64,000 nt of DNA from positions 682,001 to 746,000 of the forward strand of contig NZ_ARQF01000020.1 of assembly GCF_000384815.1 (NCBI RefSeq), given 5' to 3'. The stretch is from Halodesulfovibrio aestuarii DSM 17919 = ATCC 29578 (GTDB lineage: Bacteria; Desulfobacterota; Desulfovibrionia; Desulfovibrionales; Desulfovibrionaceae). Made by a program: the position numbers and the translations under genes. Of this stretch, positions 1 to 64,000 are shown in pieces. Positions within the stretch are counted from its first letter, which is position 1, and every line of letters begins with the position of its first letter. The notes beneath the pieces were generated by a model. That model made no database searches, was not told the DNA's origin, and was given only the letters and a program-made list of their open reading frames with translations.

Positions 1-93
1 TGCTTTTGTAGCAAGCTATTATTCCAAGTAAGATTACGATCGCATCTGGACTCCGGACAGTTCCGGTCTTATATTATCAGATCGACAATAAAA

Positions 94-129
94 GCGGCGC
101 GTCATGCTCTGCATAACGCGCCACTTTTT
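94..129 (+). terminator. Hairpin plus T-run upstream of pepA
   Basis: Stem GGCGCGT/ACGCGCC continues into ATGC/GCAT around a TCT loop and is followed by ACTTTTTG. It could end a gene left of the window or act in the pepA leader, whose start lies 55 bases further on. A smaller CCGGA/TCCGG hairpin sits at about 53-66. Bases 1-93 hold no gene I can support. Confidence 0.5.
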
Positions 130-184
130 GTATAAAAACTCATCAACTACCGGACATACCGGACAATCTGCTGTGGAGACAAAC

Positions 185-1669
185 ATGGATCTTCGATTCC
201 AACAGGCACCAGCCGCTGAGTGGCAAGCAAACACTGTGCTTCTTTTCAACTTCAAAGAAGAGACAGTGACCGAAACCATCCCTAATCTAAGTGAAACCAT
301 CCCTTGGATTACTATTACCCCTGCCATTCAGGATGCAAAGGGCGAAAAGAATCAGGTAACAGTTGCATACGGTCACCCTTCTATCCCAATGCCACGTGCT
401 ATTATCGTCGGCCTTGGCGAACGTAACGACTTTACTCTTGAGGTATTCCGTGAAGCTGTTAAAACAGCAGCGCTCAAATGCAGAGAGCTCAAAGCAGACA
501 CCTGCGCCATCGCCGTTGAAGCGTTTGATTCCATTGATGAAGAAAACACGGTGCTTGTTGAAGAAGCTGTTGCTTCTTCAATTATTGCCTTGCATACCTA
601 CGATGCACTCAAAACCACACAGGAAGAACCGCCACATTCTCCTCGCTGGATGGCTCTGCTCTCCACAGAAGACAACTTCCCTGATGACATTCATGCAGCA
701 GCGCGCCGCGGTGAAGCAGCAGCAGCAGGCGTTAACTACACCCGCGACCTCGTAAACGCACCTGCAAACATTGTCACACCTGCTGCTCTTGCTCAAAAAG
801 CTGAAGAGCTCGGTAAAAAATACAATTTTAAACGTACCATCCTTAGCCGTAATGAAATCATCGAGGCAGGCATGGGCGCGTTTATGTCCGTTGCAGCAGG
901 CTCCGATGCTGAACCAAAATTTATTGTTCTTGAACACGCCCCCAAAGGTACTGAAAACGACGACCCAATCGTGTTTGTCGGCAAAGGCGTTACCTTTGAC
1001 ACCGGCGGAATTTCCTTGAAACCATCCCTCGGCATGCATGAAATGAAATCAGACATGGGTGGCGCTGGCGCAGTATTCGGCCTGTTCGAAGCACTCGGCA
1101 ATTCCGACATCGAACGCCGAGTTATCGGCATCACTCCATGTACCGACAACATGCCAAGCTCTACTGCTACCCATCCGGGCGATGTTGTCACCTCCCTTAA
1201 CGGTAAGACCATCGAAGTAATCAACACAGATGCTGAAGGGCGACTCATTCTCGTTGATGCACTTACCTACGCGCAAAAAGAATACAAACCGGCAGCGCTT
1301 ATCAACCTGGCAACTCTTACCGGCGCATGCGTTGTTGCTCTCGGTACCCACGCAGCAGCAGTGTTTGCAACAGACGAAGAGCTTTCCAAAAAAATTTCTG
1401 AGACTGGCGCGCATGTTGGTGACAAATATTGGCCTATGCCTCTGTGGGATTGCTACTTTGAAAGCCTTAAATCCGACGTTGCAGACATGAAAAACGTTGG
1501 CAACCGGGAAGGTGGTGCAGTCAATGCAGCACTCTTCCTCAAACAGTTCGTTGAAAAAGATGTTCGCTGGGCACATCTCGACATCGCAGGAACCGCGTTC
1601 AACAAAAAAGACGGTGCAACCGGCTTCGGTGTCCGCACAATGCTTGAAATTGTCCGCAAGGGAATTTAA
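185..1669 (+). CDS. pepA: Leucyl (cytosol) aminopeptidase PepA, M17 family
   Basis: Metallo-exopeptidase that removes N-terminal residues, preferably leucine, from peptides in the cytoplasm. The product has 494 residues, normal for the family. The C-terminal catalytic half carries the M17 signature NTDAEGRL at about residues 347-354 and further metal-site motifs such as VGKGVTFDTGG and KSDMGGAG, which supply the two-metal ligands. The N-terminal third is the less conserved domain. The start at 185 was chosen because a GGAG box lies about eight bases upstream and the protein then begins like its relatives; the frame stays open back to 104. It appears monocistronic, with a strong terminator just after the stop. 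Confidence 0.95.
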   Translation: MDLRFQQAPAAEWQANTVLLFNFKEETVTETIPNLSETIPWITITPAIQDAKGEKNQVTVAYGHPSIPMPRAIIVGLGERNDFTLEVFREAVKTAALKCRELKADTCAIAVEAFDSIDEENTVLVEEAVASSIIALHTYDALKTTQEEPPHSPRWMALLSTEDNFPDDIHAAARRGEAAAAGVNYTRDLVNAPANIVTPAALAQKAEELGKKYNFKRTILSRNEIIEAGMGAFMSVAAGSDAEPKFIVLEHAPKGTENDDPIVFVGKGVTFDTGGISLKPSLGMHEMKSDMGGAGAVFGLFEALGNSDIERRVIGITPCTDNMPSSTATHPGDVVTSLNGKTIEVINTDAEGRLILVDALTYAQKEYKPAALINLATLTGACVVALGTHAAAVFATDEELSKKISETGAHVGDKYWPMPLWDCYFESLKSDVADMKNVGNREGGAVNAALFLKQFVEKDVRWAHLDIAGTAFNKKDGATGFGVRTMLEIVRKGI

Positions 1670-1734
1670 ACGGTCTCCTTTGCATGAATGCCAGTATTGG
1701 CATCCTAACAACCAGCAGACTCGTAAATAAGACT

Positions 1735-1770
1735 AAAAGGCTGCCCTACACAAAGGGCAGCCTTTTTATT
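1735..1770 (+). terminator. Rho-independent terminator of pepA
   Basis: Nine-base stem AGGCTGCCC/GGGCAGCCT with loop TACACAAA, followed by TTTTTATTTC, 65 bases after the pepA stop. Confidence 0.9.
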
Positions 1771-1869
1771 TCTTCGTAACACCAATCGGGAACCAGCAAC
1801 TATACTGCCTCCTGAAAAAGGGGTGTGATACCGTATTAGCAATCTTCACTGATAAAGGGATGTAAAGGT

Positions 1870-2277
1870 ATGAACGTTGAAATAGATCACCTGACGCTTA
1901 ATGTTGAAAGCCCTGACGCCTGCGTCACTTTTTACCACGAGGTCATTGGGCTGCTGCCGGAAAATTATGATGCATGGAAGCAAGGAAAAGCAAAATTTCC
2001 TTCTGTGCGAATTAATACGCATAATATGATACACTTTTTCCCGCCGGACATGTGGAAAGAGATGGGGTATCTGCTCTGCTCCCCGGGCAAAGGAAATCAT
2101 GTATGTCTAGCCTTTGCAGAAAAAGAATGGACAGCACTCCTCCATCGCCTTGAGGAACGTGAAATAAAAATGAGAGGCCCCCTGACGCTGACAGGTGCTC
2201 GCGGGACGGGCACATCTATATTCATAAACGACCCTGAAGGATTTACTGTAGAATTAAAGACTTACGACCATGAGTAA
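1870..2277 (+). CDS. VOC/glyoxalase-fold family protein
   Basis: A 135-residue protein with the pattern of the vicinal oxygen chelate superfamily: an opening strand with a histidine (VEIDHLTLNV), a central region, and a closing strand ending in the conserved acid (DPEGFTVELK). This superfamily includes glyoxalase I, extradiol dioxygenases and antibiotic-binding proteins, and the substrate cannot be assigned from sequence. H7 and the glutamate near the C-terminus are plausible metal ligands. An AAAGG box lies just before the ATG. It stands alone between pepA and the polyamine genes, on the same strand as both. Confidence 0.8.
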   Translation: MNVEIDHLTLNVESPDACVTFYHEVIGLLPENYDAWKQGKAKFPSVRINTHNMIHFFPPDMWKEMGYLLCSPGKGNHVCLAFAEKEWTALLHRLEEREIKMRGPLTLTGARGTGTSIFINDPEGFTVELKTYDHE

Positions 2278-2424
2278 CACAAACTGATTTACATACGATT
2301 TTACCCTTTTTTTTATATTGACATGACGGCCAGATGCCCTCTAAAAACTCGCACACGTTTACTGTAAAATACGTGTGTACGTGCGCCTGCCATCCGGTTA
2401 TAAAGCATGTACGTGTAGAGGTTA

Positions 2425-2451
2425 CGGCAACTGGACTTTTAGTTGTTGCCG
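2425..2451 (+). other. Hairpin in the speA leader
   Basis: CGGCAAC (2425-2431) pairs with GTTGCCG (2445-2451) about 25 bases before the speA start. The leader from 2318 also has a TTGACA hexamer at 2318-2323 without a convincing -10 at the right distance. The hairpin could affect speA translation; this is inference. Confidence 0.35.
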
Positions 2452-2474
2452 GTTGGTCACACCATTAATGGAGT

Positions 2475-4412
2475 ATGTATGAGGTACGACAGTTGGCAAA
2501 CAAGAACGCCCTCCAGCAGTGGAGTATTGATGACTCTGCTGAACTGTATGGCATCCGTAATTGGGGTGCCGGTTACTTTGACATTACTGAAAATGGCGAC
2601 GTTGCCATCCACCCGTTTGGACGTGGCAGCAACGTAGCTGTCAGTATTCCAGAGGTTATTAGAGAACTCAAAGAGCGTGGCCTTGAGCTGCCTGTTCTCT
2701 TGCGTATTGAAAACATTCTTGATTCGCAAATATCCTCTCTTCACAATTCCTTTAGAGACGCCATCAAAAGTCTTGGCTACAAGGCTGAATACCGAGGCGT
2801 TTTCCCCATCAAAGTCAATCAGCAACAGCAGGTTCTCGAAGAGATAGCCAATTTTGGTTCTTCCTTCCATCACGGGTTTGAAGTTGGCAGTAAAGCAGAG
2901 CTTATCGCTGCGATCTCACAAATGCGTGACCATAAGGCATGCCTTGTCTGCAACGGATACAAAGATGAAGAATTCATCGATCTTGGACTCCACGCCATGC
3001 GCATGGGTTTCAACTGTATTTTCGTTATGGAAATGGGATGGGAACTGTCCACGTTGTTAGAACGTGCTGCATTGCTTGGTGTAGAGCCGCAAATCGGTGT
3101 ACGCGTTAAGCTTTCAGCGAAAGGCGGCGGGCACTGGACTGCCTCCGGTGGAGAACGTTCTTCTTTCGGGCTTTCTATGTCGCAAATCACCGACATTGTT
3201 GACACCCTGAAAGAACAGAAGAAGCTGCACTGCTTGAAGCTGCTGCACTATCATCTTGGCTCACAGATTCCTAACATCCGCAGTATACGTACTGCTGTCC
3301 AGGAAGCTTCCCGCGTATATGCTGAGCTTGTTCAGGAAGGCGCACCAATGGGATACATTGACCTTGGTGGCGGATTGGCAGTCGACTACGACGGTTCACA
3401 CACAAACTATGTCTCCAGCCGAAACTACAGCGTTAATGAATATGCCATGGACGTTGTAGAAGCGGTTATGACCACTCTCGACAAACAAGATATTCCGCAT
3501 CCGCACATCATTACTGAATCCGGTCGTGCTGTGGTTGCATATTATTCCGTACTGCTTTTCAACATCCTTGATGTAAGCAAAATTGAAGACGGCCGTGTCC
3601 CGAAGGAAATTCCGGAAGACACCCCTGAAGCAATAGTAAACATGTACGAAGCATATAAGTCTCTCAACCTGCGCAACCTTCAGGAAGCATATAACGATGC
3701 ACTCTTCTATCGAGACGAGGTGCGCCGTATGTTCCTGGACGGAAGAGTTAACCTGCGCCAACGAACATTAGCAGACAATCTCTTCTGGGCGATTACCAAA
3801 ACCGTTGCCAAACTGAAAGACAAACTCAAAATAGTCCCTAAAGAGCTGGAAGAAATTGATACAGCTCTTGCAGATATATATTATGCTAACTTCAGCGTAT
3901 TCCAGTCTCTTCCGGATGCGTGGGCAATTGACCAGCTGTTCCCGGTGATGCCACTGCATCGATTAAAAGAAGAGCCGTCTCGCAACGCCATTATTTCAGA
4001 CATTACTTGTGACTCTGATGGCAAGCTGGACACCTTTATTGACCCGAAAGGCGAAAAACCACTGCTTGACCTGCACCCTATGCAAAACGGTGACGAGTAC
4101 TACCTTGGTGCTTTTCTCGTAGGTGCATATCAAGAGACCCTTGGAGATCTGCACAATCTGTTCGGCGATACAAACGTCGTCAGCGTACGCGTATACGAAG
4201 ACGGCAGCTACGAATTTGTGCGTGAGATTGAAGGTGACACAGTGGGTGAGTTGCTTGAATACGTTGAGTATGACCAACGCAGAATTATGGAAGATCTGCG
4301 CACTATGGCAGAACAGGCCGTGCGTGAAGGTCGTATCACCGCTGCGGAACGATTCGATCTTCTTCAGGCATTCTACGCCGGTCTACGCGGCTATACCTAT
4401 TTCGAAAAATAA
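2475..4412 (+). CDS. speA: Biosynthetic arginine decarboxylase
   Basis: PLP-dependent decarboxylase of the alanine-racemase-fold class (group IV) that converts arginine to agmatine, the first step of this polyamine cluster. The product has 645 residues, typical of bacterial SpeA. Visible motifs are the PLP lysine segment GVFPIKVNQQ, the glycine-rich phosphate-binding stretch DLGGGLAVDYDGS, ESGRA, and the C-terminal CDSDG containing the conserved active-site cysteine. The ATG at 2475 has a GGAG only one base away, which is too close. A TTG at 2493 has GAGGT about eight bases upstream and would give a protein six residues shorter, so the start is uncertain. The next gene begins 78 bases downstream on the same strand. 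Confidence 0.95.
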   Translation: MYEVRQLANKNALQQWSIDDSAELYGIRNWGAGYFDITENGDVAIHPFGRGSNVAVSIPEVIRELKERGLELPVLLRIENILDSQISSLHNSFRDAIKSLGYKAEYRGVFPIKVNQQQQVLEEIANFGSSFHHGFEVGSKAELIAAISQMRDHKACLVCNGYKDEEFIDLGLHAMRMGFNCIFVMEMGWELSTLLERAALLGVEPQIGVRVKLSAKGGGHWTASGGERSSFGLSMSQITDIVDTLKEQKKLHCLKLLHYHLGSQIPNIRSIRTAVQEASRVYAELVQEGAPMGYIDLGGGLAVDYDGSHTNYVSSRNYSVNEYAMDVVEAVMTTLDKQDIPHPHIITESGRAVVAYYSVLLFNILDVSKIEDGRVPKEIPEDTPEAIVNMYEAYKSLNLRNLQEAYNDALFYRDEVRRMFLDGRVNLRQRTLADNLFWAITKTVAKLKDKLKIVPKELEEIDTALADIYYANFSVFQSLPDAWAIDQLFPVMPLHRLKEEPSRNAIISDITCDSDGKLDTFIDPKGEKPLLDLHPMQNGDEYYLGAFLVGAYQETLGDLHNLFGDTNVVSVRVYEDGSYEFVREIEGDTVGELLEYVEYDQRRIMEDLRTMAEQAVREGRITAAERFDLLQAFYAGLRGYTYFEK

Positions 4413-4490
4413 TTTTTGCGGCTGGAACCTATCACAACATAGCAATTTCGAGGTAGGTTCTTCTCCCCGCACCATGCAAGGAGTACAACT

Positions 4491-5687
4491 ATGTCTAAGG
4501 TGTTGATTATCGGCGCTGGTGGCGTCGGCGGCGTGTGTGTACACAAGTGCGCACAGGTTCCTGAAGTTTTTTCCGAAATCGTTCTTGCATCCAGAACCAT
4601 TGAAAAATGTGATGCAATTGCCTCTTCCGTTAAAGAACGTACCGGCCGCGACATTGTTACTGACACGGTTGACGCAGACAATGTGCCTGAGCTTGTAGAT
4701 CTCATCAACAAGCACAAGCCTGCTCTCGTTATCAACCTCGCACTCCCGTATCAGGATCTCACCATCATGGACGCATGCCTGGAAACCGGTGTGCACTACC
4801 TTGATACTGCGAACTACGAACCACTTGATGAAGCAAAATTCGAGTACAAATGGCAGTGGGAATATCAGGAGCGTTTCAAAGAGAAAGGCCTTATGGCACT
4901 CCTCGGTTCCGGCTTCGACCCGGGTGTGACAAACGTGTTCTGTGCACATGCAATGAAACATCATTTTGATGAAGTTCATCAACTTGATATTATTGATTGC
5001 AATGCCGGCGACCACGGTCACCCGTTCGCAACCAACTTCAATCCGGAAATCAACATCCGCGAAGTTACTGCAAATGGTCGTTACTGGGAACATGGCGAGT
5101 GGATTGAAACCGATCCTCTCAGCTTCTCCATGAACTACGACTTCCCTGAAGGCATCGGTCCTAAAAAATGTTTCCTTATGTACCACGAAGAGCTTGAGTC
5201 TCTCGTAAAACATTTGAAAGGCCTCAAACGTGCCCGTTTCTGGATGACATTCTCCGACCAGTACCTGAACCACCTTAAAGTGCTCGAAAACGTAGGCATG
5301 ACTCGTATCGACACTGTTAAATACAATGGTCAGGACATTGTGCCTCTCCGATTCCTCAAAGAAGTTCTTCCGGAACCTGCAGGACTTGGCGAACGCACAA
5401 AAGGTCGTACCTGCATCGGTTGCCGTATCAAAGGTATGAAAGACGGCGAGCCTAAAGATTACTATATCTACAACATCTGCGACCATGAAGAAGCATTCAA
5501 AGAAGTGGCTTCTCAGGCTGTTTCCTACACCACCGGTGTACCAGCTATGATTGGCGCAATGCTTATGCTTACCGGCAAGTGGACTGGCGAAGGCGTCTTC
5601 AACATGGAAGAGCTTGACCCTGACCCATTCATGGAAAAACTCAACATTCACGGTCTCCCATGGACAGAAGTTACCTTCAAAAATTAA
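4491..5687 (+). CDS. Carboxy(nor)spermidine dehydrogenase, saccharopine dehydrogenase family
   Basis: NADPH-dependent enzyme that reductively condenses aspartate semialdehyde with putrescine (or diaminopropane) to carboxyspermidine (or carboxynorspermidine). The 398-residue protein starts with a Rossmann motif VLIIGAGGVGG and continues with the saccharopine-dehydrogenase-like substrate domain (GSGFDPGVTNVFCAH). Its partner decarboxylase overlaps its 3' end and both flanking genes make putrescine precursors, which separates it from the lysine-metabolism members of the family. The start is preceded by a GGAG box. This gene is often called lys1 in annotations, but a lysine role is not expected here. 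Confidence 0.9.
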   Translation: MSKVLIIGAGGVGGVCVHKCAQVPEVFSEIVLASRTIEKCDAIASSVKERTGRDIVTDTVDADNVPELVDLINKHKPALVINLALPYQDLTIMDACLETGVHYLDTANYEPLDEAKFEYKWQWEYQERFKEKGLMALLGSGFDPGVTNVFCAHAMKHHFDEVHQLDIIDCNAGDHGHPFATNFNPEINIREVTANGRYWEHGEWIETDPLSFSMNYDFPEGIGPKKCFLMYHEELESLVKHLKGLKRARFWMTFSDQYLNHLKVLENVGMTRIDTVKYNGQDIVPLRFLKEVLPEPAGLGERTKGRTCIGCRIKGMKDGEPKDYYIYNICDHEEAFKEVASQAVSYTTGVPAMIGAMLMLTGKWTGEGVFNMEELDPDPFMEKLNIHGLPWTEVTFKN

Positions 5688-6817
5688 ATCCGGAGCGCCT
5701 GCCTTCTCCATGCTTTGTTGTGGATGAAGCAAAGCTTGCGGATAACGCGGCAATTCTGGATTCCGTTCAGCAGCGTACAGGAGCAAAAATCCTCCTCGCG
5801 CTCAAAGGATTCGCCACATACAGCACCTTTCCGGTACTCAACGGCATCCTGCACGGAACCTGCGCCAGTTCACCGCACGAGGCGAGACTAGGACGTGAAG
5901 AATTCGGCGGCGAAGTGCACAGCTTCGCCGCTGCTTATTCAGATGATGATATGGCAGAAATTATCAAATACTCTGACCACATCGTTTTCAACTCTTTCGC
6001 ACAGCTTCGCAAGTACCGCCCGCTCATTCAGGCAGCAGAACGTACCATCAAAATCGGCGTGCGCGTTAACCCGCAGCACTCCGAAGGTGCAACGCCCATT
6101 TATGACCCGTGTTCCCCCGGTTCACGTCTTGGTGTGCGCCTTGAAAACTTTGATGAAAACGACCTTGAAGGCGTATCCGGATTGCACTTCCACACCCTCT
6201 GTGAGCAAGACGCAGACGCACTTGACCGCACGCTGGAAGCTGTAGAAACGCAATTTGGACACCTTCTTCACGGCATGGAATGGCTTAACTTTGGTGGCGG
6301 ACACCACATAACCCGTGAAGGGTACGATATAGACCGCCTGTGCGCCTGTATCGAGCGTGCAAAAAGCCGCTACAATGTTCAAGTGTATCTTGAACCGGGA
6401 GAAGCCGTAGCGCTGGATGCAGGAATCCTTGTGAGTACCGTGCTCGATATTATCAAAGCAGACATGGAGATAGCCATTCTCGACGCATCCGCAGCATGCC
6501 ACATGCCGGATGTTCTCGAAATGCCATACCGTCCGTTTGTTATTGATTCCGGAGAGAGGGACGAAAAAGCCTACTCATACCGCTTTGCCGGTAAATCCTG
6601 TCTTGCCGGCGATGTTATCGGAGAATATTCCTTCAATGCCCCGCTTAACTCAGGAGACCGGCTTGCCTTCACAGATATGGCGATCTACTCCATGGTGAAA
6701 ACAAACACCTTCAACGGATTGCAGCTGCCAGCAATCGCACGCTACAACCCAAATTCCGATGAACTGCATATAGTACGCGAATTCGGGTACAATGACTTTA
6801 AGTGTCGGTTGTCATAG
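5660..6817 (+). CDS. nspC: Carboxy(nor)spermidine decarboxylase
   Basis: PLP-dependent decarboxylase that converts carboxyspermidine to spermidine, or the nor- form. The 385-residue protein has the PLP lysine in ALKGFATYS near residue 49, the phosphate-binding FGGGHH, LEPGEAVALDAG, and the C-terminal catalytic segment DASAACHMPDVLEMPYRP. The start lies 28 bases inside the upstream gene, so translation is probably coupled. No clear ribosome-binding site precedes it. The preceding gene makes its substrate and speB makes putrescine, giving a complete alternative spermidine route. Confidence 0.92.
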   Translation: MDRSYLQKLNPERLPSPCFVVDEAKLADNAAILDSVQQRTGAKILLALKGFATYSTFPVLNGILHGTCASSPHEARLGREEFGGEVHSFAAAYSDDDMAEIIKYSDHIVFNSFAQLRKYRPLIQAAERTIKIGVRVNPQHSEGATPIYDPCSPGSRLGVRLENFDENDLEGVSGLHFHTLCEQDADALDRTLEAVETQFGHLLHGMEWLNFGGGHHITREGYDIDRLCACIERAKSRYNVQVYLEPGEAVALDAGILVSTVLDIIKADMEIAILDASAACHMPDVLEMPYRPFVIDSGERDEKAYSYRFAGKSCLAGDVIGEYSFNAPLNSGDRLAFTDMAIYSMVKTNTFNGLQLPAIARYNPNSDELHIVREFGYNDFKCRLS

Positions 6818-6833
6818 TTTTTATTTTTTTCGT

Positions 6834-6867
6834 CCGGTGGAAACCTTTTGCAATAGGTTTCCACCGG
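6834..6867 (+). other. Strong intergenic hairpin between nspC and speB
   Basis: Perfect 12-bp stem CCGGTGGAAACC/GGTTTCCACCGG with a ten-base loop. It is followed by a C-run rather than T's, so it is not a canonical terminator for the plus strand. The T-rich stretch lies upstream of it. It may mark mRNA processing or protection. The rest of the 179-base gap holds no gene. Confidence 0.6.
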
Positions 6868-6996
6868 CCCCCCTTCCAGAAGATTTTATTCGCAAGGGCA
6901 ACTCTTTGCTTACGTAGCCTCACGGCTCCTCACAACCTCTCGCTCCTGAAGTCATACCGTATTGCCAACAAATTCATCACAACGTAGAATAAAAAT

Positions 6997-7848
6997 ATGA
7001 ATAAATTTTTAGCATCAGAACTTGAAGAAACTACGCCGGAACAATGCCGATTTCAGGTTGTTCCGGTTCCTTTTGAAGCAACAGTTTCCTATGGTGGTGG
7101 CACAGCTGAAGGCCCTCGCGCTATTCTTGAAGCGTCCGATCAGCTTGAATTGTGGGACGGCGAATCCATTCCCGCAAATGAAGGCATCTACACCCATGAA
7201 GCAGTAGATTGTACAGGCCCTACTGAACAAGTTCTTGCCCGCATTGAAGCTGCCATATCCACTGCTGCAGAGTATGGGATGCCGGTTATGCTTGGCGGCG
7301 AACATTCTGTAACACTTGGCGCCTTGCGTGCATTGAAGAAAAAATACGGCACATTTGGTATCGTACAATTCGACGCCCATGCTGACCTGCGAAAAGCCTA
7401 CGAAGGCAACCCGTACAGTCATGCCTCCGTTATGCACCGTGCCCTTGAACTGGAACTTCCTGTATTCCAACTCGGCGTGCGGGCCTTTTGTACAGAAGAA
7501 GTTGCGGTGCGCGCAAAACACAACATCCCGCATATTGATGCAAAAGAACTGGCACTCAACCCACTGCCGGACACCTTGCTCCCTGACGGTTTTCCAGAAA
7601 ATATTTACATTACTTTTGATGTAGACGGACTTGACCCGTCCGTTATCCGCGCAACAGGAACTCCTGTTCCCGGTGGTATCCAATGGTGGCAGGCTATCAC
7701 GTTACTTGAAAAAGCAGTGAAAGGGCGAAATGTCGTCGGCTGCGACGTGGTTGAACTTGCACCACAGGAAGGCGATCACGCATCAGACTTCGCGGCTGCA
7801 CAACTCACCTATTCGATGCTGGGGATTATCCAACGATCTGCTAAATAA
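6997..7848 (+). CDS. speB: Agmatinase (agmatine ureohydrolase)
   Basis: Hydrolyses agmatine to putrescine and urea using a binuclear manganese centre, downstream of SpeA in the pathway. The 283-residue ureohydrolase carries all the metal-ligand motifs: GGEHS, FDAHADLR, SHASVMHR and the family signature FDVDGLDPSVIRATGTPVPGG. The distinction from arginase or formimidoglutamase rests on similarity to agmatinases and on the company of speA and the carboxyspermidine genes. It is on the same strand as the rest of the polyamine cluster, separated from nspC by the hairpin-bearing gap. Confidence 0.93.
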   Translation: MNKFLASELEETTPEQCRFQVVPVPFEATVSYGGGTAEGPRAILEASDQLELWDGESIPANEGIYTHEAVDCTGPTEQVLARIEAAISTAAEYGMPVMLGGEHSVTLGALRALKKKYGTFGIVQFDAHADLRKAYEGNPYSHASVMHRALELELPVFQLGVRAFCTEEVAVRAKHNIPHIDAKELALNPLPDTLLPDGFPENIYITFDVDGLDPSVIRATGTPVPGGIQWWQAITLLEKAVKGRNVVGCDVVELAPQEGDHASDFAAAQLTYSMLGIIQRSAK

Positions 7849-7912
7849 AATTACAGAGAGTGTACGGTACAGCTATCTTAACTCACAATAACGTAATGTT
7901 CATGGTTACAAT

Positions 7913-8662
7913 ATGAAACTTGCAATTATCTCTGACATACACAGCAACGTTTTTGCGCTACAGGCTGTTCTTGATGACATTTATGCTCGTGGTGCTGACC
8001 GTATTATAAACCTTGGAGATACGCTGTACGGACCGATGGAGCCAAAAGCGACTTACGATTTGCTTGCATACTGCGATATTATTTCAATATGCGGAAATCA
8101 GGATCGTATGCTGTATGAAATGCCTTCTAAAGACCTTGCAGAAAACGCTACATTTCAATTTGTATTGAACGATCTTGGCGAGACTCCCGTTGAATGGCTT
8201 AAAACACTGCCCTTTGACTGCCAGATAACCAATCAAATTTATGCCTGCCATGGTTCACCAACAAATGATGTAACTTACTTGCTGGAAGACATATCATGTG
8301 GAAAAACACAGATACGACAAGATGGTGAAATATTTCAGCTGCTCAACGGACAAATTTCATCTATTATTCTCTGTGGTCACACACATATCCCGCGAGTCGT
8401 AGAATTATCCTCCAGCCAGCTTATTGTGAACCCCGGAAGCGTGGGGCTACCAGCATATACAGACGATCAACCTGTTGTTCATTCCATGGAAACGCATTCT
8501 TCTCACGCATCGTATACAATGCTGGAAGCATCTTCCTCCGGCTGGGATATTCAACAATTGAAGATTGCATATGATGTCCAAAGTGCTGTTGTTGCAGCAA
8601 ACGAACAAGGCCGCACTGACTGGGCACACTATCTTGCAACAGGTAGGGGAGATAAGATCTAA
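7913..8662 (+). CDS. Calcineurin-like metallophosphoesterase (YfcE/MJ0936-like)
   Basis: A 249-residue protein with the metallophosphoesterase metal-binding motifs in order: SDIHSN at the N-terminus, LGDTLYGP, CGNQD (replacing GNHD), HGSP and CGHTHIP. Members hydrolyse phosphodiesters or phosphomonoesters, and the physiological substrate cannot be read from sequence. The Q in GNQD replaces the usual histidine; variation at this motif occurs in the YfcE-like branch. It follows speB by 64 bases without a clear ribosome-binding site, and a bidirectional terminator separates it from the convergent leu operon. Confidence 0.85.
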   Translation: MKLAIISDIHSNVFALQAVLDDIYARGADRIINLGDTLYGPMEPKATYDLLAYCDIISICGNQDRMLYEMPSKDLAENATFQFVLNDLGETPVEWLKTLPFDCQITNQIYACHGSPTNDVTYLLEDISCGKTQIRQDGEIFQLLNGQISSIILCGHTHIPRVVELSSSQLIVNPGSVGLPAYTDDQPVVHSMETHSSHASYTMLEASSSGWDIQQLKIAYDVQSAVVAANEQGRTDWAHYLATGRGDKI

Positions 8663-8680
8663 TATTTCATAAAACAAAAT

Positions 8681-8719
8681 AAAAAAGACGAAGCCACGTT
8701 TTGTAGCTTCGTCTTTTTC
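8681..8719. terminator. Bidirectional terminator between the phosphoesterase gene and leuB
   Basis: Stem AGACGAAGC/GCTTCGTCT flanked by A6 on the left and T5 on the right. It fits termination of both converging transcripts. Confidence 0.9.
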
Positions 8720-8765
8720 TTTTTAACAGTTGATAGCTCCAGCAGCCGGAGCCGCCAGTCTTATT

Positions 8766-9839
8766 TTATAATCTTTCAACAACCAAATTACCCATAGTGT
8801 TACAGCCTACAAGAGTTTCACCTTCAGACATGATGTCTCCGGTTCTGTAGCCTTCACGTAATACTTTCTGCACGGCTGCTTCAATTGCGTTTGCTTCTTT
8901 AACGAGATTGAAGGAATGACGCAGCATCATTGCCATGGAAAGAATTGAGGCAAGCGGGTTTGCTTTGTTTTGCCCTGCAATATCCGGAGCGGAGCCATGA
9001 ATCGGCTCAAAAAGACCGGTGCCAGATTTGTTGAGGGATGCAGAAGGAAGCATGCCGATGGAACCGGTGATGACTGCTGCTTCATCAGACAAAATGTCGC
9101 CAAAAAGGTTGCCGGTCACGATAACATCAAACTGGTTCGGGTCGCGAACAAGCTGCATTGCTGCGTTATCAACGTACATGTGGCTAAGTTCAACTTCTGG
9201 ATATTCAGTTGCAACTTCTTCCACTACGGCTCTCCACAGACGGGATACTTCAAGAACGTTTGCTTTATCTACAGAACACACGCGCTTGTCACGTTTCATA
9301 GCTGCTTCAAAAGCAATTCGGGCAATGCGGCGCACTTCATCTTCATTATACACCATTGTGTTATAACCATAACGCACGCCGTCCCGTTCTTCCTGCCCTT
9401 GTGGCTGACCAAAGTAAATACCACCAGTAAGTTCGCGCACTACCATTACGTCGATACCGTCTTTTACAATATCAGGGCGCAGGAAACATGCACTGGAAAG
9501 CTCTGGAAACAATTTGGCAGGACGCAAGTTAGCAAACAGACCAAGCTCTTTACGGATACCAAGCAATCCAGCTTCAGGACGAGTTGCACCATCCAGATTA
9601 TCCCACTTAGGACCACCTACAGCCCCGAGAAATACGGCATCTGCCTTCTTACACGCTTCAACAGTTTCCTGCGGCAACGGGCTTCCTGTGGCGTCAATAG
9701 CACAACCGCCGATAAGCTCTTCGGTAAACGTTACCTTATGACCAAACTTGTCTGCAACTTTCTTTAAAACTTCTACTGCCTGCTTGGTGATTTCCGGCCC
9801 GATGCCGTCACCCGGCAATAACGCGATATTCATATCCAT
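8766..9839 (-). CDS. leuB: 3-isopropylmalate dehydrogenase
   Basis: NAD- and divalent-metal-dependent oxidative decarboxylase that converts 3-isopropylmalate to 2-oxoisocaproate, the third step of leucine synthesis. The 357-residue protein opens with [12 protein letters not shown], has the substrate loop around GGPKW, and contains the signature [25 protein letters not shown] in two adjoining parts. The ATG at 9839 is preceded by GAGGG. It is the last gene of leuA-leuC-leuD-leuB and ends at the shared terminator. Confidence 0.96.
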
Positions 9840-9922
9840 TGTCTTTCCCTCGATGAAAATTTTGTATGTAGCTTTATGGGTTACGCTCCACTTCCTTGCA
9901 GTGATGAGGAGCAGCTTGCCTC

Positions 9923-10420
9923 TTATTTACTGTTCAATTTTTCCCTTACGTACGGAATGAGTCCGCCGTTATCGACAAAATCACGCATAAACTGCGGAAG
10001 CGGCGGGAAATTAATAACTTTTTCAGTTGTCACGTTGGTCACGGTGCCAGCTTCGATATCTACAGCAACTTCATGACCATCCTCGATGTACTTGACGTCA
10101 TCACCGATTTCGATAAGCAACAAACCCATATTAAAACTGTTACGGTAGAAAATTCGAGCAAATGAATGCGCAACAACTACCGGCATTCCCGCACCGAGGA
10201 TAGAAATAGGTGCGTGTTCACGTGAGGAACCACAACCGAAGTTTTCACCGGCAACCATGATGTCGCCTTCTTTAACACGCTTTACCCAGCCCTCTTCGAG
10301 GCCTTCCATGCAGTTAGCGCCAAGTTCTTTTTCATCAGTCGTTACCAAAAAACGCGCTGGAATAATGGCATCAGTATCTATGTGATCGCCCACTTTGTGA
10401 GCTGTACCTTGTAAGGTCAT
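9923..10420 (-). CDS. leuD: 3-isopropylmalate dehydratase small subunit
   Basis: Swivel-domain subunit that pairs with LeuC to isomerise 2- to 3-isopropylmalate. It shows the characteristic start [17 protein letters not shown] and the serine-rich substrate loop [14 protein letters not shown] chose the ATG at 10420 because GGGAG lies eight bases upstream and the protein then begins at the conserved position (165 residues); in-frame starts at 10426 and 10435 are possible. It is 181 bases downstream of leuC and 83 upstream of leuB. Confidence 0.95.
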
Positions 10421-10601
10421 GGTCATTTCTCCCAAAAAGAATCAAATCGTTTGTGATTGAAACTAAAATTACATCGTTTACTCGATGCACCTCTATAATT
10501 TCAAACACCACTTACCTATTCGCGGTCAGGGGGGCGTTCCCTATGCGTGTGCAGAGCAGAAGCCCGTCCGATGACCAAAGCGTCAGAGACCCGCTACAAC
10601 G

Positions 10602-11858
10602 CTACACTTTGCGTGGGTCTGCGATCTCACCTGCTAATGCACTTGCCGCAGCTACGGAAGGGCTTGAGAGGTAGACTTCTGACTCAAGGCTGCCCATGCG
10701 TCCTTTAAAGTTACGGTTCGTTGTAGCTACTGCCACTTCACCGTCAGCAAGGATACCCATGTGACCACCGAGACATGGTCCACAGGTTGCAGGGCCTACG
10801 ATACAGCCTGAATCCATAAAGGTTTCGATGAGACCTTCACGCAATGCCTGTTTCCAGATATTCGGTGTTGCCGGAAGAACAATGGTACGTGTATGTGAAG
10901 CGACTTTGCGTCCTTTGAGTACGGCAGCGGCTTCACGAAGATCACTGATACGACCGTTGGTACAAGAGCCGATAACGACCTGATCAACCTTTTTAGGTTC
11001 GACATTTTCGACTGGATGCACGTTATCCGGCAAATGCGGACATGCAACCATCGGTGACATGTTTGATACGTCGAAGATAAGAACACGTTCATATTCTGCG
11101 CCTTCATCCGGTGAAAGAGCTTCATCGTGACGACCGCGTGCGGCTGTGTATTCGAGTGTTTTCGCATCCGCAGAGAAGAGACCGCATTTACCGCCGGCTT
11201 CAATAGCCATGTTAGCTATAGTCATACGGCCTTCCACATCGAGAGCATCAATTGTGGAACCACCGAATTCCAGAGCCTTATAAAGTGCACCGGACACGCC
11301 GATTTCACCGATGAGACGCAGAATAAGGTCTTTTGCGCCTACGAACTCAGGAAGTTCGCCATTGAAAACTGCACGGATTGTTGGCGGAACTTTGAACCAT
11401 GTAGAACCAAGTGCCATACCGCCTGCTACATCTGTTGAGCCAAGGCCTGTTGCGAAAGCTCCAAGACCACCATAGGTACAAGTATGAGAGTCCGCGCCGA
11501 TTACAATGTCACCGGGGCCAACGAGTCCAAGCTCAGGCAAGAGAGCGTGTTCAACACCACAATTACCACCTTCGTAGTAATGGGTAATATTTTGTTCCTG
11601 CGCGAATTCACGGGTATTTTTGACCTGAATTGCGGATGCGATATCTTTTTGGGGAGTAAAGTGGTCCATAACAAGTGCCACTTTGTCTTTATCAAACACA
11701 GACTTTGCACCCATTGCCTTAAACGACTTAATCGCGAGCGGTGCGGTAATATCATTTGCAAGAACCAAGGAAACATCACACTGAACGATCTGTCCGGTTC
11801 CTTCGATTTTTTGGTCTGTGTGTCTCTGTAAGATTTTTTGTGCGAGTGTATACGCCAT
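10602..11858 (-). CDS. leuC: 3-isopropylmalate dehydratase large subunit
   Basis: Aconitase-family subunit that holds the [4Fe-4S] cluster. The 418-residue protein is the shorter bacterial/archaeal form rather than the roughly 465-residue E. coli form. Cluster cysteines lie in VIGSCTNG and in CGPCLGGHMG, and IGADSHTCTYGGLG is the other family signature. Its ribosome-binding site GGAGGG is formed by the last codons of leuA, so the two genes are tightly coupled with a 5-base gap. Confidence 0.96.
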   Translation of the reverse strand: MAYTLAQKILQRHTDQKIEGTGQIVQCDVSLVLANDITAPLAIKSFKAMGAKSVFDKDKVALVMDHFTPQKDIASAIQVKNTREFAQEQNITHYYEGGNCGVEHALLPELGLVGPGDIVIGADSHTCTYGGLGAFATGLGSTDVAGGMALGSTWFKVPPTIRAVFNGELPEFVGAKDLILRLIGEIGVSGALYKALEFGGSTIDALDVEGRMTIANMAIEAGGKCGLFSADAKTLEYTAARGRHDEALSPDEGAEYERVLIFDVSNMSPMVACPHLPDNVHPVENVEPKKVDQVVIGSCTNGRISDLREAAAVLKGRKVASHTRTIVLPATPNIWKQALREGLIETFMDSGCIVGPATCGPCLGGHMGILADGEVAVATTNRNFKGRMGSLESEVYLSSPSVAAASALAGEIADPRKV

Positions 11859-11863
11859 GACTG

Positions 11864-13384
11864 TTAACCCTCCGAGTTCATTTTATCGAGTCTATTTAAA
11901 GCGTTCAGGAATGCTCTTGCGCTAGCGGCAATGATGTCAGGATCGGATCCACGTCCAACTGTGCTGTATCCATTCTCTTCAAGGCGTACGGTTACTTCGC
12001 CCTGAGCATCTCCACCACTGGTTATGGCGTTCACACTGTATCGATTGAGCTTTGGTGCACGCCCAACGATCTGAGAAATGGTTTTAAATACTGCATCAAT
12101 CGGACCTGTGCCGAACGTAGTGTGCTCTCTGCGAATGCCGTTAATTTCCATTACAACAGCAGCGCTTGGTGGCACGCCCACATCACTTGACTGAACGGAG
12201 AGATGTACCAGTCTGTATTTATCCGGGATACGGTAGACTTCCTCAAGGATAATTGCCTCAATGTCTGCGTCGTAAACCTTCTCTTTTTTATCTGCGAGGC
12301 GTTTTACTGCCTCGAAAACAATCTGTAATTCGTTATCTTCCAACGGATAACCAAGCTCGGTTGTTTTTCCTTTAATGGCGTTACGACCGGAATGTTTACC
12401 GAGGATGAGATCTGTTTTTTCACGGCCTACGGACTCAGGGGTCATGATCTCGTAGGTTTCGCGGTTCTTGAGCATGCCGTCCTGATGGATACCGGACTCA
12501 TGCGCAAATGCGTTTGCGCCGACAATTGCTTTATTGGCAGGAATCGGCTGACCGATGATCATTGAAAGTAAGCGGCATGTCGGGAACAACTGCTCAGACT
12601 TCACGTTAGTTTCAATGCCGTAGTAATCACCACGAGTACGCAACGCCATTATGAGCTCTTCAAGAGCTGCGTTACCGGCTCGTTCTCCGATACCGGAGAT
12701 AGTCACCTCTGCCTGCCTTGCACCTGCATTAATTGCAGCAAGGGTGTTTGCCACACCAAGACCGAGGTCGTTATGGCAATGCACACTAAAAATAGCCTTA
12801 TGGCTGTTGCTAGTGTGCTCAATTACGTGGCGAACCATATCTCCGAATTCCTGAGGTTGTGCATACCCCACAGTATCAGGAATGTTGATGGTGGTTGCGC
12901 CTGCATTAATTGCTGTTTCTGCTACTTTTGCAAGGAAATCCCAATCGGAGCGGGATGCATCTTCCGCAGAAAATTCAATATTAGAGGTATACTTAGCTGC
13001 ATGCCTTACAGCCGCTTCTGTCATTTCCAAAACCTGTTCCGGTGTTTTACGAAGCTTGTACTCCATATGTACCGGACTGGTTGCTAAAAACGTATGGATT
13101 CGTGGATGCTTTGCGTCTTTAATTGCATCCCAGCATCTATCAATATCCGCCGCCATCGCTCGGCACAACCCAGCAACCTGTGTATGCTTAACGGTCTGTG
13201 CAATCTTGCGTACTGCTTCAAAATCCCCTTGGCTTGCAGCAGGAAATCCTGCTTCCATAATATCGACACCCAAATTCTCAAGTTCACGCGCGAGACGAAT
13301 TTTTTCGTTCTGGTTCATTGTTGCGCCGGGAGACTGCTCTCCATCTCTCAAAGTGGTATCGAAAATGTATAAGCGATCGGACAT
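11864..13384 (-). CDS. leuA: 2-isopropylmalate synthase
   Basis: Condenses 2-oxoisovalerate with acetyl-CoA, the committed step of leucine synthesis. The 506-residue protein has the DRE-TIM catalytic barrel with [13 protein letters not shown] (catalytic RDGE), metal-site HCHNDLGLG, the ESGIHQDG subdomain, and a C-terminal LeuA regulatory domain where leucine feedback normally acts. The start has AGGAG seven bases upstream; this AGGAG forms a tiny CTCC/GGAG hairpin. A candidate leader peptide precedes it. Confidence 0.96.
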
Positions 13385-13446
13385 TGTATTCTCCTGTGGA
13401 GTTATTTTTTAAAGCTAATCATAAATTATATTCACATAAACCTCAC

Positions 13447-13539
13447 TTAGTTCTCAGATAGGATACATAGTAGTGGGCCATAAGGACGGTATTCAATCTC
13501 TGATCGGCTCATTTGCTTTGTGACGTATGCTGAATGCAT
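13447..13539 (-). CDS. Candidate leu leader peptide, 30 codons
   Basis: A short ORF with an excellent ribosome-binding site (AAAAGGAGTGAAAATT before ATG) lies 62 bases upstream of leuA on the same strand. Its C-terminal part reads PLLCILSEN, and all three leucines use CTA, a codon that is uncommon in neighbouring genes. This is what a leucine-sensing leader looks like in enterobacteria. No clear terminator lies between its stop and leuA, so classical transcription attenuation is not evident and translational coupling would be an alternative. An SD-like GTGAGG followed by ATG-TGA (a start-stop pair) comes right after its stop codon. Function is inferred. Confidence 0.6.
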   Translation of the reverse strand: MHSAYVTKQMSRSEIEYRPYGPLLCILSEN

Positions 13540-13586
13540 AATTTTCACTCCTTTTAATAACATAATTGTTAAGTTTTATTCTGCTT

Positions 13587-13632
13587 ATAAAAAAAGCTCC
13601 GGTTCCTTCTGTGTAGAAGAAACCGGAGCTTT
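13587..13632 (-). terminator. Terminator between pssA and the leu operon
   Basis: Near-perfect 18-bp stem around AAGCTCCGG/CCGGAGCTT with a four-base GTGT loop, followed on the minus strand by T7. It lies after the pssA stop and before the candidate leu leader, so it separates the two operons. The leu promoter must then lie in the 48 bases between it and the leader ORF, or else there is read-through. Confidence 0.85.
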
Positions 13633-13698
13633 GGTTTGCTTGTACTTTAAGAGTAAAGGCTGTGGGCGGTGTGTTACTCGCCGTGCCTTTCCTCCGTG

Positions 13699-14448
13699 TT
13701 AGCTCTCGGAAAGGTCACCCAGTAACTTTGTGGACCTGCGTGATAGAAATAGGAATGTATACACAGGTCCGCTAATAATATAGCCGCCAATAATAATGAA
13801 GCCTAGTAGCTTCGGCTCGCTAATAATTAGGGTAAAGATAAGGATAGCAGAAACGAGAGTGCTGAATGGACGAGCTTTTACGAAACCGTACTCTTTAAAG
13901 GAGAAGTAACGTACACGGCTGACCATTGAAAATGCTGCAACAAAAGTAAGACCCAGCGCAATCGCAGGGATAATACCAGAAAGTTCAGCAGGAATGTACT
14001 GGACAAAGAATACGAAGGCTGCAAGTGCACAGCCGCCGGCAGGTGAAGGAAGTCCGATAAAGAACTTCTTAGGAACCACTGCAGTGGATATGTTGAAACG
14101 TGCCAACCTGAGAGCAGCACATGCTGCGAACAAAAATGCGACAGCAATGCCAAGACGGTTGAACTGGTGAAGGTACATTGAGTACATCATAAAGGCTGGT
14201 ACGAGACCAAACGCTACGAGATCACACAAGGAGTCGAACTGTACTCCAAATTCACTAGCAGTACCTGTAAGGCGTGCAACCTTGCCATCCAACCCATCCA
14301 TAAGAGCGGAGAATAAAATAGCGGTAGCACACATCTCAAATTTGCCCGCAGATGCCCATATCAACCCCATAAAACCTGCAAAGAGGCTTGCTGTGGTAAA
14401 AAGGTTAGGCAAAATGTAGATTCCCTTACGGGCTTTTGTTTGATCCAT
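13699..14448 (-). CDS. pssA: CDP-diacylglycerol-serine O-phosphatidyltransferase
   Basis: Membrane enzyme that makes phosphatidylserine from CDP-diacylglycerol and serine. The 249-residue protein has several hydrophobic segments and the CDP-alcohol phosphatidyltransferase signature DG..GKVAR........G...D...D at DGLDGKVARLTG through FGVQFDSLCD. I start it at the ATG at 14448 because GGAAG lies about nine bases upstream; a TTG at 14475 is the longer alternative. The next gene upstream, psd, uses its product, so the pair makes phosphatidylethanolamine. Confidence 0.93.
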   Translation of the reverse strand: MDQTKARKGIYILPNLFTTASLFAGFMGLIWASAGKFEMCATAILFSALMDGLDGKVARLTGTASEFGVQFDSLCDLVAFGLVPAFMMYSMYLHQFNRLGIAVAFLFAACAALRLARFNISTAVVPKKFFIGLPSPAGGCALAAFVFFVQYIPAELSGIIPAIALGLTFVAAFSMVSRVRYFSFKEYGFVKARPFSTLVSAILIFTLIISEPKLLGFIIIGGYIISGPVYTFLFLSRRSTKLLGDLSES

Positions 14449-14507
14449 GTCTATGTGCTTCCTTATTAAAATCAAAAACTGCTGATGAAAGTCTTCAGTT
14501 CAAAATA

Positions 14508-15155
14508 TTACTTTTCACTTTTGCAGGCAATTACAGTTTCACCTGCAAAGACCTGTTCACCGACATCAACGGAAGGAGCATATCCCTCTGGCAAGTAAAG
14601 GTCAACCCGAGAACCGAACTTGATCATTCCGTAACGTTCTCCACGAGTTAAAGCCTCATCAACGCCCACACGGCACACAATTCTGCGAGCTATAAGGCCA
14701 GCGATCTGTACCATTGTCCAACGACTGCCGTCAGTATGTTCAAGGTCGTATGCACAACGTTCGTTATCCGTTGAAGCCTTGTCCCACGCAGCATTTAAGT
14801 ACTTTCCTGAAAAATATTTAATACCGCGAACAGTGCTTTCAATCGGAGAGCGATTCACATGCACGCTGAAAACATTCATAAAAATACAAATGCACATACG
14901 GCGCTCACCAGTGAACGGATCTTCCATTGGAGTAATCTTTATAACTTTACCGTCAGCAGGACTTACAGCAAGACCTTCACCTGTTGGTGTAACACGTTCC
15001 GGATCGCGGAAAAAATGCAGACTGAACCAGAAAAGAATAAAGAACACAGTAGAGAGTATCCAACATCCCATAATGGCAAATGCAAGAGTACCAAGACCGG
15101 TCAGCACGAGGGAAGGAATACCTTCCGGGGTAAGGCCGCTTGTTGCTTTTCTCAT
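14508..15155 (-). CDS. psd: Phosphatidylserine decarboxylase, short form
   Basis: Pyruvoyl-dependent membrane enzyme that converts phosphatidylserine to phosphatidylethanolamine. The 215-residue form matches the short (archaeal-type) family: an N-terminal membrane region, SPADGKV, and the self-cleavage motif as IKFGSRVD, where the serine becomes the pyruvoyl group. The ATG at 15155 gives the usual length; neither it nor the alternatives at 15179 (ATG) and 15242 (TTG) has a strong ribosome-binding site. It lies 59 bases upstream of pssA. Confidence 0.9.
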
Positions 15156-15289
15156 AATATATATGCCGGAACAAAACATTCCGGACTTGCTTGTTTGTTG
15201 AAAATCAGCGGGCACGATATGCAATTTTTTTTCATAACGCAACGTTTGCAGAGTGTGACACTCTCATCCGCCGTCTTTCACAAGTGCTG

Positions 15290-15928
15290 CTATCCTGCTG
15301 GAAAAATGAGATTAGGAAATAATGCCTGAAGACGATCCAAGACCTTCCCATGGTCATCATACAGCAAAGTCTGCATCCCGACCTCATCTGCACGCAATAA
15401 ATTAGAAGGGTTATCATCCACAAATAAAGAGCATTCGGGTGTCACATCCATGGCGCGCATTGCATGAAAAAAATAATCGTGTGAACGTTTTGAAATACCT
15501 TCACGGTATGAGTTAAATACACGATCAAAATGGGAGTAGATGGAATGTTCAAAGTCAAGTTCTTCAAGCCAGTTAGTGTGGTCGCTTAAAATCGCAGTCT
15601 TCACACCACTCGCACGAATAATATCCACTACTTCAAGCATCCATAACCGGACAGCAAATCCTGTTAAGACCTCAAGATGCAACAGCTCGCTCTGCTCAAC
15701 CAGCCCTGTTTTTTTGCGTACTTCTTCCCAGAATTCCGCTTCACTCACTTTACCGGTCGCATAACCGCCCTCGTAACATATTTCTGTTACTACAGACTGA
15801 AATTCATCCTGATCAAAACCGTTACGTGCAGCTATCTTGCGTACCCCGTCAATAAAACCTTCATCGGCAAGCACGCCGCTAAAGTCAAAAAATACAACTT
15901 CTATGGGGTGTGACTGTTCAGTACTCAT
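15290..15928 (-). CDS. HAD-superfamily hydrolase (subfamily IA, YihX-like)
   Basis: A 212-residue HAD-fold phosphatase candidate. Motif I reads VVFFDFSGVLADEG: the first aspartate (nucleophile) is present, but the usual second aspartate of DxD is a serine, as in several YihX-like members with DxG/DxS. Motif II is probably ILSDHT, motif III the lysine in GISKRS, and motif IV SLFVDDNPSN. Substrate unknown. The start at 15928 is the second methionine of a longer frame from 15958. It is not obviously in an operon with psd. Confidence 0.82.
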   Translation of the reverse strand: MSTEQSHPIEVVFFDFSGVLADEGFIDGVRKIAARNGFDQDEFQSVVTEICYEGGYATGKVSEAEFWEEVRKKTGLVEQSELLHLEVLTGFAVRLWMLEVVDIIRASGVKTAILSDHTNWLEELDFEHSIYSHFDRVFNSYREGISKRSHDYFFHAMRAMDVTPECSLFVDDNPSNLLRADEVGMQTLLYDDHGKVLDRLQALFPNLIFPAG

Positions 15929-16052
15929 AGAGAAACTCCCAATGTAGCTAAGAACCATTTCGTAATTTTATATTTGCATAGCAAACACAACTGAGCCACT
16001 CTGAATATGTATTATCAGCCATAATATTATACCTCAGAGAGGAAAGAGCAAC

Positions 16053-17033
16053 ATGCAAACCACAAAAAAAATTCGCATTGGTATTTCTTCCTGTCTACTT
16101 GGCAACCCTGTCCGCTTTGATGGTGGCCATAAAAAAGATCAATGGCTTGTAAACACGCTCGGCGAATACGTTGACTACGTACCAGTGTGTCCAGAAGTTG
16201 AAATGGGACTTCCAATCCCCCGCGAAGCTCTACGACTTGTTGGAAATCCCGATAATCCGCGACTCGTTACAAATAAAACATATCAGGATTACACAACACA
16301 GATGAAAGAATTCTCTGCACGCCGGACAAAAGAACTGGAACAAGAAAACCTGTGCGGCTTCGTTTTCAAACGCTCGTCTCCTTCCAGCGGCATGGAACGT
16401 GTGAAAGTTTACAAAGATGTCCCTCCGGAAGACGCCAAAAAGTCCGGCCCGCCAAGTTTAAACGGTATTGGCGTCTTTGCTCGAACTTTTATGAAACACT
16501 TTCCGCTGCTGCCAGTCGAAGAAGAAGGTCGACTCGGTGACGCAAATTTGCGTGAGAATTTTATTGAACGAATTTTTGTCATGCAGCGCTGGAGAGCAAT
16601 GCTTGAGCAACCCTTCTCCCTGCGAAATCTAGTAGAATTTCACACCAACCATAAGCTACTGATAATGTCCCATAGTATCACTCATTACCGATCTATGGGA
16701 AAACTGGTGGCCCACGCAAAACAAATCGAACCTCAGGACCTGCTCCAGCAATATCAAACTGAATTACTGACAGCACTAAAACTAAAGGCAACTGTTAAAA
16801 AGCATACTAATGTCTTACAACATATTGCCGGATACTTTAAGAACGATCTCTCTTCTGATGAAAAGAAAGAACTTCAAGAAATTATCGAACAATACCACAG
16901 CGAACTTGTACCACTAATCGTTCCGCTTACCCTTTGTAACCATTATGTGCGTAAATACGACAAACAATACCTGAGCTCACAATGGTATCTCAACCCGCAT
17001 CCTGTTGAATTAAAACTTCGGAACCACGTTTAA
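16053..17033 (+). CDS. DUF523-DUF1722 protein (YbbK/TudS-like plus YbgA-like)
   Basis: A 326-residue two-domain protein. The N-terminal part (about residues 5-145) is DUF523 with cysteines in GISSCLLG, VPVCPEVEMG and LCGFVFK. In TudS, a characterised DUF523 thiouracil desulfidase, three cysteines of this kind hold a [4Fe-4S] cluster. The C-terminal part (about 175-310) is DUF1722, as in E. coli YbgA. The combination is common in proteobacteria; a role in thio-nucleobase handling is an inference from the N-terminal domain. It has a GAGAGGAAAG ribosome-binding site and is transcribed divergently from the HAD gene. Confidence 0.88.
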   Translation: MQTTKKIRIGISSCLLGNPVRFDGGHKKDQWLVNTLGEYVDYVPVCPEVEMGLPIPREALRLVGNPDNPRLVTNKTYQDYTTQMKEFSARRTKELEQENLCGFVFKRSSPSSGMERVKVYKDVPPEDAKKSGPPSLNGIGVFARTFMKHFPLLPVEEEGRLGDANLRENFIERIFVMQRWRAMLEQPFSLRNLVEFHTNHKLLIMSHSITHYRSMGKLVAHAKQIEPQDLLQQYQTELLTALKLKATVKKHTNVLQHIAGYFKNDLSSDEKKELQEIIEQYHSELVPLIVPLTLCNHYVRKYDKQYLSSQWYLNPHPVELKLRNHV

Positions 17034-17330
17034 ATATTGCTACGTCCCGTTAGTATAACGAAGCAACTCCTGTTACAGTGGCTTTTTCGCTCAATTCTAA
17101 CAGTACTTTTAATTATATATTGCAACTAGTACTATAAATTGAATTAATTTTTTACTGTCTAAATGTACAAACATTACAATTTATTGGTCATACTCTTTAT
17201 AGTTTTATAACCAAAACCCCTTTGAATAACAGAAGAAATAACCATCACCCCCTTGTCACTATTACAATGAATGGGTACTACTCTAATATCGTGGACAAAA
17301 TTACGAATTGATATTCCATAGGGGGTTCTT

Positions 17331-17606
17331 GTGAATAAAAGCGAATTAGTTAAAGTCATGGCTGAGGAGCACAACCTGTCTAAAGATGAAGCAGTAATGC
17401 TTGTTAACGTTTTTTTTGACAGTATCCGTGAAGCTCTTGTAGAAGAAGGTAGAGTTGAAATTCGAGGATTCGGCTCTTTTAAAGTTAAAGAATACAAGGG
17501 ATACAAAGGCCGTAACCCTAAGACTGGTGAAAGCGTAACTGTATCTCCTAAAAAACTACCTGTCTTCCGGGCAGGAAAAGAACTCAAAGAAATGGTTAAC
17601 AAGTAG
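17331..17606 (+). CDS. HU/IHF-family nucleoid protein
   Basis: A 91-residue histone-like protein that binds and bends DNA as a dimer. The beta-arm region is recognisable from GFGSFKV and GRNPKTGE. It starts with GTG, preceded by AGGGGG. HU and IHF subunits cannot be told apart confidently by eye. A second family member lies at 42815-43105. A possible promoter is TTGTCA at 17253-17258 with a weak TACTAC 17 bases later. The 297 bases upstream hold no other gene. Confidence 0.92.
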   Translation: MNKSELVKVMAEEHNLSKDEAVMLVNVFFDSIREALVEEGRVEIRGFGSFKVKEYKGYKGRNPKTGESVTVSPKKLPVFRAGKELKEMVNK

Positions 17607-17654
17607 AGTAGATTCTTCCTGTAGACCAAAAACTTTGCAATATGAGACACACGC

Positions 17655-17716
17655 TCCGGCTTCATTGCCCCGTACAGTACGGGCACGATGGTGCGGTTAC
17701 CAGCAAGGAAGCCGGA
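17655..17716 (+). ncRNA. Possible three-way-junction RNA in the HU 3' region
   Basis: A perfect 9-bp closing stem TCCGGCTTC (17655-17663)/GAAGCCGGA (17708-17716) encloses two inner hairpins, GCCC(C)GTAC/GTACGGGC at 17667-17684 and TGGT/ACCA at 17689-17702. A terminator follows 68 bases later. I do not recognise a known RNA family. It could be a 3'-UTR-derived small RNA or chance structure. No plus-strand gene follows that it could regulate as a riboswitch. Confidence 0.3.
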
Positions 17717-17783
17717 CAGCCTCTCAAATTCGTATTAGCGTTCGCCTTCCTGTGGAATTCGCAAGTATACGATGCAAAGCAAT

Positions 17784-17820
17784 AAAAAGAGTGGAGCATT
17801 GCCCCACTCTTTTTATTTTC
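17784..17820 (+). terminator. Terminator downstream of the HU gene
   Basis: Stem AAAAAGAGTGG/CCACTCTTTTT followed by ATTTTC. It is symmetric enough to also serve the minus strand, but it lies upstream of no minus-strand gene end that needs it. Confidence 0.85.
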
Positions 17821-17891
17821 CATTTCTACTCAACCCAAAAGCATCCCTAATCAAATAAAACAGGGACGCTCTTTTTCTAAATTTCCATCAC

Positions 17892-20609
17892 CTAGGTCTC
17901 TCCCGCATCCTCTTCACCGTCACCACGTAAATCCAGCGTAAAATGATACGTATCGTCATTAAAATCTTTTGAAACAACGAACCCCAGTGAACGGGCAAGC
18001 TCTACCATGTTCTTGTTGTCACCAAGAGCCTCGCCGGTAATCTGTTTTGTGTTGCGGGAACGTAGATAGTCCACAAGGTGCGACATCAACATCCGTCCCA
18101 GTCCCTTGCGTTTCCAGTCACTTCGTACAGCCACGGCAAATTCGGAGGTTTCGTTATCCGGCGAAATCATCGCGCGAGCAGAGGCAACAGTGAGCGGCTC
18201 TTCCCCGTCTTCAGGAATAGTCTGCGCAATGAATGCCATTTCCCTGTCATAGTCAATCTGCGTCAGCTTAACCATTTCTGAACGCGGAAGTTCTCCGACA
18301 TTGCCAAAGAAACGGAACCTTCTGTCCTGCGGGCTGAGATGCTCTACAAAATCCCAGTGAGCATGTTCATCCTCCGGTCTGATGGGACGCAGACGTACCG
18401 TCAACCCATTGCCTACATCGACAATTTCTTCCAGTTCAGCAGGGTACGGGCAGATTGCAAGCTGGTCAGCTCCACCAACCTCTGTCCACGCGACCCGGAT
18501 GGCAGCATCAAGCGCAAAAGCACCGCTGGCATCGGCCTGCACGGGATTAATCTCTAACTCAAAAATTTCCGGAATATCAATAAGCAGCTGCGAAATGGAC
18601 ACCAGCAGTTCGTACACAGCCTGTGTGTCAACACCTGCAACAGTGTCATTCCCCACAAGCTGCTTACTCACATGTGTTGAGGCCACAAGTTCTTTGGCAA
18701 GACTCATATTAAGCGGCAGCAATTCCGTCTGCGTATCCTGTATAAGATGTGCAAGGGATCCCCCCTGCCCGAAACGGATAACAGGCCCGAATTGAGGATC
18801 AGTTTCAATTGCCACAGCAAGCTCTACGCCACGCATCCGCCGGGTCATTCGTTGGACAGCAAAACCGTTAATGCGCGCAGCAGGCTGATACTGCGCAACA
18901 TTCATTACTATAGATTCAGCAGCTGCGGTTGCTTCAATTTTGTTATTAATATCCAGCATCACACCGCCAACCTGCGACTTACGATAAATATCCGGCGAAA
19001 TAACTTTAATAGCCAGAGGATAACCGACTTCATCCGCAATTGCCGCAACATCTTCGATGGAATCAGCAGTTCGTGTAGTAATACAGTTAATACCATACGC
19101 ACCCAGTAACGCTTCTGATTCCTGCACTGTAAGCATCTGACGTTTATCTTCCAGCGCCTGCAACACAATGGCACGGCTTTTTAATACATCTATTTTGCTT
19201 TCCGGACGCGACTCAGGTGCTTCTGCCAGTTTGATCTGGTTACGTCTGTACTGCACCAGGTACAAGAAAGTACGCACGGCACTGTCCGGTGTGAAATAGG
19301 AAGGCACTTTTGCTTTAAAAAATATGTTACGAGCGATATCCCCGTCGCCAGCACCAAGCCAGCTTGTAAGAATAACTTTTTTACTGCGCTTACACGTTTT
19401 CACAACCCGTTCTGCAATGGCGGCACTATCCACCCCGACAGTAGGGATGTGCAACACGAGAATACCATCCACCGAGCTGTCGCGCAGCAACGGCTTAATG
19501 GCGTTGGCATACATATCAGCATCGGCCTTTGCATCAATTACTAAAGGGTTCCAATATGACCAGCCATTCCCAAGAGTGTCATCCAGATGCTGGCAGGCTT
19601 CGTCTGTTAATTCTGCAAGTTCTCCGCCTCCTTGCAACAACAAATCAGTTGCAATAAATGCAGGTGCCCCACCATTTGCTACAATTGCCAACCGGTTCCC
19701 TTTTAACGGCTTTGCCCATGCCAGCGCCTGAATTGTGTCAAATACTGAATCAATAGAATCCATTCGAAGCATCCCGGCACGTTTAAACGCAGCCTCGTAC
19801 ACTTCATCCGCGCCCAGAATCATACCAGTATGCGCCGCCACAGCCTGCTCAGCGGCGTGAGATTTTCCTGCCTTAACTACAATAACGGGTTTTAAGCGTG
19901 AAAGCGCTCGCGCGGCAGACATAAATTCGCGGGCATTGGTAACAGACTCAAGATAAAGCAATACAGCACGGGTATTCATATCCATGTGCAAATAGTCCAG
20001 CACTTCGCTGAAACCTACATCAAGCATGTCCCCGAGAGAAATTACGTGAGAAAAACCAAGAGATTTAGACACAGCCCAATCAAGCACTGAGGTAAACAGG
20101 GAATCAGACTGGGTAATAAAGGCAACTTTCCCCATGGAAAAAGGAGATGAGACAAGACTGGCATTAATGCCGAGGGATGGGTTTATAAAACCAAGTCCAT
20201 TAGGCCCCAGCAATCGCACAGAAAATTTATGAGCCAGTTCAATAAGCCGCTTACGCTTGCGTGTGGCCTCTTTTGTATCAAACCGTGAAAAGCCGGGAGC
20301 AAAAAGTATCGCATTCTGTGTTCCGCGTTTGCCAAGTTCTTCTATGTAAAAAGGAACTTCATCTGCATCAACACAAACAATGGCAAGATCCGGCGTAATG
20401 GGGAGGGTATCAATAGCTGTATAAACAGGCTGCCCGAAAATTGTATCCGGCGAATCCGGCTGTGTCACAACTGGCAATACAGGCCCAAGAAAGGTGCCGC
20501 CAAGCAAGTTTCGCATACATTCACAGGCGGGAGTTCCAGACTCTTCAGAAGCACCAATTATTACCACAGAGGTCGGTCGAAACATCTGTTTTAGCGTCGA
20601 TTGACTCAC
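17892..20609 (-). CDS. pat: Protein lysine acetyltransferase, Pat/YfiQ type (CoA-binding/ATP-grasp plus GNAT)
   Basis: A 905-residue protein built like Salmonella Pat: an N-terminal CoA-binding Rossmann domain (VVIIGASEESG), a succinyl-CoA-synthetase-like flavodoxin domain, an ATP-grasp domain (about residues 480-700, VGYPLAIKVISPDI) and a C-terminal GNAT domain (about 735-890) ending with the acetyl-CoA loop RKGLGRMLM. Pat acetylates the active-site lysine of acetyl-CoA synthetase and so switches it off. The divergent neighbour is exactly that enzyme, which supports this over an ADP-forming acetyl-CoA synthetase. It starts with GTG behind TAGGAG. Confidence 0.88.
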   Translation of the reverse strand: MSQSTLKQMFRPTSVVIIGASEESGTPACECMRNLLGGTFLGPVLPVVTQPDSPDTIFGQPVYTAIDTLPITPDLAIVCVDADEVPFYIEELGKRGTQNAILFAPGFSRFDTKEATRKRKRLIELAHKFSVRLLGPNGLGFINPSLGINASLVSSPFSMGKVAFITQSDSLFTSVLDWAVSKSLGFSHVISLGDMLDVGFSEVLDYLHMDMNTRAVLLYLESVTNAREFMSAARALSRLKPVIVVKAGKSHAAEQAVAAHTGMILGADEVYEAAFKRAGMLRMDSIDSVFDTIQALAWAKPLKGNRLAIVANGGAPAFIATDLLLQGGGELAELTDEACQHLDDTLGNGWSYWNPLVIDAKADADMYANAIKPLLRDSSVDGILVLHIPTVGVDSAAIAERVVKTCKRSKKVILTSWLGAGDGDIARNIFFKAKVPSYFTPDSAVRTFLYLVQYRRNQIKLAEAPESRPESKIDVLKSRAIVLQALEDKRQMLTVQESEALLGAYGINCITTRTADSIEDVAAIADEVGYPLAIKVISPDIYRKSQVGGVMLDINNKIEATAAAESIVMNVAQYQPAARINGFAVQRMTRRMRGVELAVAIETDPQFGPVIRFGQGGSLAHLIQDTQTELLPLNMSLAKELVASTHVSKQLVGNDTVAGVDTQAVYELLVSISQLLIDIPEIFELEINPVQADASGAFALDAAIRVAWTEVGGADQLAICPYPAELEEIVDVGNGLTVRLRPIRPEDEHAHWDFVEHLSPQDRRFRFFGNVGELPRSEMVKLTQIDYDREMAFIAQTIPEDGEEPLTVASARAMISPDNETSEFAVAVRSDWKRKGLGRMLMSHLVDYLRSRNTKQITGEALGDNKNMVELARSLGFVVSKDFNDDTYHFTLDLRGDGEEDAGET

Positions 20610-21080
20610 ATAGGCTCCTACGATTGGTTCCAGTTGGGATTATGCAACAGCAAGTATGAAATACTGTAGTGGAAACTCAAACTAAGTTCAAACAGTTGTA
20701 TTACTTTTACTCCTGCTGGCGACACGAACCCTTGACACCCTACCGGCCTCTACCGCTCACCATGTCTTTTTTAACCGCTTACCGTTTGCCATGCTATTCA
20801 CCAAGCGATTCTTGCCGTTCACCGAAAAAGAATATTCTTTTGGTTGCCAGTAGCTGCATAGTGCAGTTGTTCATTAACAAACCGAATCTGCTCTCACAGG
20901 GAGCATACGAATTGTTTCCACCTTTCCCTTATGGTTTGTTTACGGTTGTGGCGTCCACTATTCCTTGCAGCACCAGTGGGCTCCACAGCCGGAACATGCA
21001 AATTTTCAGGTCAGCAAACATCACAGTGCCGTCGGGCAGACTGTGCCGACATTGCCACCATTTATTTTGAGGAGAACGCC
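20610..21080. promoter_or_regulatory. Divergent regulatory region between pat and acs
   Basis: This 471-base gap must carry both promoters. I see no convincing protein gene. At about 20747-20823 there is a loosely repeated pyrimidine-rich motif (CCGCTCACC, CCGCTTACC, CCGTTCACC). Just before acs there is a hairpin of type GTCGGGCA/TGTGCCGAC at about 21032-21051. None of this can be assigned to a regulator by eye. Confidence 0.35.
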
Positions 21081-23078
21081 ATGAGCCAACATAACATCAT
21101 TTCCATGCAAGATGAGCAACGCCTGTTCACTCCATTCCCGTCTAAAACCGCAGGTACTCATATCCGGTCTCTGGAAGAATACAAGCGGCAATACACGCGT
21201 TCTATGGAAGACAATGAAGGCTTCTGGGCTGAACGTGCTAATGAATTACTTGACTGGTTTTCCCCGTTCACCACAGTGCTGGAAGCAGACATGGATACAC
21301 CGGACATCCGTTGGTTTACCGGCGGAACGCTGAATGTAGCCCACAACTGTCTTGACCGGCATCTCGAGCTTGGTCGTAAAGACAAGACAGCTCTTATCTG
21401 GCAAGGAGAGCCGGAAGGTGATGTTATTACTTACACTTACGAACAATTATACGAAGAAGTATGTAAGTTTGCAAACGTATTGAAAAAATACGGCGTAGGT
21501 AAAGGCGACCGTGTAGCTTTGTACATGCCTATGATTCCGGAATTAACTATTGCCATGCTTGCCTGTGTTCGTATCGGCGCAGTACATTCCATTGTTTTTG
21601 CGGGCTTTTCTGCTCTCAGTTTACAAAGCCGCGTAGTGGATTGCGAAGCAAAGATACTTGTTACCGCAGATGCTGTTTTGCGCTCCGGTCGCGTAATTCC
21701 CCTTAAATCAAATGCAGACGATGCGCTCACAGCCTGCCCGAGTGTTGAACACGTTGTTGTAGTAGACCGTGCAGGTACTGCTGAACAAGGCAACCTTGAA
21801 TGGAAAGAAGAACGTGACATCTGGTGGCATCAGGCTATGCAACAGTCTGACATCAAAGCATTCTGTGAATGTGAGCCTATGGAATCCGAAGATCCGTTGT
21901 TTATTCTTTACACAAGTGGATCAACAGGAAAACCAAAAGGTGTTGTTCACACTACAGGTGGATACCTGACCTATGCAGCACACACCTCACAGTGGGTTTT
22001 TGATATTCAGGAATCTGACGTATACTGGTGTACCGCTGACATCGGCTGGATTACCGGTCATTCTTACATTGTGTACGGCCCGCTTGCTCTCGGTGCGACT
22101 ACAGTCATGTTTGAAGGTGTTCCAAGCTTCCCTAGTCCTGACCGCTTCTGGAATATTGTAGAAAAATTCGGTGTTACCATTTTCTATACTGCGCCGACAG
22201 TTATCCGTGCACTTATGCGTGAAGGTCTGGAATGGACCCAGCGACACGACCTGTCTTCATTGCGGGTTCTTGGGACCGTTGGCGAACCAATCAACCCTGA
22301 AGCCTGGATATGGTATTACGAAAATATCGGTAAAAACAAGACACCTATCGTTGATACATGGTGGCAGACAGAAACCGGTGGTATTATGATTGCGGCTCTT
22401 CCTTTTGCAACTCCGCTTAAACCGGGATCTGCAACACTGCCACTTCCTGGTATTGATGCACGTATTGTACGTCCGGACGGAAGCGATGCAGAACCAAATG
22501 AAGGTGGGCATCTTATTATCCGTAAGCCTTGGCCGGGCATGCTTCGAGGCGTATTCGGAGACCCTGAACGCTACAAAAGTACATACTTTGAAAGATTTCC
22601 TGGAATGTATGAATCCGGCGATGGTGCCCGCGTAGATAATGACGGATACTTCTGGATCATGGGACGCCTTGATGACGTTATCAACGTATCCGGACACCGT
22701 ATGGGTACCGCTGAAATTGAATCTGCACTGGTTGCTCATCCTACAGTTGCAGAAGCAGCAGTAGTAGGAATGCCGCATCCTATCAAAGGCGAAAGCATTT
22801 ATGCCTACGTCACCTTAAAAGCAGATGAAGAAGAGACTGAAGAATTGCGTGCTCAGCTTCGCACATGGGTACGAAAAGAAATTGGACCGATTGCTACACC
22901 GGAAGTATTGCAGTTTGCGGAAGAACTGCCGAAAACCCGGAGCGGTAAAATTATGCGGAGAATCCTGCGGAAAATTGCTTCAGGAAGTACAGGTGACTTT
23001 GGTGACACGTCCACGTTGGCCGACCCAAGTGTCATCACCGAGCTCGTAGAAGGACGCACTGAACTGACTGGAAATTAA
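21081..23078 (+). CDS. acs: Acetyl-CoA synthetase (AMP-forming)
   Basis: Activates acetate to acetyl-CoA through acetyl-AMP. The 665-residue protein has the P-loop motif [11 protein letters not shown], the A5-type motif [10 protein letters not shown] and the C-terminal catalytic lysine segment [12 protein letters not shown], whose lysine in SGK is the known acetylation target of Pat. The start at 21081 was chosen for its GAGGAG box; the frame stays open back to 20931. It is divergent from pat, which supports reversible control by acetylation. A deacetylase (CobB or AcuC) is not in this window. Confidence 0.96.
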
Positions 23079-23229
23079 TTTCTAGAATTCTGCCGCTCTT
23101 CCCGAGACAAAGGTACGCAATCTGTATGTCCAGTGTATGCAGCTAATCCGTACATATTAAAAGTGACTAATTGTGTACCTTTGCTCAAGGGATGCATGAA
23201 AATATTCATGACGTCCCCCCCCTATACAA

Positions 23230-23272
23230 AAAAAGCACTGAACAGATGGTAACATTGTTCAGTGCTTTTTTT
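23230..23272 (+). terminator. Terminator of acs
   Basis: Eleven-base stem AGCACTGAACA/TGTTCAGTGCT followed by T7, about 155 bases after the acs stop. The intervening 3' UTR has a long-range inverted repeat, CAAAGGTAC at 23108-23116 with GTACCTTTG at 23175-23183. Confidence 0.9.
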
Positions 23273-23420
23273 GATACCACGTCTGTCACAGACGAGCTAT
23301 TGGCAGACATGGTATCATTTTAGAGACACACCGGCGGGCGTAACGCGCGGTGATGCTCTTTTTCACCAGCGAAGAGCGATGAAATTTTTTCTTATATTAT
23401 ATGTCACTCACGCTACGGTA

Positions 23421-23466
23421 ATAGAAAAAAGCCAAGTATCGAGACGGATACTCAGCTTTTTTCTAT
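23421..23466. terminator. Bidirectional terminator
   Basis: ATAGAAAAAAGC pairs with GCTTTTTTCTAT, and an inner AGTATC/GGATACT stem extends it. It has T-runs in both directions. It lies 16 bases after the stop of a possible minus-strand small ORF (23482-23544). No plus-strand gene ends just before it; 23273-23420 holds nothing I can support. Confidence 0.8.
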
Positions 23467-23481
23467 AGCACTCTTAAACGA

Positions 23482-23544
23482 CTATTCAGCCGAAGAATCT
23501 TCTCGCAGTAAATTGCGTTCACTGTGGCAGGTCATGCCGTCCAT
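23482..23544 (-). CDS. Possible 20-codon ORF ahead of a terminator
   Basis: ATG preceded by GGGGGAAAACTG. The same frame stays open upstream for another 24 codons with a protein-like composition (ECGGKLMDGMTC), but that extension contains no ATG, GTG or TTG start. The stop is followed 16 bases later by the strong terminator at 23421-23466. It could be a real small protein, perhaps with a non-standard start, or chance. The rest of the gap up to 23986 holds no other gene I can support. Confidence 0.25.
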   Translation of the reverse strand: MDGMTCHSERNLLREDSSAE

Positions 23545-23979
23545 CAGTTTTCCCCCGCATTCAAAAAAATCATAAGATTTTTTCTGCGAAATAGAGCGGT
23601 CATAACCTGCTCTAATTTAATGGTATAACTTTTTGAGTACTATACCCCCCCATGCCCCGATGAAGATAGTAACCTTCACGCGGCTATCCCCCGATCTGCC
23701 CTCTGAAGCGCAGACCATACTTGCTAACTCTTCCATGAACCTTACTATTCCCCAGCGTGGTCCAAACAATCTTTTCCCCAAGATTGTCAGAAGAGTCAGC
23801 ACCTTCAGGCGTAGTACAGTATGTATAGAATACTGCTGACCAAAATTTTGTTCTGTCGTCTATTGTTGCATTGTGACGAACAGATTTAATTTTATTATAG
23901 CAAGCATAGTGCCAACTTTTTCATTTCTTTTAGTCATGTTATTTCAATATGTTACTGGTGGGAAAAAACATGACAATAT

Positions 23980-24028
23980 AAAAAAAATGTCTCGTGAGAC
24001 GTCTCACGAGACATATTGAGACGTCTCA
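23980..24028 (-). terminator. Palindromic terminator after the sigma-54 activator gene, with a second palindrome
   Basis: A perfect 28-base palindrome at 23987-24014 (ATGTCTCGTGAGAC and its mirror) is followed on the minus strand by T7, so it fits termination of the gene ending at 24049. Its core TGAGACGTCTCA occurs a second time at 24017-24028, between the palindrome and the gene. Confidence 0.75.
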
Positions 24029-24048
24029 AATATTACTTTCTGTCTAAC

Positions 24049-26100
24049 TTATCCCAGACCAAGTTCCTTTAATTTCCGATACAAGGTTGCTCTCCCCATA
24101 CCGAGCAATTTAGCTGCCGCTGTTTTATTACCATTGGCAGAAGCTATTGCCGCCTGCACTTCTTCAGCGGTAACAGTATGGCATGGCACACGAACCTGCT
24201 GCATTGAAGCCGGCATATAGGCATTAGGGCTGATAAGCGGCTGAGGAGAATAGTGCAAACCGTACCCACCACCATAACCACCGTATGGCGGATGACGCAC
24301 AACATCTGAGCTGGAAAGAGGATCTGTCCCCAGAATTTGAACAGGAAGATGGTCCGGCGTGATACGCCCAGTACGGGCGAGAATCGAAGCATGCTCAATA
24401 GTATGTTTTAATTCTCTTATATTACCCGGCCAAGGATGATTCATAAAAATCTGCATAGCCTGTTCAGATACACCTGAAATTGAAACGCCCAAGGTATCAT
24501 TAAACATATCAATAAAAAACTGTACCAGCAGAGCCATATCATCCAGACGTTCACGCAACGGCGGAAGATGCACATTCATAACATTCAACCTATAAAACAG
24601 GTCTGAACGGAATACGCCTTGAGCCACACGCTGCTGTAAGTCTGCATTGGTAGCTGCCACAATTCGCACGTTCGCTTTACGGGTAACAGTATCACCCACG
24701 CGTTCAAATTCATGTGATTCAAGGAACCTGAGCAGTAAAACTTGAATACGCAACGATACGTCACCAATCTCGTCTAGGAAAATTGTACCGCCTTCAGCAG
24801 CTTCAAAACGCCCAACCTTGTCCTTTGTCGCGCCGGTAAAAGCTCCACGGACATGCCCGAACAACTCACTTTCCAGCAAATTCTCAGATAAAGCCGAGCA
24901 GTTAACTCGGACAAGCGGCCCGTTTGCGCGAGAACCATTGTGATGCAATGCTTCTGCCACAAGCTCTTTACCTGTACCGGACTCACCAGTCACAAGAACT
25001 GTGGTATCCAGATCGACAAGGTTTTCAAGCATTGAATACAGGTTAAGCATACTTTTACTTGTACCGATAATGTTCTTGAAGGAACGTCGCTCCTGCAACT
25101 GTTCTTCCAAAGAAACAAGACGGGTAATATCGCGCAACATAAGCATAGCGCCACGCTGTCCATCGGCACCGGATGCAAACGGCGAGCAGTTAATCATAAA
25201 GATATGCCGCGCATCAGAGTCCAGCAACAGCTCTACTCGTTCTTCCACTATGCGCTCTCCGTAAGAAAGCACATCGTGGAAAAATTCATCACAACGCAGT
25301 GCAAGGTCAGGCATAACCTGCGGAAGCAATTTGCCCACAACATCATCCTGTACAACTCCGAACAATTCTTCGCCTGCACGGTTAATACTCTGTACAGTGA
25401 GTTCCGGATCAACAGAAATAATCACATCCTGCATGGATGAGAACAAAAGTTCCAGATGCTGTTTATACGTTTCTTTCTCTTGAAGGGTACGCCTGAGCTG
25501 CCTGTTAGAAGCGCTCAGCTCTTCCGTACGACTGGTTACTTTTTCTTCCAGTGCACTATTGCTTTCAGAAAGCTGCTTGTAGAGAAAAAAGTTTTCGATG
25601 GCGATACTTGCCGCAACAAGTGTCATTGAAAGGAGATAGTAAGAAACATCTTCTGCAGGTTTATCACCCTGCAAAACACCAAAAAACATCCCTACAGGCC
25701 CGGACGAAGTCTGCAAAGGATGCAGCAGGACTTCTCCTACCCCCTCGGAAGTGACTGTCGTAGGATGATTTCGACGCAATGCCCATGAAAACATGTGGTC
25801 TTCCATGAGCTGGCGGCAGGCGTCTGTAATACTGGCTTCTTGTGCTTCAGATGAACACCATGACAAGACAAAGTCATGTGAGTCTTCATCCACCAACAAA
25901 AATGCCATCGTTTGGAATGGATGGATTGCCTCTACATTGGCAGCAATTTCTGAAAGCATGCTTGAAACATCGGTAACTTCACTTAGCCGATATCCAAAAT
26001 GCCCCATCCCTGTTGCTGCCTCCAGAATTTTTAACAACGCCTTCCGGCTATTTGGTGTATTGTTTTTATCTGGAGAAACAAGTGCTTCATGCTCTACCAT
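24049..26100 (-). CDS. Sigma-54-dependent transcriptional activator, GAF-PAS-AAA+-Fis
   Basis: About 683 residues. Order: a GAF-like sensor (about 30-180), a coiled coil ([19 protein letters not shown], about 180-220), a PAS domain (about 225-340), an AAA+ sigma-54 activation domain (about 355-585) with Walker [15 protein letters not shown] and Walker B FLDEIGD, then a Gly/Tyr/Pro-rich linker ([18 protein letters not shown]) and a Fis-type helix-turn-helix at the C-terminus. There is no receiver domain, so it likely senses a ligand or redox signal directly. Targets are unknown. ATG at 26100 or TTG at 26109 could start it. It lies 157 bases downstream of the HDOD gene on the same strand. Confidence 0.92.
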
Positions 26101-26257
26101 CTCACCCAACTTTTCTTATAAGTACGACTTTATCAGCCGAAAAGAACGCATTCTCCGGCTCTATTCCCACGGCAGCTCGCAAACTGTGCATATACAGCCC
26201 GCCACCTTTCCCAACTTGGAGTACACCAGCTGCATCAAGGCTGCAACACTTGCCGGA

Positions 26258-27520
26258 CTACATACCGTCGGTCAAAATCTCGTGAGTATCCGCAAGCTGC
26301 CTATCATATTGCGAAAGAATAGGTACAAGTGCAGAAGGAGAAATCTTTGTCTCGTCTACTGTAGCTTGAAAAAAGTCCGGCAAATGATACGTACAGAAAT
26401 CTTTGCTACGCAATCCTGTCGCCATAATTGTTGCCAAATGAACAATGCTGGAGTCAATCGGCAATGGCGACGACAACGGAGTATAGCAATGGCGAACAAT
26501 ATTTGTAAGAGTTTCCGGAATATTCCATGACTCAAGAAGAGTAGCACCAACCTCTGCATGATTAAATCCGAACACAGCGCGCTCTGCTACAGGCAGAGAA
26601 ACACCTTTCTTTCGGCTCAAAAGCACGGCCTTACACATGGACGCCGGATCATAACTTATCATAAGCAGCATTCCGACAGGCTGCAACAGCCCGCCCACAA
26701 ACAAACGCTCTTCCATCAAGTCAGTACATTGCGCACCAAGCAAGCGAGACAGAATACCACAGGAAATTGCGTACTCCCAAAAGTCCTTAACATTAAAAAC
26801 CGTTTCAGGAACTCCCAGAAAACTATGTACGACACTCAAGCCCAGTGTAAGCGTCGTCAACTCGTTTGAACCAAGAATTGTCAACGCACGCTCAATACTT
26901 TCAATGCGGGATGGAAATCCATAAAAAGGGCTGTTAACCAATTTTAAAATACGGGCGGCAAGTCCGGTATCCTTTGAAACAATGCCGGCAAGCCTACGCG
27001 ATGTCGTAAACGGAAATTCCAGTTCACGAACAATTTCATAATAAATGTCTGGAAAAGAAATAAGCTCCAACTGCTTTTCCACAACGTTCTGAGGCGTAAC
27101 CATTCCCGGACGCAGTGAACTTTTGGCAGCTTGGTCATACAAATCACGCATTGTTTCTGCTGACATCACAGAAAAACTTTGATTACGGATAGCCTTGGCT
27201 GTGCGTTTCACACACTGCAGCTTAAACTGCCGCATAAAGCTTGAGCCAACCTCCTGCCCACGGAATGCTTGTGTAACATACCGTTTAGCAAGCCGTTGGG
27301 CTTCATCCGTTACAGGACCATTTTCCAACTGAGTTTGACGAGAAATTTCACGAGCTCCCCCTATTATATCGGCCTCTACCACTCCCCATGCTTTAAGAAT
27401 TGTAATCTTTTGTTCATCCAGCTCAACACCGGCAGGAAACAGACGTTTCCCTTTCATCCCCCGAACTTCGTCTTGAAGCACCATACCGGATTGAAGCAGG
27501 TCAATACTAAGTTTTCCCAC
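26258..27520 (-). CDS. HDOD-domain signalling protein
   Basis: A 420-residue protein. The region from about 150 to 370 is an HDOD domain (LEFPFTTSRRLAGIVSKDTGLAARILKLVNSPFYG is the typical start; I quote it as domain evidence in two parts joined at GIVSKD). HDOD proteins resemble HD-GYP enzymes but usually lack the catalytic metal residues and act as non-enzymatic signalling or scaffold parts. The N-terminal 140 residues resemble the leader domain found before HD-GYP modules. The start is GTG at 27520, with AGGAG seven bases upstream; a TTG two codons earlier is too close to that box. It may be cotranscribed with the sigma-54 activator. Confidence 0.85.
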   Translation of the reverse strand: MGKLSIDLLQSGMVLQDEVRGMKGKRLFPAGVELDEQKITILKAWGVVEADIIGGAREISRQTQLENGPVTDEAQRLAKRYVTQAFRGQEVGSSFMRQFKLQCVKRTAKAIRNQSFSVMSAETMRDLYDQAAKSSLRPGMVTPQNVVEKQLELISFPDIYYEIVRELEFPFTTSRRLAGIVSKDTGLAARILKLVNSPFYGFPSRIESIERALTILGSNELTTLTLGLSVVHSFLGVPETVFNVKDFWEYAISCGILSRLLGAQCTDLMEERLFVGGLLQPVGMLLMISYDPASMCKAVLLSRKKGVSLPVAERAVFGFNHAEVGATLLESWNIPETLTNIVRHCYTPLSSPLPIDSSIVHLATIMATGLRSKDFCTYHLPDFFQATVDETKISPSALVPILSQYDRQLADTHEILTDGM

Positions 27521-27719
27521 AAACAACTCCTGCTATAAATAATCACAATGCAACTTAACTAATCTATCTAAAATATGATATAATTCATAGTCCTCATTAC
27601 CCTAAAAAAATCTATACACTGGTAATAAAATCATACATAGGTATAGATAAGAGCATGTTGTAATTTGCATGCGACAATTCAACCATCACAATTAGATAAT
27701 CACACACAATGGTGTACCA

Positions 27720-29072
27720 ATGTCAGAAAACAACGATGCTAAACACATTATTATCCTAGGCGGTGGTTTTGCCGGACTTTGGGCAGCAAAAGAGCTCAGC
27801 AAACATGATGAATATAAAGTAACAGTCATAGACCGTAACAACTATCATCTATTCCAACCGTTACTTTATCAGGTTGCGTCTGCCGGTCTTGAGCCGGAGC
27901 AAATTACGTACCCGCTTCGTGGAACCTTCCGCAAAATGCTGAATGTCGAATTCCGCATGGCTGAGGTTACCGGACTTGATTTAAACAAGAGGGTTCTTCT
28001 CAGTGATGTCGGATCAATCCCTTATGACGGCCTTATTATCGCTCTGGGAAGTGTTACCAGCTACTTTGGTGTCCCCGGTGCGGATGAATTTGCCTTCTCA
28101 CTGAAAAGTGCAGAAGAGGCCATCGACATACGAAACCACATTTTATCCTGCTTTGAATACGCACAGCATGAAACCGACCCTGCAATACGCGAACAACTTC
28201 TTACATTCGTAATTGTAGGTGGCGGCCCTACAGGAACCGAGTATGCAGGAGCCCTTTCCGAGCTTGCCAACACGTCCCTGCGCAGAGACTTCAGAGGTCT
28301 GGAAAAAGATACTGTAAAAATTATGCTTATCGAAGGGGAAGACGGTCCTCTTAATGGCTACCCGGAAAAGTTACGCGGTTATGCCAAAAAGCGGTTAAAA
28401 AAACTTGGTGTTCACGGCTACTATAATCAGCACGTAGTCCAAGTGGAAGCAGACAAAGTTACTTTGAAGTCCGGCGAGGTCATTCCCACCCGCACGGTTC
28501 TTTGGACAGCGGGTGTCCGCGGCAATAAGGTTGCCGAAAAAATGGGGGTGCCTCTTGGCCGTGCCTACCGTATCATAACAAATCCAAACCTACAGCTGAC
28601 TGATCATCCGGAAGTATTTGTTGCCGGAGATATGGCATTGCCTATGGATGGTGACAGGATATTGGTCGCCCCCACAATTGCACCAAATGCAATTCAGCAG
28701 GGCATACTGGTCGCTAAAAATCTCATAAACCATTTTGCAGGCAAAGAGCTTACTTCATTTTCCTACCACGACAAAGGTTCTCTTGCCACCATCGGCCGTT
28801 CGAGCGCCGTCGTACATCTTGGAAAATTGAATATCACGGGGTTCTTCGCGTGGATAACGTGGCTGATAATACACATACTGTACCTTATTGGGTTCCGTAA
28901 CCGAGTTATAGTACTCATAAACTGGGCAGCAGAATATATATGCTTTGAACGTGGCGTGCGCTTAATTTTGCCCAAGGCAAAAGATACTATTCCCCATGGG
29001 AAGGCTGATGAATACGAAGCCTCAAGCACTGAAGGTTCAGCACTGAATAACCGTTCTGTAAAAGAAAAATAA
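27720..29072 (+). CDS. ndh: Type II NADH dehydrogenase (NDH-2) family flavoprotein
   Basis: A 450-residue NAD(P)H:quinone oxidoreductase candidate, single-subunit and not proton-pumping. It has an FAD-binding motif at the N-terminus (IIILGGGFAGLWAA), a second Rossmann motif for NADH (FVIVGGGPTGTEYAGAL), the FAD-binding VFVAGDMA, and a hydrophobic C-terminal stretch (about 380-410, WITWLIIHILYLIGF) that fits membrane attachment. The N-terminal NNYHLFQPLLYQVA is typical of NDH-2. Sulfide:quinone reductase is unlikely because the conserved cysteines are not evident. It seems monocistronic. Confidence 0.9.
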   Translation: MSENNDAKHIIILGGGFAGLWAAKELSKHDEYKVTVIDRNNYHLFQPLLYQVASAGLEPEQITYPLRGTFRKMLNVEFRMAEVTGLDLNKRVLLSDVGSIPYDGLIIALGSVTSYFGVPGADEFAFSLKSAEEAIDIRNHILSCFEYAQHETDPAIREQLLTFVIVGGGPTGTEYAGALSELANTSLRRDFRGLEKDTVKIMLIEGEDGPLNGYPEKLRGYAKKRLKKLGVHGYYNQHVVQVEADKVTLKSGEVIPTRTVLWTAGVRGNKVAEKMGVPLGRAYRIITNPNLQLTDHPEVFVAGDMALPMDGDRILVAPTIAPNAIQQGILVAKNLINHFAGKELTSFSYHDKGSLATIGRSSAVVHLGKLNITGFFAWITWLIIHILYLIGFRNRVIVLINWAAEYICFERGVRLILPKAKDTIPHGKADEYEASSTEGSALNNRSVKEK

Positions 29073-29109
29073 ATATAGCCGGCTCAGGTTGATAAGTATC
29101 AAAAGTACA

Positions 29110-29163
29110 GGCAGTATACAGCCATACTGATGGTTCTTTGATAGACACCATGGCAATACTGCC
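29110..29163 (+). other. Nested stem-loop between ndh and the next gene
   Basis: Outer stem GGCAGTAT/ATACTGCC and inner stem GCCAT/ATGGC enclose a 21-base apical part. No T-run follows, so it is not a simple terminator. It lies in the 241-base gap after ndh, which otherwise holds nothing I can support. It might be part of the leader of the small gene at 29314. Confidence 0.35.
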
Positions 29164-29313
29164 TAATTGTGCCGGTAGAAGACACTGGTCGCCTACAAAG
29201 TCCATTTTAGGCAGATTGAGACAGCACATTGCAAAGGGAAACGCACTAGATAACGGATTCACAGGATGCGTAGCCCATGTACTAGTTTGTCATCAACCCG
29301 AGAGGATGTGCTT

Positions 29314-29532
29314 ATGATTTTAAATGCTAATCAACTAAGGGCACTGCGCCAACGCAATGATGAAGAGTTGCACAAAGAACAGCCTAACAACGGCTACCCT
29401 GCCCATACAATTCGTGATTTGCTCCATACCGTTGAAGCAATCAAGAAAGAAAAGAAAAAATGGAAGCGGCTTGCGCAGGAACGCGGCAGTGTGATTGAAA
29501 TTATGAAAAAAGCACTGGAAGAAGAAGTTTAG
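29314..29532 (+). CDS. Small hypothetical protein, 72 residues
   Basis: Not recognised. The protein is highly charged, with a probable amphipathic helix or coiled coil in the C-terminal half (EAIKKEKKKWKRLAQERGS followed by a Glu-rich end). There are no cysteines or membrane segments. The ATG at 29314 has GAGGATG upstream and fits better than the longer frame from 29266. A perfect palindromic terminator follows 20 bases after the stop, which supports it being a real single-gene transcript. Confidence 0.65.
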   Translation: MILNANQLRALRQRNDEELHKEQPNNGYPAHTIRDLLHTVEAIKKEKKKWKRLAQERGSVIEIMKKALEEEV

Positions 29533-29551
29533 AATAAAATCAGCAAAGTAT

Positions 29552-29582
29552 AAAAAAAGGAAAGGGTACCCTTTCCTTTTTT
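29552..29582. terminator. Bidirectional palindromic terminator
   Basis: Palindrome centred on GGGTACCC with arms AAAAAGGAAAGG/CCTTTCCTTTTT. It serves the plus-strand small gene and overlaps the stop of the convergent zinc-ribbon gene by two bases. Confidence 0.9.
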
Positions 29583-29817
29583 ATTTCTTCGGATCTTTTG
29601 TTCCGGAATATGTACAGGCATTGCGGATCATCCTGTAATGCCCTTCTTTATCCACACCTATAGGACGTCCACACAGGCAAAATACTTTGCCATCGCGCTC
29701 ATCTATCTCAAAAATTTTTTTTATTCGATCTTTATGGCACCGGACAACTTCACCTTTACCTATCTTAAAATACTTCCAGAGCTTTCTGCGGCAAGCAGCA
29801 CACTTAAAAGTCAGCAT
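29581..29817 (-). CDS. Small zinc-ribbon-like protein, 78 residues
   Basis: Not assigned to a family. It has paired cysteines CAAC near the N-terminus, RCH in the middle and CLC further on, a pattern of a treble-clef or zinc-ribbon metal site, plus one C-terminal cysteine. It is basic (KLWKYFKIGKGE), so nucleic-acid binding is possible. The ATG at 29817 has an excellent GGGAGG box six bases upstream; the frame opens earlier at 29895. It sits 90 bases downstream of the pseudouridine synthase gene and may share its transcript. Confidence 0.65.
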   Translation of the reverse strand: MLTFKCAACRRKLWKYFKIGKGEVVRCHKDRIKKIFEIDERDGKVFCLCGRPIGVDKEGHYRMIRNACTYSGTKDPKK

Positions 29818-29907
29818 CACTATCCTCCCGAAGTGCAAACGCACGTTATTCCAACCGCGCAACTCACAAGTCATACAGAATTGCAAGGTAGTCACAATTT
29901 TCGCAAA

Positions 29908-30567
29908 TTAAAAATCAGGCGCTCTGTCAAATTCCAATATTTCATTGGAAACAGGATGCGCAATTTTTAAATAGCGAGAATGCAGCATAAGACGTTCACC
30001 AGGATTACGTGTACCATACAGGTTATCTCCGACAATAGGGCACCCCAACCCGAATTTATGGGAAGAATGCACGCGAAGTTGATGCGTACGTCCAGTAATC
30101 AGATCAAATGCGATACGAGTTTTTCCATCCGTATAATCCAGCTTTTGCCACAAGGTAATGCAACGTTTTCCCTGAAGCGGATCATAAATACGAATGGGGC
30201 TATTAAACCAGTCCAGACGCAACGGCAGATCAATTGTACCGCTCTCCCCGCGCACTTCGCCGTCAAGAATAGCCTCGTACTTTTTCCCAACCCGGCGTTC
30301 GCGGAACTCTGTAGACAAATTCCGCTTGGCATCCATTGTCAGCCCCAGAATAAGAATACCAGACGTGGACATATCAAGACGATGTGCCTCAGGATGCTCA
30401 ATGCACTCAGGAAACATTTCCCGCACACGGCTTACAACACAGTCTGCCTTCTCCGGCCCTTTCCCGGGTACAGAAAGTAATCCTGCGGGTTTGTACACCA
30501 CTACACAGTGCTCATCCGCGTACAGAACGTCTATTGAAAGATGCGATGCATCATATTTATCGAACAT
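29908..30567 (-). CDS. RluA-family pseudouridine synthase, catalytic module
   Basis: A 219-residue catalytic domain without an S4 domain. The catalytic aspartate is in HRLDMSTSGIL (motif II), with YKPAGLLSVPGKG before it and GRTHQLRVH after it. RNA target unknown. The preceding ORF (30583-31404) carries the N-terminal module that is normally fused to this type of synthase. The two lie in the same reading frame and are separated by TAA and, three codons later, TGA, then this ATG. The ribosome-binding site is weak (GGGTTGA). A paralogue lies at 37005-37634. Confidence 0.9.
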   Translation of the reverse strand: MFDKYDASHLSIDVLYADEHCVVVYKPAGLLSVPGKGPEKADCVVSRVREMFPECIEHPEAHRLDMSTSGILILGLTMDAKRNLSTEFRERRVGKKYEAILDGEVRGESGTIDLPLRLDWFNSPIRIYDPLQGKRCITLWQKLDYTDGKTRIAFDLITGRTHQLRVHSSHKFGLGCPIVGDNLYGTRNPGERLMLHSRYLKIAHPVSNEILEFDRAPDF

Positions 30568-30582
30568 ATATCAACCCAAAAG

Positions 30583-31404
30583 TTATTGTAAGCCGCAAAG
30601 CATGAAGCCGAGAATCGGTTGGCATTTTTCTTCGCACGCTTCATAAAACATACCGTGCTGCCGCGTTTGCGATTTATTTTCAGCCCCGTAAAAAAATTCT
30701 GCAATCCCCAGCGGAGTCAACTGGTTCTGCTGTGCATAATGAATCAGTTTAGGAGCACAACAATCTGCTGTGCCAGTTCGCATCCCCTGCTTGCTGTGGA
30801 ACACCTCTTTAAGGGGCTTTTTCTCACCCTTAAAATTCCCCAGAATATACAATGCGTACAATTCATTCATCAAAGAGCGAGATCGAGCTTTGCGCTCCTG
30901 CTTAAGCTGTTGTAACAACGCTTTTTCGGAAGGAGCCAGAATATTGATCCGGTCAGTGTACTCATTAACAATTTTATTTCCAGCAGAGTTCACCGCATTG
31001 TATCGGACTAAATCCATTACAGGCGGTGCCCAGCCGGGGATTTCGTATACTCTGTCATACTGGCCGGAAAAGGCGCGAACGATACCGACAGTGCCGTCCT
31101 GCTTCCTGCACACCATAATGCCGAGCATCTGTCCAAGCGCTTTGCCCCATAAATAGTCCGTGCTGTAACGTGAATTTCCTGCAAGAGCATCCAACCGGGC
31201 CTGAAGCTCCTGCTGTTCTGCAACCCCGTCAGGAATCGCAAGAAGCATGTCACCCTTGGCTTCCAACTCCTGACGCAATTTATGTGCATAGAATTTTGCC
31301 GCACCATACGGTAACGAATGCGTAACACCACATACGGGACAATACCCGAATGCAGCTGCTTCTTCAGAAAATTCATCTGTACACGTATCCAGAGGAATAA
31401 ACAC
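30583..31404 (-). CDS. Separate N-terminal module of a long RluA-type pseudouridine synthase
   Basis: A 273-residue protein with cysteine pairs (CPVC near the N-terminus, ADCCAPK, and CEEKC near the C-terminus). From memory, its last 80 residues resemble the region preceding the catalytic domain in the roughly 550-residue RluA-like synthases (pattern G.ADCCAPKLIHYA, then ACEEKCQPIL). It starts with GTG behind AGGAG and stops 15 bases before the catalytic ORF, in the same frame. It may therefore be one gene broken by two stops, or a natural two-protein form. Confidence 0.7.
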   Translation of the reverse strand: MFIPLDTCTDEFSEEAAAFGYCPVCGVTHSLPYGAAKFYAHKLRQELEAKGDMLLAIPDGVAEQQELQARLDALAGNSRYSTDYLWGKALGQMLGIMVCRKQDGTVGIVRAFSGQYDRVYEIPGWAPPVMDLVRYNAVNSAGNKIVNEYTDRINILAPSEKALLQQLKQERKARSRSLMNELYALYILGNFKGEKKPLKEVFHSKQGMRTGTADCCAPKLIHYAQQNQLTPLGIAEFFYGAENKSQTRQHGMFYEACEEKCQPILGFMLCGLQ

Positions 31405-31550
31405 GAACGTCTCCTAGCGGTCAATATGGCAAAATTCATCGTTCTGCACCGCAAGGTATATAGGCACTGAAAGCAAGAACAGCAAGGAAAGATAGGCCGG
31501 AGAATATAAGAACAGGCACGGCAAAATAGCTGCAACCCTGTAAACGCAGA

Positions 31551-31578
31551 AAAACGAGGTGAATTCACCTCGTTTTTT
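31551..31578. terminator. Palindromic terminator
   Basis: Perfect palindrome AAAACGAGGTGAA and its mirror, with T6 on the plus side and T5 on the minus side. On the minus strand it could end the ORP-like operon whose last gene stops at 31853. The stretch 31579-31852 contains a short dyad GTTAGAA-G-TTCTAAC near 31784-31798 and no gene I can support. Confidence 0.75.
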
Positions 31579-31852
31579 CTGTCGCAAACCTACCGGATAA
31601 AATCAGTATATCTAACAAAAGACTCTACAGGTCGATGAGAACTTGCGGTGGCGCAGTGCCATGCAGCAATAATCGTTAACAGAGCATATCGATTTACCTA
31701 AAACAACTCCGGCGGTTACACGATATTGCTATCGTTTGCGTTGCAAAAAAGTACAGAGGATGGGCACGGCCAAGGAATGCAACGTTAGAAGTTCTAACTT
31801 TGCAGTGCTCTTTTCAAGCCCGACAGCAGCTTCCTCCCTGCACAATCTGTTT

Positions 31853-32251
31853 CTAGTGGTTACCGCAGCCGTCAGAGCTTCCGCCACCACAAGTAAATTC
31901 CTGAGAGAAGCGCGGCAGGGAGCCAGCGATGAATGCACTTACTGCATCCTGAACACTTACAGCACCATTGCCATGCAGAACTTCAATGCCAACCTGATGG
32001 AAGCCCATCAGAGGACGCATACCCATACCGCCGGAAATGATTGCCTGCACTTTGTGCTCTGCAAGGTAGTTTACAGGAGCCATGCAGCCACCCTGTTCAT
32101 GCGGGATGTTCGGGATAACTTCAACATTAGCAATATTGCCGTCTTCTACAGAAACAAGGGTGTACATCTGGCAATGACCAAAATGTGCGTCTACGCCTGC
32201 TTCTAATCCACCTGGAACTGCAGACGGAACTGCTACGAGAGTTGAGGACAT
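31853..32251 (-). CDS. NifX/NifB-family (dinitrogenase iron-molybdenum cofactor) protein, ORP-like
   Basis: A 132-residue protein with the small RNase-H-like fold of the NifX/NifY/NafY and orange-protein group. Typical marks are DAHFGHC near the N-terminus and ISGGMGMRPLMGF. The C-terminal tail is Cys/Gly-rich (FTCGGGSSDGCGNH), which could bind metal. The Desulfovibrio orange protein of this fold holds a Mo-Cu-sulfide cluster and is encoded with MinD-like ATPases, as here. Cluster content here is inference. GGAG lies before the ATG. Last gene of the operon. Confidence 0.85.
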   Translation of the reverse strand: MSSTLVAVPSAVPGGLEAGVDAHFGHCQMYTLVSVEDGNIANVEVIPNIPHEQGGCMAPVNYLAEHKVQAIISGGMGMRPLMGFHQVGIEVLHGNGAVSVQDAVSAFIAGSLPRFSQEFTCGGGSSDGCGNH

Positions 32252-32297
32252 ATTTTTCTCCTTCTAATATGTCAAAATTGGATGCTGAAAGGGGTAC

Positions 32298-33161
32298 TTA
32301 CAGCTGTGAGAGTACATTGTTCCATATACCGGCAAAATCAGAGTACATAGCTGAATCAAATTCCGTGACAGTCTTGCGCTCCACCATAGCTGCTGTAACA
32401 GCATCAGAATGCGGTATTCGACCCGCAACGAGGTATCCCTTCTGTTTACAGAATGATTCAATTTTTTCTGTCATGCCGATATTTAAATCGTATTTATTTA
32501 TAACCACACATCCTTTAACACGGAAGTGGTCACATAATGCAGCGACGCGCTCTAAATCGTGCAACCCTGAGGGGGTCGGCTCCGTTACAAACACGGCAAG
32601 ATCTGTTCCGGAAAGAGAACTGATAACTGGACAGCCAATACCCGGTGCACCATCTGCAAGCAGAATCTCATAGCCAAGTTCTTTGGCAGTCTTACGAGCT
32701 TCGTCTTTAAGTAGCGCCACCAGCCTGCCGGAGTTTTCTTCTCCGGGGTACAACTGCGCATGAACCAGATGCCCAAACCGAGTTTTTGATCTGTACCATT
32801 CACCGCATTTCTTTAAATTAAAATCAATAGCATCGCTTGGACATAAAGCTACACAGACCTTACAGCCTTCACACTTCATCGGGTCAACAGTATAGGTTTC
32901 ACCTTCTAATTTGATTGCGTCAAAACGGCAAGGCTCTAAACAGACACCACAATGCACACAATCATCCTGTCTTATCTGCGCTTCATAACCGGACCAGAAT
33001 TCATGACTCTCATATTGCTCCGGTTGGCTGATAAGGTGAAAATCCGGCGCATCCACATCCAGATCGCAAAAGATTGCATTTTCTGAAAGATGGGCAAACG
33101 CACCGGTAACTGTTGTTTTACCGGCTCCGCCCTTACCGCTGATTATGAGAATTTCATGCAT
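32298..33161 (-). CDS. MinD/Mrp-type P-loop ATPase with inserted ferredoxin domain (second copy)
   Basis: A 287-residue ATPase with deviant Walker A ISGKGGAGKTT at the N-terminus. Between the ATPase halves (about residues 60-115) is a two-cluster ferredoxin insert: CVHCGVCLEPC and CEGCKVCVALC. Such ATPases accompany orange proteins and NifX-like proteins in sulfate reducers and other anaerobes and are thought to work in metal-cluster assembly or septum-related positioning. Its start overlaps the upstream paralogue by eight bases (ATGCATGA), so translation is coupled. Confidence 0.9.
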   Translation of the reverse strand: MHEILIISGKGGAGKTTVTGAFAHLSENAIFCDLDVDAPDFHLISQPEQYESHEFWSGYEAQIRQDDCVHCGVCLEPCRFDAIKLEGETYTVDPMKCEGCKVCVALCPSDAIDFNLKKCGEWYRSKTRFGHLVHAQLYPGEENSGRLVALLKDEARKTAKELGYEILLADGAPGIGCPVISSLSGTDLAVFVTEPTPSGLHDLERVAALCDHFRVKGCVVINKYDLNIGMTEKIESFCKQKGYLVAGRIPHSDAVTAAMVERKTVTEFDSAMYSDFAGIWNNVLSQL

Positions 33162-34008
33162 GGACGGACTCCTGAATAGAACAAATCAGCTCTTCAAACA
33201 CAGGCTTCAACTCAGGGACTGCATCTGTAATGACTGCTCCCACAGAATAAGCTTCTGCGATGCCTCTATCAAACGGAATCTCCGCCCATATAGGAATATT
33301 ATTTTCTTTGCAGAAGGTATACACCTGATTGTCACCAATGCCAGCTTTATTCACAACAACACCCATAGGTTTGTTAAATACCGCAAAGGCATCATAAGCA
33401 ATTTTAAAATCATAAAATCCAAACGGGGTCGGCTCCGTTACCAGCACCACACAGTCTGCATCTGCGACTGCACAAACTGCAGGGCAGCTTGCACCGGGAG
33501 GAGAATCTATAATTATATCGCGAGAATCATTTTCATACATTGAAAAGACCTTGCGCTTAACCAGCTTCATTAGTGGAGGACACATAGCCTCACCGATGCG
33601 AAGCCTACCCATATGGAACGCAATATCACCGGAAGTGCCATAGCACAGCTCGCCCAATTCACGTGAACTCTCTGTTAATGCACCGGTTGGACACACAGCA
33701 ATACAACCGCCACAACCATGACACATATCAGGAAAGGTTAATAACGTATCCCCAATTAATGCAATTGCCTTAAACTGGCACAACTCAGCACAGGCTCCAC
33801 AAGAGGTGCACATCCCCTCGTCTGCTTGAGGGACTTCGATATATCCTTTCTCTGTTCCGGTGATTTCAGGATGTAAAAATAAATGAAGATTAGGTTCTTC
33901 AACATCCAGATCTACCGCAGCAACAGGGGGGGACCAGTTTGCTGCTAACGCAGCAGTAACTGTTGTTTTACCGGTACCACCTTTACCGCTGGCCACTGCA
34001 ATAATCAC
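33154..34008 (-). CDS. MinD/Mrp-type P-loop ATPase with inserted ferredoxin domain (first copy)
   Basis: A 284-residue paralogue of the next gene, with Walker A VASGKGGTGKTT and two cluster motifs CTSCGACAELC and CHGCGGCIAVC in the insert. The paired copies suggest a heterodimer, as in the ORP complex of Desulfovibrio. It starts with GTG, sharing its G with the TAG stop of the upstream gene. Confidence 0.9.
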   Translation of the reverse strand: MIIAVASGKGGTGKTTVTAALAANWSPPVAAVDLDVEEPNLHLFLHPEITGTEKGYIEVPQADEGMCTSCGACAELCQFKAIALIGDTLLTFPDMCHGCGGCIAVCPTGALTESSRELGELCYGTSGDIAFHMGRLRIGEAMCPPLMKLVKRKVFSMYENDSRDIIIDSPPGASCPAVCAVADADCVVLVTEPTPFGFYDFKIAYDAFAVFNKPMGVVVNKAGIGDNQVYTFCKENNIPIWAEIPFDRGIAEAYSVGAVITDAVPELKPVFEELICSIQESVHA

Positions 34009-34568
34009 TAGATACGACCTCCGCCTCTACGACCGCCACCTTGACCGCCACCTTGACCGCCACCTTGACCGCCACAGCGTCCGCCGCCTTGTCCACCTTG
34101 TCCACGGCCTGCACCCTGACCACGACCAGCGCCCATTCCGGCACCCTGTCCCGCGCCCTGAGGCTGCTGAGAAGTCTGAGCAGCACCGCCACCCATTCCA
34201 CTTTTGCCCTGAGAATTAGGTGAAGAAGCAATTGTGATATTGCCTTTATTAAATTCTTCTACTGCCTGACGTACTGTCATATTTTCAACGTCCTGCCCAA
34301 CTTGGACATGCGCTGCTTCCAGTGCTGTAAAAGCCTTAGGACCAACATAGCCGGTAAGCACAACCGTTGCGCCGCTACCTGCTACATTTTGAGCAGCCTG
34401 AATGCCAGCGCCTTGAGACATTGTCTGTGAAAGACCGTTATCCAAGTAAGAAAACTCAAGGCTCTGAGAATCTACAATCAAAAAACCAGGTGCTCGTCCG
34501 AAACGAGGGTTTACGGTATCATCAAGTGTTGGGCCATTGGTGCTGATTGCTAATTTAACTGATTCCAT
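34008..34568 (-). CDS. NifX-family protein with long Gly-rich tail
   Basis: A 186-residue protein. Residues 1-115 form a NifX/ORP-type domain (DDTVNPRFGRAPGFLIVD, VLTGYVGPKAFTAL). From about 120 the chain becomes a low-complexity Gly/Gln/Arg tail (GQGAG, GRGQG, GQGGG repeats, one Cys), encoded in part by a 12-base tandem repeat. The tail may be a flexible metal- or nucleic-acid-contacting arm. GGAG precedes the ATG. It is the second gene of the operon, after the DUF134 regulator. Confidence 0.85.
   Translation of the reverse strand: MESVKLAISTNGPTLDDTVNPRFGRAPGFLIVDSQSLEFSYLDNGLSQTMSQGAGIQAAQNVAGSGATVVLTGYVGPKAFTALEAAHVQVGQDVENMTVRQAVEEFNKGNITIASSPNSQGKSGMGGGAAQTSQQPQGAGQGAGMGAGRGQGAGRGQGGQGGGRCGGQGGGQGGGQGGGRRGGGRI
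34026..34078. repeat. 12-base tandem repeat in the Gly-rich tail
   Basis: About three and a half copies of a unit reading CCGCCACCTTGA on the plus strand, which encodes GQGG on the minus strand. Such in-frame repeats tend to vary in copy number between strains. Confidence 0.8.
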
Positions 34569-34626
34569 ATGTTACTCCTTGGTGATGTCCATGCATCAGA
34601 AAACGGTTTTTAACGCCACGAACATA

Positions 34627-35001
34627 CTAAATGTTGTCGGGGTCACCTATCTTTTGCTTACCACCAGAACAACAAGGCTGTCCTGCTTCGTTCTTAGCCT
34701 GTAGGTCTGCTTCAAATTTATAGTCTCCACCTTCAACCCGGATCGCACATCCTTCAGAAAGAGCAGTAGCAATTGTTTTTCGCGCTCCTGCTAAAATGCG
34801 TCCAAGCGTTGGGCGAGAAACACCCATTTGTGTGGCAGCTTCTTCTTGTAAAAAACCCTCAGCATCAATCAACTGCAGTGCTTCAAACTCATCCACAGAT
34901 AACTCTACTGTTGTTAAGTCCATCATTGGAATTCCCTGCGGTTTATAAAACACCACATGAGGCATCTTCCTGACAACACGGGTTATTTTTCGTCTGCCCA
35001 C
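34627..35001 (-). CDS. DUF134 (UPF0251) putative DNA-binding protein
   Basis: A 124-residue protein of the DUF134 family: a conserved N-terminal part (RKMPHVVFYKPQGIPM) and a sigma-70-region-4-like helix-turn-helix (LSVDEFEALQLIDAEGFLQ then EEAATQMGVSRPTLGRIL). The C-terminal CC may bind metal. The family often sits beside NifX-type genes and is the likely regulator of this operon. It starts with GTG behind AGGAG. A sigma-70-like promoter and a large dyad lie just upstream. Confidence 0.88.
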   Translation of the reverse strand: MGRRKITRVVRKMPHVVFYKPQGIPMMDLTTVELSVDEFEALQLIDAEGFLQEEAATQMGVSRPTLGRILAGARKTIATALSEGCAIRVEGGDYKFEADLQAKNEAGQPCCSGGKQKIGDPDNI

Positions 35002-35032
35002 AAATTCTCCTGTTCGGTTAGTAAGTACTCAC

Positions 35033-35060
35033 AATTTATGCATCCACTGTTTAAAGTCAA
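35033..35060 (-). promoter_or_regulatory. Sigma-70-like promoter of the DUF134/ORP-like operon
   Basis: On the minus strand TTGACT (35055-35060), a 16-base spacer and TAAATT (35033-35038), about 30 bases before the GTG start. I saw no sigma-54 -24/-12 element here. Confidence 0.6.
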
Positions 35061-35070
35061 TACAAAAAAT

Positions 35071-35123
35071 GAGCGTAGGTTCAAAAAAAAGTATAACCAT
35101 CTAATTATTATGAACATACGCTC
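35071..35123. promoter_or_regulatory. Long dyad upstream of the DUF134 promoter
   Basis: GAGCGTAGGTTCA (35071-35083) and TGAACATACGCTC (35111-35123) match in 12 of 13 positions as inverted repeats 27 bases apart, just upstream of the -35. It is a candidate binding site for the DUF134 protein or another regulator, shared with any plus-strand transcript on the right. Confidence 0.5.
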
Positions 35124-35198
35124 AAAACTTTTTTATGCTTTTTAAGCAGAAGAATAAAACGATATCCTAGTAACTCTCTGAAGGGACATTTCCTCTTT

Positions 35199-35312
35199 AT
35201 GGACAAAAATTTTCAAATCCGTTCAAGGTGGAATCCTTATTGTCCCAACACTCCTGCAGCAAAGTCATATTCAATGAAAAACCAGGCGGCACAAGCATTG
35301 GCTCAGACTTAG
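35199..35312 (+). CDS. Possible small protein, 37 residues
   Basis: An ATG frame of 37 codons that ends two bases before a strong terminator. The upstream AAGGGA is about 12 bases away, longer than ideal. The protein is basic in its first half (NFQIRSRWNPYCPN) and Ala/Gln-rich at the end. It resembles nothing I know. The tight ORF-terminator fit and the dyad upstream make it more likely than chance, but the call is tentative. Confidence 0.35.
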   Translation: MDKNFQIRSRWNPYCPNTPAAKSYSMKNQAAQALAQT

Positions 35313-35313
35313 C

Positions 35314-35359
35314 AAAATAAAAGCCTTCATACAAAGAACTGTATGAAGGCTTTTATTTT
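35314..35359. terminator. Strong bidirectional terminator
   Basis: A 19-bp stem AAAATAAAAGCCTTCATAC with its complement and loop AAAGAACT. It follows the small ORF on the plus strand and can back up the tRNA terminator on the minus strand. Confidence 0.9.
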
Positions 35360-35403
35360 CTAATAGTTAACGGGATGCATCCTTAAAACCAAAGAATAGG
35401 CAT

Positions 35404-35435
35404 AAAAAAAAGTCCTCATACAATGTATGAGGACT
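35404..35435 (-). terminator. Terminator of the first tRNA array
   Basis: Stem AGTCCTCATAC/GTATGAGGACT with loop AAT, then T7 on the minus strand, 9 bases after tRNA-Asp. Confidence 0.9.
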
Positions 35436-35444
35436 AAATTTACA

Positions 35445-35523
<79 letters not shown>

Positions 35524-35527
35524 AAAA

Positions 35528-35603
35528 TGGTGGGCGGTACAAGGCTCGAACTTGTGACCCTCGGCTTGTAAGGCCGATGCTCTCCCAACTGAGCTAACCG
35601 CCC
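35528..35603 (-). tRNA. tRNA-Val(TAC), copy 1
   Basis: Acceptor stem GGGCGGT/ACCGCCC, D-arm AGCTCAGTTGGGAGAGC, anticodon loop CTTACAA giving TAC, T-arm GTTCGAGCC, encoded CCA; 76 bases. First gene of its array. Confidence 0.96.
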
Positions 35604-35613
35604 GATGCAGAAG

Positions 35614-35642
35614 TATCTATATGTACCGTCTTTCGAAGTCAA
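35614..35642 (-). promoter_or_regulatory. Promoter of the first tRNA array
   Basis: TTGACT (35637-35642), 17-base spacer, TAGATA (35614-35619), 11 bases upstream of tRNA-Val. Confidence 0.75.
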
Positions 35643-35761
35643 CAGAAAATCGAATTTCAATACATTTTTTCTCAGAACTACAGTAGGTACTAGAAACAGC
35701 TTAGCCTGAACATTATAAGGTGGCGCAGTTCAATGTACCACCCCGGCGCTCGAAAAATATG

Positions 35762-35793
35762 AGAAAACGGCAGCAACATACAATCACTGCCGT
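35762..35793 (-). terminator. Possible terminator of ridA
   Basis: Stem ACGGCAG/CTGCCGT with a 13-base loop, followed on the minus strand by TTTTCTC, about 60 bases after the ridA stop. Confidence 0.5.
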
Positions 35794-35854
35794 CTATGCT
35801 TTCACATATATCTATTCTAAAGAACTCACTGTTAAACAAATCAAGCCTGAAAGC

Positions 35855-36229
35855 TTACTTCTCAGCGATCACTTCAATCTCAAACATAGACCCCATTGGA
35901 AGACGGGATACTTCCATCCCACTGCGTGCAGGGAACGGCTCATTAAAGAACTCTGTGTATACTTTTGCAAGGTCTGCAAAATACTCTAATTTAGTTGCAT
36001 AAACAGAAACTTTAACAACTTTATCCAATGAAGTGCCTGCGGCCTCCAGAACATGTTTAACATTAGTAAGCGCCTGACGCGCCTGAGCTTCTGCACCTTC
36101 AGCCAATTGGCCTGTTGCAGGATCAATTGCAAGCTGTCCTGCTGTAAAAATAAGACCTGCGGCCTTCACTGCGTGAGAGTACGGACCAGCCGCTGCAGGT
36201 GCTTTTTCACTCATAATTACGGTTGCCAT
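35855..36229 (-). CDS. ridA: RidA family reactive intermediate/imine deaminase
   Basis: A 124-residue YjgF/YER057c/UK114 protein that hydrolyses reactive enamines/imines released by PLP enzymes such as threonine dehydratase. Motifs: APAAAGPYSHAVKA, FTAGQLAIDPATGQL, and the C-terminal ARSGMEVSRLPMGSMFEIEVIA, where the arginine normally binds the substrate carboxylate. The start at 36229 has GGAG upstream; a longer hydrophobic extension from 36277 is not credible. It sits alone between two tRNA arrays. Confidence 0.93.
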   Translation of the reverse strand: MATVIMSEKAPAAAGPYSHAVKAAGLIFTAGQLAIDPATGQLAEGAEAQARQALTNVKHVLEAAGTSLDKVVKVSVYATKLEYFADLAKVYTEFFNEPFPARSGMEVSRLPMGSMFEIEVIAEK

Positions 36230-36502
36230 TGTGTCTTTCTCCAAAAATAAAAATATAATGAAAAATACAACAGACAATTCTTATACGAAACGCGCAAAGT
36301 TGTTTTGCCTGACAGTATTCCTATGACAAAGTGTTCAGCATTACTCTATTCTATAACATAATATGGAAGAAACATTACTTCAACGGATTTTCCTTGAAAA
36401 CAACACGTAACCCGCTAGTTATCAGAAGTAGAAACAACACAAAGGTTGACCCAACTTGCGATCCGTCTTGTTTTCAGGGATTGTTACAATGAGAAATTGA
36501 AC

Positions 36503-36532
36503 AAAAAAAAAGGACTGGAAAAAATCCAGTCC
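36503..36532 (-). terminator. Terminator of the second tRNA array
   Basis: Stem GGACTGGA/TCCAGTCC followed on the minus strand by T9, 6 bases after the last tRNA. The stretch 36230-36502 carries presumed ridA promoter sequence and no gene I can support. Confidence 0.9.
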
Positions 36533-36538
36533 AAAAAA

Positions 36539-36614
36539 TGGTGGGCGGTACAAGGCTCGAACTTGTGACCCTCGGCTTGTAAGGCCGATGCTCTCCCAAC
36601 TGAGCTAACCGCCC
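36539..36614 (-). tRNA. tRNA-Val(TAC), copy 2
   Basis: Appears identical to the other three tRNA-Val copies, including encoded CCA. Third and last gene of the second array. Confidence 0.96.
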
Positions 36615-36661
36615 GAAATTTTCAGATATAAAGCAAGACTAAAGTCCGCTTCACAAAAAAG

Positions 36662-36740
<79 letters not shown>

Positions 36741-36752
36741 ATTGGCATTGAA

Positions 36753-36828
36753 TGGTGGGCGGTACAAGGCTCGAACTTGTGACCCTCGGCTTGTAAGGCC
36801 GATGCTCTCCCAACTGAGCTAACCGCCC
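36753..36828 (-). tRNA. tRNA-Val(TAC), copy 3
   Basis: Appears identical to the other tRNA-Val copies. First gene of the second array (Val-Asp-Val). Confidence 0.96.
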
Positions 36829-36843
36829 GTTCAACGAGGACAC

Positions 36844-36872
36844 TTTTTAGGGAAAACCCGCTCTGGTGTCAA
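36844..36872 (-). promoter_or_regulatory. Promoter of the second tRNA array
   Basis: Consensus TTGACA (36867-36872), 17-base spacer, TAAAAA (36844-36849), 16 bases upstream of the first tRNA-Val. Confidence 0.8.
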
Positions 36873-37004
36873 CCAAAAAGCTTCAAAAAAGTTTTTTTCT
36901 ATCTTCCTATCTTATACAAGCCCCAAAGATGCAGGTCTCCCTGCAAGTTGATCAGGAGTGTAGCCGAGTTTTAACCAAATCAATTTAACGAGTATCAGTT
37001 CCCA

Positions 37005-37634
37005 CTAAAAATCAGGCTCAGAATGAAACTTCATCACTTCTTTTGTCTTGGGATGGACAAAACGCAAATACGCAGCATGCAATTTCATCTGCCCCGGAAG
37101 CGAGCCATTTCCGTACAATCGGTCTCCCACAATAGGAAAGCCCAACCCATAACGCGCATGCAGCCGTAATTGATGGGTCCTGCCTGTATGCAAAATAAAC
37201 TCGACTCGTGTATTCGCACCTTCCACACCAAGGTTACGCCACTCTGTTAATGCTGGTTTGCCATTTTCTGGATCTATAACACTATACGGTCGGTTATTTA
37301 AATCCATCCGTAGAGGCAAAGAGATAGTGCCACCTTCCTCAATAATTCGCCCTTCTATAAGAGCAATGTACCGTTTACTCACTTCTCTGCTTTGAAATTG
37401 TTCGGACAACTCACGCTTTGCACGCTTTGTTAACGCCAGCACAAGCAACCCCGAGGTGTCCATATCCAGTCGATGTACAGTAGGAATCTTGGTGCACTCC
37501 GGATACCGCTCTCGAATGCGAGTTTCCACGGAGTCTTGATTGTCTTCCCCTTTTCCCGGAACAGAAAGTAACCCACTGGGTTTATTCACTACCACAAGCT
37601 TAGTGTCTTCGTAGAGAAAGGTAAGGGAAAACAT
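37005..37634 (-). CDS. RluA-family pseudouridine synthase (second paralogue)
   Basis: A 209-residue catalytic domain with HRLDMDTSGLL (catalytic Asp), NKPSGLLSVPGKG and GRTHQLRLH. It lacks an S4 domain and the N-terminal module seen at 30583. Its length is close to E. coli RluA (23S U746 and tRNA U32), but the target cannot be decided. It is clearly related to the synthase at 29908 (both read GLLSVPGKG). GGAG precedes the ATG. It lies between the second tRNA array and map. Confidence 0.9.
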   Translation of the reverse strand: MFSLTFLYEDTKLVVVNKPSGLLSVPGKGEDNQDSVETRIRERYPECTKIPTVHRLDMDTSGLLVLALTKRAKRELSEQFQSREVSKRYIALIEGRIIEEGGTISLPLRMDLNNRPYSVIDPENGKPALTEWRNLGVEGANTRVEFILHTGRTHQLRLHARYGLGFPIVGDRLYGNGSLPGQMKLHAAYLRFVHPKTKEVMKFHSEPDF

Positions 37635-37721
37635 AAGTGCTCCAAAAATAACTTTATAAACGCTTCTGCTGCGAAGAAAAGCAAACAGGTACGCAGGGTA
37701 TACGTATTGCGTAGTGAATTT

Positions 37722-38600
37722 TTACAACTCGAACGGTGTCAGACTCTCAAAACCGTTCTCGGTGACTACGAGAGTCTGCTCAAACTGGGCAGAAAGGGAA
37801 CCATCTCTTGTAACGGCAGTCCAGCCATCATCAAGCAAACGGACGTCCTTTTTGCCGAGGTTAACCATCGGCTCAATAGTAAAAGTCATACCCGGCACAA
37901 GAGGGACGTTGCCCCATCGAGAGCGAAAATGAGGAATTTCAGGAGATTCGTGAAAGTCTAACCCAACACCGTGCCCCATGTACTCACGGACAACAGAGCA
38001 ATTCTGTCCTTCGGCATAGGTCTGAATAGCACCAGATATGTCATTGACAATTTTGCCAGGCTTGACCTGTTCGAGTCCGAGACGCAGACACTCACGAGCC
38101 ACGTCAACGACTTTGCGAGCATCCGCAGATGGCGTCCCAACAAAGAATGTCTGGTTGCAATCAGCATAATAGCCGTTAAGGATTGAGGTGATATCTACGT
38201 TGACGATATCGCCATCCTTAAGGACATCATTTCCAGGGATTCCGTGGCAGATAACTTCGTTTGGCGAGACACAAACACTTTTTGGGAACCCATGATAGTT
38301 CAACGGGGCAGGGCGTGCGCCATTCTTAATAGTAAATTCATGCACCGCCCTGTTAATATCTTCAGTCTGTACACCGGGACGAATCAGATCCCTGACGACC
38401 TCGAAAGTTTGCATAACCAGCTTGCCGCAACGACGGATACCTTCAACCTGTTCCGGCGTCTTGAGCCGGACCTTGTAGCGATTAAGCATGGTTTCAGGCA
38501 AAGTCAGACTCTCTGCTTTTTCTGTACCCATGCAGCATTTCTTATATTTTTTTCCACTGCCACACGGGCAGGAGTCGTTACGTCCTATTTTAGTATTCAT
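37722..38600 (-). CDS. map: Type I methionine aminopeptidase with N-terminal SEC-C motif
   Basis: Removes the initiator methionine from nascent proteins. The 292-residue protein starts with a SEC-C zinc motif ([16 protein letters not shown]) that in other proteins contacts SecB or ribosomes, followed by the pita-bread catalytic domain with metal ligands in [36 protein letters not shown] and the glutamate in SAQFEQTL. The ATG at 38600 has AGGAG nine bases upstream; the frame is open to 38678. It is 87 bases upstream of the RluA-like gene on the same strand. Confidence 0.95.
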
Positions 38601-38860
38601 CAGTGGTCTCCTGAAGATTTTGTGACAAATTGTACCTGAGAAATGATGGTTACAAAAAAAGCGACAATTGAAAAGCACTGGCAGAAATTAAGGAAACAGG
38701 CTCAAGATGCACACAACACATTGAAAGCTATGTAGTGGCAGGTGATAAACCATTAAGAATGGTACAACGCCCGAAGAAGTGAGCAATGCAGGGAGCGGCT
38801 AAACAGGACGGCAAGTCAAACGGCTCATGCCGGATTAATCAATAACAATAACGAACGACA

Positions 38861-38892
38861 AAAAAAGGGTTACACATTTGTGTAACCCTTTT
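38861..38892 (-). terminator. Terminator of the third tRNA array
   Basis: Stem AAAAGGGTTACACA/TGTGTAACCCTTTT with T-run on the minus strand, 8 bases after tRNA-Asp. Bases 38679-38860 hold no gene I can support. Confidence 0.9.
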
Positions 38893-38900
38893 GACTCCAA

Positions 38901-38979
<79 letters not shown>

Positions 38980-38984
38980 ATAAA

Positions 38985-39060
38985 TGGTGGGCGGTACAAG
39001 GCTCGAACTTGTGACCCTCGGCTTGTAAGGCCGATGCTCTCCCAACTGAGCTAACCGCCC
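38985..39060 (-). tRNA. tRNA-Val(TAC), copy 4
   Basis: Same sequence as the other tRNA-Val copies. First gene of the third array. Confidence 0.96.
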
Positions 39061-39075
39061 ATATTCAGAAAACAC

Positions 39076-39104
39076 TTACTAGTGAATCCGGCTCAACGAG
39101 TCAA
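39076..39104 (-). promoter_or_regulatory. Promoter of the third tRNA array
   Basis: TTGACT (39099-39104), 17-base spacer, TAGTAA (39076-39081), 16 bases upstream of tRNA-Val. Confidence 0.75.
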
Positions 39105-39450
39105 CTTTTTTCAATACAATTGTATTTGCTAAAAGCTGTTCCCCTCAAGCGAAAGAGCTTTTACGTAATTTCAAAATTGCCTGCAAGTCTTTTTTTCATT
39201 TTCTCCTTTCTTTATGCATCACTCCCCAGAATCCCTGCGAATTCTCTAGCTTTACGCCAAATCTAACGGTTCTTCATTGTACGTTCACGCAACAGCACAA
39301 ATCTAGTCCTGTTTAATTTTTTTTACCTACAGAAAGCCCCGCAACTTCAGGCTTAAGGCATTAGAGACCTATTATAATTACTTAATATAATGAGAAAAAA
39401 CTTGTGCACACTTCTTCTTTTACGCTACAACAGCTTCAGACCTGTGTTGG

Positions 39451-39491
39451 GATTATTGACCACAATCTCAAAAGATTATTGACCACAATCT
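39451..39491 (+). repeat. Direct repeat upstream of the porin gene
   Basis: GATTATTGACCACAATCT occurs at 39451-39468 and again at 39474-39491, a 23-base period (about two helical turns). Each copy holds the small dyad ATTG-N4-CAAT. It lies 35-75 bases before the porin start and may be a pair of regulator sites or a leader structure. The rest of 39105-39450 holds no gene I can support. Confidence 0.6.
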
Positions 39492-39525
39492 TTTAGCAGT
39501 CTTAAAGAAAGAAGGATTTTTACAC

Positions 39526-40890
39526 ATGAAACGCATTATTATCCTGATGCTTGCTTGTGCTATGGTATTTAGCGCCGTAGCTTCAAGTTCAGCTACCGAA
39601 TTTAAAGTTTCCGGTACACTCGACATGGCCTTCGAGTTTTTGGACAATCCTGATCCAATAAGTGCTGACAATGGTGACTACTTCCAAGCTCTCCAGCGTC
39701 TGCGTACCAAAATTGACATCATTGCTAACGAATCTCTGAAAGGTGTTTACTACCTTGAAGTCGGCAGCATTTACTGGGGCCAAGGCGGCGGAAGCAGCGC
39801 TGGACCACTCACTGGACGTACAGGCCCGGGCAGCGGCGGCGCACTTGGTACCGACGGCGTTAACGTTGAAACTAAACGCATGTACATCGACTACCAGATG
39901 CCTAACACTGCTCTTTCTATCCGCATGGGTCTCCAAGGCCTCGCACTTCCATCTCTTGCTAACAACAACCCTGTTCTCGACGATGACGTAGCAGCTGTAG
40001 TTGCTAACTACGCTTTCACAGATCAGTATAACGTTGTAGCAGCTTGGGCTCGTGCTGCTGATACTAGAAACTTAGGTAACACAAGCAACGACAAATACGA
40101 TGTATTTGCTCTTATCGCAGGTTTAAACTTCGAACCTGTAACTATCGTTCCTTACGCTGCCTATGCAACTATAGGCCGCAATGCTGACATCCATTCCACA
40201 GACGGAACTAACCTTCTTGGCACAAAAGATCGCGACGTTTGGTATGTTGGTCTTTCCGCTAAGTCTAACTACTGGGAAAATCTGAACCTTGCTATGGACT
40301 TCATGTGGGGCAGATCTGACGACGCCGGTATTTCCGCTGCTAACGCAGCTGCAAACCCAGAAGTAGCTTCTATCAGAGAACAGAGCGGTTTCTATGTACT
40401 CCTCCATGGTGATTACAAAATGGAATCCTTCACTCCTACTCTTGACCTCTGGTACTCTTCCGGTGATGAAGACGGCCTGAACAGTGACGGCAACTTACTG
40501 CCTGAAATCTCTGCTGGCGGCCTCGCTCTTACCAACCTTGGTACTGACGGCGGCTTCTACGACACCACAGATAACGCATTCACAACTTCCGGTATCGGCA
40601 CCATGGGTGTTGTTCTCGGCATCACTGAAGTTTCCTTTATTGAAAACGTAACTCATGACTTTAAAGTTGCATGGATGCAGGGCACCTCTGATTACTCCAG
40701 CACTGGTGCAGTTGATCAGTTCCCAACTGACGAAGACCGTGCTTGGGAATTCAACATCGATACTAACTGGCAGATGTACGAAAACCTCGCAGCTATCTTA
40801 GAACTTGGTTACTTAAACCCAGACTATGAGTCTGTTTCAGACGAAGAAGCTGTTTGGAAAGCCGCTCTCGGCTTCCAGTACTCTTACTAG
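39526..40890 (+). CDS. Outer membrane porin, Desulfovibrio homotrimeric type
   Basis: A 454-residue beta-barrel. A signal peptide (MKRIIILMLACAMVFSAVA) is cleaved probably after SSA at residue 23. The mature chain alternates short amphipathic strands with loops rich in Gly/Asp/Asn and ends in an aromatic residue (GFQYSY), the outer-membrane insertion signal. This family provides the major general porin of Desulfovibrio. A Gly/Ser-rich loop (GQGGGSSAGPL region, about 86-110) may line the mouth of the pore. Codon use looks biased towards highly expressed genes. The upstream direct repeat may regulate it. Confidence 0.9.
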   Translation: MKRIIILMLACAMVFSAVASSSATEFKVSGTLDMAFEFLDNPDPISADNGDYFQALQRLRTKIDIIANESLKGVYYLEVGSIYWGQGGGSSAGPLTGRTGPGSGGALGTDGVNVETKRMYIDYQMPNTALSIRMGLQGLALPSLANNNPVLDDDVAAVVANYAFTDQYNVVAAWARAADTRNLGNTSNDKYDVFALIAGLNFEPVTIVPYAAYATIGRNADIHSTDGTNLLGTKDRDVWYVGLSAKSNYWENLNLAMDFMWGRSDDAGISAANAAANPEVASIREQSGFYVLLHGDYKMESFTPTLDLWYSSGDEDGLNSDGNLLPEISAGGLALTNLGTDGGFYDTTDNAFTTSGIGTMGVVLGITEVSFIENVTHDFKVAWMQGTSDYSSTGAVDQFPTDEDRAWEFNIDTNWQMYENLAAILELGYLNPDYESVSDEEAVWKAALGFQYSY

Positions 40891-40938
40891 TTAATAGCTA
40901 GTGGTCAGCGCATAGCCACGCGCAAACAACACAGTTCG

Positions 40939-40968
40939 AGCCGGAGGATTTTAATCCTCCGGCTTTTT
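40939..40968 (+). terminator. Terminator of the porin gene
   Basis: Twelve-base stem AGCCGGAGGATT/AATCCTCCGGCT followed by T's. Confidence 0.92.
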
Positions 40969-41075
40969 AATGTAAAAAAAATCAGCACATCACTTTTTGT
41001 AATATGCTGATATATCATCTCATAATGTTCACGCCAGTGTTCTGCGGCATATATGCAATCACACTTCAGTAAACA

Positions 41076-42095
41076 TCAATCCATTTGAAAAACAGGCAGG
41101 TTCCAGCCTAATGCATTCTCAGGAGTCAACCCTTGCGACTTCCAAAAGGCTTTATGAGCCCCTTTGTAGCCCCAAAGTTCTCCTTGGTAGCGTTTGGGAA
41201 AAAACAATCTTGAAAAAGGCTTATTTAACATTTGCATCTTTTCAACAATCAAACATCTCAGAGCTTCGCTACGAACCATATTTCCCATTGCGGGATGGAA
41301 CGGCCCTGCAACAAGGCTATCGGTTAATCCATCCTCCTGAGCCACTCCTATTCGAATGACACGAATACCATGCCGCCAGAGATCAAGCAGGCCCACACCA
41401 AGAGCTCCCACAGTCTCGTCTAAAGCCCATGGTGCATACTCTCCTCGAGCGAACCAGCGAGCCAAAACGGTATCCTCAAAAACCAGACACGGATAGAGAC
41501 GAACAACTGCCGGAGCGATGGAACACGTTTTTCGAATATCATCTTGAAATATCTTGCTATCCATTCCGGGAAGTCCCGGAAGCAATTGAACGCCCAGATC
41601 AAGTGAACACTTTATAACAGTATTGCAAGCACTTACAATCACATCTTCAGTATATCCACGCTTGCTATTAGCTAACACTGTGTTATTATAGCTTTGAACG
41701 CCCAGTTCGACAGTCCTCAGCCCTAGATCCTTCAGGAGCAATAGTTGCTCCCGGTCTACCGCATCTGGACGGGTAGAGCAGCGCACGCCTGAAACTTTTC
41801 CAGACTCTTTGAAATGTGCGGCAAGCGAAACAAGCCGCTTCTGCCATTCGAAGGGGAGTGCGGTAAACGTTCCACCATAAAATGCGACCTCAAATGCGGC
41901 ATCATCTTCTGCATTCTCGAGAATTTGTTGCAAAAAATTGTAAATATTTTTCAATTGCGCTTCAGCTGTCCCAGTTTGAATCGTCTGAGAACAATATACA
42001 CATCGGGTTCTGCATCCGGCAAAAGGCATAAAAATTGGCAGGATTCTAGTCTTGCTTCTCGCAGGTTCTGGGTGAGAGAAAATCATTTCTGACAT
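41076..42095 (-). CDS. Radical SAM protein, Elp3/YhcC-like
   Basis: A 339-residue protein with the radical SAM cluster motif CRTRCVYC (CxxxCxxC) at about residues 28-35 and barrel motifs YGGTFTAL, VELGVQSYNN and LLPGLPGM that match the Elp3-type radical SAM group (oxygen-independent coproporphyrinogen and tRNA-modifying relatives). There is no acetyltransferase domain, so it is not Elp3 itself. Substrate unknown. AAAGGCGG precedes the ATG. It appears monocistronic and converges on the porin gene. Confidence 0.88.
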   Translation of the reverse strand: MSEMIFSHPEPARSKTRILPIFMPFAGCRTRCVYCSQTIQTGTAEAQLKNIYNFLQQILENAEDDAAFEVAFYGGTFTALPFEWQKRLVSLAAHFKESGKVSGVRCSTRPDAVDREQLLLLKDLGLRTVELGVQSYNNTVLANSKRGYTEDVIVSACNTVIKCSLDLGVQLLPGLPGMDSKIFQDDIRKTCSIAPAVVRLYPCLVFEDTVLARWFARGEYAPWALDETVGALGVGLLDLWRHGIRVIRIGVAQEDGLTDSLVAGPFHPAMGNMVRSEALRCLIVEKMQMLNKPFSRLFFPKRYQGELWGYKGAHKAFWKSQGLTPENALGWNLPVFQMD

Positions 42096-42365
42096 AACCG
42101 CCTTTATGTATTAATCTTTTTTTTACATTTTCCGTGTAAAAAATATATACCACCTCAAAACGAGCAAAAGACCCGTAGATTCAGGCACAGCGGCCCTTTA
42201 AACAAGTGCCGAACAACACATCAACAGTGTAAACACATAAAATTACGTAAAAAAACTTGATTGCTCGTACACATTGAGTATATACACAGCGCGACACGTG
42301 ACTGGAAAAGATAAAATCATCCAGCCTATTACCTGAACAATGTAACAAAAAATCATTACAGCCCT

Positions 42366-42782
42366 ATGAGTACTCACGATTGTATTTTTTGCAAGATCGT
42401 TAATGGCGAAATTCCGTGTGTAGAAATCTACTCAGACGACAAAGTACTGGCTTTTCTAGACATTGGTCCGGTAAATAGAGGCCACACGCTTATTATTCCT
42501 AAACAGCACTATGCGAATATCTTTGATATTCCTGCTGAAATTGCCCCTGCCATCATCAGCACACAACAGACTGTTGGCAAAGCTATACTTGCCACTACAG
42601 GGGCAACAGGGTTGAATATATTCATGAACAACCATCCAGATGCCGGTCAGCTTGTTTTCCATGCTCACTGGCACCTGATTCCCCGCTTCAGTGATGATGG
42701 GCTGAAGCATTGGCCACAGGCAGCATACGACTCTATTGAAGAGGCACAGCATTTAGCCACCAGCATTCGGCAGCACATATAA
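42366..42782 (+). CDS. HIT-family nucleotide hydrolase/transferase
   Basis: A 138-residue histidine-triad protein with the triad HAHWH near residue 99 and zinc-type cysteines CIFC at the N-terminus. HIT proteins hydrolyse aminoacyl- or other phosphoramidate nucleotides such as AMP-NH2 or Ap4A. No clear ribosome-binding site is seen. The 270 bases upstream hold nothing else. An HU/IHF gene follows 32 bases later and is probably cotranscribed. Confidence 0.92.
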   Translation: MSTHDCIFCKIVNGEIPCVEIYSDDKVLAFLDIGPVNRGHTLIIPKQHYANIFDIPAEIAPAIISTQQTVGKAILATTGATGLNIFMNNHPDAGQLVFHAHWHLIPRFSDDGLKHWPQAAYDSIEEAQHLATSIRQHI

Positions 42783-42814
42783 GAGCCGTTACCCCACGAA
42801 AATGGGAGGATAAC

Positions 42815-43105
42815 ATGGAAGGGAAAACCCTTACAAAAGCTGACATTGTAGATTCTATCTACGAAAAGACTGACAGGAACCGCGCAGAAGTTAAAAACCT
42901 CGTAGAATCCCTGTTGGATATCATGAAGAGTGCAATCAAAAAAGATCACGCACTTCTCATCAGCGGATTCGGTAAACTTGAAGCTTACGACAAAAAAGCT
43001 CGTAAGGGCCGCAACCCGCAGACAGACGAAACTATTACCCTGCCTCCGCGTAAGGTTGTAGTATTCCGCCTGTCCCGCAAATTCCGCGCTGAACTGAACG
43101 GTTAG
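42815..43105 (+). CDS. HU/IHF-family DNA-binding protein (IHF-alpha-like)
   Basis: A 96-residue DNA-bending protein with the family core ISGFGKLEAYDKKARKG and GRNPQTDETI. The Arg/Lys-rich C-terminus and length fit IHF-alpha-like members, though an HU assignment cannot be excluded. It is clearly different from the family member at 17331. GGGAGG lies before the ATG, and a terminator follows. Confidence 0.92.
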   Translation: MEGKTLTKADIVDSIYEKTDRNRAEVKNLVESLLDIMKSAIKKDHALLISGFGKLEAYDKKARKGRNPQTDETITLPPRKVVVFRLSRKFRAELNG

Positions 43106-43161
43106 TTCTCAGAACGGAATTGTCAGGCACACTCTGCATCTGCACTGTGCCTACATCTTAC

Positions 43162-43190
43162 AAAAAAACCCGCATTACGCGGGTTTTTTT
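43162..43190. terminator. Bidirectional terminator after the IHF-like gene
   Basis: AAACCCGC/GCGGGTTT stem with loop ATTAC, A-run before and T8 after. It can also serve rlpA, which stops at 43196 on the minus strand. Confidence 0.9.
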
Positions 43191-43195
43191 TGTTT

Positions 43196-43930
43196 CTACT
43201 TTCCAGCAAAAATAAAAGCACCGGAAAACTCATTACCAAGAGCATGCTTTGCACGCTCAGCGGCTGTATAGGTTAAATAAGGGCCAACGTGCACCTTCCA
43301 GATACTGGAACTTATATCCTGATACAACCGACAGGAACGTCCCTCTTGAACTATTTTTTTCCGGAGCGTCTGGGCATTAAATTTATCCCCGAAAGAACCA
43401 ACCTGAACATAATATGTTCCACCGGTTTTATTGGGAGCAGAGGCCACAGTACTATGATTAGGCCCGCCGATAGCTTCCAGCTTAACCGAAACAACGCCGG
43501 GGCCAAGCATACCAAGTTTCTGTGCCGCCGAGTGTGTTAAATCAATAATACGCCCTTCAACAAAAGGCCCTCTATCGTTAACACGAACAACAACAGAACG
43601 GTTGTTCTCTATGTTTGTTACACGTACGAGAGTACCAAAAGGCAAATTTTTATGCGCAGCAGTCATGCCGTACATATCGTAGCGCTCACCATTAGCGGTT
43701 TTTTTACCGTGAAATTTTTTACCGTACCAGGACGCTTTGCCGAACTGCACAAAATTTTCAGATGAGGCCAACGTATTGTAGCGTTTTCCCCATACAGCAT
43801 ATGAACCGGCAGATTTAGCTTTGGTAGAGGTAGTCGCTGACTGTCTGTGCGGAGAAGCTATGTGCTTCTTTCCACACCCGACAAGCGATATGAGACATGC
43901 AATACAAAGCGAAAAAATAAAGACTCGCAA
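43196..43930 (-). CDS. rlpA: RlpA-type septal lytic transglycosylase lipoprotein with SPOR domain
   Basis: A 244-residue outer-membrane lipoprotein: signal peptide with lipobox LVGC (Cys19), a double-psi beta-barrel RlpA domain (about 60-150; GKASWYGKKFHGKKTANGE, VRVNDRGPF with the catalytic Asp) and a C-terminal SPOR domain (about 168-240; YYVQVGSFGD) that binds denuded septal peptidoglycan. It starts with TTG, supported by GGAG six bases upstream. Confidence 0.92.
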   Translation of the reverse strand: MRVFIFSLCIACLISLVGCGKKHIASPHRQSATTSTKAKSAGSYAVWGKRYNTLASSENFVQFGKASWYGKKFHGKKTANGERYDMYGMTAAHKNLPFGTLVRVTNIENNRSVVVRVNDRGPFVEGRIIDLTHSAAQKLGMLGPGVVSVKLEAIGGPNHSTVASAPNKTGGTYYVQVGSFGDKFNAQTLRKKIVQEGRSCRLYQDISSSIWKVHVGPYLTYTAAERAKHALGNEFSGAFIFAGK

Positions 43931-44041
43931 AGAATACTCCTAGTACGTAATACATCATAGAAAGAATATTCATTGGCTATAATATTAAAAGAACGCATGC
44001 TGCAAGAGGCAACATGCGTCCTTTTATCGTCTTTACGTTCT

Positions 44042-45865
44042 CTAACAAAGTACTTCGGGCTTTTTTCCTTCTTCCAGCTCGCATTCGCGCTGTAAAAGTT
44101 GCTCAAGCATAATATCTGCACCGACCACACCTGTAATATTATCGTGACCATCTGTAACAGGGGCTGAAACCGTCAAAATAAGCTGCCCTGTAAAATGCGA
44201 TGTGTACAAGTTGGTAATATGCAGTTTGCCTGTCTGAATCGGCTTCTGGAACCACTCTCTGGATGAGAAGTCATACCCGATATCAAGCACTTCATACTTT
44301 TCTTTAAACCGCATATCAGTAATTTCCGAAGCAATCAGACCACCGTCTTTGTCCGTCAGATACAGATACTGAATAAACGGATAGTCCTGTACAAAGTCTG
44401 TCAGGCAACCATAGTTTTCTTTTGCAAGAATAACGTTACAATCCACTGACAATTTGGAAATAAGTGTAGCCGCAAGATTATGTGCAACCTCTTTAAGGTT
44501 ATCGAAGTCCGTGCGGAACATTTCCGGCATATAGCGGCGCACAAGGCGTTCCATTTCTTTGTTAGAAACAGAAGTGGATCGGCCATTTTCATACGCTTCC
44601 ATAATCCTATCGTACACTTTACCTACGGATGGGTGACGTTTTGAAACTTCATTGTCACCTGTAAGTTTAAGTGTCTGGTTAATCCAGTAGGCTACACCGG
44701 CTCTACCGGATTTATCTGTGATGATAATCGGTACAGGACGGTTAAGAAGACGGCTGGTATCAAAGACGTTGTAAATCTCTTCGTTTTTAGCAAGGCCATC
44801 CACGTGGATACCTGCACTCGTAGCGTTAAAATCACGCCCGACAAACGGATAGTTATCTGCAACTTTGTACTCAAGCTCGTTTTCGAAATATTCACAGATT
44901 TCGCTAATTACACGGGTATCAGCGGATTCATCGTGACCGGTAAGAGATATGTATTCAATAATAAGCGCCTCAATAGGCGAGTTACCGGTACGTTCACCAA
45001 ACCCGAGCAACGTTCCGTTAGCGCCACCACAGCCATACAGCCATGCTGTTACTGCGTTAACTAACGTCTTATGAAAATCGTTATGTCCGTGCCATTCCAA
45101 CCATTCACTCGGCACACCGACTTCATCTGTAAACGCGCGTACAATACGAGGAACAGAACGCGGGAGCGTTGCTCCAGAGTACGGGACACCGTAGCCCATT
45201 GTATCACACATTCGAATTTTAACCGGCAGTCCACTCTGGCGGGAAAGCTCCATCAGCTTTTCTGCGAACGGCAAACAGAATCCATAAATATCAGAGCGGG
45301 TAATGTCCTCAAAATGACAACGAGGAGAAATGCCCCAAGCCAATGCTTGTTCAATAACCTCAAGGTAGTTACGCATTGCCTGTTCACGATCAAGCCCAAG
45401 CTTTAAGTAGATATGGTAATCAGAAACTGAAGTAAGCATCCCTACTTCTTTAAATTCCATACTCTTAGCTATTTTCAGATCATCCTTATGGGCACGAATC
45501 CATCCGGTAATTTCCGGGTATTTGTAGCCTCTGGAGCGACAGGCATCAATGGCACGCTTGTCTTTATCAGAGTACATAAAGAACTCAGAGGCACGGATCA
45601 ATCCGCTTCTGCCACCAAGCCTATGCAGCATATCAAAAATAGTTTCAATCTGCTTTACCGTGTACGGAGGTCTTGCCTGCTGACCATCCCGAAATGTTGT
45701 ATCGGTGATGAACATTGGCTCCGCCGGGCGCGGTGCCACAAAAACATCATCAAACGCGATACGGCTAATCTGCTTATAAGGAAACAGATCGCGATAATAT
45801 TCACCTTTTTCAAGGTTCTCAAGTTTAAGCTTCGATGTCGCGCGATTTAGATGAAACAAGGTCAC
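44042..45865 (-). CDS. Isopropylmalate/homocitrate-synthase-like enzyme fused to a Cache-like sensor domain
   Basis: A 607-residue protein. Residues about 50-325 form a DRE-TIM metallolyase barrel with TDTTFRDGQQARPP (catalytic RDG), LEWHGHNDFHK (metal HxH) and GFGERTGNSPIE. About 330-460 resembles the connecting subdomain of LeuA (TSAGIHVDGLAKNEE). Instead of a LeuA leucine-binding domain, the C-terminus (about 475-590) reads like a Cache/PDC sensor: YLTDKDGGLIASE, FSSREWFQKPI, TGQLILTVSAPV, GVVGADI. No membrane segments are visible, so the sensor would be cytoplasmic. The reaction is unknown. It starts with GTG behind AAGGAGGG and overlaps the upstream TPR-like gene by 41 bases. Confidence 0.8.
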   Translation of the reverse strand: MTLFHLNRATSKLKLENLEKGEYYRDLFPYKQISRIAFDDVFVAPRPAEPMFITDTTFRDGQQARPPYTVKQIETIFDMLHRLGGRSGLIRASEFFMYSDKDKRAIDACRSRGYKYPEITGWIRAHKDDLKIAKSMEFKEVGMLTSVSDYHIYLKLGLDREQAMRNYLEVIEQALAWGISPRCHFEDITRSDIYGFCLPFAEKLMELSRQSGLPVKIRMCDTMGYGVPYSGATLPRSVPRIVRAFTDEVGVPSEWLEWHGHNDFHKTLVNAVTAWLYGCGGANGTLLGFGERTGNSPIEALIIEYISLTGHDESADTRVISEICEYFENELEYKVADNYPFVGRDFNATSAGIHVDGLAKNEEIYNVFDTSRLLNRPVPIIITDKSGRAGVAYWINQTLKLTGDNEVSKRHPSVGKVYDRIMEAYENGRSTSVSNKEMERLVRRYMPEMFRTDFDNLKEVAHNLAATLISKLSVDCNVILAKENYGCLTDFVQDYPFIQYLYLTDKDGGLIASEITDMRFKEKYEVLDIGYDFSSREWFQKPIQTGKLHITNLYTSHFTGQLILTVSAPVTDGHDNITGVVGADIMLEQLLQRECELEEGKKPEVLC

Positions 45866-46649
45866 AGTTTTTTACCCTCCTTGGAGACGAATCTTTTAAC
45901 AATTCTTCAATTTTTTGGCGCACGGTAGCAGCTCTGGTACACGCAGGATTTATCTGCTCTGCTTCTGTAGCTGCCTCTAACGCCTCATCAAGGCGTCCTC
46001 CTTCCAAAAGCCCTTCTGCTGCCAGAATGTACATTTCTTCCGGCATCGTTCCATAAATAGAAGAAATTAATGTGTCATAATCTTTCCCGAACACACGCTT
46101 AACCAAGCTGTTACGAGAAAATAATAGCCGGGCAACCAAAAGATTTTTTTTGTTATGTGCGCAATAGATGCAAAAAAGCGTATTGCAGCGTGCGAGTAAG
46201 AAAGAGATACGGGCAATTTCTCGAGACATACTCTCTCGTGTTTCGCCAAGAAGCTGTGAAAAAGGCTCCACAACATCCTGGATGCCATTTTCAGCTGCGG
46301 GCTGCTCCAATGCTTTAAACATCGGAGCATAATGCTGTTGCTGGTAGGCATCCTCTTTCAGCTTAATGCATTCGTGGAATACATAACTGATAGCCCAGTC
46401 CAGTGCTTTTGCTACTACAGGAGCCTGCGCGTCTGTTCTGAGCAAATGATGAGCAGTATCTTTCAAGCGCCAAAGCAGGCCCTTGTTCATGGTGCTACCT
46501 AGCAAGTCACGCACTTGTGTAAACGAAACCGCACCAGAGTCTGCAAAACGTATAAACTGCTTTTCAAGTATGCTCGATACCATACAAAAATCACGCAGAA
46601 TATCGCGCGCAAATTCTTCTCTATTGGCTTCTATCCATTGGCGGGACAT
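45825..46649 (-). CDS. TPR-like protein of unknown function
   Basis: A 274-residue mostly helical protein. The first 200 residues resemble nothing I know (ARDILRDFCMVSSILEKQF). The C-terminal part (about 215-262) looks like one or two TPR-type helices (AAEGLLEGGRLDEALEAAT, AEQINPAC). Two cysteines lie in FCIYCAH. The ATG at 46649 has GAGGTGA upstream; the longer hydrophobic extension to 46820 is unlikely. Its 3' end overlaps the enzyme-Cache fusion, implying coupled translation and perhaps a joint role. Confidence 0.6.
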   Translation of the reverse strand: MSRQWIEANREEFARDILRDFCMVSSILEKQFIRFADSGAVSFTQVRDLLGSTMNKGLLWRLKDTAHHLLRTDAQAPVVAKALDWAISYVFHECIKLKEDAYQQQHYAPMFKALEQPAAENGIQDVVEPFSQLLGETRESMSREIARISFLLARCNTLFCIYCAHNKKNLLVARLLFSRNSLVKRVFGKDYDTLISSIYGTMPEEMYILAAEGLLEGGRLDEALEAATEAEQINPACTRAATVRQKIEELLKDSSPRRVKNCDLVSSKSRDIEA

Positions 46650-46920
46650 GATCACCTCATCTCGTGTTGCATCGATCACAATACATGGTTTTACAAAAAA
46701 GTAAAACCAAGCACTACACAAAGCCCCCACTGTGTTAAGCAAGTGGACAACTGAACCAACCATCAGAACTCGTTGAGTATCCAATTGATACGCATTCTGT
46801 GCAACATATTTTACGATCAAAATTCACTTTATGATTTAACCTAAGGGCTGCGCACTAAAAACATCATTACGTCTAATTAATAACATTATTATACAAGCAT
46901 TTCATTCTAATTTTTCTAGA

Positions 46921-46963
46921 CAAAAAAATAACGGCAACACCTGAATACCCGGGGTTGCCGTTA
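46921..46963 (-). terminator. Terminator of the 85-residue hypothetical gene
   Basis: Stem TAACGGCAAC/GTTGCCGTTA followed on the minus strand by T7. The rest of 46650-46920 is presumed promoter region for the TPR-like gene and contains no gene I can support. Confidence 0.85.
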
Positions 46964-47008
46964 GTTGTACACTAGGTACAAAACCTTTTGTACTGCCTTT
47001 AAAGGCTA

Positions 47009-47266
47009 CTAATTCTCGTTAAGCAAAACCTTTGCGACAGAAATGTCATAAAAAAGCATAGGGTCGACATCTCTTCCCATTCCCTTATACATTTCTGCAG
47101 CTTGCTTGATTGCCTCGTAGGGCACCCAACCATGTTGATCCCAAACCTGCTCGTTATCCAAACGCCAAAGACGAAATTCGATATCATCGGCGTTACGACG
47201 CACGTATACACGGGTTTTTTTATCATTCGGCGCGGGATGATAGTAGTGTCCAAGCTGATCTTTCAT
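47009..47266 (-). CDS. Hypothetical protein, 85 residues
   Basis: Not recognised. An acidic/aromatic protein (HYYHPAPNDKKTRVYVRRN, FRLWRLDNEQVWDQHGWVP) with no cysteines or membrane segments. The start at 47266 has GTGAGG upstream; a GTG at 47278 is in frame. It has its own terminator and is divergent from dsrA across a 524-base gap. Confidence 0.6.
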   Translation of the reverse strand: MKDQLGHYYHPAPNDKKTRVYVRRNADDIEFRLWRLDNEQVWDQHGWVPYEAIKQAAEMYKGMGRDVDPMLFYDISVAKVLLNEN

Positions 47267-47582
47267 AGCAAACCTCACTTAGTTCTTGTGTGGCTTTGAC
47301 CTTATTTAAGCAACAAGGTCAAGTCTGCGAGTATCCGTTTTTCGCAAGTTAGCGTTCAAAATAATTTCCCACCTCCTGTTTTACATTTTATTACACCTTG
47401 TTCTTGTTATCATTTTCTTTCCTTCTCGAGGTTGTGAAAAAAATAACATATGATAATATGTACTTTCTTTTTATGAAAGTTCGTTACGTTACCCCCCTAC
47501 TGCAAACTCAAATTGTCAGCGCACAGCACGGGGTTTGCGTTGTTTTTCTGCAACTTACAAATAGATGATGCTATACATAAAC

Positions 47583-47624
47583 TTGTCAAATCCACTTGAC
47601 AAATCAAGGCGTTCTTTCTAGCAA
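47583..47624 (+). promoter_or_regulatory. Candidate dsr promoter with overlapping palindrome
   Basis: TTGTCAA-N6-TTGACAA (47583-47602) is a perfect inverted repeat whose right half contains TTGACA (47596-47601); 17 bases later comes TAGCAA (47619-47624), a weak -10. The palindrome resembles Rex or CRP/FNR-type sites in layout but not exactly. It lies about 190 bases before dsrA. The remaining gap (47267-47582, 47625-47790) shows a TTGTGAA half-site near 47434 and no gene. Confidence 0.5.
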
Positions 47625-47790
47625 GAGATAACTTTGTCCAAAAAATCACGCCCTTTTTCAGGAACAAAATCTTAGACCAGATTTACTCCGTGTAAGGTGC
47701 GTCCATCTTGACCGCTCCTCAGATCGCCTGCGGTGGGATGGAAAGTGTCTGGTGTAAAAACACATACCAACTTTTTGTGGAGGTAAGGTA

Positions 47791-49104
47791 ATGGCGAAAC
47801 ACGCAACTCCTATGTTGGATCAGCTCGAAACCGGCCCTTGGCCAAGTTTCGTATCCGACATTAAGCAGGAAGCAGCAATGCGTGCTGCTAACCCTAAAGG
47901 CCTTGATTACCAGATCCCTGTAGATTGTCCTGACGATCTCCTCGGTGTTCTGGAACTTTCTTACAACGACGGTGAAACTCACTGGAAACACGGCGGCATC
48001 GTAGGCGTATTCGGTTACGGCGGCGGTGTTATCGGTCGTTACTGTGACCAGCCAGAGATGTTCCCTGGCGTAGCACATTTCCACACTGTACGTTTGAACC
48101 AGCCTGCTGGTAAATACTACACCACCGATTTCCTCCGTCAGCTTTGCGACATCTGGGATCTCCGTGGTTCTGGTCTTACCAACATGCACGGCGCAACTGG
48201 TGACATCGTACTTCTCGGTACTACCACCCCTCAGCTTGAAGAAATCTTCTGGGAAGTTACTCATAACATGGATAACGACCTTGGTGGTTCCGGTTCTAAC
48301 CTGCGTACTCCTGCTGCTTGTCTCGGCGAGTCCCGTTGTGAATACGCTTGTTACGATACCCAGGCTGCTTCTTACAACTTGACCATGGAATACCAGGACG
48401 AACTTCACCGTCCAGCATTCCCATACAAGTTTAAATTCAAGTTCGACGGCTGTCCTAACGGTTGCGTAGCTGCTATGGCTCGTTCCGACTTCTCAGTTGT
48501 TGGTACTTGGAAAGACAGCATCAAAATCGATCAGGAAGCTGTAGCTGCTTACGTTGCTGGCGAATTCAAGCCAAACGCAGGCGCACACTCCGGTAAAGAT
48601 TGGGGTGCATTCGACATCGAAGCTGAAGTTATCAACCGTTGTCCTTCCGCTGCTATGAAGTGGGAAGGTGGCAAACTCGCTATCGATCGTTCTGAATGTG
48701 TTCGTTGTATGCATTGCATCAACACCATGCCTCGTGCTCTCCATATCGGTGATGAGCGTGGCGCATCCATCCTTTGTGGTGCAAAAGCACCTATTCTCGA
48801 TGGCGCACAGATGTCCTCACTCGTAGTTCCATTTGTTGAAGCTAAAGGCGACTTTGATGAAATCAAAGAAGTTGTAGAAAACATTTGGGATTGGTGGATG
48901 GAAGAAGGCAAAAACCGCGAACGTCTCGGTGAGACTATGCGTCGTCTTTCCCTCCAGAAACTCCTCGAAGTTGTAGGTCAGGAACCATCTGCTCACAACG
49001 TTCAGGAACCTCGTCACAACCCATACATCTTCTTCAAAGAAGAAGAAGTACCTGGTGGTTGGGACCGCGACATCAACGAATACCGTAAGCGCCACCAGCG
49101 CTAA
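47791..49104 (+). CDS. dsrA: Dissimilatory sulfite reductase alpha subunit
   Basis: Subunit of the DsrAB heterotetramer that reduces sulfite with siroheme and [4Fe-4S] clusters, the terminal step of sulfate respiration. The 437-residue protein has the siroheme/cluster cysteines in CLGESRCEYAC and DGCPNGC, and an inserted ferredoxin domain with CVRCMHC. GGAGG precedes the ATG. Codons are strongly biased, fitting very high expression. It is followed 18 bases later by dsrB. Confidence 0.98.
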   Translation: MAKHATPMLDQLETGPWPSFVSDIKQEAAMRAANPKGLDYQIPVDCPDDLLGVLELSYNDGETHWKHGGIVGVFGYGGGVIGRYCDQPEMFPGVAHFHTVRLNQPAGKYYTTDFLRQLCDIWDLRGSGLTNMHGATGDIVLLGTTTPQLEEIFWEVTHNMDNDLGGSGSNLRTPAACLGESRCEYACYDTQAASYNLTMEYQDELHRPAFPYKFKFKFDGCPNGCVAAMARSDFSVVGTWKDSIKIDQEAVAAYVAGEFKPNAGAHSGKDWGAFDIEAEVINRCPSAAMKWEGGKLAIDRSECVRCMHCINTMPRALHIGDERGASILCGAKAPILDGAQMSSLVVPFVEAKGDFDEIKEVVENIWDWWMEEGKNRERLGETMRRLSLQKLLEVVGQEPSAHNVQEPRHNPYIFFKEEEVPGGWDRDINEYRKRHQR

Positions 49105-49122
49105 GAAGAGGAGTACAATAAC

Positions 49123-50268
49123 ATGGCATTCATCTCTTCTGGTTACAATCCAGCTAAACCAATGGAAGGCCGTATCACTGATATTGGCCCTCGTGAATTT
49201 ACCGAATTCCTTCCTCCAGTAATCAAGGCTAACAAAGGTAAGTGGGCATACCACGAAATCCTCGAGCCTGGCGTACTGGTACACGTTGGTGAATCCGGTG
49301 ATAAAGTATTTACCGTACGCGTAGGTGCTGCACGTCTTATGTCTGTTACTCACATTCGCGAAATCTGCGAAATTGCTGACAAACATTGTGACGGCTACCT
49401 TCGTTTCACAACCCGTAACAACGTTGAATTTATGACTGACAGCGAAGATAAAGTAGCTGCTCTTAAAGCAGACCTCGCTGCTCGTAAATTCGACGGTGGC
49501 TCTTCCAAATTCCCTGTAGGTGGTACCGGTGCTGGTGTTTCCAACATCGTTCACACTCAGGGTTGGGTACACTGCCACACCCCTGCAACTGACGCTTCTG
49601 GTCCTGTTAAAGCTGTTATGGATACAGTATTCTCAGACTTCCAGAATCATCGTCTCCCAGCTCCTGTACGTATCTCCCTCGCATGTTGTCTCAACATGTG
49701 TGGTGCTGTACACTGCTCCGACATCGGTATCGTAGGTATTCACCGTAAACCACCTATGATCGACCACGAGTGGACTGACCAGCTTTGTGAGATCCCTCTT
49801 GCAGTTGCTTCTTGTCCTACCGCTGCAGTTCGTCCTAGCAAGGTTGAACTCGAAGGTAAGAAAATCAACACCATCGCTATTAAGAATGAACGTTGCATGT
49901 ACTGTGGTAACTGCTACACTATGTGTCCTGCTCTTCCTATCTCCGATGGTGAAGGTGACGGCGTTGTAATCATGGTTGGTGGTAAGGTTTCTAACCGTAT
50001 CTCCCAGCCTAAATTCTCTAAAGTAGTTGTAGCATACATTCCTAACGAAACTCCTCGTTGGCCTACACTTACTGAGAAAATCAAACACATCATTGACATC
50101 TACGCTGACCACGCTATGAAATACGAGCGTCTTGGCGACTGGATTGAACGCATTGGTTGGGAAAAGTTCTTCGAACTCACCGGCCTCGAGTTCACCCAGC
50201 ACCTCATTGATGACTTCCGTGACCACGCTTACTACACCTGGCGTCAGACTACCCAGTTCAAGTTCTAA
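49123..50268 (+). CDS. dsrB: Dissimilatory sulfite reductase beta subunit
   Basis: A 381-residue partner of DsrA. It carries [11 protein letters not shown], the cluster cysteines in [11 protein letters not shown] and a ferredoxin insert [17 protein letters not shown] precedes the ATG. In known DsrAB structures the beta subunit binds the catalytically active siroheme. It ends with QFKF. A 12-bp hairpin separates it from dsrD. Confidence 0.98.
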
Positions 50269-50290
50269 GCAACGTTACTTTGTAATTACG

Positions 50291-50319
50291 CCGGACGAGG
50301 GATTCCCTCGTCCGGTTTA
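50291..50319 (+). other. Hairpin between dsrB and dsrD
   Basis: CCGGACGAGGGA (50291-50302) mirrored by TCCCTCGTCCGG (50304-50315), followed by TTTAA. It has too few T's for full termination but fits partial attenuation or mRNA end-protection, so that dsrAB and dsrD levels can differ. Confidence 0.75.
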
Positions 50320-50345
50320 ACGCTTAAACGCTAAAGGGGCTTCCC

Positions 50346-50582
50346 ATGGAAGAATCAACTAAAATTATCGTTGACTTCATTGAGTCCAAATCTAAGAGCA
50401 AATCTAAATTTTACTTCAACGACTTCCTTCCTCTTTTCCCAGAGATGAAACCACGTGAAGTTAAAAAAATCTTGTCAGCTCTCGTTAAATCCGAAGTAAT
50501 GGAATACTGGTCTTCCGGTTCCACTACTATGTACGGTCTTAAAGGCGCAGGCAAACAGGCTGCAGCTGAACACGAAGATTAA
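50346..50582 (+). CDS. dsrD: DsrD, allosteric activator of sulfite reductase
   Basis: A 78-residue winged-helix protein with the typical Lys/Ser-rich beginning (IESKSKSKSKFYFNDF) and the helix MKPREVKKILSALVKSEV. DsrD is reported to stimulate DsrAB activity. AAAGGGG precedes the ATG. It is followed by a terminator-like hairpin and then by dsrN. Confidence 0.96.
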   Translation: MEESTKIIVDFIESKSKSKSKFYFNDFLPLFPEMKPREVKKILSALVKSEVMEYWSSGSTTMYGLKGAGKQAAAEHED

Positions 50583-50606
50583 TTTCTTCGTTCAACAGAG
50601 CGTAAG

Positions 50607-50642
50607 GCGTATGGACTTTGGTCCATACGCTCTTTCTATTTT
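50607..50642 (+). terminator. Terminator-like hairpin after dsrD
   Basis: Ten-base stem GCGTATGGAC/GTCCATACGC with loop TTTG, followed by T-rich TCTTTCTATTTTA. It may end most dsr transcripts and allow only some read-through into dsrN. Confidence 0.75.
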
Positions 50643-50688
50643 ATAGACTCAATTCAAACCTCAGCAAACGTGTGCAGCAAGGCATTGT

Positions 50689-52164
50689 ATGACCCTTCCC
50701 AGACTCATTATAGCTGGCCTTAACGGCGGTACAGGAAAGACCATTACCAGTCTTGGCACGACCCGAGCCTGGAGTCGTAAAGGCAAATGTATTAAGCCAT
50801 TCAAAAAAGGGCCTGACTACATTGATGCAAAATGGCTGGCACTTGCTTCACAACACCCTTGTACCAACCTTGACCCATATCTTTTAAATAACGCTACCCT
50901 TAAAGCCTTGTTCGCTACAGCCGCAGCGGGATACGAAGGAGCGCTTATTGAAGGCAATCGGGGACTGTTCGACGGTAAAGATATCACTGGAACCTGCTCC
51001 ACTGCAGAATTAGCCCGTATTATTAACACGCCGGTTATCCTTGCTATGGACTGCACAAAAATGACCCGTACAGCCGCAGCAATCCTCACCGGCATGCTTA
51101 ACTTTGAAGATGACCTTCACATAGCTGGCGTTATTCTTAACCGCACAGCAACTGACCGCCATCGTTCCATTTTACGGCAAACAATTGAACACTACACGGA
51201 TGTGCCGGTACTCGGTTGTCTGCCTAAAATTAAACATAACCCTATCCCAGAAAGACATATGGGGCTTATTTCCAACGCAGAATACGCTGGAACAAATTCC
51301 GCTCTTGAAGAAGTTGCAGACATCATAGAAGACCATCTTGATGTAGAAATGATGTGGGAGATCGCATCTGCTGCACCAGAATTTTCCACTCAGCCAAATG
51401 TCTGGGATATAGCCGAACAAGCAATCACAGGGGCAAACTCAACGCCTACAATCGACACTCCATGCGCAACGACAATGCCTTTGTGTCCGGAAGTCAAACC
51501 GACAATGGCCCCGCGCATCGGCTATGTGCATGATGACGCCTTATGGTTTTATTATGATGAGAACTTACAGGCATTACAGCATGCAGGTGCACAACTGGTT
51601 CGTCTTTCAATCACATCTGACAAGGACTGGCCGCAGATTGATGCCTTATACTTAGGCGGAGGCTTCCCTGAAACGATGCATGAATCCATCACTGCAAATA
51701 AAAAAATCTGCGAACACGTACGTGGACTCGCAGAAAGCGGAATGCCAATTTACGCCGAATGCGGCGGATTTATGTATCTGTCCAAGGCTCTTGTTCAAGA
51801 AAAAAGCACATCCTCTATGGCAGGCGTGCTTCCAGTCCAAACCCAACTGTGTAAACAGCCTCAAGGGCTTGGCTACATTGATGCAGAAGTGATTAAAGCC
51901 AATCCATATCATCCGCTGGGTTCTGTAGTTCGCGGGCATGAATTCCACTATTCAAAGTGTATCATCGAAAACGAACAGCCGACATTTGGCTTTCGTCTGT
52001 CAAAAGGCTTCGGCATGGGAGAGCGTTTAGACGGGCTCATCTACAAGAATGTTTTTGCATCCTACACCCATTTATTCGCGTTAGGCGAACCACATTGGGC
52101 TGTTAACTTTGTTCGAGCTGCTCAGGAATTCAAATCCGGAACGCCTGTGACTACTGCCCAATAA
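50689..52164 (+). CDS. dsrN: CbiA/CobB-family amidase, probable siroheme amidating DsrN
   Basis: A 491-residue ATP-dependent glutamine amidotransferase. The N-terminal synthetase domain has LNGGTGKT and KKGPDYIDAKW; the C-terminal GATase domain has the nucleophile in YAECGGFMYL and the histidine in SYTHLFA. By family it would be cobyrinate a,c-diamide synthase, but its place after dsrABD fits DsrN, which amidates siroheme for DsrAB in sulfur and sulfate metabolism. Both activities could coexist. No other cobalamin genes lie in the window. Confidence 0.88.
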   Translation: MTLPRLIIAGLNGGTGKTITSLGTTRAWSRKGKCIKPFKKGPDYIDAKWLALASQHPCTNLDPYLLNNATLKALFATAAAGYEGALIEGNRGLFDGKDITGTCSTAELARIINTPVILAMDCTKMTRTAAAILTGMLNFEDDLHIAGVILNRTATDRHRSILRQTIEHYTDVPVLGCLPKIKHNPIPERHMGLISNAEYAGTNSALEEVADIIEDHLDVEMMWEIASAAPEFSTQPNVWDIAEQAITGANSTPTIDTPCATTMPLCPEVKPTMAPRIGYVHDDALWFYYDENLQALQHAGAQLVRLSITSDKDWPQIDALYLGGGFPETMHESITANKKICEHVRGLAESGMPIYAECGGFMYLSKALVQEKSTSSMAGVLPVQTQLCKQPQGLGYIDAEVIKANPYHPLGSVVRGHEFHYSKCIIENEQPTFGFRLSKGFGMGERLDGLIYKNVFASYTHLFALGEPHWAVNFVRAAQEFKSGTPVTTAQ

Positions 52165-52314
52165 CATGTCCGCGGCAGCTAAAGGGTTCTGCCCTTTGCC
52201 ACCACGCTAGGGAAGTCTACTCACTTACCCATGATCTGGCTGCTTAGGTTTAAAGTTAACTGCAAAACTAGCTTCGGCACTCCTTTCGTGCGAACTACGA
52301 TAAATACCAGTACC

Positions 52315-52782
52315 TCAATCTTCTGATTCGTCTTTTTTCCCGTCATACATTGCCACATACTTCTTGTAACATTTGGTAACAGGTGATTCAGGATCAAAAA
52401 TGTGTTCAAGATTCCCCAGATCATCAGGACGCGGTGGGATTTTAGGAAGCGCTTTCTCAAATGTCGGTATAGTAAGGTTGTCCAAGGACTCTCTTCCCTG
52501 CATCAATTCAACCTGCACAGTATCAAACATCTCTTTGCCAAGAAATGCGTTCACACGCTCAAGAACTTCATACGTCTGTGCAGAAAGCTCATACTGAGCC
52601 ATATTATCTTCAGCACCTATAATGATCGTACGGTTCTTATGCCCAAGCGGTCGACCAAGTTCTGCCAGATCTTCGCCCATGACCATGTCCCAATTCTGCC
52701 ATAAAGGCACAAGTGGCATGTTGCGGTCCCCACCCTTCTCGTACAGAAGTTTAGTAAGCATCTTACTTGCGTGGTGTTCCAT
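52315..52782 (-). CDS. DUF721 (DciA-like) protein
   Basis: A 155-residue protein with the DUF721 core (LVPLWQNWDMVMGEDLAELGRPLG and the following strand TIIIGAEDNMAQYEL; each is part of the domain). DciA, a DUF721 protein, loads the replicative helicase in many bacteria lacking DnaC, and this is a possible role. The C-terminal tail is Pro/Asp-rich. The ATG at 52782 follows GAGAGG. It lies 54 bases after the transporter gene on the same strand. Confidence 0.8.
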   Translation of the reverse strand: MEHHASKMLTKLLYEKGGDRNMPLVPLWQNWDMVMGEDLAELGRPLGHKNRTIIIGAEDNMAQYELSAQTYEVLERVNAFLGKEMFDTVQVELMQGRESLDNLTIPTFEKALPKIPPRPDDLGNLEHIFDPESPVTKCYKKYVAMYDGKKDESED

Positions 52783-52836
52783 AATTCCTCTCAACTTGGG
52801 GAGACGACAGCCTCCGGATGCCAATAAAAACCGTCG

Positions 52837-53886
52837 CTAAATACGTTTATACTTATTCTGCCTCTGTACAGAAAGAAGCAGATCTTCGCCCATCTGCTGG
52901 ACGCTATGGTAAAAACTGACAACCTGCATCATGTCACGCATAGTAAATCTCCGGATCATCCCGTCAGCACGAAGAGTTTCAAGTCGTTTATCTGCACTGT
53001 ACAAAGCTTGCTCCAACTTACGAGTATCAGGAATCACGTTGCGGCCAACAGCACGCATAACATCCTGCGACTCCTTCACAACCTTACGAATTTCAGCTTC
53101 CATAATTATACAGTATTCGCTGTCATTCAATTCGCGCACAACATGAAGCATTGCGTGTAAATGTTCTACACATTGCACAAGGGTTTCAATTTTAATATCG
53201 AGCATGGCTGAATCATCATCAACAAATAAGCGTTCGTGACGCAAATATCCACGGAACAACTCACGATTATAATGAATCTCATCTTCCAGATCAGCAAGCA
53301 TGCCTTTGCTGGAATCACACTTCAGCGTCAGAAAGGAGTTAACAATGCTCTCGTATTTTACTGCGCAGCGAGTAAACTGTTCCTGTAAACGTTCTTTTAG
53401 CTCACAACTGGCATGATGCGGCCAAACAAAAAGCGCTACGATAAATGTCGAGCAAACACCTATACTAATTTCTGCAACTCGAAAAAGGGCGTAATGAATG
53501 TAGTCACCGGATGCCTGAGGCGCCAGCATAACAATGGTAACGGTGATCGCAGCCATGGAAAAACGATTTGTATAGCGCTTAAGATACGCACAGATACCCA
53601 CGGTCACAAGGAATCCTGCAAGCCGTCCATGGTCAGTTGGAGGGACAATATAAAGCGCGGTCATACCCATTGTTGCGCCGATTGCGGTACCTACAAGGCG
53701 GTATCCACACATCTGCATAGACGCAGCAACGTTACGCTGCATAACAATAACAGCGCTAATAACAGCCCAGAACCCTAAATTTGGGTCGGTTAGTGAGGCT
53801 ACGAAATAAGAAAGAAGTGCAGCAAGTGCAGTTTTTATGCCGTACTTTACATATTCCGCCCGTTGGCGCGAGCCAAAAAACAGCAT
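52837..53886 (-). CDS. FUSC/aromatic-acid-exporter-like membrane protein
   Basis: A 349-residue protein with an N-terminal block of about six hydrophobic segments (residues 15-165, e.g. ALAALLSYFVASLTD, FWAVISAVIVMQ, ISIGVCSTFIVALFVW) and a long helical cytoplasmic part (about 170-340). This is the FUSC/ArAE arrangement of efflux components. Substrate unknown. The ATG at 53886 has AGGAG upstream; a longer frame to 54036 lacks such support. Confidence 0.82.
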   Translation of the reverse strand: MLFFGSRQRAEYVKYGIKTALAALLSYFVASLTDPNLGFWAVISAVIVMQRNVAASMQMCGYRLVGTAIGATMGMTALYIVPPTDHGRLAGFLVTVGICAYLKRYTNRFSMAAITVTIVMLAPQASGDYIHYALFRVAEISIGVCSTFIVALFVWPHHASCELKERLQEQFTRCAVKYESIVNSFLTLKCDSSKGMLADLEDEIHYNRELFRGYLRHERLFVDDDSAMLDIKIETLVQCVEHLHAMLHVVRELNDSEYCIIMEAEIRKVVKESQDVMRAVGRNVIPDTRKLEQALYSADKRLETLRADGMIRRFTMRDMMQVVSFYHSVQQMGEDLLLSVQRQNKYKRI

Positions 53887-54451
53887 TTCAACGCTCCTGT
53901 TGAGCAGGCAGTCTGTGCGGATTTCTCGCAGCAAAATACTATCTGCAAGTAATATATCCGTAAAATTTTTTATGCCTCTTTGCTTCGCGCAAGAAGTATA
54001 GCAAGCTGAGAACACATGCAAGAATTTTGTCCTCACCCTATTTCATAAAAAGCATGCTTAGCTACGATAGCGGATTGCTATACTCAATAAAAGCCTCTTT
54101 TCATCGTCAGTTACGATTTACCATCTTCTTTATCGATAGTAAAAGTTCCTTATCCTTTTTTTATACATGTAACGATAACGATCTCATCGTCGTCTTTTCT
54201 TCAAAACACATCATGCACATTGAAGACTGCTTTTGATGCCAGCGATCTCATCATTAGAATATAATCACATCCACAAATTGTTTTTTAGAATCTGTCTTCA
54301 GATTTTTTGCTGAAAGAGGAAAAGGCAGGTCTGCACTCAGATAAATATCCAGTCGCTTGAATGAAAGGGAAGACCCATGCCCGATTCAGTGGAGATAGCG
54401 TGGATGTAAAGATATAAAAGGTTATGCGTTGTAAAAGCTATTTTTTAAGCA

Positions 54452-54485
54452 GGTACGCTAACCAAGCCTAACTGCTTTTTTTGTG
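54452..54485 (+). terminator. Orphan plus-strand hairpin with T7
   Basis: AAGCAG/CTGCTT stem with a long loop, followed by T7. No plus-strand gene ends here. The 629-base gap 53887-54515 otherwise shows a second weak hairpin (AATCTG/CAGATT then T6, about 54290-54312) and no protein gene I can support. A small RNA is possible. Confidence 0.35.
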
Positions 54486-54515
54486 CTATCGGATCTTGTA
54501 AAGCCGTTAGACACA

Positions 54516-55622
54516 TTACGCTTCATTTTCAGGCGAGGAGCATTTTACATGACACACTCCGGAAATGCTTTCTACAGCGTTCGGAAAATATTTACGTTTA
54601 AAAAAGAGGGCAACATTAACAAGTGCAATGAGCACCGGAACTTCGACCAGAGGGCCAATAACAGCAGCAAAAGCTTCACCTGAATTAATACCGAACACAG
54701 CAATTGCAACTGCTATGGCAAGTTCAAAGTTGTTTGATGCCGCTGTAAAACTCAGAGTTGCAGCTTGCTCGTATGTCGCGTCCGCTTTGAAAGAAAGATA
54801 GAAGGAAAGCAAAAACATTACGAGAAAGTATATGGTTAAAGGAATCGCAATACGCATAACGTCGAGCGGAAGCTGAACAACCATATCACCTTTGAGTGAG
54901 AACATAACGACAATGGTGAACAACAGAAACACCAGCGTTAATGGACTGATGAGTGGAATGAATGATTGCTCGTACCACTCTTGCCCCTTCAAACGTATCC
55001 CTACGAAGCGAGTGATCATCCCACCCAAAAATGGAATACCAAGATAGATGAAGACACTCTCCGCTATCTGCCCAATTGAAATATCTACTACAGCGCCCTG
55101 AAAACCAAACCAATCTGGAAGCACTGTAATAAACAAGTAGGCATATACGGAAAAGAAGATGACTTGAAAGATGGAGTTAAAGGCTACCAATCCCGCGCAG
55201 TATTCAGTGTCGCCCTTGGCAAGGTCGTTCCAGACAATAACCATGGCGATACACCGGGCAAGGCCAATTAGAATAAGGCCTACCATGTATTCATGATACC
55301 CGGAGAGAAACGTTACAGCCAGCCCGAACATCAAAATTGGACCGATAATCCAGTTCTGCACGAGTGACAGGGCGAGGATCTTAACATTACAAAAGACCTG
55401 ACCAAGTTGTTCATACTTCACTTTGGCAAGAGGCGGGTACATCATAAGAATAAGACCGATGGCGATGGGGATGTTGGTTGTGCCAACCTGAAATGAGTTT
55501 ATATGCGTCTTAATATTGGGATAGAAATACCCACCGCCAACCCCTATGAACATGGCTAGAAATATCCAGAGTGTTAAATAACGATCCAGAAAAGAAAGTT
55601 TTTTCACAACTGAATTGGGCAT
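54516..55622 (-). CDS. acr3: ACR3-family arsenite efflux transporter
   Basis: A 368-residue inner-membrane protein with ten hydrophobic segments. It has the ACR3 signature around the conserved cysteine ([15 protein letters not shown]) and the glutamate segment [16 protein letters not shown]. It exports arsenite, normally under ArsR control. The ATG at 55622 has AAGGAG upstream. Its usual partner arsR is present only as a decayed remnant just upstream (55733-55965), so expression may now be constitutive or under another regulator. Confidence 0.94.
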
Positions 55623-55732
55623 ATTTGCTCCTTGCAGAACCATTTAATTACAATTTTTGGTGTTTTTGTTTTCGAGATAGCGGCAAAGACGATGATAATC
55701 CCCCGCTGTCTGAGGAGCCATCGGTAAACTTT

Positions 55733-55965
55733 TCACAGGATAGTCATAATGCGAGCCTGTGTAAGATCATCGGGCTCGGCCAAACTACAGTAACCAACTT
55801 CCCGCTTCGTCTGCTGACACCCCATCCTGTTTTTTTTCAAAAAAGACAAATACCTAGAGACCCAAGATTGTGACAACACTAAGGCCTCCATTAGGTCGCA
55901 GACACATAGTTCGAACGATTCGCAATCGGGTCGAATAGGCAAGGGCTTTTCGCTTTAATATTGTA
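55733..55965 (-). pseudogene. Decayed arsR upstream of acr3
   Basis: One minus-strand frame reads ELCVCDLMEALVLSQSWVSRYL, the metal-site and recognition-helix region of ArsR (ELCVCDL holds the arsenic cysteines). The expected N-terminal part is in another frame, where KALAYSTRLRIV is readable. About eight codons that normally separate the two are missing. A deletion of about 23 bases would explain both the gap and the frame change. The last part (REVGYCSLAEPDD) is diverged. Boundaries are approximate. Confidence 0.75.
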
Positions 55966-56017
55966 AGTAATTTTGAGCGGATTAACCCACAAGTGCAGTG
56001 ATAAATAACCATTGAAC

Positions 56018-56039
56018 AATATCAATATGTATTGATATT
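56018..56039. promoter_or_regulatory. 22-bp perfect palindrome between acr3/arsR remnant and sahR
   Basis: AATATCAATA-TG-TATTGATATT is perfectly symmetric. It fits an ArsR-superfamily operator (half-site ATCAA). It lies 105 bases before sahR, so it may serve SahR autoregulation of sahR-ahcY, or be the former ArsR operator for acr3. A TTGACT at 56054-56059 follows it, with only a weak TAAAGC 17 bases downstream. Confidence 0.7.
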
Positions 56040-56143
56040 CAAGATTGATCTACTTGACTGTATCCCCAACCTTAGATAAAGCTGTATCAACTTTTCTTGA
56101 TGCAATTTAATCAAGACAGCCGAAAATAGCATAGGAATTTATT

Positions 56144-57064
56144 ATGTCGACCATACTTCCTGTATTCAAGGCGCTGGCAGATGAAACCCGCCTAAGATTA
56201 CTGCACGTTCTCAACAGGTACGAGCTAAGTGTAAACGAGCTTGTAACTATCCTTGAAATGGGGCAGTCCCGCGTTTCCCGCCATCTTAAAATCCTCACAG
56301 GAGCCGGTCTGTTAAGCTCCCGTCGTGACGGATTATGGGTTTTTTACAGTGCGCCAACAGAAGGCGAAGGAAGAGAGTTTATCGACGCTGTTGCACCATT
56401 TATCGACAACGACGAAACTCTTGATTCAGATATGGAAATGGCAGCAACCATTATTGAAGAACGAGTTCGCAAAACAAAACAGTTCTTCAATGCCATTGCC
56501 GAAGACTGGGATCAACTCAACCGTGAAGTTATCGGAGAGTTCGACTTGCCCGGTGCTATTCTCGAGCGTATGCCGCGCTGCAAAGTTGCTGTAGATTTAG
56601 GCTGCGGAACAGGAACTCTGCTTGAGCGCATGTTAGAGCGTTCGCTTAACATTATCGGCGTTGACGGTTCTCCCCGCATGTTAGAACTTGCAAAACGCAG
56701 ACTTGTTGAAGATGAAGACCGCGTATCATTACGTATCGGTGATCTTGAACATCTTCCATTACGCGATGGCGAAGCAGATTTCGCGACCATCAACATGGTA
56801 TTGCATCACCTTTCCCACCCGGGAAAATCGCTAAAAGAAATCCGACGCGTTCTCCGCAAAGGCGGCCTGCTTGTGCTTGCCGACTTTGATAAGCACGACA
56901 ACGAAAAGATGCGTGCGGACTACGGTGACCGCTGGCTCGGTTTTGATATGACAAATTTAGCTCTTAAACTCACAGAAGCTGGCTTTGCATTGCGCCAAAG
57001 TTCATTGCACCCTGTGCGCAACGGGCTGACAATTCATCTTATTGTAGCAGAAAATACACAATAA
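56144..57064 (+). CDS. sahR: ArsR-type regulator fused to a SAM-dependent methyltransferase domain (SahR)
   Basis: A 306-residue protein. Residues 1-75 are an ArsR winged helix (FKALADETRLRLLHVLNRYEL, then MGQSRVSRHLKIL), without the arsenic cysteines of ArsR (ELSVNEL replaces ELCVCDL). Residues about 115-300 form a class I methyltransferase fold (VAVDLGCGTGTLLERML, INMVLHHLSHP). In Desulfovibrio this fusion is SahR, which senses S-adenosylhomocysteine and controls the SAM cycle. ahcY starts 22 bases downstream, which strongly supports the call. AGGAA precedes the ATG. Confidence 0.9.
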   Translation: MSTILPVFKALADETRLRLLHVLNRYELSVNELVTILEMGQSRVSRHLKILTGAGLLSSRRDGLWVFYSAPTEGEGREFIDAVAPFIDNDETLDSDMEMAATIIEERVRKTKQFFNAIAEDWDQLNREVIGEFDLPGAILERMPRCKVAVDLGCGTGTLLERMLERSLNIIGVDGSPRMLELAKRRLVEDEDRVSLRIGDLEHLPLRDGEADFATINMVLHHLSHPGKSLKEIRRVLRKGGLLVLADFDKHDNEKMRADYGDRWLGFDMTNLALKLTEAGFALRQSSLHPVRNGLTIHLIVAENTQ

Positions 57065-57083
57065 ATTTCTTAGGAGAAATTGA

Positions 57084-58526
<1,443 letters not shown>

Positions 58527-58547
58527 GCCGGTATTGGACATAGAAGT

Positions 58548-58587
58548 AAAAAAAGGCTGTTTCTTTAAAAAGAAACAGCCTTTTTTT
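58548..58587 (+). terminator. Terminator of sahR-ahcY
   Basis: Stem AAAAGGCTGTTTCTT with its complement and a four-base TAAA loop, then T7. Confidence 0.92.
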
Positions 58588-58626
58588 ACACATACTCACT
58601 GGAAAAACTTGTGCCGTAACACATTA

Positions 58627-59052
58627 CTATAGCAATGTTATTTCATCTCCAGTATGGATCTCACCGCCCTTAAGGACTCGTGCAAAAATACCTTCAGTTG
58701 GCATCACACAAAACCCGACAGCTTTATGTATTTCACATTTGGAATGGCATTTCTTACCAATCTGGGTCAGCTCAAGTAATGTTGAACCAATAGAAAACTG
58801 TTGTCCAACACGTAAAAAAGTAATTGGAAATCCGCTTACAAGTAAATTTTCAGCAAAATCTCCTGCCTTCAGGGTCGGCAGCTTATGACGCATTTTATCC
58901 ACGCTTTCAACAGCAAGCAAACTTACTTGTCTACCGCTACCGGCATGTGCATCACCTTCAATTCCGTGCTCTTCAATGAGCACAGCTGACTCAACGGGCT
59001 TTTTCTGCTCACCTTTTTTCTTGCTTATACAAATAGCTAAGACTTTCCCCAT
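58627..59052 (-). CDS. MOSC-domain protein
   Basis: A 141-residue stand-alone MOSC domain (molybdenum cofactor sulfurase C-terminal). Typical marks are EEHGIEGDAHAG at the N-terminus, the acid in GDFAENLL, and the near-invariant cysteine in IGKKCHSKC. Members bind or hand over sulfurated molybdenum cofactor. There is no cysteine-desulfurase partner beside it. ATG at 59052 or GTG at 59055 could start it. The 256 bases upstream hold only the terminator at 59239-59273. Confidence 0.88.
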   Translation of the reverse strand: MGKVLAICISKKKGEQKKPVESAVLIEEHGIEGDAHAGSGRQVSLLAVESVDKMRHKLPTLKAGDFAENLLVSGFPITFLRVGQQFSIGSTLLELTQIGKKCHSKCEIHKAVGFCVMPTEGIFARVLKGGEIHTGDEITLL

Positions 59053-59238
59053 CACGACACCCCGTTATTCATAATAAGAATGGAAGAATACATACAGTCC
59101 GTTGTAAGTAAAGTACGCAACATTACTACTACACTACCATCTTTATATTCTAGAGTACACATTGGCACAAAACAACGCACCTACACAAACTTATTCACTA
59201 TTTCCATACCATAAGAAACACTCACCACCACATTGAAT

Positions 59239-59273
59239 ATAAAAAAGGCCAACCTATAAAGCAGGTTGACCTT
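59239..59273 (-). terminator. Terminator of the MerR-like gene
   Basis: AAGG(C)CAACCT/AGGTTG(A)CCTT stem with one mismatch, followed on the minus strand by T6, about 35 bases after the stop at 59309. Confidence 0.8.
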
Positions 59274-59308
59274 CAGAAAATCATAACAATATTTTTTAGT
59301 CAGCCCCG

Positions 59309-60304
59309 CTAGCGGGAGTAGACATCTGTAATAAAATCTTGCAGCGCACCGGGGGTAATTTCATGTCCGTTTGTGGTCATATCTTTAATTACCATAACTG
59401 CCCCGCGCAGCGTGGACGTTTGCGCCATGGTCAGACATATGTTGTGTGGAACCTGAGCCCGTTCCTGTAGAAGATCGAGCTGCCAGCCGAAATTATTTTC
59501 TGACCAATGAATTGTATAGCAATCCTCCTCAACAAAGTGGGTCATAAGCGACGCTCTCAAATCGTTGAGGGTAATGCGGCTATTCCCGCGTCCATGCAGT
59601 GGAGTATATTCCCCTTCCCTTTCCTGAATAAGGAGCGGGAGTGCAAGAATGTTGCGTGGTGGATCATGCGAAATAGCCTCCCGCAATGGCACCAGCCTAT
59701 GTACTGTCGCTTTCTGCACCTGATCTTCAACCTGTTGAGAGGAGGCTGAGGATTGACCAGCGGCAGTATTAGCAGAAACAGTACAGGAAATAGCATCCCA
59801 CAATGCTTCAGTACGTTCCGTTAAGACTCGGAGCTCAGTAAGCACAGGATCAGCTGCCGGTCTTTCTTCTGATGAACTTATATCTGCAAGCCCCAGCTGC
59901 TGTAAGCGCGATTCGATCGCATTCATTTTTTTCAGCATCTGTTCCTGCTTCAAAGAAAGATTCACCATACTCGTAGCAAGGCTACTCATGGCCTGCTTAT
60001 AGTCATCAGGCAAAACAACTTCCACAACTTCATTTTCCTCTTCTGGTTCCTCAAAAACCGGAGGAGCAATAAAGTCAAAGCGTTCAGCAAGCCGCTGATG
60101 TGTTTCTTCGATTGAAAGGCCGGAGCTAAATAAATCGCGTATAATACGACACACTTCAAGAGCCTCTTCGGTGAATTGAATCGGCTTTCCCTTGCTCGCT
60201 ACAGGAATACAATCTGGAAACTTGCGTCTGTAACTTTTAACAGTCGTCTCTGAAACACCCAAAATTCGGGCAATTCTTTTGTGAGTCAAAGGCATATGGC
60301 TCAT
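59309..60304 (-). CDS. MerR-like helix-turn-helix protein with unknown C-terminal domain
   Basis: A 331-residue protein. The N-terminus (about 5-80) is a MerR-type helix-turn-helix (THKRIARILGVSETTVKSYRR) with a Leu-rich helix after it. Residues about 100-180 form a probable coiled coil (SLKQEQMLKKMNAIESRLQ). The last 140 residues (from TVHRLVPLREAI) match no family I recognise and may be a ligand or partner-binding domain (IHWSENNFGWQLDLLQ). The ATG has GAGGAA upstream. It stands alone next to an 828-base noncoding gap. Confidence 0.7.
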   Translation of the reverse strand: MSHMPLTHKRIARILGVSETTVKSYRRKFPDCIPVASKGKPIQFTEEALEVCRIIRDLFSSGLSIEETHQRLAERFDFIAPPVFEEPEEENEVVEVVLPDDYKQAMSSLATSMVNLSLKQEQMLKKMNAIESRLQQLGLADISSSEERPAADPVLTELRVLTERTEALWDAISCTVSANTAAGQSSASSQQVEDQVQKATVHRLVPLREAISHDPPRNILALPLLIQEREGEYTPLHGRGNSRITLNDLRASLMTHFVEEDCYTIHWSENNFGWQLDLLQERAQVPHNICLTMAQTSTLRGAVMVIKDMTTNGHEITPGALQDFITDVYSR

Positions 60305-61132
60305 GATTTCCTCGCAACTTCAGTAGTATAACGGTATCGTAATCGATAAGTTATTTACCCCAAGAGTGCAACTATCCGGTCGCAACAAGCAATATATACT
60401 GTTCCTTTGATAGCTGCATCGTACTGCTTAATAGTGCACCACGCGCATTTTGCACACTACCCTCCAAAAGAACAAGATATTTACTGCAATACTTGGCATC
60501 CATTACCCCACAAAAAGGGCAAAAAACAGTCAGCTGACCTCCCTGCCTGTTGCAACAAACTACGAGCTGCCATTACGCAGTACCATTGTCACGTTCTATC
60601 CAAAACAACAATGACCGGATTGTCATTATCGTTTCTGCATTGTTTTCAATACGTGTACGATACTACCCGGTTAAACAACTGCATCCGCACGGCTACATAT
60701 TAACAACCTGTTGTAAAATTTATTCTTTTAATAAAAGGATGTTATCTATGTTATCAACAATGTGTTTATAATATGTCACTATTTTGTTCATAACTTTTAG
60801 GTTACGAACATTTTTAAGAACATTTTAGAAACAATGTAATAACGCTGATGATTTCGGCTAGCTAAAGCACTTACCAAGCGTACTCATTAAAAATTTTATC
60901 ATGCAATGTTATCCTAAAGACTTAAACAAAAAAGGGCTGCCCTACCTTATGAGGACAACCCTTCTCAATTTATTGAAAAGCTATGAAGCATCAACCGCAA
61001 GTCCACACAACCAACTGCCTGAACTCGCAATTACAAGCTTTCATCGATTGTTAATGCTTTTACCATTACGCTGACAAGTACCTGCGGAGATATCGCTCTA
61101 ATAGGCATCGCCGAAGGCAAACACACAAGTGC
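60305..61132. other. 828-base gap without a supportable gene
   Basis: Apart from the ilvD terminator (60929-60965) I find nothing firm. The part 60700-60850 is AT-rich and has several 9-mers resembling weak DnaA boxes (TTATCAACA and reverse forms of TTATNAACA). A minus-strand 25-codon frame at 61031-61108 has no ribosome-binding site. The promoter of the MerR-like gene must lie near 60305-60450. Confidence 0.5.
60929..60965 (-). terminator. Probable terminator of ilvD
   Basis: AAGGGCTGCCCT pairs imperfectly (two mismatches) with AGGACAACCCTT and is followed on the minus strand by T6, about 170 bases after the ilvD stop. Confidence 0.7.
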
Positions 61133-62800
61133 TTATTTGTACACAGCACCAGAGGAAGCACTTTTAACCATCCGGCTGTAGCGCTTGAGCAAAGGTGACG
61201 TGATTTCTTTTTCCAGCGGTTTCCAGCCTTTTTTCCGTTCTTCAATTGTTGCTTCGTCTACAAGCAAATTAAGTTTACGCTCAGGAATATTGATTTCAAC
61301 CTTATCGCCTTCTTCCACAAACGCAATCATGCCGCCGTCTGCTGCTTCCGGAGAAACGTGACCGATTGCCGCACCGCGGGTACCACCGGAGAAACGTCCA
61401 TCCGTGATGAGCGCAACATCGGAGCCGAGTCCAATGCCGGCAATTGCGGCTGTTGGTGACAGCATTTCACGCATACCCGGACCACCTTTAGGCCCTTCGT
61501 AGCGAATGATAATTGCATCACCTTTGTTGATCTTCTGTCCCATGATGGCTTCGAATGCTTCTTCTTCAGAGTTAAACACGCGCGCATTCGCTGTACGTAC
61601 CATCATTTCCGGAGCTACTGCGGACTGCTTTACTACGGCACCTTCAGGAGCAAGGGAGCCGTAGAGAATTGCGATGCCACCTTCTTTGGAATATGGATTT
61701 TCGATTGGACGAATAACTGTTGGATCACAGTTAGCGGCCTTCATCTCTGTTAGATTTTCGCCGAGAGTTTTACCTGTAACGGTCATTACGTCGAGGTTGA
61801 GTGCGTCTACTTTCCGCAGTTCAGCGAGAACAGCGGGAATACCACCAGCTCTGTGGAGATCCTGAATATACTGATCTCCGGCTGGAGAAAGCTTACAGAG
61901 ATTTGGTGTTCTTTTGCTGATCTTATCGAAAAGCTCGAGTGAGATATCAAGATTTGCTTCACCGAACACGGCAGGCAGATGCAATACAGTGTTGGTGGAA
62001 CAACCGAGCGCCATGTCTGCGGTGATTGCGTTGGAAACAGATGCTTCCGTCACAATATCACGCGGGCGAATGTTCTTTTCAAGCAGTTCCATAACTTTGA
62101 AACCGGCTGTTTTTGCAAGACGGATACGTGCAGCAGATGTTGCAGGAGTAGTTCCGTTACCCGGCAAGGCAAGGCCGATGGTCTCAGAGAGACAGTTCAT
62201 AGAGTTTGCAGTGAACATACCGGCACAAGAACCGCAGCCCGGACATGCAGTCTCAGAAAGGTCTTCAAGCTCGTCTTCTGTCATTTTGCCAAGTTTTACC
62301 TGACCTACGCCTTCAAACACATTGATAAGGTCAGCACCACCGCCGCCTTTGGTTGTTCCTGCCGCCATCGGGCCACCGCTGACAAGTATGGATGGTACGT
62401 TCATACGCAGCATAGCCATGAGCATACCCGGAACGGATTTGTCACAGTTTGGAATAAACACAAGAGCGTCAAATGGGTGTGCAGTTGCCATAATCTCAAT
62501 AGAATCAGCAATCAGCTCACGACTTGGAAGCGAGAAGCGCATGCCCTCATGGTTCATGGCAAGACCGTCACATACCGCGATAGCAGGAAACTCCATAGGA
62601 GTACCGCCAGCAGCCCTAATTCCGGCCTTTACAGCATCCGCAATGGTATCCAGATGAATATGACCGGGAACCACCTCGTTGGCTGCATTAACAACACCCA
62701 CAAGCGGGCGGGAAATTTCTTCGCGTGTAAGCCCGAGAGCATACAGTAAGGAGCGATGCGGCGCTTTTTCAAGGCCGCCTGTCATTTTTTTACTACGCAT
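61133..62800 (-). CDS. ilvD: Dihydroxy-acid dehydratase
   Basis: Dehydrates dihydroxyisovalerate and dihydroxymethylvalerate in valine/isoleucine synthesis; 2-oxoisovalerate also feeds LeuA. The 555-residue protein has the IlvD/Edd signatures [13 protein letters not shown] and [17 protein letters not shown], whose cysteines hold the Fe-S cluster, and [15 protein letters not shown]. The ATG at 62800 has AGGAAG upstream; a frame to 62830 exists. It follows ftsX by 63 bases and may share its transcript. Confidence 0.96.
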
Positions 62801-62863
62801 AGTTAAGCTTCCTGTAGTGTTTCTGGTCAATCAAAATATTTGCTGCTGCAACAGCGCACAGCA

Positions 62864-63736
62864 TTAGTTACGTACAGCAACCCAGCTACTGATACAACCG
62901 ACACACATCGGTATAACCACCAGTAATAATGCTTGGTCAACAGGCAGAAAGTGGAGTTGCCAATAGAGCGGTGCAAAATTAAACGTATCTTTTAAATTCC
63001 ACCATGTTGCATATAACCCAACAACACCGAGCATACCGCCGACACTGCCGAGCAGTGCGCCGCCAACTAACAGCGGAGTTCGAATATACCAGTTTTTGGC
63101 ACCCACCAGTTTGAGAATTTCAATTTCATCTTGTCTACTGATGAGCGAAAGCTTCATGGTGTTCCCCACCGCTATAGAAAGAATCAGCACCAAAAACCCC
63201 AGAACCGGATAGGTTACGGTTCCGGAAATTTTTTTCCAAGCGCGACTTACTTCATCCTTCAAACTGCTGGAACGAACTGTTTCAACATCGGGAAAGCGTC
63301 GCAGCGTAGCCAGCGTGGTATCTTTCCAGCGGGACAACTCACCTGAACGAGGCGCAAACTTGACCACTGCGGTGTACGGCAGAGGGCTTCTGTCTGACAG
63401 CAGCACTCCTGCACTGCCCTGCGGGAACGTGGAACCTAAATCTTTCAACGCTTCTTCCGGCGTATAGGTAAGAACCTCTACCACACCGTCCATGTTGCGT
63501 AATGTCCGCCATGCCTCTTCAACCCGTTTGGGCGAAGCACCTTCCTTCCAGTATATCTGGAAGGCAATCTCACCGCGTGTCACCCTCAACTCATTATCCA
63601 GATTTCCCACACCAAGCAGCATGAGTCCGGCAAGAAAAGTAGTGAACATAACGGCAAGTAACGTCATTACCTGCGCCCATGGATGCAGAGCTATGTCGCG
63701 GACACCTTGGCCGATAAGCTTGAAGAATACACGCAT
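62864..63736 (-). CDS. ftsX: Cell division protein FtsX
   Basis: A 290-residue inner-membrane protein with four hydrophobic segments (about 20-45, 170-195, 220-245, 262-285) and a periplasmic domain between the first two. With FtsE it forms an ABC-type complex that activates septal murein hydrolases through EnvC-like factors. Its ATG overlaps the ftsE stop (TAATG), so the two are translationally coupled. Confidence 0.92.
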   Translation of the reverse strand: MRVFFKLIGQGVRDIALHPWAQVMTLLAVMFTTFLAGLMLLGVGNLDNELRVTRGEIAFQIYWKEGASPKRVEEAWRTLRNMDGVVEVLTYTPEEALKDLGSTFPQGSAGVLLSDRSPLPYTAVVKFAPRSGELSRWKDTTLATLRRFPDVETVRSSSLKDEVSRAWKKISGTVTYPVLGFLVLILSIAVGNTMKLSLISRQDEIEILKLVGAKNWYIRTPLLVGGALLGSVGGMLGVVGLYATWWNLKDTFNFAPLYWQLHFLPVDQALLLVVIPMCVGCISSWVAVRN

Positions 63737-64000
63737 TATAAGTGTTCCTCCGCGATGCTATCAGAAAAGATTTCCGCTCCGCGCCAATTCGCGGCAGTAA
63801 TTTTCCCATGCTCCAACCGGAGCTGACGTGCTTCAGGATGCATTCGCACAATATTGCTGCTGTGTGTTGCAAGCACAACGGTTGTTCCATGCATGTGGAA
63901 TTTTTTAAAAATATCCATCATACGTGCTGCCAGATCTTCATCCAGATTCCCTGTAGGTTCATCAGCAAGAAGAATCTTCGGGTTTACCACAATGGAGCGG
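63736..64000 (-). CDS. ftsE: Cell division ATP-binding protein FtsE (C-terminal part)
   Basis: The window ends inside this gene. The visible 87 residues hold the Walker B and D-loop (LLADEPTGNLDEDLA) and the H-loop histidine (VVLATHSSNIV) of an ABC ATPase. It is directly coupled to ftsX. Confidence 0.93.
   Translation of the reverse strand, partial: RSIVVNPKILLADEPTGNLDEDLAARMMDIFKKFHMHGTTVVLATHSSNIVRMHPEARQLRLEHGKITAANWRGAEIFSDSIAEEHL

Follow-up and report, generated by a model that had tools for sequence, protein, structure and literature searches.

The gene at positions 44042-45865 (minus strand) of the window, the whole 64,000-nucleotide stretch of Halodesulfovibrio aestuarii DNA analysed here, encodes a 607-residue protein in which a Re-citrate-synthase-like enzyme is joined to a C-terminal Cache domain. 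The two-domain architecture, the Cache fold, the conservation of the pocket and the lack of a membrane anchor are established by computation, and the reading of the whole that we consider likely is that of a cytosolic Re-type citrate synthase with a single C-terminal Cache as its allosteric domain. Citrate synthases of this type are rare, and Cache modules ordinarily sit on the cell surface, as parts of chemotaxis receptors.

Results

The reading frame begins with a GTG at 45865, ends with a stop at 44042 and forms one intact gene of 607 codons. A ribosome-binding site, AGGAGG (45876-45881, minus strand), is found about 10 nt 5' of the GTG, within the end of the upstream ORF. As to the start position, the alignments of seven of the ten nearest relatives among the matches listed (64-68% identity) begin at residue 1 or 3, and those of the other three at residue 7-15. 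Promoter-like sites near the gene were about as frequent as in shuffled sequences (12 versus a mean of 9.0), and terminator-like sites exceeded the shuffles (12 versus 4.8).

The catalytic part is an HMGL-like (DRE-TIM) barrel at residues 53-318 (44912-45709, minus strand), matched in Pfam with 106.4 bits against a cut-off of 29. It carries HxH and RDG motifs, which bind metal, and contains the blocks TFRDGQQ, HGHNDF and GFGERTGN with invariant residues found across 82 aligned proteins. The barrel is followed by a post-barrel subdomain (residues 319-450; 44516-44911, minus strand), about where the Bacillota homologues stop, and in the AlphaFold model a long helix (residues 453-479; 44429-44509, minus strand) links the catalytic part with the Cache domain, which Pfam, a profile search of the PDB and the predicted fold place at residues 452-593 (44087-44512, minus strand). 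Among the 82 aligned proteins the Pfam family HMGL-like is present in all, MCP-like_PDC_1 in 75, dCache_1 in 74 and YkuI_C in eight. This alignment comprises the window protein and 81 of the 91 other matched loci; near-copies were thinned (L012, L023, L050, L054, L088 and L090), and cut or late-starting loci (L063, L064, L066 and L068) were omitted. By alignment, seven of the 82 are without a Cache; six of these are from Bacillota and the seventh is L085, which has a masked C-terminus.

The C-terminal domain is a member of the Cache superfamily. In Pfam it matches dCache_1 at residues 450-593 (62.1 bits, cut-off 45) and MCP-like_PDC_1 at residues 493-590 (53.5 bits, cut-off 27), and the sequence profile of the domain alone recovers Tlp3, KinD and PctA in the PDB. 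Only positions 36-157 of the 240 in the dCache_1 profile are covered and the predicted model has one module; the Cache is a single module, equivalent to half of the double-Cache profile, and not a double Cache. A Cache-only AlphaFold model of the C-terminal 156 residues, built on 70 of the 75 Cache regions (L009, L017, L039, L047 and L089 were omitted), reached a pLDDT of 86 and a pTM of 0.82, and its best Foldseek match was the KinD sensor domain 4jgo (E 1.3e-8, TM-score about 0.63 by query length), followed by WalK, PctA and Tlp3, with YkuI also among the PDB matches. The predicted models show a Cache/PDC fold with a long N-terminal helix. The whole-protein model, built on 82 sequences, has a mean pLDDT of 87 and a pTM of only 0.74, so that the relative placing of the two domains is uncertain; its nearest Foldseek neighbours are homocitrate, methylthioalkylmalate and isopropylmalate synthases, the top solved structure being a homocitrate synthase. 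Since hydropathy over 19-residue windows peaks at only 1.25, no membrane helix is expected and the protein should be cytosolic; the usual extracellular placement between two membrane helices does not apply here, and a peak of 1.6 is reached in only three of the 82 members. The first-pass annotation had called a C-terminal Cache/PDC sensor, had seen no membrane segment and had proposed a structure prediction as a check, and it was right on the domain and on the membrane, the model of the C-terminal part matching the sensor domains named above.

A survey of the fusion, proposed in the same annotation, found it to be widespread. Among 97 homologues in the sample from the phylum of the window's genome, the alignment included the Cache in 94; G013 and G031 lack it, and the gene of G125 is cut by the contig. 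Further fused members, named from the titles of public bins among the best 80 of at least 558 confirmed stretches, come from Nitrospirota, Spirochaetota, Lentisphaerota, Elusimicrobiota, Omnitrophota, Fibrobacterota and others. Distances between Cache domains and between catalytic parts are correlated (Mantel r 0.78 over 75 proteins, a value reached in none of 999 permutations). An origin of the fusion in a truncated or chimeric assembly is ruled out by this covariation of the two halves together with the recurrence of the fusion in the phylum sample, and the simplest reading of these comparisons would be one fusion followed by mostly joint descent of both halves. Homologues were found in 36 of the 299 genomes sampled from the Bacillota, the phylum to which the Paenibacillus genome G197 belongs; no match there extends beyond residue 481 and none of the 36 carrier genomes has the fusion, hence the Cache is probably not needed for catalysis.

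A tree of the catalytic domain, from which the window protein itself (L001), L066, L068, L116 and the duplicates L090 and L103 were omitted, placed the Bacillota proteins in one group that includes G031, with an SH-aLRT value of 91, below the 95 mark. Presence and absence of the Cache account for three changes on this tree, one of which we read as the masked L085. The outgroup branches measure about 7 to 10 changes per column, the tree is not reliably rootable, and it does not order gain and loss of the Cache. No Cache ORF was found near the Cache-less genes of two genomes of the same phylum (L114 and L115). The first of these (G013:C15:18500-24500) is a homologue with 56% identity and no Cache ORF in 6 kb; it is a probable case of loss of the Cache domain and would be a natural comparison for kinetics. 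In six Bacillota genomes (G353, G377, G401, G467, G488 and G509) the catalytic part has two or three homologues, the extra ones showing 41-52% identity to the window protein.

The putative ligand pocket of the Cache consists of R536, W538, F539, Y554, S556 and D584 (44114-44260, minus strand), as delimited by conservation and by alignment with PctA and KinD. G508, W538, F539, S556, L562 and D584 are invariant across the 75 Cache-bearing proteins, R536 is present in 70 (with K or H in four of the remaining five), and the Y554 position is Y or F in 73. The mean identity of the six pocket columns is 97%, compared to 61% over residues 487-592, and none of 20,000 random sextets was as high. The full dCache_1AA motif, in the numbering of PctA, is Y121, R126, W128, Y144, D146 and D173. 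Aligned with PctA, whose numbers were assigned by motif spacing, R536 corresponds to R126, W538 to W128, Y554 to Y144, S556 to D146 and D584 to D173; the motif is thus incomplete, with R, W, Y and D retained, D146 replaced by S, and a tyrosine at the Y121 position in 12 of the 75 proteins. R131 of KinD, the residue mutated in 4jgq/4jgr, aligns with R536. In PctA, R126 contacts the ligand carboxyl and D173 is key to both the amino-acid and the amine motif, and Y121, R126, W128, Y144 and D173 are named as residues of dCache_1AA (PMC10104139, in the part available).

Such conservation is what a functional site for binding a small acid would be expected to show, and it bears on the best surviving alternative, namely that the protein is a Re-citrate synthase whose Cache has no sensory function and serves only for structure or oligomerisation. 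The long helices of Cache domains could indeed mediate dimer contacts, and the 36 Bacillota carriers have homologues that lack the domain; however, positions known to contact the ligand in PctA and KinD are among the conserved columns, and the pocket residues W538, F539, S556 and D584 stay unchanged in proteins from several phyla, so we regard a purely structural role as rather unlikely. Because W538, S556 and D584 are invariant in all 75 Cache-bearing proteins, ligand-gated control is likely, that is, the activity of the enzyme is likely to be gated by a small molecule.

The pocket gives some indication of what this molecule might be. The retained aspartate D584 leans toward an amino-acid ligand and the serine in place of D146 leans away from the standard amino-acid motif, and dicarboxylate binding by the distal module of a dCache_1 domain is known (PMC12415202, in part). 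On these grounds L-glutamate or a 2-oxo or dicarboxylic acid may be named as first candidates, with low confidence. L-glutamate, which would act as end-product feedback, is put forward tentatively; 2-oxoglutarate or another 2-oxo or dicarboxylic acid is a possible, if more doubtful, ligand; a compound outside all of these groups would be unlikely, and pyruvate more unlikely still.

The enzyme itself is very probably a Re-citrate synthase (KEGG K05942; PMC11964587, in part), likened to the proven enzymes by description, genome content and context. We base this on the content of the genome, the mutual exclusion with Si-citrate synthase, the gene context in relatives, and the reported use of Re-citrate synthase in Thermodesulfobacteriota including Desulfovibrio / D. 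vulgaris (PMC12016533, in part). The first-pass annotation had described an isopropylmalate/homocitrate-synthase-like acyltransferase in which the sensor takes the place of the LeuA allosteric domain. The DRE-TIM acyltransferase half and the missing LeuA domain are both borne out, and so is the relatedness to these synthases, which provide the best models; the identity left open there is probably not that of either synthase, as the evidence favours Re-citrate synthase. LeuA_dimer (PF08502) was not found in the window protein by Pfam, whereas the LeuA and CimA of the same genome, serving as positive controls, show it. No NCBIfam equivalog is reached: the best models are homocitrate and isopropylmalate synthases, all far below their cut-offs, with NifV (TIGR02660) at the top (132 bits versus 462.9), and the three family proteins scanned (the window protein, L078 and L081) obtained only distant isopropylmalate/homocitrate synthase scores.

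The genome (3.55 Mb, 99.99% complete) holds three further homologues of the catalytic part, namely LeuA and CimA, both above their equivalog cut-offs, and a NifV-like gene whose best model is NifV with 298 bits, below the cut-off of 463. The ORF beside the NifV-like gene is presumably NifH. Given the scores, the LeuA equivalog score among them, the lack of LeuA_dimer and the existence of separate genes, we rejected LeuA, CimA and homocitrate synthase as identities of the window protein. An anti-phage role was likewise rejected, PADLOC giving no match. The leuA gene lies within the window (12266-13381), together with leuC-like (10629-11840) and leuB-like (8781-9830) genes, all on the minus strand, the latter two named by us from their matches to the aconitase and Iso_dh families and their position beside leuA. 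Si-citrate synthase (PF00285) was not found in the genome, a search that gave matches in 13 of 14 control genomes, and aconitase and NADP-isocitrate dehydrogenase are both encoded with scores over the NCBIfam cut-offs, at sites not adjacent to the fused gene.

The exclusion was examined in 197 genomes of the phylum, of which 97 have a close homologue and 99 a full-length Si-citrate synthase. The fused-gene family alone was found in 82, Si-citrate synthase alone in 84, both in 15 and neither in 16 (Fisher p 2e-23, with shared ancestry ignored). Ten genomes in which PF00285 gave only partial or weak matches, with E values no better than 1e-80, were left out of the count of Si-citrate synthase carriers; we read most of these matches as putative ATP-citrate lyase. 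The same pattern recurs within the window's own family, where G037 and G184 are without the gene and have Si-citrate synthase, and the window's genome and five other members have the homologue and no Si-citrate synthase. Outside the sample, 16 further fused-gene genomes, reached through named loci, comprised 11 without PF00285, one with a partial match and four with a full-length Si-citrate synthase, and both Paenibacillus genomes tested, which have the Cache-less form, also have Si-citrate synthase. The exclusion is thus strong though not strict in the phylum sample and weaker outside it, and the result in the 16 further genomes slightly lowers our overall confidence. Both synthases have been reported in C. 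thermocellum and C. kluyveri (PMC6115520, in part). Among the genomes with neither enzyme (G008, G020, G039 and 13 others), eight of the 16 had partial PF00285 matches.

In some relatives, operon-like gene clusters point the same way. Of the fused loci, 75, the window's own among them, extend 1,200 bases or more downstream of the gene; at 23 of these an isocitrate-dehydrogenase- or aconitase-like ORF lies downstream on the same strand (22 of 74 without L090, which has the same sequence as L012), and the examined flank of the other 52 contained no such neighbour. Loci with these neighbours occur in Desulfovibrionaceae, Syntrophorhabdales, Elusimicrobiota, Omnitrophota and Nitrospirota, and since the gene order varies among them they probably do not represent one inherited operon. 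Only two of 20 Cache-less loci, most of which have short flanks, have such neighbours. The dehydrogenases of L009 and L036 pass the cut-off for NADP-isocitrate dehydrogenase and the hydratase of L065 that for aconitase; the aconitase-like neighbour in the Desulfovibrio locus L009 fits a general 'hydratase' model better than aconitase, the dehydrogenase of L065 passes no cut-off, and the dehydrogenase-like ORF at L060 is about as close to LeuB. An aconitase follows the Bacillota homologue L105, one of the two Cache-less loci with such neighbours, and the Re-citrate synthase gene of C. thermocellum is reported to lie next to aconitase (PMC6115520, in part).

These data also speak to a second alternative, that another 2-acyltransferase, a homocitrate, citramalate or isopropylmalate synthase or one with a new substrate, is gated by the Cache. 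The ranking of the NCBIfam models, the homocitrate synthase as top solved structure and the coexistence of Si-citrate synthase with the gene in some genomes would fit this, but the scores fall far under the cut-offs, LeuA, CimA and NifV-like functions have genes of their own in a genome without Si-citrate synthase, and isocitrate dehydrogenase clusters with the gene in relatives, which together make such an enzyme improbable.

Discussion

A Re-citrate synthase gated by its Cache might operate as follows. Acetyl-CoA and oxaloacetate would be condensed to citrate in the DRE-TIM barrel, the reaction and its Re stereochemistry being those we infer for the protein. A small metabolite bearing a carboxylate would bind in the Cache pocket, with R536 directed to the carboxylate and W538, Y554, S556 and D584 around the rest of the molecule. 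Binding would then shift the long helix 453-479 relative to the post-barrel subdomain, and the helix would pass the signal to the catalytic domain, changing the rate of citrate formation. On balance we favour the view that a Cache was captured from membrane signalling as a cytosolic allosteric domain, so that in several phyla a receptor-type pocket controls the commitment of acetyl-CoA to 2-oxoglutarate and glutamate. A small molecule sensed within the cell would then switch the entry of carbon into the synthesis of glutamate. Most carriers of the Cache-fused enzyme are probably anaerobes. That the Cache instead senses redox state, oxygen or a metal, and so protects an oxygen-sensitive enzyme, is very improbable: sensitivity to oxygen has been described for Re-citrate synthases (PMC6115520 and PMC12016533, both in part) and 53 and 50 of the 75 Cache domains have Cys at 563 and His at 549, respectively, yet every Cys and His column varies, with isoleucine at 563 in the window protein, and the conserved pocket matches carboxylate-binding Cache modules.

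Re-citrate synthase (EC 2.3.3.3) of the C. kluyveri and S. aciditrophicus type has the same kinship with homocitrate and isopropylmalate synthases and is found in anaerobes. The Bacillota homologues end after the catalytic part, whereas the window protein continues with the Cache. For the S. aciditrophicus enzyme a subunit of 73 kDa is reported, a size that would agree with the fused form. LeuA resembles the window protein in combining an HMGL-like barrel with a C-terminal allosteric domain, but the latter is LeuA_dimer, a different domain from the one fused here. KinD of B. subtilis (4jgo; 4jgp with pyruvate) is a sensor kinase with a two-module membrane architecture; its sensor shares with the window Cache the stretch Y-x-S-x-x-T-G and the arginine R131/R536, but has F where the window protein has W538 and no aspartate at the D584 position. 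The dCache_1AA sensors PctA and Tlp3 are closer in the pocket, R126, W128, Y144 and D173 of PctA being matched by R536, W538, Y554 and D584, and differ in that the window Cache is a single module without membrane helices, has S556 for D146 and is fused to a metabolic enzyme. An intracellular Cache, as in the window protein, is also found in YkuI_C and in the stand-alone dCache_1AM of Actinobacteria; these are associated with an EAL domain (YkuI_C) or share an operon with a transcription factor (dCache_1AM), and not with an enzyme of central metabolism (PMC4822843 and PMC10104139, both in part).

Cache domains are mostly extracellular, 78% being confidently predicted so, and for the architectures analysed in the same census the outputs were known signalling ones, except in one family (PMC4822843, in part). 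An intracellular stand-alone Cache has been called a rare example of repurposing (PMC10104139, in part). In the open-access literature we found no description of a citrate or isopropylmalate synthase fused to Cache, or of an HMGL-like/dCache_1 fusion, although subscription papers or domain databases may show one. The available sections of three papers on Re-citrate synthase (PMC8542988, PMC3971608 and PMC12613926) contain nothing on Cache, and in those of a Dehalobacter paper that names both Re-citrate synthase and allosteric control the two are unrelated. Hence, the catalytic family is already known and its fusion with Cache appears undescribed in the open-access literature. If our reading is true, the Cache fold would here be put to a different and widespread use, the allosteric regulation of an enzyme of central carbon metabolism. 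It would also point to a specific way in which bacteria that possess Re-citrate synthase might regulate the flow of carbon into the oxidative branch. The pocket residues offer a set for an immediate ligand screen, and annotation may benefit as well, as the three family proteins scanned receive only distant synthase scores in NCBIfam.

The genes flanking the enzyme in the window have less obvious connections to it. The upstream ORF (45825-46820, minus strand) overlaps the start of the enzyme gene by 41 nt and has no assigned family, with weak TPR matches below the cut-off; its homologues (38-49% identity) precede the enzyme gene in L008, L010, L018 and L049, and those of L010 and L018 gave no Pfam match. 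Downstream of the enzyme gene lies an RlpA-type gene with a SPOR domain (43196-43930, minus strand), possibly on the same transcript. Homologues of it are found near the enzyme gene in 10 other loci, a pairing that recurs though there is no obvious metabolic link. Further along the window, on the plus strand, two ORFs at 47791-50268 read as dissimilatory sulfite reductase subunits, with NIR_SIR matched in the first, and are followed by an ORF at 50689-52164 which we take to be a cobyrinate diamide synthase.
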